Numbered from the stretch's first letter, positions 1 through 64,000 are shown. The stretch: DNA of 64,000 nucleotides from Geomonas sp. RF6 (GCF_021044625.1 NZ_CP087999.1:4609001-4673000), one strand, 5' to 3'. The notes: generated from the letters alone by a model not told the origin. Made by a program: numbers and translations.

Positions 1-2
1 TC

Positions 3-503
3 ACCCTTTACCAGGGGTATGTCACCAACACCAATACCCTGAACGACTCCCTGAGCCGTCTCTCCAAAGAGGGGAAGAGTGCCACGCCGGAATTCGCAGA
101 GATGAAGCGCCGGTTTGGGTGGGAATTCAACGGGATGCGCCTGCATGAACTGTACTTTGAGAACCTGGGGGGAAAGACCCCGCTGAACGCAGACAGCACG
201 CTCGCCTCGAGGCTGCACCAGGAATTCGGCAGCAAGGAGGCATGGGAGCAGGACTTCAGGGCCACCGGGGCGACCCGTGGCATCGGCTGGGCGATCCTCT
301 ATCAGGACCAGACTACAGGCCGGCTCTTCAACTTCTGGATCAACGAGCACGACACCGGACATCCGGCAGGGTGTACCCCTATTCTCATCATGGACGTCTT
401 CGAGCACGCCTTCCTGACCGACTTCGGCCTCAAGAGGGCGGACTACATCAACGCATTCTTCAACACCATCGAGTGGCAGGCCGCCGAGGCCCGTCTGAAG
501 TAG
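3..503 (+). CDS. Superoxide dismutase (Fe/Mn family), 5' end missing
   Basis: This is the C-terminal part of an iron/manganese superoxide dismutase, which converts superoxide to oxygen and hydrogen peroxide. The reading frame is already open at the window edge, so the N-terminal residues lie outside. The visible start (TLYQGYVTNTN) matches the helical N-terminal domain. Two of the four metal ligands sit in the segment DVFEHAFLTDFG (the Asp and the His). The preceding NFWINEHDTGHPAGCTP is the usual lead into the metal site, although the third part is less canonical than E. coli SodB. Whether the enzyme uses Fe or Mn cannot be told from this fragment. A strong hairpin terminator follows 50 bp after the stop codon. 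Confidence 0.9.
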   Translation, partial: TLYQGYVTNTNTLNDSLSRLSKEGKSATPEFAEMKRRFGWEFNGMRLHELYFENLGGKTPLNADSTLASRLHQEFGSKEAWEQDFRATGATRGIGWAILYQDQTTGRLFNFWINEHDTGHPAGCTPILIMDVFEHAFLTDFGLKRADYINAFFNTIEWQAAEARLK

Positions 504-554
504 GTTAAGTGGCGAGGGCATGCCGGAGCCAGCCGGCATAGCCAGTGCCGAGAG

Positions 555-587
555 TGGCCCTCCCCAGCCAGGAGGGCCAATTTTTTT
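555..587 (+). terminator. Rho-independent terminator after superoxide dismutase
   Basis: A 9-bp perfect stem (tggccctcc / ggagggcca, 7-nt loop) is followed by seven T residues. It lies between the dismutase stop and the next gene. This is one reason to reject an upstream start for the next gene that would run through it. Confidence 0.9.
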
Positions 588-621
588 CCCGCACCTACCC
601 GCCGCACGAACCAGGAGCCGC

Positions 622-1596
622 ATGAAGCGAGCCCTCCTCACCTTCGCCGTCCTTTGCTGCACCATCCTCCCCGTGGCGGCGAGCGCACCTGCGCACGCGA
701 ACGAGCTGGCACTTCTCGGTGGCGTCAGCGATTCCGCCGAGGCTGAAAAGAGCTCCTACTCCTGGCAGATCGACTATCGGCACAGGCTCCTGAAAAGCCT
801 TTCCTTGGGGATGTCCTATCTTAACGAGGGTCACCTGTCCGGGCACCATCGCGACGGCTACGCCCCGCAGGCGTGGGCTCACCTCCCTCTGCTAGCCGAC
901 CGTCTGGAACTTTCGGCAGGAGTCGGCCCCTACCTCTACTTCGACACCATCACCGCCGAAGGTTCACCGACCGGGTACCGCAACGACCACGGATTCAAAG
1001 CCCTCACTTCCCTTTCAGCTGCCTGGTACAGCGAACGGAACTGGTTTGTCCAGCTACAGGGGAACTACCTCGCTCTCGGCGGCAGCATCGACACGATCAC
1101 GGCTCTTGCCGGAGTCGGTTACCGCTTCCCTTCCGATGGCCGGGAGCGTGAGTCGTCGGGTGCCCCCCTCGAGATCCCGGACAATGAGATCACCGTCATG
1201 CTCGGCCAGACGATCGTCAACAGCCTCGACTCCCAAAACTCCGTCGCTGCCGAGGTCGAGCTGCGCCACCGTTTCGTGCCTCACCTCGAGGGGAGCATCT
1301 CCTTTCTTTTTGAGGGAGACAGCCGCCTCGTGCGCCGAGACGGCCTCATCACGCAGCTGTGGGCCACCGACGATCTCTTCGACAACCGCTTCGGGATCGG
1401 CGTCGGAGCGGGTGCCTACTTCGACATAGAGAGCTATCGCGACCTCAATGCGGAGAGGATCGCAGGCATCGTCACCCTGAGCGGCACCTACCGCTTTTCC
1501 TGCCGAATCGACGCGCGACTCTCCTGGAACCGCATCGTCACCAATTACGACCGCGACAGCGACGTCATAGTCGCCGGAGTAGGCTACCTCTTCTGA
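622..1596 (+). CDS. Secreted outer-membrane beta-barrel protein, unknown function
   Basis: The predicted product has 324 residues. It starts with a clear Sec signal peptide (MKRALLTFAVLCCTILPVAA, cleaved near an AHA-N site). The rest is rich in alternating aromatic and polar strands, with repeated GVGYRF/GVGYLF-type strand ends and a terminal phenylalanine (GYLF), as in outer-membrane barrels. It may act as a small porin or acyloxyacyl-hydrolase/PagL-like barrel, but no catalytic motif is evident. The frame is open further upstream, but the ATG at 622 is preferred. It has an AGGAG ribosome site, it begins the signal peptide, and a terminator hairpin lies upstream. Function is unassigned. Confidence 0.72.
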   Translation: MKRALLTFAVLCCTILPVAASAPAHANELALLGGVSDSAEAEKSSYSWQIDYRHRLLKSLSLGMSYLNEGHLSGHHRDGYAPQAWAHLPLLADRLELSAGVGPYLYFDTITAEGSPTGYRNDHGFKALTSLSAAWYSERNWFVQLQGNYLALGGSIDTITALAGVGYRFPSDGRERESSGAPLEIPDNEITVMLGQTIVNSLDSQNSVAAEVELRHRFVPHLEGSISFLFEGDSRLVRRDGLITQLWATDDLFDNRFGIGVGAGAYFDIESYRDLNAERIAGIVTLSGTYRFSCRIDARLSWNRIVTNYDRDSDVIVAGVGYLF

Positions 1597-1640
1597 CCCA
1601 CCCCTTCTTTTCCCCCTCCCCTGCCAAACCGAGGAAGCGC

Positions 1641-1667
1641 TAAAGATTCTGTATACCATGTCGATGA
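1641..1667 (+). promoter_or_regulatory. Candidate sigma-28 (FliA) promoter for chemoreceptor
   Basis: TAAAGATT at 1641-1648 is followed, after exactly 11 bases, by GTCGATGA at 1660-1667. The FliA consensus is TAAAGTTT-N11-GCCGATAA, so the match is 7/8 and 6/8 with perfect spacing. It sits about 55 bp upstream of the chemoreceptor start at 1723. This fits the common control of chemoreceptor genes by the motility sigma factor. Confidence 0.65.
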
Positions 1668-1722
1668 GTGCAGTGAGCCTTAGCCGCTCATGAGACTTTA
1701 TCGCGCAGGGAAAGGGGCAGTC

Positions 1723-3357
1723 ATGTTCATGCAATGGTTTTACAATCTCGGTCTCGCCAAGAAATTACTCTCCACCTATTTCATCCTCATGACCTTCAGT
1801 CTCTTCCTGGGGATCTTCACCATCGCCACGTTGGGAAGGGTCAGCCACAACTTGAGCGAAATGACGGAGAAGTGCCTCCCTGCGGCAGCGCTCGTCGATG
1901 ACTTGAAGGAGGGGACCGAAAAGGTACGCGCCCTGGAGGTCCTCCACATCTACGCTCCGGTGCAGGAAAAGGGGGGCTACGAGCGCGCCATGGCGGAAGC
2001 GATAGAAGGGGTGGCGAAGGGGGTGGCAGCCTACGAGGCAAAGGGGATCTCCAGCGAGGAGAGAGGGCTCGTCTCCGGCTTTCGCGAGGCGTGGAACGCG
2101 TATCTCGGAGCGCACGGAAAGATCGTCGAGCTTTCCCGGCAGGGGAAAGGTGGCGAGGCGCTGGCAGAGGCGAGAGCCGGCAAAGGCGCCTACGACAAGG
2201 CGGCGGAATTCCTGGAGCGGGACGGGAAGGTACTTGCCGAAGGAGCACGCGCGGTCGCCAATGAGGGGAAAACCCTCTACACCACGTCGCGCAACATCAT
2301 CATCTTCCTCATCCTTTCCTTCTTCATCATCGGGGGATGGTTCACCAACTTCATGGTGCGGAAAGTCACCTGCCGCTCGCTCTGGTGGGCACTGAAGTCG
2401 CTGGAAAAGGTCGCCGAAGGGGACCTGCGGCAAAACATCAACGTAAAGAGCACGGAGGAGATCGGGCAGATATTCCTGGCGCTGAAAAAGATCATCGAAA
2501 AGCTGCGCGGCTTCTCGGGTGAGGTGAACACGCTGGTGGAGACCCTCTCCGACAAGTCCCGTGAGCTCCTCGCCACCACCCAGAGCATGAACCGAAACGC
2601 CCACGAGCAGGCGTCCGAGACTGAGCAGGCGGCAAGTGCGGTGCTGGAGATGTCCCAGACCCTTCTGGATATCGCCTCCAGTGCCGAGAAAGCCTCCGAG
2701 GCATCGCGCGAGACGAGCGATGCGGCCAGGAACGGCCTCAGCACCGTCGCGCAGGTCATGTCGGAGATGCGCAAGATTGCCGCCTCGATGGAGGCATCCT
2801 CCGATACGATCGGGAAGCTCGGGGCCTCGAGCACCCAGATCGGTGACATCGTGGCGACGATCGAAGAGGTGGCAGATCAGACGAACCTCCTCGCGCTGAA
2901 CGCGGCGATCGAGGCGGCACGAGCCGGGGAGCACGGCCGCGGCTTCGCGGTGGTGGCGGACGAGGTGCGCGCCCTCGCGGAAAGGACGGCGAAGGCGACA
3001 AAAGAGATCGGGAGGATGATCAGGACGATCCAGAGCGACACCGAAATGGCGGTGCGCTCCATGTCGAGCAGCAGGAAGGAGGCGGCCGGCGGGCTCAGCA
3101 AGGCGGAGGAGGCGAGCTGGGCGCTGGAGCGGATCGTGGAGGCGTCGACAAAGAGCATGGACATGATTCACACCATCGCTGCAGCGACGGAGGAGCAGTC
3201 CGGCGTCACTTCCCAGGTCTCGGCGAGCATCGAGACGATCGCCAACGGCACCCGGTCCTCCGAGTCGTCCGCGGACCGGATCCAGGAATCCGCAGAGATC
3301 CTGGCGAAGCTCTCCTCAGACCTGGAGCACACCGCAGCGTGGTTCAAGGTGGCGTAG
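1723..3357 (+). CDS. Methyl-accepting chemotaxis protein
   Basis: This is a transmembrane chemoreceptor of about 544 residues that signals to the CheA/CheW array. There is an N-terminal membrane helix ([18 protein letters not shown]) and a periplasmic four-helix-type sensor of about 150 residues. A second membrane helix ([17 protein letters not shown], near residue 205) is followed by a HAMP linker. The cytoplasmic signalling hairpin carries the conserved tip ([20 protein letters not shown], then [18 protein letters not shown]). The C-terminus lacks a CheR-docking pentapeptide. I chose the ATG at 1723 because of an AAGGGG site just upstream; an in-frame ATG at 1690 has weaker support. The ligand is unknown. 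A sigma-28-like promoter precedes it. Confidence 0.93.
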
Positions 3358-3363
3358 GCGCTA

Positions 3364-4185
3364 TTAGATGCTGAAATCGAGAGCGAAGCCCTGGTCCATG
3401 GCCAGGGCCGGCTGCAGGGTGGAGGGGCGCCCCACGATCTTTGCCGGCACCCCCGCGACAGTGGTATGCGGGGGTACGTCGGCAAGGACGACGCTGCTCG
3501 CTGCGATTTTCGATCCCTCCCCTATCTTCACGTTTCCCAGCACCTTCGCCCCCGCCCCGATAAGGACGCCGCTCGCCACCTTCGGGTGGCGGTCCCCCGT
3601 CTCTTTCCCGGTACCGCCAAGGGTAACCTCGTGCAGCAGCGAGACGTTATCCCCGACTACCGCGGTCTCGCCGATGACGACACTCGTGCCGTGGTCGATC
3701 AGTATCCCCTCCCCTATCAGCGCCGCGGGGTGGATATCGACCGCGAAGACCTCGGAGATCCGGTTCTGCAGGTAGTAGGCGAGCGCCTCTCTCTTCTTTC
3801 CCCACAGCCAGTGAGCCACCCGGTACGCCTGCAGCGCATGGAACCCCTTGTAGTGCAAAAAGGGGTGCGCCACGCCGCGGGCCGCAGGATCGCGCTCCCG
3901 CACCGCCAGGAGATCGGCCCGTGCGGCCAAAGAGATCCCCGGATCGTCGCGCATCCCCTCCTGAAAGATCTCCCTCAGCGTAACCGCAGGCAGGTGGGGG
4001 GCACCAAGCTTCCCAGCCAGAAGAAAGGCAAGGGCATCCTCGAACCCGGCGTGCTCCAGAACATTCAGGTAGAGATACCCTGCCAGCGCCGGCTCAGCAG
4101 ACGCCATCCCCCGCACCTCCTCCACCAGCCCGTCCCACAGCGAATCTCCTTCTCTCCTTTCCCCTATCATGGCGCCACCTCTCAT
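3364..4185 (-). CDS. cysE: Serine O-acetyltransferase
   Basis: CysE transfers an acetyl group from acetyl-CoA to L-serine, the first committed step of cysteine synthesis in the cytoplasm. The 273-residue product matches the long E. coli-type CysE. It has an N-terminal helical domain (WDGLVEEVRGMASAEPALAGYL), then the left-handed beta-helix with hexapeptide repeats. Motifs include DIHPAALIGEGILIDHGTSV, GDNVSLLHEVTLGGTGK and DRHPKVASGVLIGAGAKV. The acid/His pair of the active site lies in HPAA...DH. An alternative ATG at 4170 aligns better with E. coli CysE and also has a good ribosome site. The gene converges on the chemoreceptor, with only 6 bp between the stop codons, and diverges from the kinase-like gene at 4325. 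Confidence 0.95.
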   Translation of the reverse strand: MRGGAMIGERREGDSLWDGLVEEVRGMASAEPALAGYLYLNVLEHAGFEDALAFLLAGKLGAPHLPAVTLREIFQEGMRDDPGISLAARADLLAVRERDPAARGVAHPFLHYKGFHALQAYRVAHWLWGKKREALAYYLQNRISEVFAVDIHPAALIGEGILIDHGTSVVIGETAVVGDNVSLLHEVTLGGTGKETGDRHPKVASGVLIGAGAKVLGNVKIGEGSKIAASSVVLADVPPHTTVAGVPAKIVGRPSTLQPALAMDQGFALDFSI

Positions 4186-4324
4186 GCGGATCCCCTCTCC
4201 GATCCTACTATTTCACCAAAAGACGACGGAGGGGACAACAGCAAAGAGATGGCATGCGCCTGACGCTGCCAACGGGGCTATAATGAAGGCGTGGACATAA
4301 GAAGAAGAGGATCGGGAGGTCGCA

Positions 4325-4954
4325 ATGAACCGCGTAGTGGTAACGATATCACGGCAGCTGGGAAGCGGCGGCGCCTATATCGGCCAGGAGGTGGCGGGAA
4401 TTCTGGGGGTGCGGTACGTCGATCGGGAGATCCTCGCCGAGGTCGCGACGATTCTCAACGAGGACCCCGCCGTGCTGGCACAGAGGGACGAGAGGGTCTC
4501 CTCCTTCGTGGAGTCCTTCCTGCAGACCGTCTGCGTAGGTGCGCCCGACGCCGGGTACTTCCCTCCGCCGGTTCCGATGATCTACGACGAGCAGATTTTC
4601 AGCTGCCAGGCCCGCATCATCAGAAAGATCGCCTCGGAGGAGAGCGCCGTCATCGTCGGGCGCGGCGGGTACCACTTCCTCAGGGGGCACGAGGGGGTGC
4701 TGAACGTCTTTCTCCACGCGCCGCACGACGTCCGTCTCCGGCGCATCATGGAGCTGTACCGGATCAACCGGGCGGAAAAGGCAGAGGAGATGATCACGGA
4801 ATCGGACAAGGCGAGGAGGAAATTCAACGAAAAGATAAGCGGAGAGAAATGGGGAACCTGTCTCTGTTTCGACCTTTGCATCGATACGGAAAAGGCAGGC
4901 TTTCCCCTGGCGATCGACACCATCGTCGGCATGGCTCGCAGGATCCGGGGGTAA
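4325..4954 (+). CDS. Cytidylate kinase-like family protein
   Basis: This is a 209-residue P-loop protein of the cytidylate-kinase-like family. The N-terminus VVTISRQLGSGGAYIGQEVA resembles the nucleotide-binding loop, and YVDREIL follows as in Cmk-like proteins. Later motifs include AVIVGRGGYHFL and the arginine-rich lid (HDVRLRRIMELYRI). True CMP kinase is usually encoded next to rpsA, and this copy is not, so the substrate is uncertain. It may be a paralogue with a different nucleoside-phosphate acceptor. A GGGAGG ribosome site precedes the ATG. A shared hairpin terminator lies just downstream. Confidence 0.8.
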   Translation: MNRVVVTISRQLGSGGAYIGQEVAGILGVRYVDREILAEVATILNEDPAVLAQRDERVSSFVESFLQTVCVGAPDAGYFPPPVPMIYDEQIFSCQARIIRKIASEESAVIVGRGGYHFLRGHEGVLNVFLHAPHDVRLRRIMELYRINRAEKAEEMITESDKARRKFNEKISGEKWGTCLCFDLCIDTEKAGFPLAIDTIVGMARRIRG

Positions 4955-4975
4955 CGAGGATGGGGAGGTTTAAAT

Positions 4976-5012
4976 AAAAAAAGGGTTCGTGGCAATTGCC
5001 GCAAACCCTTTT
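4976..5012 (-). terminator. Terminator serving tRNA-Ala (works on both strands)
   Basis: The stem aaagggtt / aaccctttt flanks an inner palindrome ggcaattgcc. On the minus strand it is followed by a run of seven T residues, so it ends tRNA-Ala transcription. On the plus strand it closes the kinase-like gene, with a shorter T run. Confidence 0.8.
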
Positions 5013-5022
5013 CTGGCTTATT

Positions 5023-5098
<76 letters not shown>

Positions 5099-5112
5099 GT
5101 GATGACTAGGAG

Positions 5113-5141
5113 TTTATAGCAGAGGGCCTTTTCCGAGTCAA
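5113..5141 (-). promoter_or_regulatory. Sigma-70 promoter for tRNA-Ala
   Basis: On the minus strand TTGACT (5141-5136) and TATAAA (5118-5113) are separated by 17 bp. The -10 element ends 14 bp before the mature tRNA 5' end. Confidence 0.85.
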
Positions 5142-5176
5142 CGTTTTTTTTCACGCATACCCATTAATTTTCCCGC

Positions 5177-5205
5177 TTGACCTACCATACGCCATTCGCT
5201 ATACT
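5177..5205 (+). promoter_or_regulatory. Sigma-70 promoter for tRNA-Leu(CAA)
   Basis: TTGACC and TATACT are separated by exactly 17 bp, about 30 bp upstream of the tRNA. This promoter and the tRNA-Ala promoter face away from each other across about 35 bp. Confidence 0.85.
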
Positions 5206-5236
5206 CCCTCCTCGTTCCTGCCGGCCCCCCTTCTGT

Positions 5237-5322
5237 GGCGGAGTGGTGAAATGGCAGACACAGTAGACTCAAAATCTACCGCACGCAAGTGCATGCCGGT
5301 TCGACCCCGGCCTCCGCTACCA
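5237..5322 (+). tRNA. tRNA-Leu(CAA)
   Basis: This is an 86-nt class II tRNA with a variable arm and an encoded CCA end. The anticodon stem GTAGA / TCTAC encloses the loop CTCAAAA, giving anticodon CAA for UUG codons. The T-arm is CCGGTTCGACCCCGG. Confidence 0.95.
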
Positions 5323-5334
5323 TAAAATAGTGTG

Positions 5335-5364
5335 AAAAGGCTCTGCTCCCGCGGGGCCTTTTTT
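5335..5364 (+). terminator. Terminator after tRNA-Leu(CAA)
   Basis: The stem aaaaggc / gccttttt, extended by G-T wobble pairs, ends in a T run 13 bp after the CCA end. Confidence 0.75.
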
Positions 5365-5534
5365 CGTTCCGGCATCTGCCTCCCTCCCATTCCCCCTGCC
5401 CCGCCGATCCTTTTTCTTACAGTAATTCTCCTTCCCGTCGATAGATAGGAAAGGCGCCGCCAGCAACGCTGCAATGCGCCGCACTTTTCCGATCTCGCGC
5501 CGAGTAACCCGGCGCCAAGGCATGAAGGACAGAT

Positions 5535-8500
5535 ATGCAGCACGGGAATTATCTCATTCGAGACGAAGGGGTGCACCCCGACGAGTTGCAGGCCGATCTG
5601 CAGCGCATGGAGGAGCGAATCCGCGAGCTGGAACGATCCGAAGCGGGACTCCTCCAGGCGAAGAGAGAGCTGGAGACAGCGGTCTCTCTGCTGGAATCCG
5701 CCATTATCGCGACAGACAGTGACGGCGTCATCACCCGCTTCAACAGCGGCGCGGAGCATCTTCTCGGCTACAGTGCGCAGGAAGTTGTGGGATCGAGGTG
5801 CGATGACACCCTCCTTGTAAGGGAAGAGGTGGAGAGATGGCGCAGGCTGCTCGACCTGCCGAGTGCTGCCTGCGGCCTTGAGGTCGCCTTTACCCAGTCT
5901 GCGGCCGTGGCAGAGGGGGAGGCGTACTGGACTCTGCAGCAGAAAGGTGGCGTAAAGCTCCTCCTGCGCCTGGCGCTGAGGGAGGTCAAAGGCTCCGACG
6001 GCAGAGCGGAAGGTTTTGTCGCCGTCGTTCAGCAGGCGGAGTGCAAACGGTGCGAGGGGCGCGCGAAACTGACGACCTTTGCCGAAGCGATACCGCACCC
6101 CCTCTTCGTAAAGGACCAGGAGGGGAAATTCATCCTCTGCAACAGCGCCTTCGCGAAGTTCCTCGGGCGGGCGAAAGAAGATCTCTCCGGCGCCGACCCC
6201 GCGCAATTTTTCCCGGAGGAGTACTGCCGGCAAGACGCGAACACCGACCTGCAGCTCCAGCACCTCGGTTCCGCCTCCTTCCAGGCGCGCGCGAGGCGGG
6301 CTGATCAGGCGATGCGGGTTCTTTCGGTGAAAAAATGCCGCGTCCCCTGGGGAGACCCCTCCTCACTGGCGGTCGTCGGCGCGGTCCTGGACATTACCGA
6401 GGAGATCGCCATCCAGGAGGAACTGCAGCTGCAGGCCACGATGCTGGAGGAGGAGATCGCCAATCACCAGCGCGCCGAAGAGGCGCTGCGCGAAAGGGAG
6501 CGGATGCTCTCTCTCATCATCAACACCGTGCCGCAGGCGATCTTCTGGAAAGACACCCGGTCGGTCTACCTCGGCTGCAACCAGAAGTTCGCCGACTATG
6601 CAGGGCTCCCCTCCCCTGCCGACATCGTCGGAAAGACCGACTTCGAACTCCCGCTGGAGACCGCGGTCGCCGAGAGGTACCGGCAGGGAGACCGGGATGT
6701 CATGGTGCGTGACATGCCGCGGATCCACGGGGAAGAGTCCCTGCTGCGGCGGGACGGAAGAGAGGTCGTCATCGACACCACGAAGATCCCCCTGCACGAT
6801 GCCAACGCCTGCGTCGTGGGGCTCCTCGGCGTCTTTGAAGATATAACCGAACGGAAGCAGGTGGAACAGGAGCTGCGGGAAAGCGAGGAACGGCTCCGGC
6901 TGATCTTCGACGCGAGCCAGGTCGGCATCATCCTCCTCTCCACCGAAGGGAGGATCATCTTCGGGAACAAGAGGCTCGCAGAGATGTTCGGCTGCTCACT
7001 CGACAAGATGATGGGGACGCTTTACATCGACTGGCTCTACCCTGCAGGAGCAGAGGAAGGGATACGAGCCACCGACGACATGATAACCGGGAGAATGCGC
7101 TGCGTCACGGCGGAGCGCCGCTACAGGCGCAAGGACGGCAGCGACTTCTTCGGCTTCATCTCCGGGCGGCGAATGGTGGAGCCGGACGGATCGCTGCGTG
7201 CACTCGTCGGGTGCATCGCGGATGTCACCGAGCTGAAGAGCTCGAGACACGAGCTTGAGCGCGAAAAGGAGCGGCTTGCGGTGACACTCCGCTCCATCGG
7301 CGACGGCGTCATCACCGTCGACAACTCGGAGCGGGTGGTGCTCCTTAGCCGCGTTGCCGAGGAACTGTGCGGGTACCTCCAGGTGGAGGCGGCAGGGCTC
7401 CCCCTCTCGGAGGTGTTTCGGGTCGTGCATGAGGAGAGCGGAGAGCCGCTGGCGGAAAGCCCTGCCGCGCAGGTACTCCGGACGAGACGCCCGGTAGAGC
7501 ACACCGAGCATACCGTGCTGGTGGCGCGGGACGGGACGCGGCGCACCATCGCTACCTCGGTGGCCCCCATCCTCGACAGGGAGCGGCAAATCCTCGGGGT
7601 GGTGCTGGTTTTCCGGGACGTCACCGAAAAGAAGGCGATCGAGGAGGAGCTCTTCAAGGCAAGAAAGCTGGAATCGCTGGGGATTCTCGCCGGCGGCATC
7701 GCGCACGACTTCAACAATCTCCTCACCGGCATCATGGGGAACATCTCCCTTGCCAGAATGCAGATGTCGCAGGACGAGCTGGCAGCGCCGTACCTTGAGC
7801 GCGCCCAGCAGGCCTCGGAGAGGTCGCGAGAGCTTACCCAGCAGCTTCTGACCTTCTCCAAGGGGGGGACCCCGGTAAAGAAGCTGACCTGCCTTGCACA
7901 GATCATCAGGGACTCCGCCACCTTCGCGCTCACCGGGTCCAACGTGCGCTGCACTTTCGACATCTCGAGCGACCTGTGGCCGGCCGAGATAGATCCGGTC
8001 CAGATGGGACAGGTTATCAGCAACCTGGTCATAAACGCAGACCAGGCGATGCCCGGTGGAGGACTCCTGGTGATCCGGGCGGAAAACGTCCTTCCGCTGG
8101 ACGCGGAGACGACCGAGAAAAAGATCCGCATCACCCTGAAGGACACCGGCGTGGGGATAAGCGGGGAACACCGGCAGCGGATCTTCGACCCCTACTTCAC
8201 CACGAAACGAAGCGGGAGCGGCCTGGGGCTCGCCACCGTCTACTCCATCATCAAAAAGCACGACGGGGAGCTGAAGGTTTATTCGAGGGAGAACCATGGC
8301 ACCACCTTTGCCATCACACTTCCGGCCCAGGAAGGGGTAGTGCCGAAGGTCGTGCAGCAGCCACAGGTCGAGCCGCAGACCTTCGGGAAGGTGCTGGTCA
8401 TGGACGATGATGCTGCCATCCGCGGGTTGGCGAAGGACTCCCTCGACTTTCTCGGATACCGGACGACGGTATGCAAGGACGGCAGGGAGCTCCTCGAGTT

Positions 8501-8768
8501 GTACCGGTCAGCGCAGGCGGAGGGGGCTCCGTATTGTGCTGTTATTATGGATCTGACGGTGCCGGGGGGGATGGGAGGGCGCGAGGCTGTGCAGCGCCTT
8601 TTGGAGATCGATCCAACGGCACTGGCGGTGGCCTCCAGCGGCTATTCCGAAGACGCCATCATGGCCAATCACCGCCACTTCGGCTTCGCGGGAGTCATCG
8701 CGAAGCCATACAGCATCCAGGACCTGAAAAGCTCCCTAGCCGTTCTCCTGAAAGAGCGGCAGCGGTGA
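5535..8768 (+). CDS. Five-PAS hybrid sensor histidine kinase with receiver domain
   Basis: This is a 1077-residue soluble kinase with no transmembrane segment. A short N-terminal coiled coil is followed by five PAS domains starting near residues 50, 180, 323, 453 and 580. The third is a typical PAS fold (PQAIFWKDTRSVYLGCN). The dimerisation domain carries the phosphorylated His near 724 in GGIAHDFNNLLTG. The ATPase has N-box NLVINADQAM and G-boxes DTGVGIS and GSGLGLATVY. A C-terminal receiver (residues 954-1075) begins VLVMDDDAA and has the phospho-acceptor Asp near 1006 (VIMDLTVPGG). No partner regulator is adjacent, so it is an orphan. Phosphate probably relays from His to the internal Asp and on to an unlinked phosphotransfer protein. 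Confidence 0.93.
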   Translation: MQHGNYLIRDEGVHPDELQADLQRMEERIRELERSEAGLLQAKRELETAVSLLESAIIATDSDGVITRFNSGAEHLLGYSAQEVVGSRCDDTLLVREEVERWRRLLDLPSAACGLEVAFTQSAAVAEGEAYWTLQQKGGVKLLLRLALREVKGSDGRAEGFVAVVQQAECKRCEGRAKLTTFAEAIPHPLFVKDQEGKFILCNSAFAKFLGRAKEDLSGADPAQFFPEEYCRQDANTDLQLQHLGSASFQARARRADQAMRVLSVKKCRVPWGDPSSLAVVGAVLDITEEIAIQEELQLQATMLEEEIANHQRAEEALRERERMLSLIINTVPQAIFWKDTRSVYLGCNQKFADYAGLPSPADIVGKTDFELPLETAVAERYRQGDRDVMVRDMPRIHGEESLLRRDGREVVIDTTKIPLHDANACVVGLLGVFEDITERKQVEQELRESEERLRLIFDASQVGIILLSTEGRIIFGNKRLAEMFGCSLDKMMGTLYIDWLYPAGAEEGIRATDDMITGRMRCVTAERRYRRKDGSDFFGFISGRRMVEPDGSLRALVGCIADVTELKSSRHELEREKERLAVTLRSIGDGVITVDNSERVVLLSRVAEELCGYLQVEAAGLPLSEVFRVVHEESGEPLAESPAAQVLRTRRPVEHTEHTVLVARDGTRRTIATSVAPILDRERQILGVVLVFRDVTEKKAIEEELFKARKLESLGILAGGIAHDFNNLLTGIMGNISLARMQMSQDELAAPYLERAQQASERSRELTQQLLTFSKGGTPVKKLTCLAQIIRDSATFALTGSNVRCTFDISSDLWPAEIDPVQMGQVISNLVINADQAMPGGGLLVIRAENVLPLDAETTEKKIRITLKDTGVGISGEHRQRIFDPYFTTKRSGSGLGLATVYSIIKKHDGELKVYSRENHGTTFAITLPAQEGVVPKVVQQPQVEPQTFGKVLVMDDDAAIRGLAKDSLDFLGYRTTVCKDGRELLELYRSAQAEGAPYCAVIMDLTVPGGMGGREAVQRLLEIDPTALAVASSGYSEDAIMANHRHFGFAGVIAKPYSIQDLKSSLAVLLKERQR

Positions 8769-8772
8769 ACGG

Positions 8773-9085
8773 CGGGGAAGCCGTAGGATGTTTCACGCAG
8801 CGCCTCAGAAGACCTCGCGTCCCCCCCTTTGCGAAGGTTCATCCGGGAATTCCGGGGAACGCGCTACAAAGAATCCGGGTGCCGCACGCTGGAGCGTAGG
8901 CATCTTGCCTGCGATGGCGGCGCAGCCGCCACAGACCGCGCGGCTGGCGCCGCGGTACAGGCTGGGAAGCCTGTGCTCCAGCGCGGCGCCACTAGTGTCC
9001 CCTCACGTCAACGGAAGCGACCGGGCTGAATTCCTGGAATTGCCGGATGGACCTTTTTGAAGGGGGATTTGCTCCTCGTTGGCAC
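8773..9085. repeat. Mosaic palindromic repeat, locus A
   Basis: This noncoding element fills the gap between two converging genes. The outer module is cccccctttgcgaaggttcatccgggaattcc. It encloses a core of about 190 bp, from ggaacgcgctacaaagaatcc to gaccgggctgaattc, that contains several hairpins (e.g. ggcggcgcagccgcc). The element ends in gggggatttgctcctcgttggcac. The same core occurs inverted at 15.3 and 49.8 kb. Open frames across it are artefacts of its GC content. Confidence 0.85.
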
Positions 9086-9120
9086 ATTTCACAGATCCCT
9101 TCCAGCTCCGCAGCCGCAAC

Positions 9121-9157
9121 AAAGAAAGCCCCTGCCGTCAAGACAGGGGCTTTCTTG
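9121..9157 (-). terminator. Terminator of mucR
   Basis: The stem aagaaagcccctg / caggggctttctt, with an 8- to 9-nt loop, lies 20 bp beyond the mucR stop codon. It is flanked by A/T-rich sequence on both strands. Confidence 0.85.
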
Positions 9158-9177
9158 TGTAACGATGGCGTAAAGAC

Positions 9178-9675
9178 CTACTTCGTGGCCGCCTTCTGCT
9201 TGGCTACCCTCGTCCTCGTTTTTGCCGGCTTGGCGGGAGCACCCTTTTTCGCTTCGATGTTGGCCATCCTCACCTCACGCGCCTTGGCGAGGTTCGCGGC
9301 AAGCCCTCTGTCCTGCGCCATCTTCCTTCTCGCCTCGGAGTAGCTCTTGGCCGAGAGCGGCTGCTTGCTGGGGATGCCGAACTGCTTCTTGTACTCCCCC
9401 GGCTTCATGTTGTGCGCAGTACTCAGGTGACGCGCAAGCGTCTTGAACCCGCCCTTGCCACACACCATGCAGACGACTTCTCCCTTTCTAAATGCTTCCT
9501 TTACTGTCAGTGAAGGCTTGGCTTCTTCCGGACCTTCCATAGGCTGGCCAGCCTCGAGATTCTTTAAAGCATTGTGCACTTTCCCAATCTCAAAGATGAG
9601 TTGTTCGGATGTCATAGGTGTACTAGAAGCATGGGATGCCACTATCTGAGCCGCAATTTCTACCAAAGTTGCCAT
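9178..9675 (-). CDS. MucR/Ros family zinc-finger transcriptional regulator
   Basis: This 165-residue DNA-binding regulator has the MucR layout: an N-terminal oligomerisation region and a central zinc finger. The finger has Cys pair CMVCGKGG and then RHLSTAHNM supplying the His ligands. The FGIP motif follows (YKKQFGIPSKQPLSAKSYSEARRKMA). The C-terminal 30 residues are Lys/Ala-rich (AKPAKTRTRVAKQKAATK), histone-tail-like, and longer than in classical MucR. A strong GGAGGA ribosome site precedes the ATG. The promoter contains a 15-bp palindrome, which suggests autoregulation, as known for Ros and MucR. Targets here are unknown. Confidence 0.9.
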   Translation of the reverse strand: MATLVEIAAQIVASHASSTPMTSEQLIFEIGKVHNALKNLEAGQPMEGPEEAKPSLTVKEAFRKGEVVCMVCGKGGFKTLARHLSTAHNMKPGEYKKQFGIPSKQPLSAKSYSEARRKMAQDRGLAANLAKAREVRMANIEAKKGAPAKPAKTRTRVAKQKAATK

Positions 9676-9713
9676 CGAGTGTTCCTCCGTATCATAAAAA
9701 TCCAGTTGACTCG

Positions 9714-9742
9714 ATTATTCCTGTGTTTCACAGGATTGTCAA
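9714..9742 (-). promoter_or_regulatory. mucR promoter with embedded palindromic operator
   Basis: On the minus strand TTGACA (9742-9737) and AATAAT (9719-9714) are spaced by 17 bp. The spacer contains the perfect inverted repeat CCTGTG-TTT-CACAGG at 9720-9734. A protein bound there would block RNA polymerase. The start codon lies about 40 bp downstream. Confidence 0.8.
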
Positions 9743-10050
9743 CACGATTTGTTGCAAAACGATTATGGCTTTCTGAGTGCTACAGGTTTTATATCGTGTT
9801 TCTCAAAGAGAACGCCAGTTACAGCAGAGCGTATGATCGTACCTCCTCTCCTTCCTGGAGGAACTATGAGACTACAATGTGTGTTGCCTAAGCCCTGATG
9901 CAGGCCTCGCCACCAATGGAAATTGAAGAAGACCTGCCACGGTAAGAGAGGTAAAGATAAACGAGCCGGGGTGTCGCAAAGATTATCTGGACGAGAGGAT
10001 CAGGGAGGGGCTTTTATAGGAAACGGCCGGTGATTGTGTCAGTCAACTTC
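9743..10050. other. Intergenic stretch, nothing recognised
   Basis: About 300 bp lie between the mucR promoter and the stop of the KaiB/PAS gene. I see no convincing ORF, tRNA or riboswitch. The only structure is a short hairpin-like cctcctctccttcctggaggaac near 9840. It is less GC-rich than the surroundings. Confidence 0.5.
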
Positions 10051-11217
10051 TCACTGTTTCAGGTTCCGCACTTCCTCTTCAAGTGCGAAGATCTGCCTCT
10101 TCAGCTCGGCCATGCGCAACTCGCGTCCGACGAAGAACTTGTTCATCGTTTCCAGCTGGCTGTTACTTTCCTCCAGCTCGGCGGTACGCTCACGCACCCG
10201 TGCCTCAAGCTCTTCGTTGAGGGCGCGGACAGCGTCCTCTGCCTCCAGACGCTCTTCGATCTCCTTCATGAGCTTCTTGTTGGCAGCCGCAAGTTCAGCG
10301 GTCCTCTCACGTACCAGGTCTTCAAGGCGGCTATGGTAGCGCAAAAGTTCCGCCTCCGCATTCCTCATGCCGGTCACATCCTGGACCATCAATAGGAAAT
10401 AGCTCTGCCCCTCCCGGGGATGCTGCACGAGCCCGACGGAAAATCGGAGCCACACCTGGTCCCCTCCCTTCTTGCGGTACAGCGTCTCCCCCTCGCAAAA
10501 TCCGCTCTCGCAGGGGCGCCCGCCCGTCAGCTTCAGCTCCTCCGCCGTCCCCCCCTGCTCACCGGTAAGATCGCCGAGCTGCATCTTGAGAAGCTCGCAG
10601 GGAGGGAGCCCGGTTATGCCTGAGAGGCGATGGTTGATGCGCAAAAAGGTGAAATCGTGGGAGAGGAGGGCCATTCCCAGGGGAGCTTCCTCGAAGATGC
10701 GCCTGAAGTTCTGCGCGTCATCGTGCACCGCCTGTTGTGCGGAAGGAAGAATGATGGGGACCGCAGCTGCCGGATCGAGGACCATGTCCACCCCCTCCCC
10801 GACCAGTGCCTGCAGCTCGTTCTTCGTCTCGGTGACGCGTCGCGCTAAGGCTAGCCTCGCCTCCTCCGACTCCTGCGCCGCAGGCAACCGTTCTTCATCC
10901 TTAGCATAAAGAAGACGGAGCACCTCTTTCGGCTCGGCAAAGATGCCGGTGACTACAGCAAAGGGTTCGGTGGCACGCACCAGAGCAGGCGTCGTGAAGA
11001 CGCAGTCGGCGAGCGCAGCCGCGGGGAAGGTGAGGGCGTCCACGATCTTCAGGGTGTACTGCTCGGGGGGGACTTGCAGCAGTATGGCGCGCACGTTCTC
11101 CAGAGCGCGGGTGGAGGCGGGTGCATTATCCGCGAGGTAGAGCCGGAGATGCACGACGCCGGAAGCACCCCGGCCCGATGCGTCAGCTCCCCTGCCATCT
11201 CTCCCCGCCCCTCGCAT
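10051..11217 (-). CDS. KaiB-like domain / PAS / coiled-coil protein
   Basis: This is a 388-residue soluble protein. Residues about 21-96 match the KaiB/SasA-N thioredoxin-like fold: LRLYLADNAPASTRALENV, then LKIVDALTFP and TTPALVRATEPFAVVTG. A PAS domain follows (about 168-288; FRRIFEEAPLGMALLSHDF). The last 95 residues form a long coiled coil with two RERTAEL blocks and the FFVGRELRMAELK motif common in Geobacter sensor proteins. There is no kinase, cyclase or receiver output domain. It may be an adaptor or scaffold that senses through PAS and binds partners through the KaiB-like head. I prefer the ATG at 11217 (AAGGGGGGAG upstream); a GTG at 11283 would add 22 residues without a ribosome site. 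Confidence 0.82.
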   Translation of the reverse strand: MRGAGRDGRGADASGRGASGVVHLRLYLADNAPASTRALENVRAILLQVPPEQYTLKIVDALTFPAAALADCVFTTPALVRATEPFAVVTGIFAEPKEVLRLLYAKDEERLPAAQESEEARLALARRVTETKNELQALVGEGVDMVLDPAAAVPIILPSAQQAVHDDAQNFRRIFEEAPLGMALLSHDFTFLRINHRLSGITGLPPCELLKMQLGDLTGEQGGTAEELKLTGGRPCESGFCEGETLYRKKGGDQVWLRFSVGLVQHPREGQSYFLLMVQDVTGMRNAEAELLRYHSRLEDLVRERTAELAAANKKLMKEIEERLEAEDAVRALNEELEARVRERTAELEESNSQLETMNKFFVGRELRMAELKRQIFALEEEVRNLKQ

Positions 11218-11348
11218 GCTCCCCCCTTGCACTGAATACGGCGCGCTTGCAGACATTGTTAATAAGATATACAGCACGCTCACTCATAGACAAGAATGGA
11301 GCTGAATATGGCGCACAGCATCTGCGCGCCTCTTCAGAGAAAATTAGG

Positions 11349-11377
11349 TTGACGCCGATACGGCAATAAAGTATTAG
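11349..11377 (+). promoter_or_regulatory. Sigma-70 promoter for the riboswitch operon
   Basis: TTGACG and TATTAG are separated by 17 bp. The -10 box ends about 43 bp before the P1 stem of the SAM riboswitch. Confidence 0.7.
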
Positions 11378-11419
11378 TTATACCCATCGCCGCACCCGAA
11401 GCGGCACACATAGCACGTA

Positions 11420-11522
11420 CTTATCTAGAGCGACCGAGGGACTGGCCCTGTGACGTCGCGGCAACCTCCCCGCAGGGGAAGGTGCCAAATCCTGCGAAAC
11501 GGCAACGTTTCGGAAGATAAGG
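11420..11522 (+). ncRNA. SAM-I riboswitch (S-box leader)
   Basis: The leader has the S-box signature. P1 strand CTTATC at 11420 pairs with GATAAG at 11516. The core GAGGGACTGGCCC and GGCAACC are present, then GGTGCCAAATCCTGC. S-adenosylmethionine binding closes P1 and favours the terminator at 11547. The two genes downstream belong to the methionine and cysteine pathway, as expected. Confidence 0.95.
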
Positions 11523-11546
11523 AAGCGCGGACCATCTCTCCAAGAC

Positions 11547-11583
11547 AGTCCCCTTCCGCCCCCGGATGGGGACTTTTCATTTT
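11547..11583 (+). terminator. SAM-controlled terminator of the S-box leader
   Basis: The stem agtcccc / ggggact is followed by TTTTCATTTT just before the ribosome site. It is the expression platform of the riboswitch; an alternative pairing with upstream GC-rich sequence would act as antiterminator. Confidence 0.8.
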
Positions 11584-11596
11584 GGAGGAGCACAGA

Positions 11597-12730
11597 ATGC
11601 AGATCGCCACGCAGGCAGCACAGATCGGCCTCGACCGGGCCAGCAGGACCGGCGCCGTGACCGTCCCCATTTACCAGACCGCCACCTTCAGGCACCCCGG
11701 CCTCGGGCAGAGTACCGGATACGACTACTCGAGATCCGGGAACCCCACAAGGGAGGCGCTCGAGGAGGGGCTCGCCCGTCTCGAGGGAGGATGCCGCGGC
11801 TTCGCCTTCTCCTCCGGAATGGCGGCCATCACCACCCTCCTTCTCCTCTTCAAGCAGGGGGACCACATCATCGTCACCGAAGACCTGTACGGCGGCTCGT
11901 ACCGGCTCTTCGAGAAGATCTTCCAGCGCTTCGGCCTCACCTTCAGCTACGTCGACACGAGCGACACCGAAGAGGTCGCCCGCGCCATTCGTCCGGAGAC
12001 GGCGGCGCTTTTCGTGGAGTCCCTGACAAACCCGCTCCTGAAGATCGCCGACGTGGCCGCCCTCGCCTCCCTGTGCCAGAAGCGCGGCATCCTCAGCATC
12101 GTGGACAACACATTCCTGACCCCATACCTGCTTCGCCCCCTCGATCTCGGCGCCGACATCGCCCTCTACAGCGGCAGCAAATACCTTGCGGGACACAACG
12201 ACACGATCTGCGGTCTCGTCGCGGTGAAGGACGCAGAGCTAGCCGAACGGGTCTACTTCCACCAGAACGGGGGGGGGGCGGTCCTCGGTCCGCAGGATTC
12301 CTTCCTCACCATCCGCGGTATGAAGACGCTCTCCGTGCGGCTGGACAGGCAGCAGGAAAACGCCCACGCCATCGCACACTTTCTGGTGAACCACCCGAAG
12401 GTAGCTCGCGTCTACTACCCGGGGCTTCCGGAGCACCCGGGGCACGATCTCATGAAACGGATCAGCCGGGGATTCGGCGCGATGATCGCCTTCGAGGTGA
12501 CGGAGCCCGAACTGGTGGAGCGGCTGCTGCTGAAGACGGAGCTCATCTCCTTTGCGGAGAGCCTCGGAGGTGTGGAGAGCCTCATCACCTTCCCGCAGGT
12601 GCAGACCCACGCGGACATAGAGCCGGAAAAACAGGAACGCCTCGGGATAAACAACGTCCTTCTGCGCCTTTCCGTCGGTATAGAGGACAAAGACGACCTG
12701 ATCGCAGATCTGGCCAAGGCACTGGAGTGA
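11597..12730 (+). CDS. PLP-dependent trans-sulfuration enzyme (MetI-like cystathionine gamma-synthase)
   Basis: This 377-residue enzyme belongs to the Cys/Met-metabolism PLP family. The cofactor lysine lies in YSGSKYLAGHND. Other family motifs are YDYSRSGNPTREALE near the N-terminus, SSGMAAI, and the C-terminal LRLSVGIED. By analogy with the S-box-controlled metIC operon of Bacillus, this first gene most likely makes cystathionine from an activated homoserine and cysteine. A direct sulfhydrylase or gamma-lyase role cannot be excluded from sequence alone. The ATG at 11597 has a GGAGGAG ribosome site immediately after the riboswitch terminator, so earlier in-frame starts inside the leader are rejected. 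Confidence 0.9.
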   Translation: MQIATQAAQIGLDRASRTGAVTVPIYQTATFRHPGLGQSTGYDYSRSGNPTREALEEGLARLEGGCRGFAFSSGMAAITTLLLLFKQGDHIIVTEDLYGGSYRLFEKIFQRFGLTFSYVDTSDTEEVARAIRPETAALFVESLTNPLLKIADVAALASLCQKRGILSIVDNTFLTPYLLRPLDLGADIALYSGSKYLAGHNDTICGLVAVKDAELAERVYFHQNGGGAVLGPQDSFLTIRGMKTLSVRLDRQQENAHAIAHFLVNHPKVARVYYPGLPEHPGHDLMKRISRGFGAMIAFEVTEPELVERLLLKTELISFAESLGGVESLITFPQVQTHADIEPEKQERLGINNVLLRLSVGIEDKDDLIADLAKALE

Positions 12731-12794
12731 GCCTTCATCCGCTGCACCTCGGCATGGGTGGATCTGAGTACTGATACATCTCCTCAAGGAGGGA

Positions 12795-13934
12795 ATGATG
12801 AAATTCGCGACACAACTAATCCACGGCGGTCCCGCGGTCGATCCGGAATACGGGTCGCTGTGCCACCCGCTTTACCACTCCTCCACCTTTGCGCAGCAGT
12901 CGATGGACCACTTCGGCAGGTTCGACTACGCACGTTCAGGCAATCCGACGAGGGAAGCGCTGGAAGAAGCGATAGCATCCCTCGAGGGTGGCTCGACAGG
13001 GCTCGCCTTCGCCTCCGGGATGGCGGCGATCTCCTCCACCTTTCTCCTCTTCTCCCCCGGCGACCATCTCGTAGTGTGCGAGGATGTGTACGGCGGCACC
13101 TTCCGCGCGCTCTCCACCCTCTTCGCGCGCTGGGGGCTCACGGTCACCTTCGTGGATGCCACCGACATATCCGCCATCGGCGCGGCGATCCTCCCCCATA
13201 CGAAAGCGATCTACCTGGAGACGCCGTCGAATCCGCTCATAAAGATCACCGACCTGCGGCAGGCGGCCGCCCTGGCGAAAAGGCACGGGCTCCTCACCAT
13301 CGTGGACAACACCTTCATGACCCCGTACCTGCAGCGCCCGCTGGAGCTCGGCTGCGATATCGTGCTGCACAGCGGCACGAAGTTCCTCAACGGGCACAGC
13401 GACGTGGTGTGCGGCTTTGCGGTGACCGCTGATCCGGAGGTGGGTAAGAGGCTGCAGTTTATCCAGAACGCATTCGGAGCGGTGCTCGGGCCGCAGGACT
13501 CCTGGCTGGTGCTGCGCGGCCTGAAGACGCTGAAGGTGAGAATGGAGCAGAGCCAGTCGGCGGCAGGGCAGATCGTGCAGTGGCTCGAGTCGCAGCAGTG
13601 TGTCACGAAGGTTTACTACCCCGGTCTCCCGAGCCATCCGGGATTCCAGGTGCACCGCGAGCAGGCAAGCGGCGCCGGCGCCGTACTCTCTTTTGAGCTG
13701 GAGTCGTACATCCTGACCAAGAGGCTTCTGGAGGGGGTGAAACTTTGCGCCTTCGCGGTGAGTCTCGGCGGGGTCGAGAGCATCCTCTCCTACCCCGCCC
13801 GCATGTCGCATGCCTCGATGCCCGCCGAGGAGCGGGAAGCGCGCGGGATAAAGGACACCCTGGTGCGCCTGTCGGTCGGGCTGGAAGACCCCGCCGACCT
13901 CATGGCCGACCTCGACCGGGTACTGAACGGCTAA
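12795..13934 (+). CDS. PLP-dependent trans-sulfuration enzyme (MetC-like cystathionine beta-lyase)
   Basis: This 379-residue paralogue of the preceding enzyme has the PLP lysine in HSGTKFLNGHSD. It also shows DYARSGNPTREALEE, ASGMAAISS, VDNTFMTPYLQRPLELG and the C-terminal LVRLSVGLEDP. It starts 64 bp after the upstream stop with no terminator, so both genes share the SAM-riboswitch transcript. By operon analogy it would cleave cystathionine to homocysteine. Substrate specificity in this family is hard to read from sequence. Tandem ATG codons are present at 12795 and 12798; the AGGAGG site favours the second. Confidence 0.9.
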   Translation: MMKFATQLIHGGPAVDPEYGSLCHPLYHSSTFAQQSMDHFGRFDYARSGNPTREALEEAIASLEGGSTGLAFASGMAAISSTFLLFSPGDHLVVCEDVYGGTFRALSTLFARWGLTVTFVDATDISAIGAAILPHTKAIYLETPSNPLIKITDLRQAAALAKRHGLLTIVDNTFMTPYLQRPLELGCDIVLHSGTKFLNGHSDVVCGFAVTADPEVGKRLQFIQNAFGAVLGPQDSWLVLRGLKTLKVRMEQSQSAAGQIVQWLESQQCVTKVYYPGLPSHPGFQVHREQASGAGAVLSFELESYILTKRLLEGVKLCAFAVSLGGVESILSYPARMSHASMPAEEREARGIKDTLVRLSVGLEDPADLMADLDRVLNG

Positions 13935-13944
13935 CAGACCGTCC

Positions 13945-14034
13945 ATGTAGGCCGGAATAAGCGGAGCGTTTCCGGCAGGTGCCGGTTCGACAACTGCTGC
14001 CGGGAACGCCTGCGGCTTATCCCTGCCTACATTT
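13945..14034. repeat. REP-like palindrome pair 1
   Basis: Two imperfect hairpins face each other. The left arm is gccggaataagcggagcgtt-tccggc; the right arm is gccgggaacgcctgcggctta-tcc-ggc-like. Both carry GTAGGCC / GGCCTAC-type ends. The element follows the second trans-sulfuration gene. It resembles the REP/BIME elements of enterobacteria in arm sequence. Confidence 0.8.
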
Positions 14035-14141
14035 ATCCCGTCATCCATGCAAAGCAGGGCGCTTTATTGGCGGGCTTTTGTATACAATATCGCCAGCTTA
14101 CGCAGGATCGAAAATTTTTTGTCATTGAGTCAAATTTATAT

Positions 14142-14169
14142 TTGACATCTAACTGACGAATTTGATAAA
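14142..14169 (+). promoter_or_regulatory. Promoter of the cold-shock gene
   Basis: TTGACA is followed, after 16 bp, by GATAAA. The predicted 5' untranslated region is about 55-60 nt, shorter than in E. coli cspA. Confidence 0.6.
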
Positions 14170-14233
14170 GTGCCGCATCCTTGGATGTCCCTCGGATCAA
14201 ACCAACAAGAAGTAATATGGGAGAAGTAAGGTA

Positions 14234-14434
14234 ATGGTAAACGGAACTGTAAAATGGTTTAACGACAGCAAAGGGTTTGGATTTCTTGAGCAGGAGAACG
14301 GCGAGGACGTATTCGTACACTTCTCCGCTATCAACGGCGACGGCTTCAAAACCCTCACCGAAGGCGAGAGCGTAAGCTTCGAAATCGTCAAAGGTCCGAA
14401 AGGCCTCCAGGCAGCCAACGTTACCCGCGGCTAA
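14234..14434 (+). CDS. Cold-shock protein
   Basis: This is a 66-residue single cold-shock domain, a small OB-fold that binds single-stranded RNA and DNA and melts secondary structure. Both RNA-binding motifs are visible: KGFGFL (RNP1) and VFVHF (RNP2). The start [11 protein letters not shown] is typical. The AGTAAGGTA ribosome site is modest. It is monocistronic, with its own promoter and terminator. Without expression data it may equally be a constitutive family member rather than cold-induced. Confidence 0.97.
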
Positions 14435-14454
14435 GAGCAACACATACCTTATCT

Positions 14455-14488
14455 AAAAGCTTCGGAGCTTCTCTCCGGAGCTTTTTTT
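14455..14488 (+). terminator. Terminator of the cold-shock gene
   Basis: An 11-bp stem (aagcttcggag / ctccggagctt, one wobble pair), a 5-nt loop and seven T residues lie about 20 bp after the stop codon. Confidence 0.9.
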
Positions 14489-14500
14489 GTGCATGAAATA

Positions 14501-14555
14501 AAAGGCCCTGATACGTCGCCGACCGCTAAAGTTTGGAGGCTCCATCAGGGCCTTT
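14501..14555 (-). terminator. Long-loop terminator after YkgJ-type gene
   Basis: The perfect 12-bp stem aaaggccctgat / atcagggccttt encloses a 31-nt loop. It lies 17 bp beyond the minus-strand stop codon and ends in a T-rich stretch (TTTTATTT). It is adjacent to the plus-strand terminator. Confidence 0.65.
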
Positions 14556-14571
14556 CTCATTTCCCCTCTCT

Positions 14572-15219
14572 TCAGCGCTTTTGCATGGAGTCGAAATTTA
14601 TCAGGAGCGCTGTCGGGATGAAGGTGTCGATCTCGCTGAAACGTTCGCCGAGGAACCTCTCGGTGAAGAGGCGAAAGAGCGCGACTTCTTCCCTGAACAT
14701 CCCGTCAAACGGTGCAGCAAGCCCCTGCAGCTTCAGTGGGTCCTCGTCCAGGAAGTTCATGGTGCACCATTCCTCGTGCATCACTTCCCCGCTTACATCG
14801 ATGAGGGGAATGCCATGCAGCCGGCAGGTCATCGGCCTGTGCCGGTAGACGAGGCACCTTCCATCCTCCCCCAGCAGAACGCACGGCGTCTCGTCCTCCT
14901 CGGGCATCAGCGCGTACCAATCCTCTTCCGGGCGGTAGTTCAGGAAATACGGATGCTCGAAGTCGGGCCACTCCTGCCGCATCTGCGCAACCCGCGCCTC
15001 GCACTTCTCCAGGACACCCCTTTTCGTCTCCTCCGGAAGGGCGTCAAAGCCGAGCTTAAGGTAGTACGCGTCGAGCAGGGTGATGTCGAAGAGGGAGCGG
15101 CAGCAGGACGAGCAGCCGCTGCCGCAGGCGATGGACTGGGGGTAAAGCTCCATGCAGCGGGAGAACCAGGCATCCACCTGTCCGAGCAGTGCTTCCAATT
15201 TTGCAATCATCTTATTCAT
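14572..15219 (-). CDS. YkgJ/CxxCxxCC-type zinc/iron-chelating protein
   Basis: This 215-residue protein carries the cysteine cluster CGSGCSSCC near residue 33. Downstream ligands are in GRCLVYRHRPMTCRLHGIP and HEEWCTMNF. This is the UPF0153/YkgJ arrangement, proposed to bind zinc or an iron-sulfur cluster. No catalytic role is established for the family. The ATG at 15219 (MNKMIAKLEALL) starts at the edge of a mosaic repeat; reading further upstream would translate the repeat and is rejected. No strong ribosome site is visible. Confidence 0.85.
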   Translation of the reverse strand: MNKMIAKLEALLGQVDAWFSRCMELYPQSIACGSGCSSCCRSLFDITLLDAYYLKLGFDALPEETKRGVLEKCEARVAQMRQEWPDFEHPYFLNYRPEEDWYALMPEEDETPCVLLGEDGRCLVYRHRPMTCRLHGIPLIDVSGEVMHEEWCTMNFLDEDPLKLQGLAAPFDGMFREEVALFRLFTERFLGERFSEIDTFIPTALLINFDSMQKR

Positions 15220-15240
15220 AACGCAGCGATTACCAAGGAA

Positions 15241-15506
15241 AATCCCCTGTATCCCCCCTTCGCAAAGGTTCCTCCGGGAATTCCCGAATTCAGCCCGGTC
15301 CTTCCGTTGACGTGAGGGGACACTAGTGGCGCCGCGCTGGAGCACAGGCTTCCCAGCCTGTACCGCGGCGCCAGCCGCGCGGTCTGTGGCGGCTGCGCCG
15401 CCATCGCAGGCAAGATGCCTACGCTCCAGCGTGGGGGCACCCGGATTCTTTGTAGCGCGTTCCCCACAATTCCCGGAAGATCCTTTGCAAAGGGGGGGAC
15501 GCGGGT
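15241..15506. repeat. Mosaic palindromic repeat, locus B
   Basis: This is an inverted copy of the locus A element. It has outer modules ccccccttcgcaaaggttcctccgggaattcc and the core from cagcccggtccttccgttgacg to ggattctttgtagcgcg. It lies between the YkgJ-type gene start and the pyrE terminator. It is nearly identical to loci A and C across the core. Confidence 0.85.
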
Positions 15507-15566
15507 TGTCGTGTAGCGGTTACTGGAAAGTTAGCGGGTCTTCGAAGTGCGCAGAGTGCGTCGTGT

Positions 15567-15607
15567 AAAAACAGCAAAAGCGGCGGTTCGAGAACCGCCG
15601 CTTTTGC
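15567..15607 (-). terminator. Terminator of the pur-pyrE cluster
   Basis: The perfect 16-bp stem gcaaaagcggcggttc / gaaccgccgcttttgc has a 2-nt centre and a T5 run on the minus strand, 24 bp past the pyrE stop. Confidence 0.92.
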
Positions 15608-15630
15608 GCCAAGCTTGATCCGAGGCCGCT

Positions 15631-16175
15631 CTAGGCGAGAATGTCGGACTTGGTGAAGATCGACTTCAGCCAGTACCCTTCCTTCTCGATATTCTCGCGA
15701 CCACCTTCCTCACGGTCGACGAGGGTTACCACGCCAAGGACCTTCAGCCCTTCTTCCTCTGCCCTCTTGATCGCCTTCAGCGAAGATCCGCCGCTCGTTA
15801 CCACGTCCTCGACGATGACGACCTGGGTGCCGGCAGGGAGGTTCTTTCTACCCTCCAGCCATGCTCCTGTGCCGTGACCTTTCGGCTCTTTCCTGATGAT
15901 GAAAGCAGGAACCGGCTTCCCTTCCAGGAAACTGACCACAGAGGTCGCCGTGGCAATAGGATCGGCACCGAGGGTGAGCCCCCCTACCCCGCCGAGCCCC
16001 TCGACATCGCGGACTGCTTCAAAGAAAAGCTTTCCGGTGAGGTACCCCCCTTCAGGGTGCAGGGTGGTCTGCTTGCCGTCGAAGTAGAAGTCGCTCTCCC
16101 TGCCGGAGGCAAGGGTGACCTTCCGCTTCTCGTACGACAACTCGATGATGATCTTCTTTAACCGCTCTTTTTCTG

Positions 16176-16179
<4 letters not shown>
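15631..16179 (-). CDS. pyrE: Orotate phosphoribosyltransferase
   Basis: PyrE joins orotate to PRPP to make orotidine 5'-phosphate in pyrimidine synthesis. The 182-residue product has the PRPP-binding motif [18 protein letters not shown] near residue 120 and the orotate-side segment [20 protein letters not shown]. The start codon overlaps the purF stop as ATGA, so translation is probably coupled. Placing a pyrimidine gene at the end of a purine cluster joins two PRPP-consuming steps on one transcript. Confidence 0.97.
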
Positions 16180-17606
<1,427 letters not shown>

Positions 17607-17758
17607 GTATATAGCTCCTTGCATGTCGCTCGAAAGCGGGAGGAGTAGTTCCGCCCGCTCCGGAAGAGACATAGAAAAAAATCTAGAACCTGAAAAAGCT
17701 TCTCCACGGGACATTCCGGATTACTGCTCCCGGTGTCCGCGTGCAACCGCCTTTGATG

Positions 17759-18592
17759 CTAAAAGTGCTTCTTTACGTAGTCTGCTGCATTCTTGAAGAA
17801 GATGAGACCGTCGCCTGCCTCGGGGAGCTCTTCCCTCGTCCAGCGCGGGTGCTGTGTGCGGTGCACGAATGCTTCCGGGTGCGGCATGAGCCCCATGACG
17901 CGGCCTGTTTCGTCGCAGATACCTGCGATGGCGTTGGTAGAGCCGTTGGGATTTTCGGGGAACTCCATGGTGGGAGCGTCGTATTCCTTGTCAGAGTATT
18001 TTAGACAAGAAAGGTGCCCGGTTTCAATCTTTTCCAGCGTCGCCTCGCAATCGACGAGGAATTTTCCTTCGCCGTGCCGGATCGGGAGGTAGATCCCCTT
18101 CTCGATCCCGGCTGTATAGAGGGACGGGGAGGCGGTGTCGCACTTCAGGTAGCACCAGCGGTCCTGGAACCTGCCGTTCGCGTTGTAGGTAAGGGTCGCG
18201 CTCTGCTTCAGGTAGTCCCCGCCGATGGCGGGGAGCATTCCCATCTTCACCAGGAGCTGGAAGCCGTTGCATACGCCGAGGATGAGCTTCCCGTCCTCGA
18301 TGAAGCGCAGAAACTGGTCGATGAGGCGCTCGGACTTCCCTTCCACGACAGCGTGGCGCAGACGGTGCGCCTGTGCCTTTGCGCTTCCGAGGTCGTCGCC
18401 GTCCAGGAAGCCGCCGGTAAGGTTCAGAAAGTGGTAGTCGTCGAGCCGCACTTCACCGGACATGAGCTCGGAGATGTGTGCGATGCGGGCCTCGTCGAAG
18501 CCGCCGAGCCGGCAGGCGTGCGCCGCCTCGTTCTCGCAGTTGGTGCCGTTTCCCGTTATGACCAGCGCTTTTGCTATTGTCATCTGATTCAA
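17759..18592 (-). CDS. purQ: Phosphoribosylformylglycinamidine synthase, glutaminase subunit
   Basis: This glutamine amidotransferase supplies ammonia to PurL in the fourth step of purine synthesis. The class I triad is visible: nucleophile Cys in LILGVCNGFQLL and His-Glu in MPHPEAF. At 277 residues it is about 50 longer than the usual small PurQ. It resembles the glutaminase domain of the large fused PurL (LPIRHGEGKF). This agrees with its partner being a large-type PurL lacking that domain. An ATG three codons downstream (18583) is a possible start. Confidence 0.93.
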   Translation of the reverse strand: MNQMTIAKALVITGNGTNCENEAAHACRLGGFDEARIAHISELMSGEVRLDDYHFLNLTGGFLDGDDLGSAKAQAHRLRHAVVEGKSERLIDQFLRFIEDGKLILGVCNGFQLLVKMGMLPAIGGDYLKQSATLTYNANGRFQDRWCYLKCDTASPSLYTAGIEKGIYLPIRHGEGKFLVDCEATLEKIETGHLSCLKYSDKEYDAPTMEFPENPNGSTNAIAGICDETGRVMGLMPHPEAFVHRTQHPRWTREELPEAGDGLIFFKNAADYVKKHF

Positions 18593-18624
18593 TTCCTTTA
18601 TTTCCGCCGAATACTTAAGGCTTT

Positions 18625-18707
18625 GTCCGCAGATTACGCAGATTTACGCAGATTACTATCGCTCGCGATTCACTTGATCTGCCGAAGATCTGCGTAATCG
18701 GCGGATT
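18625..18707. repeat. gattacgcagatt inverted repeat between purQ and purL
   Basis: GTCCGCAGATTACGCAGATT and a further CGCAGATT on the left face GATCTGCGTAATCGGCGGATT on the right, with about 30 bp between. The element fills most of the 130-bp purL-purQ gap and would form a long hairpin in the mRNA. Related copies lie at 24.1-24.5 kb. Confidence 0.8.
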
Positions 18708-18722
18708 GGCTGTTTATGTATT

Positions 18723-21707
18723 TTAGAGTTCCCGGAGCGGCGCCTGCCATGCATCCTTCAGCGTAGAAAGCTCCGCGTTCACTACCTTCGCGCCGCCGAG
18801 GCCGGAAATTTCCAGCGTGCTCCCGTCGGTTACCTCGCCGATCCTTGCAAAGGTCGTCCCGGCGAGTTCAGCCTCGAATGCCGCCGCCTTCTCGGGACGG
18901 ACGGTGACCAGAAGCCTGGAGGCGGACTCGGAGAAGAGGAGTACCGCGTCGCTCTTCCCTTCACCGCTGAATGCAACCTTCCCGAGGTCGAGGCTCATGC
19001 CGAAGCCGCCGGCAAAAGCGGACTCGGCTGCTGCCACTGCGAGACCGCCGTCGGAGAGGTCGTGGCAGGAAGCCACCAGCCCCTTCTTCAGAGCCTCGCT
19101 GTAGGCGCGGTAGGTAGCGAGTGCTGCCTGCGCGTCGACCTTCGGCACGGAGTTCCCCACGTACCCCTTCGCTGCGAGGTACTCGGAGCCACCGAGCTCG
19201 TCCGCGGTGGCCCCGAGGAGGTACACGGCGTCGCCAGCTTTCTTCACGTCCATGGTGACCGCGAGACGGGCGTCCTCCATCTTGCCGATGACCGAGAAAA
19301 GAAGGGTCGGCGGGATGGAGATCTTCACGTTGCCGTCGTAGAAGTCGTTCTTCATGGAGTCCTTCCCGGAGATGAGCGGCATGGAGAAGGCGGTGCAGTA
19401 GTCGTAGAGCGCCTGGTTGGCGCGCACGAGCTGCGCCATCTTGTACGGCCCGTCCGGGGTGCGCTCGGAAAGGACCGGATCGCACCAGCAGAAGTTGTCC
19501 AGGCCGGCGACGAGATCGAGAGAGCCGCCGACGGCGACATAGTTCCTAAGCCCCTCGTCGATGGAGTTCGCCGCCATGTGGTACGCGTCGATGTCGCTGT
19601 AGCGCGGCGCGATGCCGTGGCCGACGACGACCGCCTCGAAGGAGTCGAGGATCGGGCGGACGACAGCGGCGTCGGAAGGACCGTCGTTGGTGACGCCGGT
19701 GAACGGCTTCACCACGCTCCCGCCCTGTACCTCGTGGTCGTAGCGGCGCACCACGCTCTCCTTGGAGCAGATGTTCAGAGAAGAGAGGAGCGCCGTGAGA
19801 TCGGCTGTGTAGTCCTGTGCCGGCTCGATCTGCGGCTCCTCGTGGACCGGCGCTTCCCAGACCGCCGGAATCTGCATCGGCGGAAGCCCCGCATGCATGA
19901 AGGCAAGGGGAAGGTAGGCGACGGTTTTCTCGCCGTAGCGGATGTGGAAGATGCCGGAATCGGTGAAGGTCCCGAGGACAGTCGCCTCCACGCCGAAGCG
20001 CTTCGCCATCTCCAGGAACTCGTCGATCTGCTCGGGCGGAACCGCGAGACTCATGCGCTCCTGCGCCTCGGAAATCAGGATCTCCCAGGGAGCGAGACCC
20101 GGGTACTTGAGAGGTGCGCGGGAGAGGTCGAGGTCGCAGCCGTTGCACTCCCCGGACATCTCGCCGATGGAGGAGGAGAGCCCCCCTGCCCCGTTGTCGG
20201 TGATGAAGCGGTACAGCTTCTTGTCGCGCGCCCTGATGAGGAAGTCGAACATCCTCTTCTGGGTGATCGGGTCGCCGATCTGCACCGCGGAAACCGGTGA
20301 GCTCTCGGAGAGCTCCTCCGAGGAGAAGGTCGCGCCGTGGATGCCGTCCTTCCCGATCCTGCCGCCGGTCATGACGATGAGGTCGCCCGGGACGATCTTC
20401 TTCTCGTGCGCCGGCTGGTCGCCGATCTTCGCCGGCATGATCCCGGCGGTGCCGCAAAAGACCAGGGGCTTCCCTGCGAAGCGCTCGTCGAAGACGATGG
20501 AGCCGTTCACCGTGGGGATCCCGCTCTTGTTCCCGCCGTGCTCCACACCTTCAACCACCCCTTCAAAGATGCGGCGCGGATGGAGCAGGCGCTTCGGGAG
20601 CTCCTTCTTCAGGAAGGGATCGGCAAAGCAGAAGACGTCGGTGTTGAAGATCAGTCGTGCTCCCATCCCGGTGCCGAACGGGTCGCGGTTCACGCCGACG
20701 ATCCCGGTGAGTGCCCCGCCGTACGGGTCGAGCGCCGAGGGGGAGTTGTGCGTCTCCACCTTGAAAACGAGGGACCAGTCGTCGTTGAAGCGGATGACGC
20801 CAGCGTTGTCCTTGAAGACGGAGAGGCAGTAGTCCTTGTCCCCCAGCGCGGCGCGCACGTCGGCGGTAGTCCTCTGGATGAAGCTCTTGAAGAGGGACTT
20901 GATCTCTTCTCTCTTGCCGGTGCCGTCCTGGTAGTCGACGGTCGCGGAAAAGATCTTGTGCTTGCAGTGCTCGGACCAGGTCTGGGCCAGCGCCTCCAGC
21001 TCCACGTCGGTCGGCGCGGCGCCGAGTCCGAGGGACTGGCGGGCGGCGAGGACCTCCGGGTCGCGGTAGTGCGCCTGGATGATCTTCATCTCGTCCAGGG
21101 TGAGGGCAAGCACCCCTTCCCTGGAGATGCGCATGAGCTCATCGTCGCTCACCTCGAGGTTCACCACGGCGACCTCGGCCTTCGTCTCTCCGGTCACCTT
21201 CGGCACGTAAGGGGCGATGCCACCCTCGGCAGCGAACTCCTTCGCATCGACGATGCGGTAGCGCTGGATGAGGGTGTTGCACAGAAGCCCCGTGGCGATC
21301 TTTTCTGCGTCGGCCGCGGAGACGCCGCCGGAGAGGAGATACTGCACGGAGGTGTACACCCCCTCCCCTGCCTGCAGCGGGCGGCCGGTGAGGTAGGAGA
21401 TCGCCTCGCCAGCGGTGCGGCCGACGTTGTCGGTGACGCCGGGGCGGAAGCCGACCTCGACCAGGTAGTCAAACCCGGAGGCGCTCGGGGAGTCTATCTT
21501 GTAGTCCTGGATGACCGGGTCGCAGAAAGGACCGGCGGCGACGGCTGCGAGCTCCTCGTCGCTCAAGGCTACATCGACCGTGTAGACATCGACGGTGCGT
21601 ACGGCGTTGACAGGCAGGTTAAGGAAATGCTCGATCTCCCTCTTGATCCGCTCCCCGCGCGGGTCGCGAACCCCGTCCTTCAGGGCGATTTCAATCCTAT
21701 GGGGCAT
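18723..21707 (-). CDS. purL: Phosphoribosylformylglycinamidine synthase, large-type synthetase without glutaminase domain
   Basis: PurL uses ATP and ammonia to convert FGAR to FGAM. The 994-residue product is longer than the small PurL (about 740) and shorter than the fused PurL (about 1295). The N-terminus contains two PurS-like units in tandem, about residues 1-72 (IEIALKDGVRDPRG) and 78-158 (YLVEVGFRPGVTDNVG). These are followed by the linker helix LDEMKIIQAHY and two AIRS-type ATPase halves (TWSEHCKHKIF; ETHNSPSALDPYGGA). The glutaminase domain is absent and is supplied by purQ downstream. The start overlaps the mscS stop by 11 bp, implying coupling. Confidence 0.95.
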   Translation of the reverse strand: MPHRIEIALKDGVRDPRGERIKREIEHFLNLPVNAVRTVDVYTVDVALSDEELAAVAAGPFCDPVIQDYKIDSPSASGFDYLVEVGFRPGVTDNVGRTAGEAISYLTGRPLQAGEGVYTSVQYLLSGGVSAADAEKIATGLLCNTLIQRYRIVDAKEFAAEGGIAPYVPKVTGETKAEVAVVNLEVSDDELMRISREGVLALTLDEMKIIQAHYRDPEVLAARQSLGLGAAPTDVELEALAQTWSEHCKHKIFSATVDYQDGTGKREEIKSLFKSFIQRTTADVRAALGDKDYCLSVFKDNAGVIRFNDDWSLVFKVETHNSPSALDPYGGALTGIVGVNRDPFGTGMGARLIFNTDVFCFADPFLKKELPKRLLHPRRIFEGVVEGVEHGGNKSGIPTVNGSIVFDERFAGKPLVFCGTAGIMPAKIGDQPAHEKKIVPGDLIVMTGGRIGKDGIHGATFSSEELSESSPVSAVQIGDPITQKRMFDFLIRARDKKLYRFITDNGAGGLSSSIGEMSGECNGCDLDLSRAPLKYPGLAPWEILISEAQERMSLAVPPEQIDEFLEMAKRFGVEATVLGTFTDSGIFHIRYGEKTVAYLPLAFMHAGLPPMQIPAVWEAPVHEEPQIEPAQDYTADLTALLSSLNICSKESVVRRYDHEVQGGSVVKPFTGVTNDGPSDAAVVRPILDSFEAVVVGHGIAPRYSDIDAYHMAANSIDEGLRNYVAVGGSLDLVAGLDNFCWCDPVLSERTPDGPYKMAQLVRANQALYDYCTAFSMPLISGKDSMKNDFYDGNVKISIPPTLLFSVIGKMEDARLAVTMDVKKAGDAVYLLGATADELGGSEYLAAKGYVGNSVPKVDAQAALATYRAYSEALKKGLVASCHDLSDGGLAVAAAESAFAGGFGMSLDLGKVAFSGEGKSDAVLLFSESASRLLVTVRPEKAAAFEAELAGTTFARIGEVTDGSTLEISGLGGAKVVNAELSTLKDAWQAPLREL

Positions 21708-22782
21708 GTTTTACTTCCTTTTCTAGAATGACCGTCCGGGCCGACGGTATGGTTATGCCGTTCTCCTGGAAGCTCTTGAGGATGGCGCAGTTGATGCGGT
21801 CGGTGATACCGAAGAGATCTCGGTAGCTGGCGACCCAGAAGATAAGGGAAAGGGAGATGGAAGACTCCCCGAAGGCGACGAAGAAGGCGTTTGGTGCGGG
21901 ATCGGCCAGTACTTCGGGATAAAGGGCCGTGGCGGCCTCCACCATGAGACGCTTGGCGCTCTCCACATCGGTGTCGAGGGCTACCCCCAGGGTGACTTTG
22001 CCGTTTGTCCGTATATCGGGAAAGGCCATGTTGACGATCGTGGTGTTGCAAAGCTCGGAGTTCGGGATGATCAGGTAGGAGTTGTCAGGGCTCTTGATCC
22101 GCGTGCTGCGCAGGCCGATGTCGATCACGTCCCCCGTCTGCCCCGCGGCGAGCTTGATGGTATCCCCGATCCTGAAGGGGCGGTCCAGCATGAGGGTGAA
22201 GCCGGAGATCATGTTCGCCAAGGTGTCCTTGGCGGCGAGACCGATGGCGAGGGAGCCGATCCCGAGGGCTGTCACCAGCGAGAGGATGTCGTAGTCGAAG
22301 TGCTTCAGGGTGATGATGAGCGCCATGCCGATCAGGAAGATCGTCACCAGCTTCTCGGCGAGGGGCATGAGCTGGAGGGTGAGATCGTCGGTTCCGACCC
22401 GGCGGGCGAAGCGGGCGAGCATCTCGTCCGTGATGCGCGTCACGATGATCGTGATGATGATGACGTTCACCACGAAGAGCGCGCCGCCGGCGACGAGGTG
22501 CACCTTCGGCGACAGGGGAAGTTCCCTGATAGCGAGGTAGAGCCCGGCGCACACGACAAGGAGCGATGCCGGGGCAGTGATCTGCCCCAGCACCTTGCCG
22601 TCCTCGTCCAGCCTGAGCCGTGCGGCGAATCTCGGGGCGCTGTGCATCAGCACCGTCCGCACGATTCTGGAGAGTCCGAAGAAGAGGAAGAAGATCCCGA
22701 GAGCGATCAGGATCTCCTTCGTCCAGAAGAAAAAGAGGCCGTCCTCTTCGGTCATCCTCAGATAGTACAGCAGTCTATCCAC
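21697..22782 (-). CDS. MscS-family mechanosensitive channel
   Basis: This is an inner-membrane tension-gated channel of about 361 residues. There are four hydrophobic helices before the pore helix (e.g. ILIALGIFFLFFGLSRIV; LFVVNVIIITIIV). The pore-lining TM3 segment is LGIGSLAIGLAAKDTLANMISG. The beta domain carries RPFRIGDTIK, the MscS family hallmark. I prefer the GTG at 22782, with GAGGG upstream and an 8-bp overlap with the purB stop; an ATG at 22755 is possible. Its place inside a purine operon has no obvious metabolic reason and may only serve expression. Confidence 0.92.
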   Translation of the reverse strand: MDRLLYYLRMTEEDGLFFFWTKEILIALGIFFLFFGLSRIVRTVLMHSAPRFAARLRLDEDGKVLGQITAPASLLVVCAGLYLAIRELPLSPKVHLVAGGALFVVNVIIITIIVTRITDEMLARFARRVGTDDLTLQLMPLAEKLVTIFLIGMALIITLKHFDYDILSLVTALGIGSLAIGLAAKDTLANMISGFTLMLDRPFRIGDTIKLAAGQTGDVIDIGLRSTRIKSPDNSYLIIPNSELCNTTIVNMAFPDIRTNGKVTLGVALDTDVESAKRLMVEAATALYPEVLADPAPNAFFVAFGESSISLSLIFWVASYRDLFGITDRINCAILKSFQENGITIPSARTVILEKEVKHAP

Positions 22783-24070
22783 CAAATACCCTCGTAAAGA
22801 TGGTGTCAACGTGCTTCAGGTGATAGTTCATGTCGAAGGCGTCCTTGATCTCCTCCTCGGAGATGAAGGAGGTGACTTCGGCGTCGTTCAGGAGCTCGGT
22901 CTGGAAGTCCTTCCCCTCCTCCCACACCTTCATGGCGTTTCTCTGCACGAGAGCGTACGCCTGCTCGCGGGAAGCGCCCCCCTCGGCGAGCTTCAGGAGG
23001 ACCCGCTGGGAGAAGATGAGGCCGCGCATCAGGTTCAGGTTCTTCATCATGTTTTCCGGGTAGACGACCAGGTTCTCGATGAGGCCGATGGCGCGGTTCA
23101 GCATGAAGTCGAGGGTGACGGTGGCGTCCGGGCCGATGATGCGCTCGACGGAGGAGTGGGAGATGTCGCGCTCATGCCAGAGCGCCAGGTTCTCCATCGC
23201 CGCATCGGCGTAGCCGCGCACGAGGCGGGCGAGACCGGTGAGGTTCTCGGAGAGGACCGGGTTTCTCTTATGCGGCATCGCGGAAGAGCCCTTCTGCCCC
23301 TTGGAGAAGAATTCCTCAGCCTCCAGGACCTCCGTGCGCTGCAGGTGGCGGATCTCCACGGCGAACTTCTCGATGGAGGAGGCGACGATGGCGAGGGTGG
23401 TGAAGTATTCCGCGTGACGGTCGCGCTGCAGGACCTGCGTGGAGCAGGGAGCAGGCTTGAGCCCCGCCTTCGCGCAGACGTATTCCTCGACCTGCGGGTC
23501 GATGTTGGCAAAGGTGCCGACCGCGCCGGAGATCTTGCCGTAGGCGATGACCTCGCGGGCCGCCTCCAGGCGCTTCAGGTTGCGCTTCATCTCGTCGTAC
23601 CAGAGCGCCATCTTGAGGCCGAAGGTGACCGGCTCCGCGTGGATACCGTGGGAGCGCCCCATCTGCGGGGTCATCTTGTGCTCGAATGCGCGCTTCTTGA
23701 TGACCTCCATGAGACGCTTCACGTCGTCGATGATGAGGTCGGCCGCCTCGCAAAGGAGCATGGCGAAGGAGGTGTCGAGAACGTCGGAGGAGGTGAGCCC
23801 GAGGTGGACGAAGCGGGAGTCGTCGCCTATGTAGTCGGCGACGGAGGTGAGGAAGGCGATGACGTCGTGCTTGACGGTGCGCTCGATCTCGTCGATGCGG
23901 GCGACATCGAAGCTCGCCTTGCTCTTGATCCGCTCAACGGCGTCCTGCGGGATGCGTCCCATCTGCGCGTGGGCCTCGCAGGCGTAGATCTCGATCTCCA
24001 GCCACTTGGCGTAACGGTTTTCGGGCTCCCAGATACGGGTCATTTCAGGACGGCTGTAACGTTCGATCAA
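22775..24070 (-). CDS. purB: Adenylosuccinate lyase
   Basis: PurB cleaves SAICAR and adenylosuccinate, releasing fumarate in two steps of purine synthesis. The 431-residue product has the fumarase/aspartase-superfamily signature SSAMPHKRNP around residue 265. It also has the active-site segments HLGLTSSDVLDT and GRSHGIHAEPVTFG. It appears to be the first gene of the cluster purB-mscS-purL-purQ-purF-pyrE, all on the minus strand with overlaps. The 460-bp gap upstream is filled with tandem repeats. Confidence 0.97.
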   Translation of the reverse strand: MIERYSRPEMTRIWEPENRYAKWLEIEIYACEAHAQMGRIPQDAVERIKSKASFDVARIDEIERTVKHDVIAFLTSVADYIGDDSRFVHLGLTSSDVLDTSFAMLLCEAADLIIDDVKRLMEVIKKRAFEHKMTPQMGRSHGIHAEPVTFGLKMALWYDEMKRNLKRLEAAREVIAYGKISGAVGTFANIDPQVEEYVCAKAGLKPAPCSTQVLQRDRHAEYFTTLAIVASSIEKFAVEIRHLQRTEVLEAEEFFSKGQKGSSAMPHKRNPVLSENLTGLARLVRGYADAAMENLALWHERDISHSSVERIIGPDATVTLDFMLNRAIGLIENLVVYPENMMKNLNLMRGLIFSQRVLLKLAEGGASREQAYALVQRNAMKVWEEGKDFQTELLNDAEVTSFISEEEIKDAFDMNYHLKHVDTIFTRVFGG

Positions 24071-24130
24071 AACTGCTTCCTCCTCGGAATAATATGTGTT
24101 TTCTCCGCAGATTACGCGGAACCCTTAAAA

Positions 24131-24510
24131 CCTGGAACTGCAGGTTGTCCGCAGATTACGCAGATTTTCGCAGATTTTAAAACCTCACATTTTTGTAAAT
24201 TGCTTTTGCAGCTAAATTAGTTCCCCTGGCCGCACGTCGCTGTCGCAAGATTGCAGAGACTGTTTGAATCAGCGAGATCGTAATCTGCGTTAATCTGCGT
24301 AATCTGCGGATAAAACCGCACCTGGAACTGCAGGTTGTCCGCAGATTACGCAGATTTCCGCAGATTTTAAAACCTCATCTTTTCGTAAATTGCTTTTGCA
24401 GTTAAATCGTTAGTTCCGCTGGCCGTGCGTCGCTGTTGCAAGATGACAGAATAAGTTGAATCGCCGAGATCGTAATCTGCGCTAATCTGCGTAATCTGCG
24501 GACCAAAAAA
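24131..24510. repeat. Tandem pair of 190-bp inverted-repeat elements
   Basis: Two direct copies (24131-24320 and 24321-about 24510) share roughly 85-90% identity. Each begins CCTGGAACTGCAGGTTGTCC, runs into cgcagattacgcagatt arms, and ends with aatctgcgttaatctgcgtaatctgcgga in inverse orientation. Each unit could therefore fold into one long hairpin with a 110-bp loop. No ORF or conserved RNA was recognised. They separate purB from the MBL-fold gene. Confidence 0.85.
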
Positions 24511-24531
24511 GCAGTTTACGCCGAAAGGCCC

Positions 24532-25302
24532 CTAGATGTCGAGTACCCCGCTCGGGACTCCCTGGCTCCCCACGAAGACCTCCGGCGAGCACACGTTCTG
24601 CCCGGACAGCAGGTTCGTCGCCGCGGCAAGCGCCAGCTCCGGGAGGTTGTTCGTCTCGGAAAGATGGGAGAGAAAAACCCCCTCAAGCCCGTCGTGCAGG
24701 AGCTCCTCCAGGAGGGCGGCCCCTTCGGCGTTGGAAAGATGCCCGTGGCGCGAGCGGATGCGCTGCTTCAGATGCCAGGGGTACGGCCCGTCCTGGAGCA
24801 TCCTTTCGTCGTGGTTGAACTCGAGGACGAGGGCGCGGCACTCTTTCAGCTTCAGCTGCGCGAGTCGCGTGGCGACGCCGAGGTCGGTGGCAAAACCGAT
24901 CTTCCCCTCGCCGCTCTCCACCACAAAGCCGCACGGATCGCAGGCGTCGTGAGTGACCGGAAAGGGATCGATGGAAACACCCTTGAAGGTGAACGAGTTT
25001 CCCGGTTCGAATTCGATCAGGTCGACCTTCTTCACGGTGTGCTGCGCTGCCCGGTAGGTGGCGCCGGTCATCAGGAGGGGGATCTTCAGGCGACGGGCCA
25101 GAGCCCCCGCTCCGCTGGTGTGGTCGGTGTGTTCGTGGGTGATGAGGACGCCATCCAGATCGGAGGAGGAGACCCCGATGGCGGCAAGGCGCGACTGCGT
25201 CTCCCGGGCGGAGAGTCCGGCGTCGACCAGGAGGCGGCAGGAATCGGTTTCAAGGAAAAGGGAATTCCCCTTGCTGCCGCTCGCCAGAAGGCAAAGCCGC
25301 AT
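24532..25302 (-). CDS. MBL-fold metallohydrolase (YycJ/WalJ-like)
   Basis: This is a 256-residue cytoplasmic metallo-beta-lactamase-fold hydrolase. The metal site is visible as THEHTDH near residue 55, with additional ligands in VTHDACDP, ATDLG and SHLSE. The start MRLCLLASGSKGNSLFLE is characteristic of the YycJ group, members of which have been linked to DNA mismatch repair and 5'-exonuclease activity. The substrate here is unknown. A strong AGGAGG ribosome site precedes the ATG. No obvious operon partner; the pur cluster follows across the repeat region. Confidence 0.88.
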   Translation of the reverse strand: MRLCLLASGSKGNSLFLETDSCRLLVDAGLSARETQSRLAAIGVSSSDLDGVLITHEHTDHTSGAGALARRLKIPLLMTGATYRAAQHTVKKVDLIEFEPGNSFTFKGVSIDPFPVTHDACDPCGFVVESGEGKIGFATDLGVATRLAQLKLKECRALVLEFNHDERMLQDGPYPWHLKQRIRSRHGHLSNAEGAALLEELLHDGLEGVFLSHLSETNNLPELALAAATNLLSGQNVCSPEVFVGSQGVPSGVLDI

Positions 25303-25553
25303 GGTCCCTCCTAAACAAAAAGAAAAAAGCGGGAAGTTGAAGAGCCGGTCCGCTTTGCCAGAGTCACAGATGAATAAACAGAAGCAGAGAAAAGTTTTAC
25401 GGGGAAGACAAAAGCTGCTGTCGGAATAGGCCTTGATGCATGTCGTGTCCCCGATCCCGTCTTGTAGACACTATCTGAGGATGCGGGGAGTCAAAACCCT
25501 ATTTTTATAAAGGAAAGAGGGGGGAGATTCAAGGTGATTTTGACTAGAAATGG

Positions 25554-27605
25554 TTAACCGAGCAGCTTCGTGTAGTCGACGGTGGAGTCCCCGAGGTTCG
25601 GGTTGAGCGGCAAAAGGATGTGGAAGGTGGAGCCGGGCATCCGCTCCGGGCTGTACCCTGTGCTCTCCACCCAGATCTCCCCGCCGTGCATGTCCACGAT
25701 CCCCTTCGCGATGGAGAGGCCGAGCCCCGCCCCCTTCGCCTTGAAGGCGACCTTCCCCGAGCTGTGCTCCTGGATGTTTCCGACCTCGTAGAACTTGTCG
25801 AAGATGCGCAGCTGGTCCTCCCGGTCGATGCCGATCCCGGTGTCGGTGACGGCGATCTCCAGAAAGAGATGGTGCTCCTTCCCGGTGGCACCCTGGTTCC
25901 CCGGCAGGCCGCGCAGGAGGTACTTCGCGGAACTGGAGACGGTGATCTTCCCGCCGTCCGGTGTGAACTTGATGGCGTTGCCGAGGATATTGGAGAGAAG
26001 CTGCATGAGCCTCAAGGCGTCGCCGCGGATGGAGGGGATCGATTCGTCGAGGGTGAGGACGACCTCCTGCTTGCGCATGGAGAAGAAGAAGCGCAGTTCG
26101 TTGACCGCCCCCTCGATGAGGCGGTTCAGCTGGACGTCCTCCATTTTGAGCTGCAGCCGCTTCTCGTCGATCATGGAGACGTCCACCATGTCCTTGATGA
26201 TGTTGTCCAGACGCGAGGCGGCGTTGGCGATGTTCAGCACCATCTCCAGCACAGTCTTGTCCACCTTGTCGGCCATGTCGGTGCAGATGAGCTCGGAGTA
26301 TCCCATGATGATGGTGAGCGGGGTCTTCAGCTCGTGGGAGGCAAGACCCAGGAAGGAGTCCTTCATCCGGTTCAGCCTGGCAAGGTCGGCGGAGCTCTTC
26401 TCCAGGTTCACGATGATCTCGCGCTCGCGGGTGACGTCGCGGAAGATCGCCTGCACGAGCTCCTCACTGCCGCTCCTGATGCGGGTCGCGTGCAGCATCG
26501 CCACCATTACCCCCCCACCCTTCTTGACGAGCTGCATCTCCTGGGCTACGTGGGCGCCTGCCGCGGCGTCTTTGAAGATGCGCTGGAACTTCGGGATGTT
26601 GCTGATGTTCAGGAGGAGGAGCATCTTTGTCAGCGGCAGACCTATGAGCTCCTTCGCGCTGTAGCCGAAGAACTCCTCCGCCATCTTGTTCACCATGCGC
26701 ACCGAGTCTTCCGCGCCAAGGACGACGATGGCGTCGCTTGAGTCCTCCATCAGTCTCTTGTACAGCTCCTCGGAACGCTCGAGATCGGCGGAGAGGCTCT
26801 CCAGCCTGCTGTAGGAATCGTGCAGCTCCACGAGTGTGTGCTGCATGTCCTCATAATTCTTCTTTATCTCCGTATCGCGGTTTTGCAGGAACTGGCTCAT
26901 GATGTTCACGTTGCGGGCCAGCTCGTTGAACTCGAAAACCTGCACCTCCCCTATCTGGGTGTCGAAGGCCCCTTCCGAGATCTGCTTCACACCGCTCAAG
27001 AGGGTGGAGATCGGGCGCATGACGTACTTCTTCACGAAGAAGACGACGAGGGAGAAGGCAACCACGAGGGAGAGGAAGAGAAGGGACGCGGTGCGGTAGA
27101 TCATCCCCCACACCTTCCCGGTGACCACCGACTCCTGGAAGCCGACATGCACGAAGGCGACCGGGCGCCCCTCCGGCATCACGATCGGGACGGAGGTGTC
27201 GTAAAACCTGAGCTCCCTGCCGTCGACGCGGATAGCGAGCTGGGAGCGGAAGACGCTGAGGCTTTGCACGGCGGTGCGGGGGAATGCGAGAAAGCGTGGA
27301 TCGTTGGCGTGAAGGGGCTCGCCGTGCTGGTCCGTGATGACGCAGTAGGCGATGTCGGGATTCCCCTCGATCGTCTCCCGGCACTTGTCCGAGACCCCGG
27401 ACATGTCCTTCAGATCGACCCCGAGGTTCAGCACCTTCTCGATATTCCCCTTTACCGCCCTCGCAAGACTCTGCGTGCGCAGATTGAGGGAGTCGACGTA
27501 GTCCGTCTTGACGGCCATGATATCGAGGCCGGCACTGGCGGATATGGTCAGAAAGAGGATGAGGAAGGAGAATAAGATGATTCGTCTTTCAAGGGTCATC
27601 TTCAT
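25554..27605 (-). CDS. Membrane sensor histidine kinase (HAMP-PAS)
   Basis: This is a 683-residue inner-membrane kinase. TM1 spans residues about 9-26, a periplasmic sensor of roughly 140 residues follows (a possible single-Cache/PAS-like fold), and TM2 is about 172-191. A HAMP domain (to about 245) and coiled coil lead to a PAS domain (about 283-395). The dimerisation domain has the phospho-His at about 424 (LASHELKTPLT). The ATPase boxes are NILGNAIKF, DTGIGID and GAGLGLSIAKG. No response regulator is adjacent. The ligand is unknown. A second in-frame ATG lies two codons downstream, and neither start has a strong ribosome site. Confidence 0.93.
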   Translation of the reverse strand: MKMTLERRIILFSFLILFLTISASAGLDIMAVKTDYVDSLNLRTQSLARAVKGNIEKVLNLGVDLKDMSGVSDKCRETIEGNPDIAYCVITDQHGEPLHANDPRFLAFPRTAVQSLSVFRSQLAIRVDGRELRFYDTSVPIVMPEGRPVAFVHVGFQESVVTGKVWGMIYRTASLLFLSLVVAFSLVVFFVKKYVMRPISTLLSGVKQISEGAFDTQIGEVQVFEFNELARNVNIMSQFLQNRDTEIKKNYEDMQHTLVELHDSYSRLESLSADLERSEELYKRLMEDSSDAIVVLGAEDSVRMVNKMAEEFFGYSAKELIGLPLTKMLLLLNISNIPKFQRIFKDAAAGAHVAQEMQLVKKGGGVMVAMLHATRIRSGSEELVQAIFRDVTREREIIVNLEKSSADLARLNRMKDSFLGLASHELKTPLTIIMGYSELICTDMADKVDKTVLEMVLNIANAASRLDNIIKDMVDVSMIDEKRLQLKMEDVQLNRLIEGAVNELRFFFSMRKQEVVLTLDESIPSIRGDALRLMQLLSNILGNAIKFTPDGGKITVSSSAKYLLRGLPGNQGATGKEHHLFLEIAVTDTGIGIDREDQLRIFDKFYEVGNIQEHSSGKVAFKAKGAGLGLSIAKGIVDMHGGEIWVESTGYSPERMPGSTFHILLPLNPNLGDSTVDYTKLLG

Positions 27606-27799
27606 CGAGGGGCTGTTTTCTGGCTCTCTAAAAGGGATTTGGGCCGACAGTCCAGCATAGTTTTTGAGGAAAGAGAAGTCAATTTTTTAATGTAGACGGT
27701 GCCCCAAAAATAATTTTTCGGTGACTTTTTTCCCAGATGCGCTCAAGACTTTCCCCGTATACGGCATCGGCATGGCCGCGATTTCCTTGAATAAAAAAA

Positions 27800-27827
27800 T
27801 TGACTGCACTAGACCCTCCTGTATACT
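27800..27827 (+). promoter_or_regulatory. Sigma-70 promoter of gap
   Basis: TTGACT and TATACT are separated by 16 bp, 45 bp upstream of the start codon. The gap transcript would have a leader of about 40 nt. Confidence 0.8.
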
Positions 27828-27872
27828 ATGGACGATTGTGAGTGAATACTTAATTAAGAGAAGGAGGAGCAC

Positions 27873-28868
27873 ATGGCATTGAGAGTAGCGATCAACGGCT
27901 TTGGCAGGATTGGGCGCTCTGCATTGCGGGCTGCTGCCACCGAGCGGGACATTGAGTTTGTCGCCATAAACGACCTTACCAATGCGACCACTTTGGCCCA
28001 CCTCTTAAAGTACGACTCCGTTCATGGGACGTATCCGGGGGAAGTCGCCGCCAGAGGTGACGAGCTCATCGTGAACGACCGTCCGATCAAGATCTTCGCC
28101 ATCCGCAATCCTGCGGAACTGCCGTGGAAGGACCAGAAGATCGATGTGGTTATCGAATCGACCGGTCTTTTCACCTCGAAAGAGAAGGCAGCGCAGCATC
28201 TGACTGCAGGGGCGGCGAAGGTTGTCATTTCCGCTCCGGCCACCGATCCGGACATCACCATCGTCATGGGCGTAAACCACAACGCCTACAGCAAGGCGAA
28301 CCACCACATCATCTCCAACGCCTCCTGCACGACGAACTGCCTCGCACCGGTAGCGAAGGTGCTGCACGACAACTTCGGCATCGTGAAGGGTCTCGTGACG
28401 ACGGTGCATTCCTACACGAACGACCAGAGCATCCTCGACCTGCCGCACAAGGACCTGCGCCGTGCCCGCGCCGCAGCGCTTTCCATGATCCCCACGACCA
28501 CAGGCGCCGCAAAGGCGGTTTCCCTCGTTCTCCCGGAACTGAAGGGGAAACTGGACGGCATGGCGATCAGGGTCCCGACCCCCAACGTCTCCGTCGTCGA
28601 CCTCGTATGCACCCTCAGCAAGCCGGCCGATGCGCAGCAGATAAATGGCGCGCTGAAGGCCGCCTCCGACGGGGCGCTGAAGAACATCCTCGGCTTCTGC
28701 GAAGAGCCCCTCGTCTCCATCGACTTCAACGGAAACAAGTTATCCTCCATAGTCGACGCCCCTTCCACGAAGGTCATCGACGGGGACATGGTGAAGGTGA
28801 TCTCCTGGTACGACAACGAGACAGGGTTCTCCAACAGGCTCATCGACCTCATGAAGATCCTCCTGTAG
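27873..28868 (+). CDS. gap: Glyceraldehyde-3-phosphate dehydrogenase, type I
   Basis: This enzyme oxidises glyceraldehyde 3-phosphate with NAD(P) and phosphate in central carbon flow. The 331-residue product has the Rossmann start [11 protein letters not shown], the active-site signature [12 protein letters not shown] with the catalytic Cys near 149, and [12 protein letters not shown] at the C-terminus. A GGAGGAG ribosome site and a good promoter precede it. A hairpin terminator and a REP-like element separate it from pgk, so it may be expressed partly independently of pgk-tpiA-secG. Confidence 0.98.
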
Positions 28869-28890
28869 AAGATGTCTCAAAGTCACCTCC

Positions 28891-28918
28891 GGGGGGAAGG
28901 AAACTTCCCCCCTTTTTG
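28891..28918 (+). terminator. Terminator after gap
   Basis: The perfect 9-bp stem ggggggaag / cttcccccc has a GAAA tetraloop and five T residues, 22 bp after the gap stop codon. It lies within what looks like a glycolytic operon. Confidence 0.85.
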
Positions 28919-28937
28919 TTGTTTGATGGAAGAATAG

Positions 28938-29042
28938 ATGTAGGCCGGAATAAGCCCAGCGTTTCCGGCAATTTGCTGCGCCACCTATCGGCTGCGCCGA
29001 CGCCGGGAACGCCTGCGGCTTATCCCGGCCTACCTGCCTACA
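28938..29042. repeat. REP-like palindrome pair 2, between gap and pgk
   Basis: This element has the same two-arm design and orientation as the element at 13.95 kb. A left arm with ggccggaataagcccagcg faces a right arm with aacgcctgcggcttatccc. Lying inside the gap-pgk spacer, it could stabilise or partition the mRNA. Confidence 0.8.
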
Positions 29043-29159
29043 TGCCTCCCCTCCCCCTTCTGGGGAGCCGGTGGAGCTGGAACCTCTCAAGCACCACAAA
29101 AGCAAAACCATGCTATGCTATCGAAATTCCTATAAGGAAGTACAGTCAAAGGAGGCACT

Positions 29160-30356
29160 ATGGCAATCCGCTACATCGATGAAATCGGGAATCTGGCAGG
29201 GAAGAAGATCTTTATGCGGGTCGACTTCAATGTACCGCTGGACGACAGCCGCAACATCACCGAAGACACCAGGATCCGTGCGGTCCTTCCGACCATAAAC
29301 TACGTGCTCGGACAGAACGCGAAGGTCGTGATCGCCTCGCACCTCGGGCGCCCCAAAGGTGAGAAGAACCCGAAGTACTCGATGGCGCCGGCCGCGAAAC
29401 GCCTGTCGGAACTGATCGGAAAAGAGGTGAAGCTCGCTCCCGATTGCATAGGGGACGAAGTCAAAGGGATCGTCGACGCAATGCAGCCCGGTGAAGTGGT
29501 GATGCTGGAGAACGTACGCTTCTACCCCGGTGAGGAGAAGAACGACCAGGAGTTCGCCAAGGCGTTGGCAGGAAACTGCGAGGTGTACGTGAACGATGCC
29601 TTTGCCGTCTCGCACCGCGCCCATGCCTCCGTTGAAGCGATCACCGGCTACCTCCCGGTGGTAACCGCGGGCTTCCTGATGAAAAACGAGATGAACTACT
29701 TCGAGAAGGCGATGACAAACCCTGAGCGCCCGTTGGTGGCGATCCTCGGCGGCGCCAAAGTCTCCGGCAAGATCGAGGTGCTCGACGCCTTCTGCGACAA
29801 GGTGGACAAGATCATCGTCGGCGGCGGCATGGCCTTCACCTTCCTGAAAGCATTCGGCAAGAGCGTCGGCAATTCCCTCGTCGAGGACACCCTCATCGAC
29901 ACCTCTCTCAACACCTACAAAAAGGCACAGGAGAAAGGGATCAAGTTCTACCTCCCCGTGGACTGCGTGGTGGCGGACAAATTCGACGCCAACGCCGAAA
30001 AGAAAACCGTCTCCGTCGACGAGATTCCCGACGGCTGGATGGCCCTCGACATTGGGCCCGAGTCGGTGAAGGAATTCGCCGAGGCGCTGAAGGACGCAAA
30101 GACGATCGTGTGGAACGGCCCGATGGGGGTCTTCGAGATGGATGCCTTTGCAAAGGGCTCCTTCGACATGGTGACCGCCGTGACCGGCACCAACGCCCTC
30201 ACCATCGTCGGCGGCGGAGACACCGACGTGCTGGTAAACCGCGCGGGCGCAGCCTCCAAGGTGAGCTACATCTCCACCGGCGGGGGCGCATTCCTGGAAC
30301 TGTTGGAAGGGAAAATCCTTCCCGGCGTAAAGGCGCTTGAGGAAAAGGGGAAGTAG
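29160..30356 (+). CDS. pgk: Phosphoglycerate kinase
   Basis: Pgk transfers phosphate between 1,3-bisphosphoglycerate and ADP. The 398-residue product has the N-terminal signature [14 protein letters not shown] and the substrate loop [11 protein letters not shown]. It also has the nucleotide-binding [12 protein letters not shown] and the C-terminal hinge [22 protein letters not shown] precedes the ATG. An extended -10 (TGCTATGCT at 29111-29119) may give it its own start site downstream of the gap terminator. tpiA follows after 56 bp. Confidence 0.98.
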
Positions 30357-30412
30357 TCGTACACCAGCACACTGATTCCATTTACTGCACCAACTACCAA
30401 AGGAGGGGTACC

Positions 30413-31168
30413 ATGAGAAAGCCCGTAATTGCCGGCAACTGGAAGCTTTTCAAGACCAAAGACGAAGCCCTCGCCCTCATCACCGAGCTGGCGAGCAAGG
30501 TGAAGGGAGTGACGCAGGTGGAAATCATCGTGGCACCGGTCTTCACCGTGTTGCCGACTGTTAAGACCGCCCTTTCCGGGACCGACATCGCCCTCTCCGC
30601 CCAGGACGTCTTCTGGGAAGAGGAAGGCGCCTTTACCGGCGAGGTTTCCCCCCGCATGCTCCTCGATGCAGGGTGCAGCCACACCATCATCGGGCACTCG
30701 GAGAGGCGCCAGTACTTCTCCGAAACGGACGAGACGGTGAACAAGAAGATGAAGGCATCGCTGAAGGGGGGCTTGATCCCTATCATGTGCATAGGAGAGA
30801 CGCTCGACGAGCGCGAGGGAGGAAAGACCTTCGAGGTGCTGGAAAGGCAGATCCGTGGCGGACTGGCCGACCTCCCTGCAGAGGTGGTGAAGCCTGTCAT
30901 CGTCGCCTACGAACCGGTATGGGCCATCGGCACCGGGAAGGTCGCAACCGAAGGGCAGGCGCAGGAGGCACACGCCTTCATCAGGGGGGTGCTCGCCGAC
31001 ATCTTCGGCAGGGGGACCGCCGATGCCACCCGCATCCTCTACGGCGGAAGCGTGAAACCGGACAACGCCAAGGGGCTCATGGCATGCGCGGACATAGACG
31101 GGGCGCTTGTTGGCGGCGCCAGCCTGAAGGGAGACACCTTCGCCTCAATCGTACGCTACAATGAATAA
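30413..31168 (+). CDS. tpiA: Triosephosphate isomerase
   Basis: TpiA interconverts dihydroxyacetone phosphate and glyceraldehyde 3-phosphate. The 251-residue TIM barrel shows the Lys of IAGNWKLFK, the His of GHSERRQYF and the catalytic Glu in AYEPVWAIGTGK. The phosphate loop is YGGSVKPDN. It follows pgk closely behind AAAGGAGGGG and precedes secG by 66 bp, a common arrangement in this group of bacteria. Confidence 0.98.
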   Translation: MRKPVIAGNWKLFKTKDEALALITELASKVKGVTQVEIIVAPVFTVLPTVKTALSGTDIALSAQDVFWEEEGAFTGEVSPRMLLDAGCSHTIIGHSERRQYFSETDETVNKKMKASLKGGLIPIMCIGETLDEREGGKTFEVLERQIRGGLADLPAEVVKPVIVAYEPVWAIGTGKVATEGQAQEAHAFIRGVLADIFGRGTADATRILYGGSVKPDNAKGLMACADIDGALVGGASLKGDTFASIVRYNE

Positions 31169-31234
31169 TCGCTTTGTTTTTCGAAAGCGATGTGCTAAAA
31201 GAGGTATTCGAATTTTCGGGAGGTAATTGCCTTA

Positions 31235-31651
31235 ATGATTTACGTACTGATAACACTGCACGTCATTGTTTGTTTCGCACTCATCGTAATTGTACTGCTG
31301 CAGTCCGGTAAGGGTGCCGAAATGGGCGCCTCTTTCGGTGCCAGCGGCAGCCAGTCTGTATTTGGCGCCGGTGGTGGCAACACTTTCATGAGCAAGCTCA
31401 CGACCAGTGCAGCTGTCATCTTCATGCTTACCTCGCTGACCCTCGCCTACCTTTCCGGTCAGGGTGGCGGCTCCTCCATCATGTCTTCCCGCACGGCACC
31501 GAAGGCGAAACCTGCCCCGATGGGCGGGCTTCCGCTGCAGCAGAAGCCGGCAACCCCTGCGGGCCCAGGCGCCGTACCTGCGAAGCCGAACACCGCACCG
31601 GTACAGCCGGCAACTACCCCGGTAGCACCGGCAGCACCCGCAGCAAAGTAG
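31235..31651 (+). CDS. secG: Protein translocase subunit SecG
   Basis: SecG is a small membrane subunit of the SecYEG translocon. Two membrane helices are present (about residues 2-20 and 52-72), with the conserved LQSGKGAEMGASFGASGSQS and FGAGGGN segments between them. The C-terminal 55 residues are a Pro/Ala/Lys-rich tail, which makes the protein long (138 residues) compared with many SecG. GGGAGG lies 12 bases upstream of the ATG. It is the last gene of the pgk-tpiA-secG unit; no hairpin terminator is visible before the tRNA gene. Confidence 0.94.
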   Translation: MIYVLITLHVIVCFALIVIVLLQSGKGAEMGASFGASGSQSVFGAGGGNTFMSKLTTSAAVIFMLTSLTLAYLSGQGGGSSIMSSRTAPKAKPAPMGGLPLQQKPATPAGPGAVPAKPNTAPVQPATTPVAPAAPAAK

Positions 31652-31698
31652 GATTTTCGGGAAGCAGCAAAAAAGTAAAAGCGTCCCAAATTTTTCAT

Positions 31699-31727
31699 TG
31701 ACTTCCTGATAAACGTAATGATATAAA
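31699..31727 (+). promoter_or_regulatory. Promoter of tRNA-Leu(GAG) copy 1
   Basis: TTGACT-N17-TATAAA ends 14 bp before the tRNA. Confidence 0.85.
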
Positions 31728-31741
31728 GTGGTTCACTTGAT

Positions 31742-31828
31742 GCCGAAGTGGTGGAATTGGTAGACACACCATCTTGAGGGGGTGGCGGGCAACAGCCCAT
31801 ACGAGTTCGAGTCTCGTCTTCGGCACCA
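31742..31828 (+). tRNA. tRNA-Leu(GAG), copy 1
   Basis: This is an 87-nt class II tRNA with encoded CCA. The acceptor GCCGAAG pairs with CTTCGGC. The anticodon loop TTGAGGG, between CCATC and GGTGG, gives GAG, reading CUC/CUU codons. It is identical over all 87 nt to the gene at 33617. Confidence 0.96.
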
Positions 31829-31853
31829 TCTAGAAATCGCTAAAAAGTAATGA

Positions 31854-31880
31854 AGCCCGGCCTACCAGCCGGGCTGTTTT
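31854..31880 (+). terminator. Terminator after tRNA-Leu(GAG) copy 1
   Basis: The 8-bp stem agcccggc / gccgggct is followed by GTTTT. It has the same arms as the terminator of copy 2. Confidence 0.8.
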
Positions 31881-31943
31881 CGTTCTGTGTCCTACCCCGC
31901 CAGCTTTGCATGAGTATGGCACGCCTGCCCCCCTTTCGCGCTA

Positions 31944-32155
31944 CGTTCCCCCCTTTGCGAAGGTTCATCCGGGAATTCCGGGGGAGCGTGGGTCCAATGC
32001 CACGCAGCACTGCAGAAGGCCCAATGTTCCCCCCTTTGCGAAGGGGGGACAGGGGGGATTTGCTTTTTGTTGGTACCATACGAACAACTCCTCCAGAACC
32101 GCAGCTTTAACAGTACATCTCGGTCGTCGAACCACAGTGCTGCGGCAGTCTAAAG
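31944..32155. repeat. Mosaic palindromic repeat, locus D
   Basis: It starts with gttccccccctttgcgaagg and carries a second type of core, with gccacgcagcactgcagaagg. It continues through aaggggggacaggggggattt to a distal module cggtcgtcgaaccacagtgctgcgg. The distal and core modules recur inverted at 60.68-60.85 kb. Confidence 0.8.
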
Positions 32156-32202
32156 ATCTACGACACAGGCCCCACCGGTTTTTTTGCACACTCGAATCAA
32201 GA

Positions 32203-32385
32203 AATGCTTGAGACCACAGCGATTGCGCACTTCGTAGGACGGTCCTGGCCAAGTCAAATCCCCCCTGTCCCCCCTTCGCAAAGGGGGGGACGCGAGGTCT
32301 CGTGCCGAGCTTCGTTGAAACAGACTATGGGTTCCCCAGAATTCACGGGTCGAGGCTGCTCAAAGGGGGGCACTGCAGGCCTCTT
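32203..32385. repeat. Mosaic palindromic repeat, locus E
   Basis: It begins with tgcttgagaccacagcg and ggacggtcctggccaagtc, then aaatcccccctgtcccccc and cttcgcaaagggggg. It ends in a degraded module with ttccccagaattcacggg. The first module recurs inverted at about 60.57-60.63 kb. Together with locus D it occupies the 714-bp gap before the sigma-factor gene. Confidence 0.75.
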
Positions 32386-32542
32386 GCTAAGGTGAGCATC
32401 CCTGTCGCAAAATCCGACTCATCCCCCGCCCTGATCCATTTTTCTCACCCCCTCCCCTCCCTCTCCTCAAGCAAATCGCCCATCTGCACATTGGCACGCA
32501 TCCTGAAATAATCCTGTGTCCAAAACCGACGGGAGGTGACGT

Positions 32543-33532
32543 ATGGAATGCAATGTGATCAATGAGGATGTGATCGGCGAGAGGCTCCCCTTTTTCGTCG
32601 ATACGGAGCAGGATCTGGAGCTCGTGGCGGATGAACTTTCCGAAGAAGCGGAAGAGGTCCTCTGTGATGACGTGGAAGAGATCGCCCCGGAGATGGAAGG
32701 GTGCAACGACGTCATCAAGCTTTACCTCCTGGAGGTCCGAAGGACAAAGCTCCTCTCCGCAGAGGAGGAAAGGGAACTTGCCCGGAAAATTGCCCTGGGA
32801 GACAAGAGCGCGCGTGAAAAGATGATCCTGGCGAACCTGCGGCTCGTGGTCAGCATCAGCAAGCGGTACATGAACAGGGGGCTCCCCTTTGCCGACCTCA
32901 TAGAGGAAGGGAACCTGGGGCTCATGAAGGCGGTGGATCGCTTCCGGGTGGAGAAGGAATGTCGCTTCTCCACCTATGCGACCTGGTGGATCAGGCAAGC
33001 CGTGGAAAGGGCCCTGGTGAACCAGTCCCGCACCGTGAGGCTTCCGGTACACATAGCCGAAGAGGTGAGCAGGATGAATCGCGTCGCCACAGCCCTGCGA
33101 GTGAAACTGAAGCGAGAGCCGTCGATCAGGGAGATCGCCGCGGAACTTTCCTGCGACGAAGGGAACGTGCGGAAGCTGATGGTGTACATGAGGAAGGCGT
33201 ACTCCCTCGATGTCCCCCGCGGAGAGGATACCGACCAGAGCCTGATGGAGACGCTGGAAGACACCTCGACCGCCTCCCCTGCGACCCTTTCCGAGGACGC
33301 CAGCAGCTTCCGTGCAGTGGCCGACCTACTGGAGACCTTCTCGGAGACGGAGAGGACAGTCCTGAGGCTTCGCTTTGGGCTGAACGACGAGGAACCGCAG
33401 ACGCTGGATACGATTGGGCAGCGCTTCGGCGTCACCCGGGAGCGCATCCGCCAGATAGAGGCGAAGGCATTGCAGAAGTTGCGGTCCCTCATCGACGCCC
33501 CGCGCCAGCCGATGGCCTGCTCCTGCAACTGA
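32543..33532 (+). CDS. Sigma-70 family RNA polymerase sigma factor (RpoS/RpoD-like, group 2)
   Basis: This is a 329-residue alternative sigma factor. An acidic N-terminus is followed by region 1.2 (VIKLYLLEVRRTKLLSAEEE). Region 2 includes ANLRLVVSISKRY, DLIEEGNLGLMKAVDRF and the -10-binding FSTYATWWIRQAVERAL. Region 3 begins RLPVHIAEE and region 4 has the helix-turn-helix TLDTIGQRFGVTRERIRQIE. Length and lack of region 1.1 fit a stationary-phase RpoS-type factor rather than the housekeeping RpoD. surE or nlpD neighbours common for rpoS are not here, so the name is left open. A GGGAGGTGACGT ribosome site precedes the ATG. The gene lies between two identical tRNA-Leu genes. Confidence 0.9.
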   Translation: MECNVINEDVIGERLPFFVDTEQDLELVADELSEEAEEVLCDDVEEIAPEMEGCNDVIKLYLLEVRRTKLLSAEEERELARKIALGDKSAREKMILANLRLVVSISKRYMNRGLPFADLIEEGNLGLMKAVDRFRVEKECRFSTYATWWIRQAVERALVNQSRTVRLPVHIAEEVSRMNRVATALRVKLKREPSIREIAAELSCDEGNVRKLMVYMRKAYSLDVPRGEDTDQSLMETLEDTSTASPATLSEDASSFRAVADLLETFSETERTVLRLRFGLNDEEPQTLDTIGQRFGVTRERIRQIEAKALQKLRSLIDAPRQPMACSCN

Positions 33533-33573
33533 AGGAGCAAAGAGGGGAACGGAGCCTCGGGAAAATTATTTTG

Positions 33574-33602
33574 TTGACTTCGGCATCAGCCCTGTGTTAC
33601 AC
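33574..33602 (+). promoter_or_regulatory. Promoter of tRNA-Leu(GAG) copy 2
   Basis: TTGACT is followed by a 17-bp spacer and TTACAC, a weaker -10 than that of copy 1. The -35 and next base pairs (TTGACTTC) match copy 1. Confidence 0.65.
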
Positions 33603-33616
33603 ACTTGATTCTTCGC

Positions 33617-33703
33617 GCCGAAGTGGTGGAATTGGTAGACACACCATCTTGAGGGGGTGGCGGGCAACAGCCCATACGAGTTCGAGTCTCGTCTTCGGCA
33701 CCA
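33617..33703 (+). tRNA. tRNA-Leu(GAG), copy 2
   Basis: This is an exact 87-nt duplicate of the tRNA at 31742, with encoded CCA and anticodon GAG. The flanking sequence is different except for short promoter and terminator similarities. Confidence 0.96.
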
Positions 33704-33728
33704 TCCAGAAACACAGAAAGATCCTTCG

Positions 33729-33756
33729 AAGCCCGGCCTAAAAAGCCGGGCTTTTT
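33729..33756 (+). terminator. Terminator after tRNA-Leu(GAG) copy 2
   Basis: The stem aagcccggc / gccgggctt has a CTAAAA-type loop and is followed by TTTT. Confidence 0.88.
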
Positions 33757-33943
33757 GTGTGCCCTCCGGCACTTTGAAAAAGAGTCTGCGCTCCTCGCCC
33801 ACCCCCTGCCCCCTGCGGTAGAGCATCCCTGCCGTGCCAGAGAGACGCACTTACACCATCTTCCAACCGCAACCTGATGTTGCCAGGATGCCGTTAGCTC
33901 CGTCGCACGGTTGCGCCATATGAAAGACGTGAGGAGAAAGAGA

Positions 33944-34132
33944 ATGACCAGAAAGACCCGCACCTGCGTCGACTGCCACAGCCACGCTGTCAGCCACACC
34001 GTTGAGCGCCAGAGCAGGTATCTCGTGAGCGAGAAAATCATCTTTTCCTGCGGCTCGGTCCAGGAAGAAATCTTCGACAGCGAAGGCAGCATCGGCAGCG
34101 TCGAGTTCAACGGCTCCTGTGGTGGCGTCTGA
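33944..34132 (+). CDS. Small cysteine-containing protein, unknown
   Basis: This is a 62-residue reading frame beginning MTRKTRTCVDCHSHAVSH, with an AGGAG site 7 bases upstream of the ATG. It has a CVDC pair near the N-terminus, one Cys in FSCGSV and one near the C-terminus (NGSCGGV). The spacing could bind a metal, but no family was recognised. It lies after the tRNA terminator and just before another small frame. Codon choice looks compatible with a real gene. It could still be noncoding. Confidence 0.5.
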   Translation: MTRKTRTCVDCHSHAVSHTVERQSRYLVSEKIIFSCGSVQEEIFDSEGSIGSVEFNGSCGGV

Positions 34133-34166
34133 GGCTCCAGGCCGCGAGCGGCAAGAAAGATGTCCC

Positions 34167-34337
34167 TTGAAGAACAGGAAGGCGCTGGCGCTCGCCAACG
34201 AGCAATACCAGCAGTTGAAGGATGCATTGAATGAGGCACCGGATATCCGGGAGAAGAACGTCATCTATCGCAGGATGATCAACCTGCTCGACGTGATTCA
34301 CTTCCTCAATTCACAGGAAGGGAGTGCCTGCCACTGA
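34167..34337 (+). CDS. Small helical protein, unknown
   Basis: This is a 56-residue frame if started at the TTG at 34167; the open frame extends to a GTG at 34119, overlapping the previous small gene. The sequence (ALANEQYQQLKDALNEAP, then IYRRMINLLDVIHFLN) predicts two amphipathic helices. No strong ribosome site is seen, and translation may be coupled to the upstream small gene. A clear terminator follows, which supports a transcribed unit here. Function is unknown. Confidence 0.4.
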   Translation: MKNRKALALANEQYQQLKDALNEAPDIREKNVIYRRMINLLDVIHFLNSQEGSACH

Positions 34338-34365
34338 TCCGGGCCGGTACCGGAAGAAGAAGTAA

Positions 34366-34399
34366 AGAAAAGCCCTTGGCCACCGCCGAGGGCTTTTCT
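34366..34399. terminator. Bidirectional terminator
   Basis: The 11-bp stem agaaaagccct / agggcttttct has a 12-nt loop, with T/A runs on both sides. It can end the small genes on the plus strand and the oxidoreductase gene on the minus strand. Confidence 0.85.
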
Positions 34400-34478
34400 G
34401 TTTTGTGCGACGAGATCGTGATGCAGGGAGCTCCCGGCACTGCTTCCACCGCAGCGCCGGGAGCGGATCAGGACGGGG

Positions 34479-36209
34479 CTAGAAGTTCCAGAACTCGTCC
34501 AGTTCCTCGTCGCTGAAGTCCCACAAGGCATTGTGCGGCGCGACCGGCTCGTACTTGAAGAATTCGGGGAGCCTGTCGTGGGCGTTGTTGAACCCCGCCT
34601 TCCTGTTGAACTCATGCTCGGTCTTCAGGATGTACTTCCCGAGCGCAATGACGTCGTCACCGGTCAGGTTGATCCCGAAGCGTGCATTGAGCATGTCGAT
34701 CAGGGCCGGCAGGCACTCGGGGATATCCAGTGCCGGGAAGGCGACGAAGATGCACATCCCGGTCGAGTCGACAGCAGCGGTGGCAATCTGGAGGTTTCTG
34801 GAGAGTTCCACCTGCCCTTCTTTTTTCAGCGGATCGACGTGACCGCCGACGTTCAGGATGTTCGTGGCGATGGTATAGCCGGAGGTGTGGTCGGCACCCA
34901 TGGTGCTCGTTGCGTAGGTAACACCGATCCCCTTCACCGACCGCGGGTCATAGGCAGGAATACCCTGGTTTTTCACCACAGGAGTCCGTACCACGCCGTA
35001 GGTGCGCCCAACGGAGCCGGCGCCGTTACCGAGGATGCGGCCAAGGGGTGTCCCCACGGCGATCTCGTCCGTGAGGAGCCGCTGCACCCCCTTCCCGTCC
35101 CCAAAGGGGAGTATCCCCGCCTCCATGGCGACGCCGAACATGACGGCCGTCTCGATGGAGTCGACGCCTATGTCGTCCATGATGTTGTCGGCCTTCGCGA
35201 TGTCGTCGAGCTCGTTGATGCAGCAGTCCGCACCGAGCCCCCAGATGGTCTCATATTCGAAACCGGAGGTCAGGTACTTCCCTTCCGGGTCCGGGTAGAC
35301 CTGCGAGCACTGGATGACGCACCCCGGATGGCAGCCGTGTTTCGTCTTGCCACCGCGGGCGGCGATGATGTCGTGCATCGTCTCGCCGGAGATCTTGTCG
35401 TGGAATTCGAATTGTCCGGTGGTGAAGTTCCTGGTCGGTAGCCCGCCCGCCTCGTTCAGGATGTTGACGAGGACGTTCGTGCCGTATGTCGGGAGTCCCT
35501 GCCCGGAGACGGGGTGGTCGAGAAGTGCCTTCGCGAAGGTCCTTGCCGCAACCTTGAACTTGTCGGGATCGGACACCACCACGCCCGGAGCGCCGGCGTC
35601 GTCTACAGATATGAATTTGATCCGCTTCGACCCCATGACTGCGCCGAGCCCGCCACGGCCGTGGCTACGGATCTTGGAGTCCGGGTCCTTCACGGAAATG
35701 TTCGATGCGGTCATGAGGAACTCACCGGCTTGGCCGATGCTGATCACACCGATTTTCTTCCCGAGGCGCCCTTCCAATGCCTCGATTACGGCGAAATTCC
35801 CTTTCCCCACCAGTTCGTTCTCTTCCTGAACGGTGATGCCGCTGTTGGTGACGTGGAGGCTGTACCACTTGTTGTCGGCGGGTTTCCCCTCGATGATGAT
35901 TGCCTTTATCCCCAGCCGTGCCAGCTGCTGAGCGGCAGTCCCCCCTGCGTTACTCTCTTTTATCGTTCCAGTGAGGGGGCTCTTTGCCCCTGCCGAGAGG
36001 CGTCCGCTTTGAGCGGCTGCAGTACCGGTCAGAAGGCCCGGAGCAAAAACGAGTTTGTTGTTGGGTCCGAGTGCGTCGCAAGTCGGCGGCACCTCGGCGG
36101 CCACTATGGTGGATGTCAGACCGCGCCCGCCGTGTGGAGCCCATTCGGCGGGAACGGTTTCAAGCTTGCAGGTTTGGTCCGTCATGTTGACGCGATAAAT
36201 CTTATCCAT
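34479..36209 (-). CDS. Aldehyde:ferredoxin oxidoreductase (tungsten, AOR family)
   Basis: This is a 576-residue cytoplasmic enzyme that oxidises aldehydes to acids, or runs in reverse, using a tungstopterin and a [4Fe-4S] cluster. The N-terminal domain has the pterin-binding GRGGLGAVMGSKRIKFI. The cluster cysteines are in CHPGCVIQC, with a further Cys in the C-terminal domain (DSTGMCIF). The family motif TYATSTMGADHTSGYT is well conserved. The ATG at 36209 follows AAGGAG. It stands alone, with no ferredoxin or pterin-synthesis gene adjacent. In Geobacter relatives AOR enzymes serve in aromatic or alcohol oxidation. The substrate here is not predictable. Confidence 0.94.
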   Translation of the reverse strand: MDKIYRVNMTDQTCKLETVPAEWAPHGGRGLTSTIVAAEVPPTCDALGPNNKLVFAPGLLTGTAAAQSGRLSAGAKSPLTGTIKESNAGGTAAQQLARLGIKAIIIEGKPADNKWYSLHVTNSGITVQEENELVGKGNFAVIEALEGRLGKKIGVISIGQAGEFLMTASNISVKDPDSKIRSHGRGGLGAVMGSKRIKFISVDDAGAPGVVVSDPDKFKVAARTFAKALLDHPVSGQGLPTYGTNVLVNILNEAGGLPTRNFTTGQFEFHDKISGETMHDIIAARGGKTKHGCHPGCVIQCSQVYPDPEGKYLTSGFEYETIWGLGADCCINELDDIAKADNIMDDIGVDSIETAVMFGVAMEAGILPFGDGKGVQRLLTDEIAVGTPLGRILGNGAGSVGRTYGVVRTPVVKNQGIPAYDPRSVKGIGVTYATSTMGADHTSGYTIATNILNVGGHVDPLKKEGQVELSRNLQIATAAVDSTGMCIFVAFPALDIPECLPALIDMLNARFGINLTGDDVIALGKYILKTEHEFNRKAGFNNAHDRLPEFFKYEPVAPHNALWDFSDEELDEFWNF

Positions 36210-36946
36210 TTTCCATCTCCTTCCTGTCGGCGGCTCCAGCACCCGCCAGGGCCGCCACCGCACGGTTTTCCCTCCTCCAAAAAGGTCGCATGGAACTTAG
36301 TACAGCTTCTAAGATACTCCACGTCATTTGCCCATGCAACAGCAAAACCTTTATGCCGCGGGACGTTAGGGCGCAGCAGGCTGTAACAGTCAACCCACGG
36401 CGTTGTGCTAGCAGAAAGAGGCAGAAGCATTGTAAGAAGTGTTTGACAGAGGTGGATGCGCATGGTGACTTCACAGGATGGCAATATCACTCACTGTGAC
36501 TTTCGCGGTAATGGTGTCTGGTGAAGTTACTGAGTGGAGATTTATTTTTGAGGGAGACCGGTGAGAAGTAACAGTGACTCTGCTTTGAGAGCTTCAGTAG
36601 ACACGTCCCGACACAGTGAAGGTAAAGGGGGAGCGGCAATATGGATAGGTTCTTATCGTGAGAGTTTGGGAAAAGAAGACTTAAGTTTCAGCCAATGTGC
36701 TGATGCTTACGTGCTAGCTGACGTTTGGCATCTCCTGACACCGGTCCCCGACATCCGGCGTCTGCTGCGGTCTGTGATGTCGATGCCGGACCCGCCCAAT
36801 GACCTTCTCACGCAGCACAGTGCCATGAGACAGGGAAGGGAATCGAACCGGGCAATCGTGTAGCACCGTTGGGGATGCTGAGAAACCGGCTCCATGGCGT
36901 TACTGTGACGGGGGGCGGAAAATCAGGAGGTGACCTGCGAGGGGAT
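36210..36946. other. 737-bp intergenic region, no gene recognised
   Basis: The region separates two minus-strand genes. It is less GC-rich than the flanks and has only short open frames with atypical residue make-up. One (36561-36863, plus) has a weak GTG start and no recognisable family. A T-arm-like stretch at 36838-36852 is not part of a foldable tRNA. No riboswitch consensus was found. It may hold regulatory sequence for the oxidoreductase or decayed DNA. Confidence 0.5.
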
Positions 36947-38677
36947 TCAGACGACGATGCGAAATTCTGCGCCCTCCTCCACATTGCGGACGGTGAGAAG
37001 GCCGCCCATGCTTCGCTCGATGATGTTCTTGGACATGAAGAGACCGACTCCCGTGCCGTTTTGCGGTCCTTTGGTGGTGAAGTAGGGGGCAAAGATCTTC
37101 CCCATGATCTCCTGGGGGATCCCCCCCGCGTTGTCGGCGATAGTAACAATCGCCCTCCCCTCTTCCGTGCCGACGGTGATCACCACCCTCGGGTCCTCGA
37201 CCTCGCGCTCTACCAGTGCGTCCCGGGCGTTGTTGATGATGTTGATCAGCACCTGGGAGAACTCGTTCGGGAAGCCGGTGACCACGGCATCGTCATTGAC
37301 AACGACCTCGACCTTGATCCCCTTCCCTTCGAGGCTCCCCTCGATGAGGGAGAGCGTCCTGCGGACCTCGTGCGAGATGTGGAAGACCACCTTTTCACGG
37401 TCCGGCCTGAAGAAGTTCCTGAAGTCCTCGATCGTCTGCGACATATGCTTCACGAGCTCCATCGACTTCGCGGAGTTCCGCGTCACGGCAGCTTCATCGA
37501 CCTCCCCCAGTTCTACCAGAAGGGGAATCTCCTGGACGAGCAGCCCGAGAGAGTTGAGCGGCTGGCGCCACTGATGGGCGATGTTGTTGATCATCTCTCC
37601 CATCGCAGCGAGCCTGCTTTGCTGCATCAGAAGATGATCCTTTTCGCGCAGCTCCTGGGTACGTTCCGCTACCCGCTTGTCGAGCACCTCATTCAGCTTT
37701 TGCAGAGCCTCCTCCGACTGCCGCGACTTGTCCCAGAGGTGCGCAAGTTCCACGTTGCGGTCCTGGAGCTCCTCGCTGCGCGCCTGCAGCTCTTCGTTGT
37801 AGGCCTGCAGCTTTTCCTCGTTCTCCTTGAGCGCCGCCTCCACTTTCTGCCTGCGCGCCACTTCTTCCTCGAGAGCCCTGTTTGTCTCGTGCAGTTCCTT
37901 GAAGATCAGGTCGTACGGCTCCTCGATCCCGGTGGAAACTATCGCCTGATAAATGGCGGCGAAGGAGAAGAGCTTGAAGTAGTGCCCGACCATGTTGGCG
38001 ATGCCGTAGTTGTCGGTGTACAGGGTAAAGCAGAGCTCTGAGACAATGGTGTAGACGATGGAAAAGAAGAGGAGCCTGTACACCGCTGCGGAGAAGCGGT
38101 CCTTGTTTCTCATCAGGAGGAAGAGGCTGGCGATAAGGATGCCGCAGATGACGTATTCGCTGTAGACCTTGAAGGGGGTGAGCCCCTGCCCCTCGATGAA
38201 GCAGATGGGGAAGATCTTCCAGTAGAAGATGCTGGCGATCAGGAAGAAGGTGACGAGCGCGTAGCCGAGGATGGCCGCACGCATGTCGACCCTCTTTTTC
38301 GTGTACAGGAGGCTGAACGCGGCAAGGAGCGTCAGGCTCTCCAGGAAGCGCGCCGAGACCCACAGCTGGTTCGCGTAGTAATCGTAGTCGAGAAATATCC
38401 GCATCCCCTTGAAGGAGAGGGTATGCAGCAGGTCGAGTATCCCGATGAAGAGGGAGGCGACTCCGACCATGAGGAGGTATGGGTTCTTTATGTACCGAAC
38501 CGATTTCCAGGTGATGATGAAGACGGAAGCGGCGACGATTATGCTGAAGAGCTCAACGATGCTGTGAAAGAGGAGATAGCTCAACGACCTCGTGAAATAG
38601 AGGCCGACGACGACGCAGGCCATGAAGATCCAGTAGGTGAAGCTTCCTTTCTTTTCGGTTGTCTCGGTGTACTCCAC
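36947..38677 (-). CDS. MASE3-type membrane sensor histidine kinase
   Basis: This 576-residue kinase has an N-terminal integral membrane sensor of about seven to eight helices (residues 12-250) with the MASE3-like motif FIGILDLLHTLSFKGM. A coiled coil (about 255-350) leads to the kinase core with the phospho-His at about 368 in the sequence IAHQWRQPLNSL, the HWRQP-type variant. The ATPase has NIINNARDAL, DNAGGIP and GTGVGLFMSK. It starts with GTG, seven bases after GAGG. No receiver or partner regulator is adjacent. The signal is likely sensed inside or near the membrane. Confidence 0.9.
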   Translation of the reverse strand: MEYTETTEKKGSFTYWIFMACVVVGLYFTRSLSYLLFHSIVELFSIIVAASVFIITWKSVRYIKNPYLLMVGVASLFIGILDLLHTLSFKGMRIFLDYDYYANQLWVSARFLESLTLLAAFSLLYTKKRVDMRAAILGYALVTFFLIASIFYWKIFPICFIEGQGLTPFKVYSEYVICGILIASLFLLMRNKDRFSAAVYRLLFFSIVYTIVSELCFTLYTDNYGIANMVGHYFKLFSFAAIYQAIVSTGIEEPYDLIFKELHETNRALEEEVARRQKVEAALKENEEKLQAYNEELQARSEELQDRNVELAHLWDKSRQSEEALQKLNEVLDKRVAERTQELREKDHLLMQQSRLAAMGEMINNIAHQWRQPLNSLGLLVQEIPLLVELGEVDEAAVTRNSAKSMELVKHMSQTIEDFRNFFRPDREKVVFHISHEVRRTLSLIEGSLEGKGIKVEVVVNDDAVVTGFPNEFSQVLINIINNARDALVEREVEDPRVVITVGTEEGRAIVTIADNAGGIPQEIMGKIFAPYFTTKGPQNGTGVGLFMSKNIIERSMGGLLTVRNVEEGAEFRIVV

Positions 38678-38925
38678 GCCAATACCTCTGATGCCTGGTC
38701 GCTATAGAAAGTTTCCCATTGCGGGACGCGGAGTCGTCGGCCGATACCGTCCGGCAACCTCCCTCCAGATGCCATACCGGATCCCGCCGGCAACTGGCCG
38801 TGCTCTATTGTGCCTTCACCTTTGCCTTCGAATCAAGGGGTAAAGCCGTCCCGTCCGCGCGCCCTGTTGGCACTCGCGGCATGTCCAGCACCGGATCGCA
38901 CAACTCCCTGCCGACAGTGGGTCCA

Positions 38926-39360
38926 CTACTGCGTGATGTTGAAGGTCGCGGTGAGGGAGTTCGAATCGGAGCCGGCGCTGTCGGTGAGGTACATCCTGGC
39001 GGTGTACGTCCCGGGCGTAAGAAACATGACGTTGGTGGTTGTGCCGTTGTAGGTGCCGACCGTTTTGCCGGAAGGGATTGTGAGGGTGATCGTCTTTGAA
39101 AAGACCTGCGCGCCGCTGGGGTTGTACACGGTGTAGGTACCGGTGGAAACGTCGCCGTCCGGATCGCTGAAGTCGAAGCGCCAACCGACGCTGGTGACGG
39201 TATTTACGGTGGTCGCATTTGGTGTGTACTGGAGGTTGAAGATAGCAGGCGCTGTTCCGGCTGCTGTCTGCCCGGCACCCCCGCCTCCGCCGCCGCACCC
39301 GGCCAGCGCAAATGCTAGAAGAATGATCGTTGCTCCATATTTAAAAGCACTACATTGCAT
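38926..39360 (-). CDS. Predicted lipoprotein with Ig-like/FN3-like domain
   Basis: This 144-residue protein begins MQCSAFKYGATIILLAFALAGCGGGGGG, written here in parts: a signal peptide, then the lipobox LAGC followed by a Gly linker. The mature part is Thr/Ser-rich beta sandwich sequence (DFSDPDGDVSTGTYTVYN; FLTPGTYTARMYLTDSAGS), as in PKD- or FN3-like modules. It is probably anchored in the outer or inner membrane and exposed to the periplasm or surface. The ATG at 39360 has AAGGAG 8 bases upstream. No adjacent partner suggests a role. Confidence 0.8.
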   Translation of the reverse strand: MQCSAFKYGATIILLAFALAGCGGGGGGAGQTAAGTAPAIFNLQYTPNATTVNTVTSVGWRFDFSDPDGDVSTGTYTVYNPSGAQVFSKTITLTIPSGKTVGTYNGTTTNVMFLTPGTYTARMYLTDSAGSDSNSLTATFNITQ

Positions 39361-39516
39361 CACACTTTCTCCTTGTCTGAAGATGGAGGTTAAGAAGAAG
39401 TCATAAAAGCCCATGAATACTATCACAACTTCTGCTAGTCCACCAATAAAAACTGGAAAACAGTCTCCAGTGATTTGGGGGCGACAACTTTTTGTTAACT
39501 GTGACCGACAAAGCCG

Positions 39517-39545
39517 TTGACGCAGCGTGAATCGCAGTGTTATTC
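39517..39545 (+). promoter_or_regulatory. Promoter of the ABC_sub_bind transporter operon
   Basis: TTGACG and TTATTC are spaced by 17 bp, about 80 bp upstream of the GTG start. Confidence 0.65.
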
Positions 39546-39623
39546 TCCCATGCTTTCAATTCAATTCCTTCCGGCGCGAACTTGCGACGGCATGGAAAAT
39601 ACAATGGTGATAGGAGTTGACCA

Positions 39624-40613
39624 GTGAGAAAAAGAGTAAGCCTGGCGTCAGCAGTACTTGCAGTTGCCCTCTCCGTATCCTCCGTCTTTGCAGCAGATGC
39701 TTCGAGACCTCTCATCGGCGTCTCCAAGATCGTCTCCCACCCCGCCCTCGATGCCGTTGAGAAAGGTCTCCAGGACGAGCTCGCCGCGCTGAAGATCTCC
39801 GCGCAGTTCGACCTGCAGAATGCCAACGGCGACTCCAACACGGCAGCCTCCATCGCCAACAAATTCCAGTCCGAGAAAGTGGCCGTCGCAGTAGGCATCG
39901 CGACCCCGACCGCGCAGGCGCTGGTCAACACACTGAAAACGACTCCGGTGGTATTCTCCGCCGTCACCGACCCGGTCAAGGCCGGCCTCGTCAGGTCCCT
40001 CACGAAGGGTGGCAAGTATGTCACCGGCGTCTCCGACATGACCCCGGTAAAGCAGCAGATCGAGCTTCTCCTCAAGATGAAGAAGGTGAAGAGACTCGGC
40101 CACATCTACACGAGCTCCGAGGAGAACGCGGTGGTCCTCGCCGGCGTCGTGAAGCAGGCGTGCAAGGATCTCAACATCGAATTCGTGGAGACGACCGTCT
40201 CCAAGTCCTCCGAGGTGAAGCAGGCAGTACAGGCGATCGTGAGAAGGGTCGACGCCCTCTACATCTCCACCGACAACACCGTCGTCTCCGCCCTGAGCGC
40301 GGTCACCGACGTTGCAATGAAAAACAAGATCCCGGTCATGTCCGCGGACCCGAGCTCCGCAGAGAAGTTCCCGGTCCTCGCCGCCTGGGGCTTTGACTAC
40401 TACAAGATGGGGCGCGTCACCGGCCAGATGGTCGCCGCTATCCTCAAGGGGAAAAAGCCTGAGCAGATGCCGACCCGCTTCATGACCAAGGCTTCCGACG
40501 TCGACCTCCTCATCAACCTCGACGTGGCGAAGAAGCTCGGCCTTGCCGTGCCGCAGGATCTCGTGAAGACCGCCAACAAGGTGGTACAGAACGGCGCGCT
40601 CACCAAGAAGTAG
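39624..40613 (+). CDS. ABC transporter substrate-binding protein (ABC_sub_bind family)
   Basis: This is a 329-residue periplasmic binding protein with a signal peptide cleaved after SSVFA. The body matches the ABC_sub_bind/TrpX-type fold (PLIGVSKIVSHPALDAVEKG; VVFSAVTDPVKAGLV; ALYISTDNTVVSA). Some members bind tryptophan or tyrosine; others bind unrelated ligands, so the substrate is open. The GTG start has TAGGAG eight bases upstream. It heads a three-gene operon with a permease (66 bp downstream) and an ATPase. Confidence 0.93.
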   Translation: MRKRVSLASAVLAVALSVSSVFAADASRPLIGVSKIVSHPALDAVEKGLQDELAALKISAQFDLQNANGDSNTAASIANKFQSEKVAVAVGIATPTAQALVNTLKTTPVVFSAVTDPVKAGLVRSLTKGGKYVTGVSDMTPVKQQIELLLKMKKVKRLGHIYTSSEENAVVLAGVVKQACKDLNIEFVETTVSKSSEVKQAVQAIVRRVDALYISTDNTVVSALSAVTDVAMKNKIPVMSADPSSAEKFPVLAAWGFDYYKMGRVTGQMVAAILKGKKPEQMPTRFMTKASDVDLLINLDVAKKLGLAVPQDLVKTANKVVQNGALTKK

Positions 40614-40678
40614 TGAAAACAGCGACGGCGCCCGCTTGGGCGCCTGTCGCCAGTCCAAGGTAAGGAAGTAGCGTTTTT

Positions 40679-41584
40679 ATGATCGAAGGGATTTTCGTAG
40701 AAGGACTCATTTACGGGATCATGGTACTCGGGGTGTTCATCTCCTTCCGGGTGCTCGACTTCCCTGACCTCACGGTGGACGGTTCCTTTCCGCTGGGGGC
40801 TGCACTGATGGCGACCTGCATCCTCTCCGGGATAAACCTCTGGGTTGCTCTGTTGATCGCCTTTGCCGGCGGTGTCATCGCCGGGTACGCCACCGCCCTC
40901 ATCCACAACCACCTGAAGGTGCCGAACCTGCTGGCCGGCATCCTCACCATGACGATGCTCTACTCGGTGAACATCAGGGTTCTCGGCAACCGCGCCAACG
41001 TCCCGCTCCTGAACCAGGACACCGTCCTCACCTTCGTTGCCGCGAGGCTCGAGGGAATCGTCCCCGAAGAGTACCAGGTCCTCGTCTTCTTCGTGATCGT
41101 GGCGATCATCATCAAGGTGCTGCTCGACATGTTCTTCCGCACCGACCTCGGTCTCACCATCGGGGCGATGGGGAACAACGAGCAGATGGTTGTCTCCCAG
41201 GGGGTCGACCCGAAGACGCTGAAGGCAATCGGCCTTGGTCTCTCCAACGGTCTCGTGGCCCTCTCAGGCGCCTTCGCCGCGCAGTACTTAGGCTTTGCCG
41301 ACGTCGGTCTCGGCCAGGGGATCATCATCTCCGGCCTCGCCTCCGTCATGATCGGCGAGTTCCTGATCATGAAGAGCAACCGCATCTCGGTGCTGACCCT
41401 CTGCGCGCTCCTGGGCTCGATCTGCTTCCACGGAGTCCTCTACGTCGGGCGCTACTACGGCTATCTCGTGAAGATGACACCGAACGACCTGAACCTCATA
41501 AAGGGTATCCTGATCATCATCCTCCTTGTCGCGACCCAGAGCAGGAAACTGAAGAAACCGTCCAGGGGGGTGGTGAGCAAATGA
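40679..41584 (+). CDS. ABC transporter permease (ABC_sub_bind-associated)
   Basis: This 301-residue inner-membrane protein has about eight to nine hydrophobic helices and resembles LivH-type permeases. It carries the motifs VLDFPDLTVDGSFPLGAAL near the N-terminus and the GNNEQMVVSQGVDPKTLKA loop that contacts the ATPase. It is probably a homodimer, since only one permease gene is present. Its stop overlaps the ATPase start as ATGA. A short hairpin between the binding protein and this gene (gcgacggcgcc...ggcgcctgtcgc) may lower the downstream expression. Confidence 0.92.
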   Translation: MIEGIFVEGLIYGIMVLGVFISFRVLDFPDLTVDGSFPLGAALMATCILSGINLWVALLIAFAGGVIAGYATALIHNHLKVPNLLAGILTMTMLYSVNIRVLGNRANVPLLNQDTVLTFVAARLEGIVPEEYQVLVFFVIVAIIIKVLLDMFFRTDLGLTIGAMGNNEQMVVSQGVDPKTLKAIGLGLSNGLVALSGAFAAQYLGFADVGLGQGIIISGLASVMIGEFLIMKSNRISVLTLCALLGSICFHGVLYVGRYYGYLVKMTPNDLNLIKGILIIILLVATQSRKLKKPSRGVVSK

Positions 41585-42378
41585 TCGAGCTTAAAGACGT
41601 ATCGATGATCTTCAACCAGGGGACGGTGAACGAAAACCAGGCCATCTCCAACATCAACCTGAGGGTGAAAGAAGGGGACTTCATCACCGTTATCGGCTCC
41701 AACGGAGCAGGGAAGTCGACGCTTTTCAACCTGATCGCCGGGACGATAACGCCGACCTTCGGCTCCATCCACCTGAACAACCGGAACGTGACGCGGGAGC
41801 CGGAGTACAAGCGCGCGAAGTACATCGGCCGCATCTTTCAGAATCCGTTGCTGGGGACCGCCGGCAACATGAGCCTGGAAGACAACATGATGATCACCTA
41901 CCGCAAGGGGTTCAAGTGGCTGAAGCGCAGCCTCAACCACGCCAAGAGGGAGCTCTTCCGCTCCGAGCTCGTCCAGCTCAGGATGGGGCTTGAGGACCGC
42001 ATGAAGGAGAACCTGGCCATGTTCTCCGGCGGTCAGAGACAGGCGCTGACCCTCCTGATGGTGGTCCTTTCGAAGCCGGACCTGATTCTCCTGGACGAGC
42101 ACACCGCGGCGCTCGACCCGAAGAACGCGGAGATCGTCCTGGAACTGACGAACAAGTTCATCGAGGAATACAAGCTGACCGCGATGATGATCACCCACAA
42201 CATGACCCACGCCATCGAGTTTGGAAACAGGCTCCTCATGATGGACAAGGGGGAAATCATCTTCGACGTCGAGGGGCAGGCGAAAAAGGAGCTCACCGTC
42301 GAGCGGCTCATCGAGAAGTTCCACGAAATCCGCCACAAGAGCTTCGAGAACGACCGGACCTTACTCTCGGAGGACTGA
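41581..42378 (+). CDS. ABC transporter ATP-binding protein
   Basis: This 265-residue nucleotide-binding subunit powers the transporter of the two preceding genes. The Walker A is GSNGAGKST, the signature is FSGGQRQALTL, the Walker B is LILLDEHTAALDP and the switch His lies in MITHNMTHA. It overlaps the permease gene by 4 bp. A strong terminator follows. The unit has one binding protein, one permease and one ATPase. Confidence 0.96.
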   Translation: MIELKDVSMIFNQGTVNENQAISNINLRVKEGDFITVIGSNGAGKSTLFNLIAGTITPTFGSIHLNNRNVTREPEYKRAKYIGRIFQNPLLGTAGNMSLEDNMMITYRKGFKWLKRSLNHAKRELFRSELVQLRMGLEDRMKENLAMFSGGQRQALTLLMVVLSKPDLILLDEHTAALDPKNAEIVLELTNKFIEEYKLTAMMITHNMTHAIEFGNRLLMMDKGEIIFDVEGQAKKELTVERLIEKFHEIRHKSFENDRTLLSED

Positions 42379-42402
42379 GAGAAACGGGATCTTTGAGAGA
42401 GA

Positions 42403-42437
42403 AAAGGCGCCGGAGGGAAATCCTCCGGCGCCTTTTT
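42403..42437 (+). terminator. Terminator of the ABC_sub_bind operon
   Basis: The 14-bp stem aaaggcgccggagg / cctccggcgccttt has a short AAAT-type loop and ends in TTTTT, 25 bp after the stop codon. Confidence 0.95.
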
Positions 42438-42453
42438 ATCATTCAGCAGATGT

Positions 42454-42552
42454 AATGTAGGCCGGGATAAGCCGGAGGCGTTCCCGGCAGACTCTGGTGA
42501 TCCTGCAATGCCGCTTTTTGCCGGAAACGCTGCGCTTATTCCGGCCTACATT
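42454..42552. repeat. REP-like palindrome pair 3 (reverse orientation)
   Basis: The left arm is gccgggataagccggaggcg-ttcccggc and the right arm is gccggaaacgctgcgcttattcc-ggc. This is the order opposite to loci 1 and 2. It lies between two converging genes. Confidence 0.8.
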
Positions 42553-42585
42553 GCTACATACAACAACGTAAAGCATGACCCCTTT

Positions 42586-44229
42586 CTACGCCAGCTTGAA
42601 CTTCCCCACCAGGCTCTGCAGGTCCTCCGCGAGGGTTGCAAGGTCACTTGCCGCGCCCGCGCAATGATGGGCACCACTGGAGGTCCTTTGCACGACGCCG
42701 GTGATCTGCGTGATGTTGCTGGAGATCTCCGCCGTCGTCGCCGTTTGCTGCTCTGCCGCCGTGGCAATCTGGGCGATCTGCAGCGTCACCCCGGACACCT
42801 TCTCGAGGATCTCCTGCAAAGACGCCCCCGACTTCTCCGCCTCCACCGTCCCGGCTCCGACCTCGTGCACTCCTTCCTCCATCGCCTGCACGGCATCCCG
42901 CGTTTCCGCCTGGATGGAGCGGATCATCTCCCCTATTTCCCGCGTCGCCTTCGTGGTCCGCTCGGCAAGCGCACGTACCTCGTCGGCGACGACGGCAAAA
43001 CCGCGCCCCTGCTCACCGGCTCGCGCGGCCTCTATCGCGGCGTTCAGCGCCAGGAGATTCGTCTGGTCCGCTATGTCCTCTATGGTGCCGACAATTTCGC
43101 CTATCTGGTCGCTGCGCTGCCCCAGACTCGCCACGGTAGCGGCTGACGCTTTCACCCTTGTCGCGATGCGGGACATAACCTGCACGGTTTCTTTCACCAC
43201 GGCGGCACCGGCCTCGGCGGAGGCGGTTGCCCCCTTCCCTTCCACCGCGGCAAGGTGGCAGTTTTGGGCGATGTCACCGGAAGTCGCCGCCATCTCCTCG
43301 GTGGCAGTCGCCACCGTGCCCGTCTGGCAGGCGACCTCGTCGGCCCCGTTGGAGATGACCTCCGAGGTGTCGTGCAGGTCGCTGGCGGCAGAGGCGACGG
43401 CCCTGCTATTGCTCGCCACTCTTTGCATGAGCCCCATGAGCGTTTGCGCCATCTGGTTTACCTCTCCGGCAAGCATCCCCATCTCGTCCCGTGTCGTTAT
43501 TGAAGATCGGGCGGTGAGGTCCCCCGCTGCCACCTCCGTCAGGGTGCCAAAGACGCTCCTGAGGGGCCGGCTGATGGAGTTGGCAATCAGGACGCCGAGC
43601 GCGCAAAGGAGAAGAGCCGCCGCTGCCCCGATGGCTACTGTCCAGGTGATGGATGAGTGATAACCGGAAAGATCGGACCTGTAGGTCGCGGCGGCTGCGT
43701 CGATGTTGTACTGCACAAGTTCCACGATTGCCTTCGTGGGCTTCTCGCTCAGCGGAGTTATGTTTCGTGTAGCATAGGCCAGGTCCTCCTCACGCTTCGC
43801 CGGATCCCCCAGGTGCCCTGCCACGGTGCGGGACAGTTTCACCGCCTCGGCATGGTACGCCTCACTTCCAGCCGCGAAGATATCTATCAGATCCTTCTCC
43901 TTCGGCTCCAGTTCGCTTTTTTTGAACTCCGCGATTCCGTCGACGATCTTGCTCCGTTGCACCTCGAGGTCCTGAGCCAGTTCCTCGACCTTTGAGCGAT
44001 CCTTCACAAGGAGGATGCGGGCGACATCGAGCCGCATGGAGAAGAGATGCCCCTTCAGGTCGTTCAGGAGCCCGACATGCCGGACGGCAGCACTCATATC
44101 CTCTTCGCTCCGGGCCATCCCCTGCATCTTGAGGAGCCCCCCGGCCACCAGCGCAGCCATGGTGACAACAGCTAACGCAACGAGCACCAGACACTTCGTC
44201 TTCACCTTCAGATTCATCCAACTGTACAT
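42586..44229 (-). CDS. Methyl-accepting chemotaxis protein
   Basis: This 547-residue chemoreceptor has TM1 at about residues 12-33 and a four-helix-bundle periplasmic sensor (about 35-185). TM2 is about 190-213 ([21 protein letters not shown]), followed by HAMP ([22 protein letters not shown]). The signalling tip contains [21 protein letters not shown] and [22 protein letters not shown]. The HAMP-proximal region and C-terminus (LVGKFKLA) resemble the McpB-like group without a tethering pentapeptide. GGAGAGG lies upstream of the ATG. A weak sigma-28-like match lies about 50-80 bp upstream. Confidence 0.93.
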
Positions 44230-44358
44230 TACGCCTCTCCTCTATCTTCCTGAGCCTGATTCAGAAGATATCGTCGTAAGCGCCGGCACCTTGAGAACTT
44301 AATGAGGTGTAAACGGATTTTTGATAGGGGGATGGAGGAGACATGCTCCGGAGTGGGG

Positions 44359-44685
44359 TTAGCGCAGCACAAGACCAAGGAGCCAGTACAGCGCCATCCC
44401 TACGATGACGGTCCCGGCAAGGGAGCGGGTCTTGAGGGCAAAGAAGAGGGTCGGAATCGCCGCCAGGAGATCGGGGCGCGACGGATCGAAGGTGCGCGGC
44501 GTGCCGGTGGTTACCAGCACCGGCGCCACAAGGGAACTCAGTATGGCGACCGGCACGAGGTCGAGCCAGTCGGTGAGCCAGCGGGGGAGTTGCCTGCGGG
44601 AAAGGAGGGTCAGCGGGAGCATGCGCGGGAGATACGTGGCGAGCCCCATCCCCACGATCAGCAGTACGTAATGAATATCAGGCAT
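44359..44685 (-). CDS. azlD: AzlD-family branched-chain amino acid exporter subunit
   Basis: This 108-residue membrane protein has three to four helices (e.g. YVLLIVGMGLATYLPRMLP). It matches AzlD/YgaH, the small partner of AzlC/YgaZ in export of branched-chain amino acids or analogues such as methionine. The start overlaps the azlC stop by 8 bp. It is the last gene of the six-gene minus-strand operon. Confidence 0.9.
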   Translation of the reverse strand: MPDIHYVLLIVGMGLATYLPRMLPLTLLSRRQLPRWLTDWLDLVPVAILSSLVAPVLVTTGTPRTFDPSRPDLLAAIPTLFFALKTRSLAGTVIVGMALYWLLGLVLR

Positions 44686-45382
44686 GCACCTTCCTTTTTC
44701 TTGAATGTCTCTTTATCAGAAAGCCGATAGTCGCGGCGGCGCAGGAGGCCGCGATTATGTGTCCGTTTCCCTGGAAGATCAGGGAGAAGGATACGGAGAG
44801 GACGGCGGCGACGACTGCAGTGATGATGTGCAGCCTCTCCCGGAACTGGAAGGTCAGCAGGCAGATGAACATGCCGGTCAGGGCGTAGTCGATGCCGAAG
44901 GCGCCGGGGGGGACGAGGTTACCGATGTAGACGCCGGCGACGGTGCTGACAACCCAGCAGGCATTCGCGGCCTGGTTCATGGTTAGGGCACGCCACCGGT
45001 CCCACCCTTCCCCCCTGAAGCGCGCCATGTTGACGGCGAAGCTTTCGTCGGTGACCCCGTAGGCAAAGAGAGCCAGAAAGCGCCTGCTGATCCCGGGAAA
45101 ATGCACGGACATGGCGGAGCTCATAAGAAGATGCCTCAGGTTCACCACGAAGGTCGTGGCGACGATGGTGACTGCCGAGACCCCGCTGCCGATCATGGCG
45201 ACGGCGATGAATTGTGAACCGCCGGCAAAGACGAGCACGGACATCAAAAGGACATGCAGCGGGCCGAGCCCCGCCTTCTGGGCCAGCACCCCGAAGGAGA
45301 GCCCGATGGGGAGATAGCCGAGACAGACAGGCCAGGCGGCGCCAAGGCCGTCCCGCACGACGCAGTGACGCTCACTGACCAA
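44678..45382 (-). CDS. azlC: AzlC-family branched-chain amino acid exporter subunit
   Basis: This is the large exporter subunit, about 234 residues and about seven helices. It has the family motifs YLPIGLSFGVLAQKAGLGP, FAGGSQFIAVAM and NLRHLLMSSA. AzlCD/YgaZH systems pump out valine-type amino acids. I favour the TTG at 45382, which follows GGAGGGG and overlaps the upstream stop by 11 bp; a GTG at 45412 would add ten residues. It is coupled to eamA upstream and azlD downstream. Confidence 0.9.
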   Translation of the reverse strand: MVSERHCVVRDGLGAAWPVCLGYLPIGLSFGVLAQKAGLGPLHVLLMSVLVFAGGSQFIAVAMIGSGVSAVTIVATTFVVNLRHLLMSSAMSVHFPGISRRFLALFAYGVTDESFAVNMARFRGEGWDRWRALTMNQAANACWVVSTVAGVYIGNLVPPGAFGIDYALTGMFICLLTFQFRERLHIITAVVAAVLSVSFSLIFQGNGHIIAASCAAATIGFLIKRHSRKRKVHA

Positions 45383-46274
45383 GATTCCCCTCCACAGTCG
45401 CGACAGGGTCACCGAAGTTCAGGTTCAGAAAGACTGCCCCGATGATGATCGACATACCCACGACCTGTGACAGGACGATCTCCTCCCGCAGAAAGAGGGT
45501 GATGAAGACGAGCGACAGAACCGGAGTGAGGAGCGCAAAGTTCGAACTGTGGCTTGTCCTGGTAAGCTGCAGGGCGCGGTTCCAGAGGATGAAGGCGAGC
45601 GCTGTGGGGAAGACGCCGATGTAGAGGAGGATCAGGAGATCGACGGCCCCGATGCGCCAGGTGAAGCCGTAGAAGGGCATAAGGAGAAGAAGAAAGAGGA
45701 GCCCGAAAAGGTTGAACAGGAACATCCCGATACCGACATGGAAGCGGGCATGCTTGATGAGGACGCAAAAGAGCGCAAAGGTAAAGGCGCAGGCAAGGGA
45801 GAGAAGGACCCCCGAGCTCATCTCGAACCCGCGCAGGCTCCCGCCGGAGACGAGAATGAAGACTCCCATGAAGCCGAGGAGCACAAAGGCGACCGAGCGC
45901 AGCGAGGAGTGCTCGCGGTACACCAGGCGGGCCAGCACGATCATCATGAGGGGATACGTATAGGTGAGGATGACGACCTGGGCGGCGGGCAGGTGCTCGT
46001 ACGACTTGATGCACAGAAGCTGCTGCACACCGAGCCCGATGACGCCGGTGAGGATGAAAAAGAGCGGCATCCTGCGAAATTCGGCGACGACCCCGCCCGC
46101 CTCCCCCGTGCGCAAAAGGTTCAGAAAGAGCGCCAGGACCGCGAAGCTCCCCATGTACACCGTGACGCTGTAACCGTCGAGGCGGGAGACACTGAGCTTG
46201 AAGGTCGTTCCGAGGGTGGCGAAAAGGAGCACGGCCAGGAGCGCGTAGATGCTCCCCTTGGTGGAGTCTTTCAT
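45372..46274 (-). CDS. EamA-family (DMT) transporter
   Basis: This 300-residue inner-membrane exporter has ten helices in two EamA repeats. The first starts YALLAVLLFATLGTTFKLSV and the second VLLSLACAFTFALFCVLI. DMT exporters handle amino acids and other small metabolites; the substrate is not determined by sequence. It overlaps rarD by 4 bp (ATGA) and azlC by 11 bp, so it belongs to the MocR-divergent operon. Confidence 0.92.
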   Translation of the reverse strand: MKDSTKGSIYALLAVLLFATLGTTFKLSVSRLDGYSVTVYMGSFAVLALFLNLLRTGEAGGVVAEFRRMPLFFILTGVIGLGVQQLLCIKSYEHLPAAQVVILTYTYPLMMIVLARLVYREHSSLRSVAFVLLGFMGVFILVSGGSLRGFEMSSGVLLSLACAFTFALFCVLIKHARFHVGIGMFLFNLFGLLFLLLLMPFYGFTWRIGAVDLLILLYIGVFPTALAFILWNRALQLTRTSHSSNFALLTPVLSLVFITLFLREEIVLSQVVGMSIIIGAVFLNLNFGDPVATVEGNLGQ

Positions 46275-47224
46275 TCCTGGGGCGCCTCCGCGGGTACGTT
46301 ACGGAGGACGATGTCGCGCCGGGCAGTAGAGATAGCCGACCACGAGTAAAGCGCGAGCCCGCTCCAGATGCAGAGAAACGATGCGAGGTTCGCAGCAGTG
46401 AAGGGCTCGTGGTAAAGCCAGACCGCCTGCAGGAAGTGGAGGCTCGGAGTGATGTACTGCAGAAAGCCCATGGTCATGAGCCTCAGGCGGCGCGCGGCGG
46501 CAGCAAAGAAAAGGAGCGGGACGGCCGTCACCACCCCGCAAAGGATGAGGACGCCGGTGTCGGCTGCAGGTCCCGCGAGAAAGGCGCCGCGCCCGGTGAG
46601 CCCCAGATTAACCAGAAGAACCAGCGCCATCGGCCCCGCGAGGAAGGTCTCCATGGAGAGCCCCACCAGCGAGTCGACGGCCACTGTCTTGCGCAGAAGG
46701 CCGTACAGCCCAAAGGTGATGGCGAGGAGAATGGCGATCCAGGGGACTGCGCCGAGGGTGACTGCAGAAACTGCGACACCGACGACCGCAAGGAGAAGGC
46801 TCACCGCCTGCAAGCGCTGCATCCGCTCGCGCAGGAGCAAAAAGCCGAGCAGGACGTTGACCAGGGGATTCATGAAGTAGCCGAGACTCGACTGCAGCAC
46901 CTCCCCCTTCCCTATCGCATAGATGAAGATAAGCCAGTTGGCGGCGATGAGAACCGTGCTGCAGCAGAGCGTGGCAAAGGTCTTCCACACGCGAAACGCG
47001 CTGCGGATCTCACCCCAGCGACCGCTGACCGTCACCAGTACGGCCAGAAAGAGCATCGACCAGACGATCCGGTGCGCCACCACCTCCAGCGGCGGGATGT
47101 GGGAAACGAGCTTGAAAAAGAGCGGAAAGAAGCCCCACACGAGATATGCCGCAAGGCCGCAGAGTACGCCGCGTCTGCTTTCCTGCGCAGCGGTCAAGCC
47201 GGCCTCAGTTGCACCGGTACTCAT
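46271..47224 (-). CDS. rarD: RarD-type EamA-family transporter
   Basis: This 317-residue protein of the RarD subfamily of DMT transporters has the start GVLCGLAAYLVWGFFPLFFK and motif ANWLIFIYAIGKGEVLQSSLGYFMNPL, written here in two parts for recognition: ANWLIFIYA and QSSLGYFMNPL. About ten helices are present. The ATG at 47224 overlaps the ybaK stop as ATGA and has AGGGAGAG upstream. RarD proteins are linked to chloramphenicol sensitivity in E. coli strains, but the physiological substrate is unknown. Confidence 0.92.
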   Translation of the reverse strand: MSTGATEAGLTAAQESRRGVLCGLAAYLVWGFFPLFFKLVSHIPPLEVVAHRIVWSMLFLAVLVTVSGRWGEIRSAFRVWKTFATLCCSTVLIAANWLIFIYAIGKGEVLQSSLGYFMNPLVNVLLGFLLLRERMQRLQAVSLLLAVVGVAVSAVTLGAVPWIAILLAITFGLYGLLRKTVAVDSLVGLSMETFLAGPMALVLLVNLGLTGRGAFLAGPAADTGVLILCGVVTAVPLLFFAAAARRLRLMTMGFLQYITPSLHFLQAVWLYHEPFTAANLASFLCIWSGLALYSWSAISTARRDIVLRNVPAEAPQE

Positions 47225-47709
47225 GCACTCTCCCTGATAGCGGCGATTTGACCGTCTGTTATGACTGAGAGCTCCTGCGGCGTGAGCCGAAAGAGGGCCG
47301 CCGGCGTCCCCGCCGCTGCCCACAATTCCTGGTACTGCAGCAGGTCCTCATCTATTACCGTCGGAAGCTTTTCCGGGTGCCCGAGGGGGGCGACCCCGCC
47401 GATGGCGAAGCCGGTCTTCTCACGCACGAAAGCAGCATTTGCCTTTGCGATCGGCTCTCCGGCTATTTCGGCGAGGCGCGCCTCTGCGACGCGGTTGCGA
47501 CCGCTGGCAAGGACAAAGAGAGGGTTGCCGCTGACCGTCCCGCGGAAAAGGAGGGATTTTACAATCTGCCCCACATCGCAGCCGACAACCTGCGCCGCCT
47601 CTTCCGCGCTGCGGGTACTCTCGGAGCGCTCCTCCACGCGGCAGGAAAGCCCGAGAGCCGTCAGGGCATCCTGCACGCGCTGCGCGCTCCTGCTCAGTTG
47701 TGCTTCCAT
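47221..47709 (-). CDS. YbaK/EbsC-type aminoacyl-tRNA deacylase
   Basis: This 162-residue trans-editing domain belongs to the family that hydrolyses mischarged tRNA, such as Cys-tRNA(Pro) or Ala-tRNA(Pro). The conserved lysine lies in GQIVKSLLF and the GGVAPLGHP motif is characteristic of the YbaK/ProX group. The ATG at 47709 has GGAG five bases upstream. The gene is translationally coupled to rarD and sits in an operon of exporters, which suggests a shared purpose in handling an unwanted amino acid. Confidence 0.9.
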   Translation of the reverse strand: MEAQLSRSAQRVQDALTALGLSCRVEERSESTRSAEEAAQVVGCDVGQIVKSLLFRGTVSGNPLFVLASGRNRVAEARLAEIAGEPIAKANAAFVREKTGFAIGGVAPLGHPEKLPTVIDEDLLQYQELWAAAGTPAALFRLTPQELSVITDGQIAAIRESA

Positions 47710-47761
47710 ATCAACTCCAAAAGAGATCAAATTGCAATTGGCGGCGGGGCCTGGCGCTGAG

Positions 47762-48031
47762 CTAGGCGGATCCCACCAGGTGCCACACCTCGGCAGGTTT
47801 ACGGTGCGGCATCGCTGCCGCGGCGATACATTTTAACCGGGCATCCCCCCATGCTTCCACGACGATGTGTTCACGGGCGGTTACCTCGATCTGTTCCCCC
47901 GGTGTGAGTACGTAGTCACACGGGTCCCCGCTCCGCGTCAGGTAGAGACATCCCGCCAGACAGCGCAGGGCCCTCACTTCCTTGTTTCCGTCAATCCCCA
48001 GTACAGCGCCATCATCGAGTCCGATTTCCAT
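47762..48031 (-). CDS. DUF2917-family protein
   Basis: This 89-residue protein has the pattern LRCLAGCLYLTRSGDPCDYVLTPGE, shown here only as LYLTRSGDPCDYVL, followed by HIVVEAWGDARL. It resembles a small beta-sandwich or cupin-like fold. DUF2917 has no assigned function. It is the first gene of the operon ending in azlCD and diverges from the MocR gene across 190 bp. A 52-bp gap separates it from the YbaK gene. Confidence 0.85.
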   Translation of the reverse strand: MEIGLDDGAVLGIDGNKEVRALRCLAGCLYLTRSGDPCDYVLTPGEQIEVTAREHIVVEAWGDARLKCIAAAAMPHRKPAEVWHLVGSA

Positions 48032-48133
48032 GACTCCCCCTTCCGCTTCACCGAAGCGGCTATTCCTTTGATGATGGATACTATAAAGTACCTTGCGAAA
48101 AATAACAGATACATTAAATTACAATTGTCACCA

Positions 48134-48186
48134 TAACAGTTTGACAATCGCGACACTGTACCCTATTTTTATTCGCGCAACTGTTA
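48134..48186 (+). promoter_or_regulatory. MocR promoter with flanking inverted repeat
   Basis: The promoter is TTGACA (48141-48146), a 17-bp spacer and TATTTT (48164-48169). The inverted pair TAACAGTT (48134-48141) and AACTGTTA (48179-48186) brackets it. This placement suits autoregulation and divergent control of the exporter operon by the MocR protein. Confidence 0.7.
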
Positions 48187-48223
48187 CTGTCGCAAGACTT
48201 GCCGACTCGATAGGATGTGGCCC

Positions 48224-49669
48224 ATGGAAAAGAACTGCAGCGTCAACGGCTCGAAAACGCCCCTTTATGAAGAAGTCGCCGGGCAGGTCGCCCACCTCAT
48301 CGAAGAGGGCACCTTCGGCCCCGGCTCGCGGATACCCTCGGTGCGGGCCTTGAGCCGTCAGCTCAACGTGAGCATCAACACGGTGATGGAGGCGTACGGG
48401 CTGCTGGAGGACCGCAGCCTCATCGAGGCACGTCCGCAGTCAGGGTACTACGTGCTGGCGCGTCTCGGGAACATCCCTGCCGAGCCAGGGGTCTCGTCCC
48501 CGCGCTCGCAGCCGACGAAGGTGAGCATCAAGGAGCTCTCCAACATGATCATGCGCGACATGCGGGACACCTCCCTCGTCCCGCTCGGCGCGGCGATCCC
48601 CAATCCCGAGCACCTCCCGGTGGACAGGCTGAACCGCATGCTCTCCACCGAGGCGCGCCGCTACCGGGAGCAGAGCGTTTCCTACGAGAGCCCTCCCGGT
48701 TGCGAGAAGCTGCGGGTGCAGGTCGCCCGCCGTCTCGTCTCCACCGGCTGCACCCTCACCCCGGACCAGATCGTCACCACCTGCGGCTGCATGGAAGCGG
48801 TCAATCTCGCGCTCCTTGCCGTCTGCCGCCCCGGTGACACCGTCGCCATCGAGTCGCCGAGCTACTACAACTTCCTGCAGGCACTGGAGCTTTACGGCCT
48901 GAAGGCGCTGGAGATACCGACCCATCCGCGGGACGGGATGAGGATCGACACCCTGCGCTACGCCATGGAGCACAACAAGATCAGCGCCTGCCTCGTGGTG
49001 AGCAACTTCTCCAACCCGTTGGGGAGTCTCATGCCGGACGACAAAAAAAAGGAGCTTGTGGAGCTCCTGGCCGCGCACGACGTCCCTCTCATCGAGGACG
49101 ACCTGAACGGCGACCTCAGCTTCTCGCACGAGCGGCCGCGGGTGGCGAAGTCGTACGACAAGAAGGGGCTGGTGATGCTCTGCTCCTCCTTTTCCAAGAC
49201 GCTCGCACCGGGGTACCGGGTCGGCTGGATCGCGCCGGGGCGCTTTCAGGGGGAGATCGAGAGACTGAAGGGGATCACCACGATAGCCGACGCCACCCCG
49301 CCGCAACTGGCGATAGCGGAGTTTCTGGCAAATGGCGGCTACGACCATCACCTGAGGACCCTGAGGCGGATCCACGCCCGGCAGACCTCGCTCATGGCGC
49401 AGGCGGTCGGACGCTACTTCCCTGAAGGGACGAAGATCACCAATCCTGCAGGGGGGTTTGTGCTGTGGGTGGAGTTTCCGGAATACGTCGACTCCCTCGT
49501 CCTGTACGAGCAGGCGCTGAAGGCGGGTATCACCATCGCGCCGGGGCCGGTCTTCTCGGCGATGCAGAAGTACCGCAACTGCATTCGCCTCAATGCCGGA
49601 TACTGGTCCGATAGGGTGGAACGGGCGATAGAAACGCTCGGGAAATTTGCCGCAGCGATGGAGAGTTGA
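48224..49669 (+). CDS. MocR-family transcriptional regulator (GntR HTH plus aminotransferase domain)
   Basis: This 481-residue regulator has an N-terminal winged helix (IPSVRALSRQLNVSINTVMEAY, recognisable as PSVRALSRQLNVSINTV) and a C-terminal PLP-binding aminotransferase-I domain. The PLP lysine is in SSFSKTLAPGYRVGW, with the ring-contacting Asp region in VSNFSNPLG. MocR proteins sense PLP or an amino-acid-PLP adduct. The ATG at 48224 is favoured by AGGA eight bases upstream; an ATG at 48215 has none. It diverges from the DUF2917-YbaK-RarD-EamA-AzlCD operon, its most likely target. Confidence 0.93.
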   Translation: MEKNCSVNGSKTPLYEEVAGQVAHLIEEGTFGPGSRIPSVRALSRQLNVSINTVMEAYGLLEDRSLIEARPQSGYYVLARLGNIPAEPGVSSPRSQPTKVSIKELSNMIMRDMRDTSLVPLGAAIPNPEHLPVDRLNRMLSTEARRYREQSVSYESPPGCEKLRVQVARRLVSTGCTLTPDQIVTTCGCMEAVNLALLAVCRPGDTVAIESPSYYNFLQALELYGLKALEIPTHPRDGMRIDTLRYAMEHNKISACLVVSNFSNPLGSLMPDDKKKELVELLAAHDVPLIEDDLNGDLSFSHERPRVAKSYDKKGLVMLCSSFSKTLAPGYRVGWIAPGRFQGEIERLKGITTIADATPPQLAIAEFLANGGYDHHLRTLRRIHARQTSLMAQAVGRYFPEGTKITNPAGGFVLWVEFPEYVDSLVLYEQALKAGITIAPGPVFSAMQKYRNCIRLNAGYWSDRVERAIETLGKFAAAMES

Positions 49670-49689
49670 GGGGCGCACCCCATCCCCGC

Positions 49690-50046
49690 CCTGTCCCTCC
49701 CCCTTGAAAGGCTCCTCCGGCAATTCCGGGGTCGGTACATTGCCACGAAGCACTGCAGAAGGCCCAACGTTCCCCCCTTTGCGAAGGTTCATCCGGGAAT
49801 TCCGGGAATTCAGCCCGGTCGCTTCCGTTGACGTGAGGGGACACTAGTGGCGCCGCGCTGGAGCACAGGCTTCCCAGCCTGTACCGCGGCGCCAGCCGCG
49901 CGGTCTGTGGCGGCTGCGCCGCCATCGCAGGCAAGATGCCTACGCTCCAGCGTGGGCGCACCCGGATTCTTTGTAGCGCGTTCCCCAGAATTCCCGGAAG
50001 ACCCTTCGCGAAGGGGGGACAGGGGGGATTTAGCTCTTCGTTGGCA
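49690..50046. repeat. Mosaic palindromic repeat, locus C
   Basis: This is the largest copy. A second-type core (cattgccacgaagcactgcagaagg) is followed by a full first-type core, inverted relative to locus A, and the tail aaggggggacaggggggattt to cgttggcac. A shorter hairpin block with ggcggcgcagccgcc continues to 50140. It lies between two converging genes. Confidence 0.85.
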
Positions 50047-50146
50047 CTGAGATATCTCTTCACTGCCCCGGGGCCTCACGCTGGAGCGCAGGCATCTCCG
50101 CCCACGTTGGCGGCGCAGCCGCCATCTCCCCGGAGCCCGGAGATAG

Positions 50147-50752
50147 TCAGTGGATCCCCAGGAAACCCCGTATCCCGGTAAAGACCAGCTGAGCGGCGAT
50201 CGCGGCGAGCATGAGGCCGGTGAGCTTGCTCATGATCGTTATCCCCTTCCTCCCGATCACATGCTCTATCGCCTGCGCGCAGTACAGAATTATCCCGATG
50301 CACAACACCGCTGCGGCAAGCGCACCGCATCCCGCCGTCACCTGCCAGTACTCCTGCAGATCAGCACCCATGACCATCAAGGCACCGGTCGTCGCCGGCC
50401 CCACCGTGATCGGGATCGCCAGCGGCACGACTGAAATGTCGTCCTGCCGCTCTCCAGGCGCGACCGCCTCCCCCTGCACCATCTGCACGGCCGAAAGGAA
50501 AAGGAGGGCGCCGGCGCCGATGCGGAAAGCGTCGAGGGTGATGCCGAAGAGGGTGAAGAGATGGTTGCCGAAGAAATAGAGAATGAAACAGGCGAGCAAG
50601 ACGGCGAAGGTGACGCGGACCGCCAGCCTGCGCCTCCCCTCCCCTCCCATCTCCTGGGTCATCGCCAGAAATACGGAGAGGACGAAGAAGGGGGTGAGGA
50701 GGAAGAAGAACTTGATCCACACGCTGATGAAGAAGTTTACGTACATGTTCAT
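50147..50752 (-). CDS. MarC-family integral membrane protein
   Basis: This 201-residue protein has six predicted helices. It carries the family segment VPLAIPITVGPATTGALMV, shown in part as PLAIPITVGPATTGA. MarC/YchE proteins were once linked to antibiotic resistance and some members to amino-acid export; the role remains uncertain. The start overlaps the preceding transporter stop by 4 bp, so it is the last gene of the livHMGF operon. Confidence 0.9.
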   Translation of the reverse strand: MNMYVNFFISVWIKFFFLLTPFFVLSVFLAMTQEMGGEGRRRLAVRVTFAVLLACFILYFFGNHLFTLFGITLDAFRIGAGALLFLSAVQMVQGEAVAPGERQDDISVVPLAIPITVGPATTGALMVMGADLQEYWQVTAGCGALAAAVLCIGIILYCAQAIEHVIGRKGITIMSKLTGLMLAAIAAQLVFTGIRGFLGIH

Positions 50753-51690
50753 GATGCCTCCGTCGTGGCGGAGGAGGCTCCAGTCACCGCCGCACTCTTT
50801 GAGTAGCGGGACGAGACCCTGGTAAAGATGAAGAGGCCGGCAAAGATCAGCGCCCCGCCGAGAAGCTGGCGCGCGGTCGGGGTCTCATGGAGGAAGATCG
50901 AGGCCCAAAGGATTGCTCCGAGCGGCTCGCCGAGGATGCTGACGGAGACGACCGACGCCTGCACGTAGCGTAGCGCCCAGTTGAAGGTCGTGTGGCCAAG
51001 GACTGTGCACACGCCCGCCAGTGCAAGAACGAGTACCCAGTCTGCAGCGGGATACGGGTAAAAAGGGATCTTCGCAAAGAGGGTCGCCGCGACCAGCACG
51101 ACGGAGCTCACGCCGTAGGTCACGAAGGTATACCCGGAGAGCTCCACGCTCCCCCGCAGCCGCCGCCCGATCAGGATGTAGCCGGAGACGAAGATTGCTG
51201 CGGCAAATGCCAGCACGTCCCCCCAGAAGGCATCCATCCCGATCTTGAAATCCCCCGCCCCGATGACGAAGCTGCCGGAGAGGGCGAGTATCCCGCCAAA
51301 GACGGCCATGCGCGGCACCTTCTCTCCAAAGAAGAGCCACGAGCCGAGGAGCACGAAGACGGGCTGGGTGGTGACGATGACGACGGAGCTGGCGACGCTT
51401 GTGTATTTGAGCGAGGTGAACCAGGTGACGAAGTGGAGCGCCAGGAAGGCGCCGCTTCCGGCGCACAGGAGGAGCTGCCGGCGATTCATCGCTCGCACGC
51501 CGCGAAGGCGCCCGGCAACAGTGGTGGGCGCCAGGAGAAGGAAGGTGAAAAGGAGCCGGTAGCTCGCGATAATGAGGGGGGGCGCCGTGCACAGCCGCAC
51601 GAAGAGCGCCGAGAAGGAGACGGCAAAAACCCCTACCAGGACTGCAAGGTAGGGGTTCACCAGCGGTTTATGTACGGTTGCCTCAGGCAC
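50749..51690 (-). CDS. EamA-family (DMT) transporter
   Basis: This is a 313-residue, ten-helix DMT exporter. The first EamA repeat contains GVFAVSFSALFVRLCTAPPL and the second starts GDVLAFAAAIFVSGYIL. The GTG at 51690 has GGAG at proper spacing and lies one base from the livF stop. Finding a DMT exporter cotranscribed with a branched-chain amino acid importer is notable. Confidence 0.9.
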   Translation of the reverse strand: MPEATVHKPLVNPYLAVLVGVFAVSFSALFVRLCTAPPLIIASYRLLFTFLLLAPTTVAGRLRGVRAMNRRQLLLCAGSGAFLALHFVTWFTSLKYTSVASSVVIVTTQPVFVLLGSWLFFGEKVPRMAVFGGILALSGSFVIGAGDFKIGMDAFWGDVLAFAAAIFVSGYILIGRRLRGSVELSGYTFVTYGVSSVVLVAATLFAKIPFYPYPAADWVLVLALAGVCTVLGHTTFNWALRYVQASVVSVSILGEPLGAILWASIFLHETPTARQLLGGALIFAGLFIFTRVSSRYSKSAAVTGASSATTEAS

Positions 51691-51691
51691 C

Positions 51692-52399
51692 CTATTCTCC
51701 AAGGTAAGCCTTGCGCACCTCGGGATTAGCTGCCAGCTCCTTGGCGTCACCTTTCAGGACGACCTCGCCCGTCTCGAGGACGTAGGCGCGGTTGGCGATG
51801 GAGAGCGCCATGTGGGCGTTCTGCTCCACCAGCATGATCGTCGTCCCGGTCTTGTTGATCTCGCCGATGATCTCGAAGATCTTCTCCACCAGCATCGGAG
51901 CAAGCCCCATGGAGGGCTCGTCCAGGAGGAGGAGCTTCGGGCTGGTCATCAGGGCGCGCCCCATGGCGAGCATCTGCTGCTCCCCGCCGGAGAGGGTCTT
52001 CGCGAGCTGCTTCTTGCGCTCGGCAAGGCGGGGGAAGAGCGAAAAGGCCCGCTCGATCCCGTCCTGCATCATCTTCTTGTCGCTCTTGGAATAGGCACCC
52101 ATCTCCAGGTTCTCCAGAACGCTCATCTTGGAGAAGACGCGACGCCCTTCCGGAACCTGGCAGATCCCCATCTTCACGATCTCGTGGGGGGGAACCTGGG
52201 TAATATCTTTTCCGTTATAGGAGATCTTGCCGGCGGCCGCCGGGACGATCCCCGAGATGGTGTTGAGAATGGTGGTCTTCCCGGCGCCGTTGGCACCGAT
52301 CAGCGCTACGATCTCACCCTGCTTCACTTCGCAGTTGACACCTTTGAGGGCCTTGATCGCCTTGTAATTTACCGAGAGTTGTTCAACGACGAGCATCAT
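51692..52399 (-). CDS. livF: Branched-chain amino acid ABC transporter ATPase LivF
   Basis: This is a 235-residue nucleotide-binding subunit. The Walker A is GANGAGKTT, the signature TLSGGEQQMLAMGRAL and the Walker B LLLLDEPSMGL. The switch region is MLVEQNAH, and the C-terminus NPEVRKAYLGE is typical of LivF. It pairs with LivG on the LivHM permease. Specificity (Leu/Ile/Val or another hydrophobic ligand) depends on the binding protein, which is not in this operon. Confidence 0.95.
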   Translation of the reverse strand: MMLVVEQLSVNYKAIKALKGVNCEVKQGEIVALIGANGAGKTTILNTISGIVPAAAGKISYNGKDITQVPPHEIVKMGICQVPEGRRVFSKMSVLENLEMGAYSKSDKKMMQDGIERAFSLFPRLAERKKQLAKTLSGGEQQMLAMGRALMTSPKLLLLDEPSMGLAPMLVEKIFEIIGEINKTGTTIMLVEQNAHMALSIANRAYVLETGEVVLKGDAKELAANPEVRKAYLGE

Positions 52400-52428
52400 C
52401 TGATCCTTTGCGATCTTGGTCTTGGTCC

Positions 52429-53202
52429 CTAGTGGACGGCCGCTTTGCCGAGGTAGGCCTCGATGACCTTCGGGTTGGCGCGCACCTCGTCCGGGTTCCC
52501 CTCGGCGATCTTAACGCCGTAGTCGAGAACGGTGATCCGGTCGGAGATCCCCATCACGAACTTCATGTCGTGCTCCACGAGGAAAACGGTGATGCCGGTC
52601 CCCCTGATCTTCTGCACGATGTCCATGAGGATCTGCTTCTCGAAGGGGTTCATGCCGGCAGCCGGCTCATCGAGGAGGATGATGCGCGGCTTCAGCGCCA
52701 GGGCGCGGGCAATCTCCAGGCGGCGCTGCTCCCCGTAGGAGAGGTTGGAGGCAAGCTCCGCAGCCTTCCCGGCGAGCTCGACGCGGCCGAGGCACTCCAT
52801 GGCGAGCTTCACGAGCTCCGCCTCCTGCTTCTTCACCCAGGGGGCCGGTGCCATGATGGCGCCCATGAGGTCCCAGGTGCCCTGGGTATGGGCTCCGATC
52901 AGCACGTTTTCCAGCACGGTCAGCTCGTTGAAGAGGCGGATGTTCTGGAAGGTGCGCCCGATGCCGAGGGCGGCGATCTGGTGCGTCTTCTTGCCGCTGA
53001 TCTGGCTGCCGCTGAAGCTGATCTTCCCCTCCGTCGGGGTGTAGATCCCGGTGATCAGGTTGAAGAGGGTGCTCTTTCCCGCGCCGTTCGGCCCGATGAG
53101 GGCCTGGATGCTCCCCTCCTCCACGGCGAGGTCGACCTTGTCGACCGCCACGAGGCCGCCGAAACGGATAGTCACTTTATCGAGGTTAAGTATTGTAGCC
53201 AT
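52429..53202 (-). CDS. livG: Branched-chain amino acid ABC transporter ATPase LivG
   Basis: This 257-residue ATPase has Walker A GPNGAGKSTLFN, signature LSYGEQRRLEIARAL, Walker B IILLDEPAAGMNP and switch FLVEHDMKFVM. The C-terminal extension VIEAYLGKAAVH is LivG-like. It lies 39 bp downstream of livM and 29 bp upstream of livF on the same strand. Confidence 0.95.
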   Translation of the reverse strand: MATILNLDKVTIRFGGLVAVDKVDLAVEEGSIQALIGPNGAGKSTLFNLITGIYTPTEGKISFSGSQISGKKTHQIAALGIGRTFQNIRLFNELTVLENVLIGAHTQGTWDLMGAIMAPAPWVKKQEAELVKLAMECLGRVELAGKAAELASNLSYGEQRRLEIARALALKPRIILLDEPAAGMNPFEKQILMDIVQKIRGTGITVFLVEHDMKFVMGISDRITVLDYGVKIAEGNPDEVRANPKVIEAYLGKAAVH

Positions 53203-53241
53203 ACGGAAATCCCTGCTTGTTGATGTGACGGCCGGGGCCGC

Positions 53242-54171
53242 TTACAGCTCGTTGCGCTCCACGATGTGGGGGAGCGTCTCGTGCGCCTTGCGACCGAGGG
53301 CCCGCATGAGAAGGCCGGTGAAGTTCACGCCCCCGAGAAGGCCGTTGGGGCGGAACACCATGAGGCAGACAAGGAGCGCGCCGTAGACGAGCATCCGGTA
53401 CTGGGACATGAAGCGGAGGAACTCCGGCGCTGCGGTCAGGATCGCGGCGCCAAAGACGGTGCCGGGGATCGACCCGAGGCCGCCGAGGACCACCATGCTC
53501 AGAATGTCGACCGATTTCAGGAAGCCGAAGTCGGAGGGGTTGATGTAGCTCAGGAAGTGCGCATAGAGCGCCCCGCCGATCCCGGCGAGGAAGGTACCGA
53601 TGGCAAAGGACTGCACCTTGTAGCGCGGCAGGTTGATCCCCATCGCCTCGGCGGCGATCTCGTCCTCGCGTATCGCCTTCAGCGCCCTGCCGAAACGGGA
53701 GGACTGCAGGAAGGTCACGAAGATGATGGCGAGGATCGCCACCACCCAGACTAAGATCGGCATCGGGATCACGGTCTTCGCAGGGAGGACCTGCAAGCCG
53801 AGCGCCTTGTTGGTGATATCGAGGTTCAGGAAGACGACCTTCACGATCTCGGCAAACCCGAGGGTGCAGATCGCGAGGTAATCGCCGGTGAGACGCAGGA
53901 TCGGAAATCCGATCATGACGCCGATCAGTGCGGTAAAGAGGCCGGACATCACCAGGTTCAGCTCGAAGGGGAGCCCCAGCCTGTTGGTGAAGATCGCGCT
54001 GATGAAGGCGCCGATGCTCATGAAGGCCGCGTGCCCCAGGGAGAGCTGCCCGGTAAGGCCGGTGATGACGTTGAGACCAAGGGCGAGCGGGATGGCGACG
54101 CCGATGTTCACAAGGATCTGCAATGTATAGGGGTCGATGGACCCCACCAAGCTCTGGAGAAAATCAGCCAT
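53242..54171 (-). CDS. livM: Branched-chain amino acid ABC transporter permease LivM
   Basis: This 309-residue permease has about eight to nine helices. Typical LivM motifs are GLTGQLSLGHAAFMSIGAF, GDYLAICTLGFAEIVK and RFGRALKAIREDEIAAEAMG, the coupling loop. The start is four bases after the livH stop. Confidence 0.95.
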   Translation of the reverse strand: MADFLQSLVGSIDPYTLQILVNIGVAIPLALGLNVITGLTGQLSLGHAAFMSIGAFISAIFTNRLGLPFELNLVMSGLFTALIGVMIGFPILRLTGDYLAICTLGFAEIVKVVFLNLDITNKALGLQVLPAKTVIPMPILVWVVAILAIIFVTFLQSSRFGRALKAIREDEIAAEAMGINLPRYKVQSFAIGTFLAGIGGALYAHFLSYINPSDFGFLKSVDILSMVVLGGLGSIPGTVFGAAILTAAPEFLRFMSQYRMLVYGALLVCLMVFRPNGLLGGVNFTGLLMRALGRKAHETLPHIVERNEL

Positions 54172-54175
54172 GTTC

Positions 54176-55051
54176 TTAAACCTTCTTCTGGATTTTTTGG
54201 CCGAGGAGGCCGGTCGGCTTCAGGAGCAGCACCAGGACGAGGATCGCAAAGGCGATTGCATCGCGGTAGGAGGAGTAGCCGATCGCCACCCCGAAAACCT
54301 CGGTCACCCCGAGAAGCACCCCTCCCAGCATCGCGCCGGGAATGGAACCGATCCCCCCGAGGACAGCGGCAGCGAAGGCCTTCAGGCCCGCCATGAGTCC
54401 CATGTTGAAGGTAACGGCGTTGAAAAGGAGTCCCACCAGCATCCCCCCTGCGGCGGCGAGCGCGGAGCCGAGCGCGAAGGTGAAGGAGATGACGCGGTTT
54501 ACGTTTATTCCCATCAGTGCGGCTGCGGTGTAGTCCTCAGAGGTCGCCCTCATCGCCTTACCGATCTTCGTCTTCTGCACGATGAACTCGAGCGTCAGCA
54601 TGAGAAGAGCGGAGATGCCGATGATGGAGATCTGCAGAGTGGAGATGTCGGCGTTGCCGATGTGTATCTGGTGCAGCGGGAATGCGTTGTCGGGGAATGC
54701 CTTTGCGTCGGCGCCGAAGATCATGAGGGCCAGCGAGGAAAGGAAGATGGAGACGCCGATCGCGGAGATGAGGGCCGAGAGCCTGGAGGAGCGGCGCAGC
54801 CTGCGGTAGGCGATGAGCTCGATGACCACGCCAAGGATCATGCAGAAGGTCATGGAGAGAGCCATCGCCACGAAGATGTTCAGCTTGAAGTAGCTGACCA
54901 GCAGCATCCCCACGAAGGCACCGGCCATGAAGATCTCGCCGTGAGCAAAGTTGATGAGGGTGATGATGCCGTACACCATGGTGTAGCCGAGCGCGATGAG
55001 CGCGTAGGTGCTCCCCAGGGCTATGCCGTTTATGAGTTGCTGTAGAAACAT
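54176..55051 (-). CDS. livH: Branched-chain amino acid ABC transporter permease LivH
   Basis: This 291-residue permease starts MFLQQLINGIALGSTYALIA and contains ALGYTMVYGIITLINFAHGE, the LivH hallmark. The coupling loop is GKAMRATSEDYTAAALMGIN. The ATG at 55051 follows AAGGA. It is the first gene of livHMGF-eamA-marC. No livK-type binding protein is adjacent. A palindrome with a GntR-type pattern lies about 190 bp upstream. Confidence 0.95.
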   Translation of the reverse strand: MFLQQLINGIALGSTYALIALGYTMVYGIITLINFAHGEIFMAGAFVGMLLVSYFKLNIFVAMALSMTFCMILGVVIELIAYRRLRRSSRLSALISAIGVSIFLSSLALMIFGADAKAFPDNAFPLHQIHIGNADISTLQISIIGISALLMLTLEFIVQKTKIGKAMRATSEDYTAAALMGINVNRVISFTFALGSALAAAGGMLVGLLFNAVTFNMGLMAGLKAFAAAVLGGIGSIPGAMLGGVLLGVTEVFGVAIGYSSYRDAIAFAILVLVLLLKPTGLLGQKIQKKV

Positions 55052-55200
55052 TGTTCGACGGTCCTTGTCACGATTTTCTCGGCGTGGCCGGTTGTTCATG
55101 AGTGACGCACCACACAGCGGCTTCGATCGCGGGAAAGACGGGACGTTGCGGCGTGCGGGTGCGGGCGTATTTTGTATACACCGCTACACTAAGCCCGGGA

Positions 55201-55252
55201 TATCTACCATGAATCGGGCTCAGGGGCAAGACAAATATTTGGTATTACCAAA
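55201..55252 (-). promoter_or_regulatory. Candidate liv promoter and GntR-like operator
   Basis: On the minus strand TTGCCC (55229-55224), a 17-bp spacer and TAGATA (55206-55201) form a weak promoter. Just upstream lies the palindrome TTTGGT-ATT-ACCAAA (55238-55252), a TGGT-N3-ACCA site as used by many GntR/FadR-type regulators. The rest of the 362-bp gap up to the next gene shows only a degenerate gattacgcag motif near 55270. Confidence 0.5.
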
Positions 55253-55413
55253 ATAAGGATTGGTTCATTACGCGAAGATTACGCAGGTTTACGCGCACCT
55301 AAGCGTTGACCGGTCGAGGAAGATGCCCCCCCTTCCCCACCCCGAACGTTATCGGTTGCCCCGACGGAAAAATGAGGTTAGAATTCCGTACTTTTCCTAT
55401 CAAGAGGTCATCG

Positions 55414-56349
55414 ATGCAGCATGGCAGCACAAGTAACCGTCCCCTTGCCGGCTATCTCGCACTCGCCGGCGCCGCCTCCATCTGGGGCGGGATGTATGTC
55501 GTCAGCAAGTACGCCCTCGATTTCGTCCCCCCCTTCACCCTCCTGTGGCTGCGCTACGTGGTCGGATTTGCGGTCCTCTTTGCCCTGGTCACCCGCTCCG
55601 GTCTGCGGCAGCCTCTCCTGAACGACTGCCGCACCTTCATGAGCATAGGCTTCATCGGCTACTTCGTCTCCGTCGGGCTTCAGTTCATCGGGACGCGACT
55701 CTCCAGCGCACACATGGGAGCGATCCTCACCTCCGCGAGCCCCGCCTTCATAGTCGTCTTCGCGCGCACCATGCTCGGAGAGAGATTGAGCGTCCGGAAA
55801 GTCCTCTCCGTGGTTCTCGCCAGCTTCGGCGTGCTGGTTGTAGTCGGCTGGGAGAGTGGAGACGGCGCGGGAAGCCGGGCACTCCTCGGGAACCTGGCCC
55901 TTCTCGGGGCGGCGGGGACATGGGCGCTCCTCTCCGTGCTGGCGCGACGGGCATCTGCCAGCTACCCGCCGCTCGTGACGACCGCCTATGCCATATTCTG
56001 GGCCGCGATCTTCACCACACCCGCCATGGTTCTGGAGTGGCGCTACCTGCCGGTGCAGGGGCTCGATCGTCCGATCGTATGGCTGGCGATCGCCTATCTC
56101 GGCGTCGTGGCAACGGCGGGGGCGTTTTTCCTGTGGAACAAGGGGTTGCAGCTTGTGGAGGCAGGGGTCGGCTCGGTCTTCTTCTTTCTGCAGCCGGTAG
56201 TGGGGGCATTGCTGGGATGGCTCATACTGGGCGAGCACCTCGGCAGCTCATTCTTCGCCGGCGGTGCCCTCATTCTGGGAGGGGTACTACTTGTATCGCT
56301 GCCGGTCCGGAAAAGAGCGCGGCTGGCGACAGAGGGAGATGCGGAGTAG
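55414..56349 (+). CDS. EamA-family (DMT) transporter
   Basis: This 311-residue, ten-helix exporter has two EamA repeats. The first contains AGAASIWGGMYVVSKYALDF and the second LGAAGTWALLSVLARRASASY-type sequence. It diverges from the liv operon. The ATG at 55414 has AGAGGT upstream; the frame is open earlier, but without a ribosome site. It is the third EamA-type gene besides rarD within 10 kb. The substrate is unknown. Confidence 0.9.
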   Translation: MQHGSTSNRPLAGYLALAGAASIWGGMYVVSKYALDFVPPFTLLWLRYVVGFAVLFALVTRSGLRQPLLNDCRTFMSIGFIGYFVSVGLQFIGTRLSSAHMGAILTSASPAFIVVFARTMLGERLSVRKVLSVVLASFGVLVVVGWESGDGAGSRALLGNLALLGAAGTWALLSVLARRASASYPPLVTTAYAIFWAAIFTTPAMVLEWRYLPVQGLDRPIVWLAIAYLGVVATAGAFFLWNKGLQLVEAGVGSVFFFLQPVVGALLGWLILGEHLGSSFFAGGALILGGVLLVSLPVRKRARLATEGDAE

Positions 56350-56380
56350 CTGCGGAAGCGGCCTGAGTACAAAACCTTAT

Positions 56381-56416
56381 AATTCAAGACCTGACCCCGG
56401 GGTCAGGTCTTGAATT
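56381..56416. repeat. Perfect 36-bp palindrome next to the IS element
   Basis: The arms aattcaagacctgacccc and ggggtcaggtcttgaatt are perfectly complementary over 18 bp with no loop. It lies 32 bp after the transporter stop and one base from the IS30 left end. It could also act as a transcription terminator, although it is not followed by a T run after the insertion. Confidence 0.9.
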
Positions 56417-56417
56417 T

Positions 56418-57527
56418 GGTGGATTCTATTCTTAATTGCACCAGTTGATGTAAAAGCAGGACATGACAGGCAAATCTGGTAGTGTGTGAAGCGCGACCAA
56501 CACATACCCCAGGAGGAGCCCGCCATGTCCTACACGCATCTTACAGAAAATGAGCGATATGTCATCAGCCATTTGAAGGTGGCGAAATTTAGCCTTCGCG
56601 AAATCGGCCGTAGGCTTGGACGCCATCACACAAGCATCATGCGCGAGATTGCGCGCAACGGCCCGACATACCCCGATGGAGTTTACTGGTACACCTTCAC
56701 GCATGGCACTGCGCTTAAACGTCGTCACCAGCCCAGGTCTTTCCGGCGGCAGGACAACGCCGATCTGGTCGCTTACGTTGAAGAGAAATTGATGCTGGAT
56801 TGGCCACCTGAAGCCATTGCCGCCAGGCTCAAAATGGATTTCCCAATGGACCGGGCGATGCGCATCAGTCATGAAACCATCTACCGCTGGATTTACCTAG
56901 ACGCCAGAGAAGGTGGCGAGCTTCACAAGCATCTTCGCCGTCGGAGGCGGAATCGCCGTAGGCAAACGCGCTACTGCGCAGGACGGCGGTTCATTCCGGG
57001 TCGAGTCTCAATTAAGGAGAGGCCGGCAGTAGTTGGTACCAGAGAACGATTTGGGGACTGGGAAGGCGACACGCTGCACGGTGCGAAAGGCGCAGGAAAC
57101 CTTGCCACGTACGTTGAGCGCAAGAGCCGCTTTTTACTTGCCGCAAGACTCGCAGACAGAAGGGCCGCAACCATGACGGATCATAGCGCGAGGTGCTTCA
57201 GCCCTCTGCCCGAGATCCTCTGCCAGACAGTAACCGTTGATAACGGTAGTGAGTTTGCGGAATTCAAAGATCTGGAAACTAAGACAGGGCTTACCGTGTA
57301 TTTCGCGGATCCTTATGCGTCTTGGCAGCGTGGCACCAATGAGAACACAAACGGCATCTTGCGGCACTACTTTCCGAAGGGGTTCGACTTCAGGACCCTC
57401 TCAGAGGAAGAAATTCAGCAGGTCGTGAAACAGGTCAACGATCGACCACGAAAGTGCCTCGGCTACCGGACTCCTGCGGAAGTTCTGCGTGCATCATTCG
57501 GTGGTGCATTTACAACTTGAATTCACC
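56418..57527 (+). mobile_element. IS30-family insertion sequence, complete
   Basis: This 1110-bp element is bounded by imperfect 26-bp inverted repeats. The left end is GGTGGATTCTATTCTTAATT..GCACCA and the right end, read inward, is GGTGAATTCAAGTTGTAAAT..GCACCA, matching at 19 of 26 positions. TTT flanks both ends and may be a 3-bp target duplication. One intact transposase gene lies inside. Its base composition is less GC-rich than its neighbours, indicating recent arrival. Confidence 0.85.
56525..57520 (+). CDS. IS30-family transposase
   Basis: This 331-residue DDE transposase has an N-terminal helix-turn-helix (LTENERYVISHLKVAKFSLR; IGRRLGRHHTSIMREIARNG). The catalytic residues are Asp in RFGDWEGDTLHG, Asp in VTVDNGSEFAEF and Glu in WQRGTNENTNGILRHYFPKG. 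The C-terminal VVKQVNDRPRKCLGYRTPAE is diagnostic of IS30. The ATG at 56525 follows GGAGG. The frame is intact, so the element may be active. Confidence 0.96.
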   Translation: MSYTHLTENERYVISHLKVAKFSLREIGRRLGRHHTSIMREIARNGPTYPDGVYWYTFTHGTALKRRHQPRSFRRQDNADLVAYVEEKLMLDWPPEAIAARLKMDFPMDRAMRISHETIYRWIYLDAREGGELHKHLRRRRRNRRRQTRYCAGRRFIPGRVSIKERPAVVGTRERFGDWEGDTLHGAKGAGNLATYVERKSRFLLAARLADRRAATMTDHSARCFSPLPEILCQTVTVDNGSEFAEFKDLETKTGLTVYFADPYASWQRGTNENTNGILRHYFPKGFDFRTLSEEEIQQVVKQVNDRPRKCLGYRTPAEVLRASFGGAFTT

Positions 57528-57578
57528 TTTTAGCTTTTTCGCCAGGCCGGCACTAAGTTGAAGAAGTCAAAGCAGTGG

Positions 57579-58355
57579 CTAGATAATCCTGCTCAGGAAG
57601 CTCTTGATACGCTCATTCCCCCCCTGGTTGTCGAAGAACTCGTACGGTTTTCCTTCCGCGATGAAATTCCCCTTTTCCATGAACATGACCCGGTCCGCGA
57701 GCTCGCGCGCAAAACCCATGTGATGCGTCACGATGATCATCGTCATCCCTTCGTCGGCAAGGGCATGGATGGTGTCGAAGACTTCCCCCACCAGCTCGGG
57801 GTCAAGGGCCGAGGTAGGCTCGTCAAAGAGCATCAGTTTGGGTCGCATCGCGAGTGCCCGGGCGATCGCCACCCTCTGCTTCTGCCCCCCCGAAAGGGTC
57901 GCAGGATAAACGTCTCGCTTCTCGGAGAGCCCCACCTTTGCCAGCATGTCGATGGCGATACTTCTCGCCTCGTCGGCAGATTTCTTCTGTACGGTGAGCG
58001 GCCCTTCCATGACATTTCCCAGCACCGTCATGTGCGGAAAGAGGTGGAAGTGCTGGAAAACCATACCGATCTCGGCGCGCAAGGCACAGATGACCGGCTG
58101 TTTGTCCAGGTGCAGCTTCCCGTGCTTGCGCACGTACCCCACCTCACGCCCCTCGAACCGGATCGTCCCCTCGTCGATCTCCTCCAGGAAGTTGATGGAG
58201 CGCAGAAGGGTCGACTTCCCGGAGCCGGACGGACCGATGATGACGAGCTTTTCACCGGGATGGACGGAGAGGGAGACCCCGTTTACCGCCGTCAAACTCT
58301 TGAAGCGCTTCGTGATCCCCTCGAGCTGAATGAGCGGCAGCCTATCGGTGTTCAT
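57579..58355 (-). CDS. Polar amino acid ABC transporter ATPase (GlnQ/HisP-like)
   Basis: This 258-residue ATPase has Walker A GPSGSGKSTLLRSIN, signature TLSGGQKQRVAIARAL, Walker B LMLFDEPTSALDPELV and switch VTHHMGFA. These are typical of the PAAT family for glutamine, arginine, histidine or cystine uptake. The ATG at 58355 overlaps the permease stop by 14 bp. The segment GYVRKHGKLHLDKQ is an insertion between the Walker A and Q-loop. The IS30 element lies just downstream of its stop codon. Confidence 0.94.
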   Translation of the reverse strand: MNTDRLPLIQLEGITKRFKSLTAVNGVSLSVHPGEKLVIIGPSGSGKSTLLRSINFLEEIDEGTIRFEGREVGYVRKHGKLHLDKQPVICALRAEIGMVFQHFHLFPHMTVLGNVMEGPLTVQKKSADEARSIAIDMLAKVGLSEKRDVYPATLSGGQKQRVAIARALAMRPKLMLFDEPTSALDPELVGEVFDTIHALADEGMTMIIVTHHMGFARELADRVMFMEKGNFIAEGKPYEFFDNQGGNERIKSFLSRII

Positions 58356-59376
58356 AAATCCCCGCACGGTACTCGATCTTTTCGAAAATGAAAGTGAAGA
58401 GGGTGGTGAAGGCGAGATAGACGAGTGCCGCCAGGACAAGCGCCGTCACGTTGAAATAGGTGTTGAAGAGCTGGTCGGCGGAGCGCATGAGCTCCACCAT
58501 GGCGATGGTGGAGACGAGCGCGGTGTCCTTGATGAGCGCGATGAACTCGTTCCCCACCGGCGGCATGAGCCGCTTGTAGGTCTGGGGAATGATCACGCGC
58601 CGCATCGCCTGGCGGTAGCTCATCCCGATCGCCTTTGCGGCTTCCATCTGCCCGTGGTCGATACTCTGGATGCCGCCGCGGATGATCTCGCCGAGATAGG
58701 CGGAATAGTTGAGCCCAAGGCCGATGATCGCAGCCGTGTGCGGCGACAGGGTGATCCCCAGCGACGGAAGGCCGTAGTAGATGAAGAAGAGCTGCAAAAG
58801 AAGCGGAGTGCCGCGAAAGAACCAGATCACGAACCAGCAGAAACCGGAGACGGGGCGATAGGTGCTGATCCTCCCCAGCGCGAGAAGAAGGCCGCCGAAG
58901 GGGGAGATGAGCATCGTGCCGATTACGAGAAGAAGCGTGGTGCATGCCCCCTTCAGAAGGGACGGAAGGAAGCGCAGGCAGTCCTTCAGGAAGGTGACGT
59001 ACTTCGGCTGCATCGCCGAGGCGACGGACGCCACGAAGTTCTTCGCCTCGCTGTTGTCGGGGTAGAGCGCGAGCACCTCGCGGGCGGCCCCTTGTGCTTT
59101 TTCCATCTCGCCGAGAGAAAAGTGGAGCTTTGCGATCTGCATCCGGCTCCGTACGTAAGCCTCGCCGTCGTCAGCACCGGCAGGCTTCGGGATCTTCTGG
59201 AGCTCGGCGAGCGCCGCAGGGAGGTCACCCTGCCCCATCAGCTCGTTTGCCTGCCTGAAGACCTGGTCCGGCTCAAGGGAGGCCGCACCGGCATGGAAAA
59301 AGGGGAGGAAGAGCGCCCACAAAAAAAGCAGGGTCGTCAGAGCGACCCTGCTGGATACCTTTGGAAAAAGAGTCAT
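58342..59376 (-). CDS. TPR-like domain fused to polar amino acid ABC permease
   Basis: This 344-residue protein is about 120 longer than usual HisM/GlnP-type permeases (about 220). The first 30 residues form a signal or membrane helix (VALTTLLFLWALFLPFFHAGA). Residues about 33-115 form TPR-like helices (QANELMGQGDLPAALAELQ; SLGEMEKAQGAAREVLALYPDN), presumably periplasmic. The permease follows from about 125, with the EAA loop QMEAAKAIGMSYRQAMRRVIIPQ. The ATG at 59376 has AAGG upstream. The fusion may dock the binding protein or a cell-envelope partner; that is inference. Confidence 0.88.
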   Translation of the reverse strand: MTLFPKVSSRVALTTLLFLWALFLPFFHAGAASLEPDQVFRQANELMGQGDLPAALAELQKIPKPAGADDGEAYVRSRMQIAKLHFSLGEMEKAQGAAREVLALYPDNSEAKNFVASVASAMQPKYVTFLKDCLRFLPSLLKGACTTLLLVIGTMLISPFGGLLLALGRISTYRPVSGFCWFVIWFFRGTPLLLQLFFIYYGLPSLGITLSPHTAAIIGLGLNYSAYLGEIIRGGIQSIDHGQMEAAKAIGMSYRQAMRRVIIPQTYKRLMPPVGNEFIALIKDTALVSTIAMVELMRSADQLFNTYFNVTALVLAALVYLAFTTLFTFIFEKIEYRAGIYEHR

Positions 59377-59422
59377 AAACAGCCTTCTTCTACATGATGC
59401 AAATTCACAGTACCTGGCCGTA

Positions 59423-60214
59423 CTACCACTTCTTCGGGTTGGTGATGTCTTCTGCAAACCACTTGCGGGAAATCTTCGCCAGCGAGCCGTCCTTCACCAT
59501 CTTGTCGAGGGTCTTCTGAACCTGGCCGCGCAGCTCCACGTCTTCTTTACGGAAGGCGATGCCGAACGGCTCCTTGCTGATGAAGCCCGGGATGACCTTG
59601 AACTTGCCGGGGCGCTTCGCGATGAAGTCGCGGCCGGTGACGTTGTCCATCACCACCACGTCGAGGCGGCCCGCTTCGAGGTCGAGAAGGGCTTTCGGGT
59701 TGTCCTCGTACTCTTTCAGCTCGGCGGGAGCGGTCGGAAGCTTCTTCACGGAGCTCAGCGCGGAGGAACCTTTCTGCGCGCCGACCTTCACGTTTTTCAG
59801 GTCCTTGAGAGCCTTGAAGCGCTTCTCGTTGAAGCGGACGACGGCGATCTGGCCGTCCATGATGTACGGCTTGGTGAAGGCGACTTCCTTGGCGCGCTCA
59901 TCGGTGATGGTCATGCCGTTCCAGATGGCGTCGAACTTCTTCGCGTTGAGGGAGTGGATGACGCCGTCCCATGCGGTCGGCTGCCACTCAATCTTGATGC
60001 CGAGACGCTTGCCGACTTCCTCGGCGGTGTCGATATCAAAGCCGACGAGCTTGCCGCTGTCATCGCGGTATCCCATGGGAGGGAAGGCATCATCGAGGCC
60101 GATAACCATCTTGCCGGCGCTCTTCACACGGGCGAAGGAACCATCGGCTGCGAGAGCCGAAGTGGCGATTGCAGCAACCAGCATTGCGGCAAGCAAAACG
60201 ACAAACTTTTTCAT
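59423..60214 (-). CDS. Polar amino acid ABC transporter substrate-binding protein
   Basis: This 263-residue periplasmic protein has signal peptide MKKFVVLLAAMLVAAIATSA. It has the SBP_bac_3 fold with GFDIDTAEEVGKRLG, DAIWNGMTITDERAKEVAF and the ligand-binding Asp in VVVMDNVTGRDF-type sequence. The typical Arg that grips the ligand alpha-carboxyl is likely near ITDERAK. It is the first gene of the operon, with AGGAGGG upstream, followed by the TPR-permease and the ATPase. Confidence 0.94.
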   Translation of the reverse strand: MKKFVVLLAAMLVAAIATSALAADGSFARVKSAGKMVIGLDDAFPPMGYRDDSGKLVGFDIDTAEEVGKRLGIKIEWQPTAWDGVIHSLNAKKFDAIWNGMTITDERAKEVAFTKPYIMDGQIAVVRFNEKRFKALKDLKNVKVGAQKGSSALSSVKKLPTAPAELKEYEDNPKALLDLEAGRLDVVVMDNVTGRDFIAKRPGKFKVIPGFISKEPFGIAFRKEDVELRGQVQKTLDKMVKDGSLAKISRKWFAEDITNPKKW

Positions 60215-60439
60215 CTTCCCTCCTATTAATAACATTTTAGGGTCATTGGTCTGACCGGCGGCGATTATTCCAGAAATCGGAACCGACGTCAAGCATTGCG
60301 TAAACTTCTTTTGCCCTGCCGAAACTGAGGGACAAAGGTGGGGTGCAGGGACAGGGCGGATGGGCGGATCTTCGCGGGCAAAGGCAAGGCAGGGGGAATA
60401 CCCTTCAGCTTTATCCGCGTCGATCCGCCTGATCCGCTT

Positions 60440-60632
60440 TGGTCACAAGAGGCCTTACGTCCCCTCCTTTGCGAAGGCTCATCCGCGAATTCCGGGGAAG
60501 CCGTAGTATGTTCCAATGAAGGGGCGCACGAGACCTCGCGTCCCCCCCTTTGCGAAGGGGGGACAGGGGGGATTTGACTGGGCCGGAACCGTCCTGCAAA
60601 GTGCGCAACTGCTGCAGTCTCAAGCACTTTCC
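60440..60632. repeat. Mosaic palindromic repeat, locus F
   Basis: The modules are cctcctttgcgaaggctcatccgcgaattcc, cgagacctcgcgtcccccc, aaggggggacaggggggattt and the tail gactgggccggaaccgtcctg to ctcaagcac. The tail is the inverse of the start of locus E. It lies between the transporter operon and putA. Confidence 0.8.
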
Positions 60633-60678
60633 TTGAGTTCACTTACCAAAGAACTGGTGGGGGCCTATGTCGTTGATT

Positions 60679-60850
60679 TTTAGATGCCGCAGCACTGCGG
60701 TTCGACGACCAAGTGTTTGTTAACGAAGATCAAATCCCCCCTGCCCCCCCTTCGCAAAGGGGGGAACGTTAGGCCTTCTGCAGTGCTTCGTGGCAATGTA
60801 CCCACGCTCCCCCGAATCCGTGGAAGAACCTTCTCCGGAGCCGGGCTGAG
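60679..60850. repeat. Mosaic palindromic repeat, locus G
   Basis: It starts ttttagatgccgcagcactgcggttcgacgacc, passes through aaatcccccctgccccccc and cttcgcaaaggggggaacg, and ends with the second-type core aggccttctgcagtgcttcgtggc. It is an inverted relative of locus D. It ends shortly before the putA stop codon. Confidence 0.8.
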
Positions 60851-60893
60851 GGGCGAGCTCGCGGCACCGCGGAGCCGGAGCCGCCGCCATCCC

Positions 60894-63890
60894 TTACGGC
60901 ATGTCGTCGCCGCTTTCTACGGGAGCGAAGCCGCGGCGCATGGTGTTCTCCGTGATAACCCGCGGGTCCATGAAGTGCAGCAGGTAGTCGGGGCCACCCG
61001 CCTTGGTGCCGACGCCGGACATCTTCGAGCCGCCAAACGGCTGGCGCTCCACGAGTGCGCCGGTGTTGTTCCTGTTGAGGTAGAGGTTGCCGACCCTGAA
61101 CTCGCGGCGCGCCTGGTCCAGATGCTCGGGGCTGCGGCTGAAGACGCCGCCGGTGAGGGCAAACCTCGTGGAGTTCGCCCACTCGATCGCCTGGTCAAAG
61201 TCCTTCACCCTCATGACCGCGAGGACCGGTCCGAAGATCTCCTCCTGGGCGATGCGGTGCTCCGGCTTGATCCCGCCGATTATCGTCATCGGTACGAAGT
61301 ACCCCTCCCCCGCCGGCACCGGGCTTTCATAGAGGAGGTGCCCCTCCTTCTTGCCGATCTCGGCGTACGCCTTGATGGTCTGCTGCGCCTTGTCGTCGGC
61401 AACCGCCCCCATGTAATAGGCGGGGTCCTCGGAAGGACCGACCTGCGTCGCCTTCGCCATGGCGACGAGGCGCTCCACGAACTTGTCGTACACCGCGTCG
61501 AGCACGATTACGCGGGAGCAGGCGGAGCACTTCTGCCCCTGGAAGGCGAAGGCGGAGTAGAGAACGTGCGGCACCGCTTCGTCGAGATCCGCGTCGTCGT
61601 CGATGATGATGGCGTTTTTGCCCCCCATCTCGCAGACGATCTTCTTCACGTTCTGCTGTCCCGGGTGGACCTTTGCCGCCCGCTCGATGATCCTCAGACC
61701 CACCTCCATCGAACCGGTGAAGGCGATCAGGCTGACGTCAGGGCTGTCGACGAGGAAGTCCCCCATGACGGAGCCGCGCCCAGGGGTGTAGTTGAAGACC
61801 CCTGCCGGGAGCCCCGCCTCGCGGAAGATCTCCACCAGGTGCCACCCGATGATGGAGGTGAGCCCGGACGGCTTGAAGACGACGCAGTTGCCGGTGACGA
61901 CCGCCGCGGAGACCATACCCATGGCAATAGCGAGGGGGAAGTTCCACGGAGCGATGACGGCGGCGACCCCTTTCGGCTCGTACAGGTAGTGGTTCAGCTC
62001 TCCCGGCACGTTTCCGAGCCGCCTCGGCTCGCCGAGCCTGACCATCTCGCGTGCGTAGTACTCGAGGAAGTCGATCGCCTCCGTCACGTCAGCGTACGCC
62101 TGGTCCCATTGCTTTCCAATCTCCAGCACCTGCCATGCCGAGAGCTCGAAGACGCGCCTGCGGGCGATTTCGGCGGCCCTGAGGAGATAACCGGCGCGCT
62201 CGGACGAGGGGGTGTCGCGCCATGCCGGGAAGGCGCCCTTGGCGGCGGCGATCGCTTCCCCGACTTCCCTCGTCCCTGCCTGGCAGACCTGCCCGAGGAC
62301 CTCGGAGGGACGGTTCGGGTTCACGGTCGGCAGGAGCTCCATGGTGCGCACCTCCTTCCCGTTTATGAAGAGGGGGTAGGTGTTGCCGAGTTCCTCGCGC
62401 ACCTCGGCGATGTGCCGCGGGAACGCTTCGCGATGATCGGCGCGGGTGAAGTCCACCATCGCCTCGTTCTTGAAGCGAGGAAGTCCCTTTCCCTCTTTCG
62501 GGCTCAGCTCCGGCGCGCGTGCTGCGTGCTCCCGCTTGGCGGTAACGGTAGGATCCTCCAGGAGCTTTTCCACCTGCGCGTCGCCGGCAAAGCTCTGCCT
62601 GAGGAACGACTCGTTGGCGGTGTTTTCCAGGAGGCGGCGCACCAGGTACCCCATTCCCGGGACCATGTCGCCGTACGGGCAGTAGAGACGGATGCGGCCG
62701 GCGACCTTCAGGATGCCGCGACGGACCGGCTCAGCCATGCCGTACAGGACCTGGAACTCATAGCGATCCTCGGGAACCTTCAGTTCGCGCGCAGTCTCCA
62801 GAACGGAGGAGATGGTGCGGATATTGTGGGAGGCGCAGGCGAAGTGGCAGATGTCGCTGTTTTCGAGGATCCTGCGGGCGTGCCTCTCGAAGGCGGCGTC
62901 GCTCTCCGCCTTCACCGTCCAGACCGGCACCTGCCAGTCGTTCTGTTTCGCCTTCACCGTCTCGTAATCCCAGTATGCCCCCTTCACCAGGCGGATGGAG
63001 ATCTGCACCCCCTCATTCCTCGCCCAGTCGAGAAGCTCCGGAAGATCCTGATCGGTGTCCTTCAGGTAGGCCTGGAGCACGATCCCCAGGTGCGGGTAGT
63101 CGCGGTACTCGAGCTTCAGGCGCCGGAAGACCTCGAGGATGATCGCCTTGTGGCGATAGGACTCCATGTCGATGCACAGGAAGCCGTCCAGCTCGACGAC
63201 TTTCGCGCAAATGCGGCGCAGCCGCTCCAGAATCGCCACAACCGAGCCTTCGAAGTCCTGCGGGTTCGCGAGGCAAAAGAGAGCGGTCGGCTTCACCGCG
63301 ACGTTCACCTTCGGAGCGTGTCCCCAGTCGAGATCCCCCGATGCGTTACCCAGTGCCTTCCAGCTCCGCTGCTCTTTCTTGAGGGACTCCAGGAGCTCCA
63401 GGTAGGTGTTCGTGTAGATCTCCGCCTCTTCCTCGGAAAGGGTCGCCTCACCTAGGACGTCCACCACGAAGGCAAATCCTTCCTTTCTGAGCTTCTCCAG
63501 GTTCTTCACAGCCTCTTTCGTCGTCTCGCCAACGATGAATTGGCGTGCCATCTCCTGGATGTTGGAGGAAAGCGCCTTGTTGAGCACTGCTCCGCCGAGA
63601 GAACCGAGCATCCCCGCCGCCTTCGCCCCCCAGGAAAGGACCGGTGGCATTTCCTGCTCGCCGCCGAAGTATTCCTTGATGTGGTCGGTAAGAAGCCTGC
63701 TCGTGGTGAGCGAAGGGAAAACGTCTACGAAGCGGAACATCTGGACCTTGAACTGCTCGTTTTGCATGCTCCAGTCCATGACCTTCCCCATCCAGGCGCC
63801 CTTGTTGAAGAGGGACGGTTTTTCGCCGCTGATGGTGGCGAAGAATTCCTTACCGCGGGAAATTATTTTTTCGTTAAGTGCTGTTTGCAT
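60894..63890 (-). CDS. putA: Bifunctional proline dehydrogenase / glutamate-semialdehyde dehydrogenase
   Basis: PutA oxidises proline to glutamate in two steps, passing electrons to the quinone pool through FAD. The 998-residue product has an N-terminal helical region and the proline dehydrogenase barrel at about residues 150-430 (FAFVVDVLGEA; RLVKGAYWDYE; QVLYGMA). The aldehyde dehydrogenase domain from about 495 has IAPWNFPLAIAMGM, the active Glu in CEMGGKNAII and the nucleophile Cys in GQKCSACSRVIV. It lacks the ribbon-helix-helix DNA-binding domain of E. coli PutA, so a separate regulator is expected. The ATG at 63890 follows AGGAG. Confidence 0.96.
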   Translation of the reverse strand: MQTALNEKIISRGKEFFATISGEKPSLFNKGAWMGKVMDWSMQNEQFKVQMFRFVDVFPSLTTSRLLTDHIKEYFGGEQEMPPVLSWGAKAAGMLGSLGGAVLNKALSSNIQEMARQFIVGETTKEAVKNLEKLRKEGFAFVVDVLGEATLSEEEAEIYTNTYLELLESLKKEQRSWKALGNASGDLDWGHAPKVNVAVKPTALFCLANPQDFEGSVVAILERLRRICAKVVELDGFLCIDMESYRHKAIILEVFRRLKLEYRDYPHLGIVLQAYLKDTDQDLPELLDWARNEGVQISIRLVKGAYWDYETVKAKQNDWQVPVWTVKAESDAAFERHARRILENSDICHFACASHNIRTISSVLETARELKVPEDRYEFQVLYGMAEPVRRGILKVAGRIRLYCPYGDMVPGMGYLVRRLLENTANESFLRQSFAGDAQVEKLLEDPTVTAKREHAARAPELSPKEGKGLPRFKNEAMVDFTRADHREAFPRHIAEVREELGNTYPLFINGKEVRTMELLPTVNPNRPSEVLGQVCQAGTREVGEAIAAAKGAFPAWRDTPSSERAGYLLRAAEIARRRVFELSAWQVLEIGKQWDQAYADVTEAIDFLEYYAREMVRLGEPRRLGNVPGELNHYLYEPKGVAAVIAPWNFPLAIAMGMVSAAVVTGNCVVFKPSGLTSIIGWHLVEIFREAGLPAGVFNYTPGRGSVMGDFLVDSPDVSLIAFTGSMEVGLRIIERAAKVHPGQQNVKKIVCEMGGKNAIIIDDDADLDEAVPHVLYSAFAFQGQKCSACSRVIVLDAVYDKFVERLVAMAKATQVGPSEDPAYYMGAVADDKAQQTIKAYAEIGKKEGHLLYESPVPAGEGYFVPMTIIGGIKPEHRIAQEEIFGPVLAVMRVKDFDQAIEWANSTRFALTGGVFSRSPEHLDQARREFRVGNLYLNRNNTGALVERQPFGGSKMSGVGTKAGGPDYLLHFMDPRVITENTMRRGFAPVESGDDMP

Positions 63891-63912
63891 AGGAGGCTCC
63901 TCTGGTGCAACT

Positions 63913-63959
63913 TGTAATGGTTGGACCATTACATAATCCATTTTTGTATACTTGTCAAC
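63913..63959 (-). promoter_or_regulatory. putA promoter with GntR-like operator
   Basis: On the minus strand TTGACA (63959-63954) and TTATGT (63936-63931) are separated by 17 bp. Overlapping the -10 and running downstream is a perfect inverted repeat: arms TGTAATGGT and ACCATTACA around a 3-bp centre (63913-63933). It carries the TGGT-N3-ACCA pattern of FadR/GntR-type operators and would block transcription when bound. Confidence 0.75.
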
Positions 63960-64000
63960 ACTGTTCAACCATTGGTTATTGCCATACTTCCGGCTTGCTG

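Follow-up and report, generated by a model that had tools for sequence, protein, structure and literature searches.

In the genome of Geomonas sp. RF6, a MocR regulator very probably controls the divergently transcribed gene of a DUF2917 protein, and when gene order is compared across genomes it is the MocR and DUF2917 pair, rather than the set of exporters that accompanies it here, that is the conserved unit. The pair lies in a stretch of 64,000 nucleotides (the window), in which six minus-strand genes diverge from the MocR gene: DUF2917, a tRNA deacylase, RarD, EamA, AzlC, and AzlD (Table 1). All seven genes were named by Pfam above curated cut-offs, which confirms the operon described in the initial annotation, and the overlaps of its last five genes were re-measured at 4 bp (deacylase/RarD, 47221-47224), 4 bp (RarD/EamA, 46271-46274), 11 bp (EamA/AzlC), and 8 bp (AzlC/AzlD, 44678-44685). 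The overlap of 11 bp applies to the AzlC start TTG at 45382, which has GGAGGGG upstream; the GTG at 45412 gives 41 bp. The gap from DUF2917 to the deacylase (ATG at 47709) is about 52 bp. Pfam AzlC and AzlD domains in adjacent genes identify an AzlCD exporter; AzlC scores 91.6 bits against the 332 of the azaleucine-resistance equivalog TIGR00346, and its membership in the same Pfam family implies no substrate. Past the MocR gene are a minus-strand EamA and MarC pair (50147-51750) and then branched-chain-type ABC genes.

Table 1. Features of the MocR/DUF2917 locus, in window coordinates.
Feature	Position	Strand	Basis
AzlD, small subunit	44359..44685	-	PF05437, 96 bits
AzlC, large subunit of AzlCD-type amino-acid exporter	44678..45382	-	PF03591, 145 bits; TTG start
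EamA-family (DMT) transporter	45372..46274	-	PF00892, 112 bits
RarD, DMT exporter family	46271..47224	-	TIGR00688, 216 bits, above cut-off
INS-superfamily tRNA deacylase, ProXp-x-like	47221..47709	-	PF04073; 2CX5 146 bits vs YbaK 1DBU 43 bits
DUF2917, first gene of operon, predicted cupin barrel	47762..48031	-	PF11142, 48.9 bits; AlphaFold2; Foldseek
Putative DUF2917 promoter -10, TATAGT	48080..48085	-	Constant distance from box 1, 55 loci
Operator box 1, ACAGATACA (CTGTATCTGT on DUF2917 strand)	48105..48113	+	55-locus alignment
Operator box 2, TTGTCACC	48125..48132	+	55-locus alignment
Operator box 3, ACAGTT	48136..48141	+	55-locus alignment
Putative mocR promoter, TTGACA-N17-TATTTT	48141..48169	+	Consensus match only; 0.7 expected by chance in scanned region
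Operator box 4, ACTGTACCC, within putative mocR promoter spacer	48155..48163	+	55-locus alignment
Operator box 5, AACTGTTACTG	48179..48189	+	55-locus alignment
MocR regulator, GntR wHTH and fold-type-I aminotransferase domain	48215..49669	+	Pfam GntR, Aminotran_1_2

For the survey, 248 Desulfuromonadia genomes were probed with a DUF2917 profile and the MocR of the window; MocR genes with 53% identity or more to the latter (n=111) were treated as one clade, and 34 less similar MocRs served as a contrast. DUF2917 adjoins 72 of the 111 clade MocRs, divergently in all 72 cases and nearly always with about 170-300 bp between the two domains, but none of the 34 others in these genomes. A clade MocR is present in 90 of the 93 genomes bearing DUF2917. 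The pairing is largely inherited: mapped on a tree of 184 MocRs, it requires 14 changes, compared with 62 in shuffles. Named genomes of Verrucomicrobiota, Elusimicrobiota, and other Desulfobacterota, as well as a Nitrospirota MAG, also have the pair. The first 58 relatives examined had DUF2917 in three settings (opposite a divergent MocR, just downstream of a GlxA-type regulator, or as an orphan), and the second copy in the window's genome is GlxA-linked; in Burkholderiales, the divergent partner of DUF2917 is mostly a LysR-type or another MocR regulator. The initial annotation had held that its reading would fail if DUF2917 or YbaK genes in related genomes stood apart from MocR or exporters, and half of this is what was found: DUF2917 genes linked to GlxA- and LysR-type regulators often have no exporter nearby. 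A tblastn search of plasmids with two DUF2917 queries gave no match.

A search of open-access literature found neither a paper that describes DUF2917 as a partner of MocR nor any mention of PF11142, although an earlier regulon table might contain a DUF2917 gene among its unnamed hypothetical genes. In the literature searched, DUF2917 is named in one paper, as a transcript: the G. sulfurreducens gene GSU3506, which encodes a DUF2917 protein, is the top up-regulated gene of strain ACLHF (17-fold) and the RarD gene GSU0769 ranks third (6-fold), and the presence of both among the ten most up-regulated genes is an independent hint (PMC6520446).

Alignment of the intergenic region from 55 loci has five conserved boxes between MocR and DUF2917 (consensus ACAGATACA, TTGTnnCC, ACAGTT, ACTGTaCC, and AACTGTnnCTG), spanning 48105-48189 in the window. 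These ACTGT/TTGT boxes agree with the repeated boxes with a TGT core given for MocR operators by the motif rules of PMC5320631, and their conservation suggests that MocR binds them. On the DUF2917 strand, box 1 stands 20 nt 5' of a conserved TAnnnT (-10), in the -35 place, as in activator-dependent promoters; box 4 is between the TTGACA and TATTTT of the putative mocR promoter. Activation of DUF2917 together with autorepression of mocR is the likely design, because box 1 takes the -35 place and box 4 sits inside the mocR promoter.

The same 248 genomes were scanned with a 21-base pattern, allowing up to three mismatches, which gave 107 sites: 67 at DUF2917 with MocR, 16 at DUF2917 alone, 13 at MocR alone, and 11 elsewhere. 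Every site with 0-2 mismatches adjoins DUF2917 and/or MocR, including 14 at DUF2917 genes split from MocR. The 11 sites elsewhere all have three mismatches and are at the level of a reversed-pattern control (about 10 matches), so that for regulon members beyond DUF2917 and mocR the scan of these genomes found only chance-level sites. Fourteen of the 16 DUF2917-only sites are 64-71 bp from the DUF2917 domain, and in one genus orphan DUF2917 genes keep the operator at a constant distance though MocR is elsewhere in the genome. Operators at such displaced genes provide an internal test of MocR control that is independent of gene adjacency, and it is this, with the confinement of all close matches to DUF2917 and MocR, that makes control of DUF2917 by MocR so probable and supports the MocR control of the operon proposed in the initial annotation. 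The operator is present at 65 of the 72 MocR-linked DUF2917 genes; the GlxA-linked copies in the scanned genomes do not have it, and exporter genes lying beyond the DUF2917 and mocR transcription units yielded no further operator.

The MocR protein has an N-terminal GntR-type wHTH (PF00392, 59 bits) and a C-terminal aminotransferase class I/II domain with the PLP lysine (PF00155, 100 bits). Lys328 for PLP, Asp295, and the ligand-binding Arg458 are invariant across 14 diverse clade members, in keeping with the PLP chemistry suggested earlier for its sensing. The top NCBIfam model among the matches listed is PdxR (NF052282), at 246 bits, below the equivalog cut-off of 320, and among the listed matches the protein is above the cut-off of no named MocR subfamily.

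DUF2917 was modeled by AlphaFold2 as an eight-stranded barrel (pLDDT 87.6), for which the nearest solved folds are small cupins (Foldseek, E 5.5e-4, TM ~0.67), making a small cupin barrel the predicted structure. It shares this predicted fold with small cupin-domain proteins such as 1YHF and PpnP (7EYM), but differs in having no metal-binding histidine/glutamate motif, with no conserved histidine among 129 non-redundant members; G27, W/Y30, T32, and D39 are invariant or nearly so instead. Many cupin-fold proteins likewise do not have the metal-binding motif. By sequence, DUF2917 also matched designed Pizza proteins of the PDB, but over short repeats, and these matches were discarded. In four Myxococcota genomes (Sorangium, Polyangium, and two of Archangium), DUF2917 is fused to the N-terminus of EamA, with both domains above Pfam cut-offs. 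These fusions are rare in the phylum, but each has the operator in front and lies back to back with a clade MocR gene, and the MocRs beside them form one branch of the 184-MocR tree. The unfused order, MocR divergent from DUF2917-EamA, occurs in 11 Desulfuromonadia loci, and MocR divergent from DUF2917-LysE-EamA in one Burkholderiales genome. The fusions and the repeated EamA adjacency point to a role for DUF2917 at exporters, and along with the predicted fold they favor the exporter-tied accessory part suggested in the initial annotation; whether DUF2917 acts on exporters is nevertheless close to an even call, leaning slightly toward doubt.

Exporters are a frequent but optional extension of the pair, since they are found within 3 kb of 8 of the 24 MocR sequence clusters with DUF2917 and of 4 of the 15 without. 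In the class survey, 24 of 134 AzlC genes are within 5 kb of a clade MocR (chance estimate about 0.2), and AzlCD is found after MocR, before MocR, or inside the DUF2917 operon; it stands beside a clade MocR in four families, in at least three different arrangements. An exporter is near only 2 of 18 GlxA-linked DUF2917 genes, and many MocR/DUF2917 loci have other neighbors, such as DctP, aldehyde dehydrogenase, and threonine aldolase-like enzymes. At E<1e-10 exporters had looked specific to MocR loci with DUF2917 (38/70 vs 3/42), but at E<1e-6 a weakly scoring DMT gene that one genus carries near MocR brings the comparison to 38/70 vs 16/42, or 8/24 vs 4/15 by cluster, and the claim was dropped. 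The complete block of the window recurs in two relatives (L034 and L043), a further locus (L064) has it without EamA, and a fifth (L037) has similar genes split around MocR; as gene order, recurrence of the whole block is more than chance. A ProXp-x gene joins MocR/DUF2917 in five loci only. The detoxification set proposed in the initial annotation is therefore plausible for the operon of the window, but its exporters and editing gene are not a conserved unit, and the proposal holds only as a lineage-specific extension.

The deacylase had been called YbaK-type. Its nearest solved structure in the INS superfamily is 2CX5 at 146 bits, while the next natural chains are APE2540 (67 bits) and YbaK (1DBU, 43 bits), and it scores 58.7 bits against the 153 of the Cys-tRNAPro deacylase equivalog (YbaK, TIGR00011). 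The YbaK identity was thus rejected, while tRNA editing of a non-protein amino acid gained support: by sequence the protein is closest to ProXp-x and is predicted to clear tRNA bearing such an amino acid. 2CX5 appears in a review as ProXp-x, which edits tRNA carrying 2-aminobutyrate (PMC11295145), and in Bacillus, exporters of the AzlCD and EamA types give relief from toxic amino acids (PMC11005379). Together these favor a neutral, possibly non-protein amino acid as the substrate; 2-aminobutyrate itself can be named only tentatively.

Several known systems resemble parts of this arrangement. Like GabR, PdxR, and TauR, the MocR of the window has a GntR-HTH and aminotransferase domain, a divergent target, repeated TGT-type boxes, and a promoter layout like that of an activator/autorepressor, but the target is DUF2917 and the operator has five boxes. 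MocR regulons with DMT and LysE transporters have been described for PdxQ (PMC5320631), and other MocR groups have been tied to membrane proteins (PMC4944035); unlike the PdxQ regulons, this locus showed no PLP-metabolic genes, and has DUF2917 and the ProXp-x-like deacylase instead. In Bacillus subtilis, normally silent AzlCD and EamA exporters are likewise switched on by dedicated regulators against toxic amino acids, but as two separate systems, AzlB-AzlCD and AerA-AexA(EamA), the latter with an AraC-type regulator (PMC11005379), rather than as a single MocR-controlled operon that includes tRNA editing and DUF2917. The ProXp-x family, including 2CX5 (TTHA1699), deacylates 2-aminobutyryl-tRNA, an activity that the window protein may share; the gene of the window differs in its predicted co-transcription with exporters.

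The explanation preferred here, by a modest preponderance, is that MocR controls DUF2917 as an exporter partner, a scheme extended in the window to export plus tRNA editing. PLP-binding MocR would bind the five-box operator and, when an amino-acid-type ligand is present, would turn on the DUF2917 promoter while holding down its own. Its main target, DUF2917, would be a small cytosolic cupin-fold protein, most likely a partner that senses the ligand for amino-acid exporters or gates them, fused to them in some lineages and a separate subunit here. In the lineage of the window, the DUF2917 transcript would be extended by the ProXp-x-like deacylase, RarD, EamA, and AzlCD, so that one signal could set off the removal from the cell of a neutral amino acid, either surplus or non-protein (2-aminobutyrate is the best candidate), along with deacylation of the tRNA that wrongly carries it. 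The sequences themselves show the gene order, the pairing, the operator, the fusions, and the family assignments; binding by the MocR of the window, activation and autorepression, the ligand, the direction of transport, and an action of DUF2917 on exporters are inferred from them. That the operon is an amino-acid relief system is somewhat more probable than the explanation as a whole. A fuller version is speculative and rather unlikely as a whole: DUF2917 would be a metal-free cupin ligand sensor, produced when needed through a dedicated operator under MocR or another regulator, and it would gate or specify DMT, AzlCD, and LysE exporters, acting in cis in Myxococcota and in trans in other lineages, and ProXp-x would complete a defense against 2-aminobutyrate-like amino acids in the window.

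Some observations count against an exporter partner and fit other explanations. Exporters are about as frequent near MocR clusters without DUF2917 as near those with it, no second operator was found on the exporter side, and GlxA-linked DUF2917 mostly has no exporter and does not have the operator. DUF2917 could instead be a small ligand sensor that modulates the adjacent MocR, GlxA-, or LysR-type regulator as a co-regulator of transcription, a possible but less probable reading: a regulator gene is beside DUF2917 in most loci examined, in Desulfobacterota, Burkholderiales, and Verrucomicrobiota, and exporters are optional at these loci, but the fusions found join EamA and none a regulator, DUF2917 genes that moved away from MocR retain the operator, and the divergent, operator-controlled placement also fits a regulated target.

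The absence of the cupin metal-binding histidines and the restriction of the full operon to very few, closely related genomes also count against the preferred explanation. With three complete operons and one partial, and with other neighbors at many MocR/DUF2917 loci, the exporters and the ProXp-x gene could be chance neighbors brought in by rearrangement and read through from the DUF2917 promoter, the function of MocR and DUF2917 being unrelated to export. This is improbable given the overlapping start and stop codons, the repeated adjacency and fusion of EamA, and the varied placement of AzlCD beside clade MocRs in four families. More improbable still is management of vitamin B6 or PLP-derived reactive compounds, with MocR sensing PLP as PdxR does and the exporters removing B6 vitamers; PdxR is the closest NCBIfam model among the matches listed and PdxQ regulons contain DMT and LysE transporters (PMC5320631), but the PdxR cut-off is missed, no B6 synthesis or salvage gene was recognized among the recurrent neighbors, and ProXp-x and AzlCD indicate amino acids.

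Pairing with MocR gives DUF2917, a family previously without an assigned role, a first testable one, and given the conserved operator, no target of this widespread MocR clade is better predicted. The fusion with EamA is a first mechanistic handle on the family, and the operon of the window would be a compact natural design against misincorporation of an amino acid, with sensing, export, and proofreading of tRNA in one unit.

Operator sites, the conserved boxes that separate MocR from DUF2917 in the window, are retained upstream of mocR in at least two genomes of a Geobacter-like genus whose MocR has no DUF2917 beside it. Five loci of this genus (L067, L070, L073, L088, and L090) have a MocR of the window clade and no DUF2917, and in each an aldehyde:ferredoxin oxidoreductase gene is divergent from MocR. 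Other small genes also occur in divergent orientation: cyanobacterial MocR relatives (L208 and L213) have a different protein of about 95 aa at the place of DUF2917, just upstream of MocR, and a DUF2917-free MocR subgroup (L132, L143, L149, and L151) has a gene of about 90 aa, which in L149 looks like a carboxymuconolactone-decarboxylase/AhpD-type protein.

DUF2917 is also found beside other regulators. The window genome has a second DUF2917 gene, linked to a GlxA-type regulator, at which the MocR operator is absent. A LysE/ArgO-type exporter gene is divergent from the GlxA-DUF2917 unit in L041 and L280, and in Acidovorax (L246) a tandem pair of DUF2917 genes adjoins a LysR-type regulator.

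EamA and MarC genes lie just past MocR in the window, and MarC-EamA is found again near MocR in L064. The ABC permease/ATPase pair near the MocR block also has counterparts in L050 and L058, where they lie a short way from DUF2917 and are preceded by a substrate-binding gene; the set is possibly an amino-acid importer.

Location of transporter genes near MocR and of the second DUF2917 gene
Feature	Position	Setting
ABC permease and ATPase pair	window 40679-42378	near MocR block
EamA and MarC genes, 4 bp overlap	window 50147-51750	just past MocR
Second DUF2917 gene	L031:6989-7273 (C1:4777000)	immediately 3' of GlxA-type regulator
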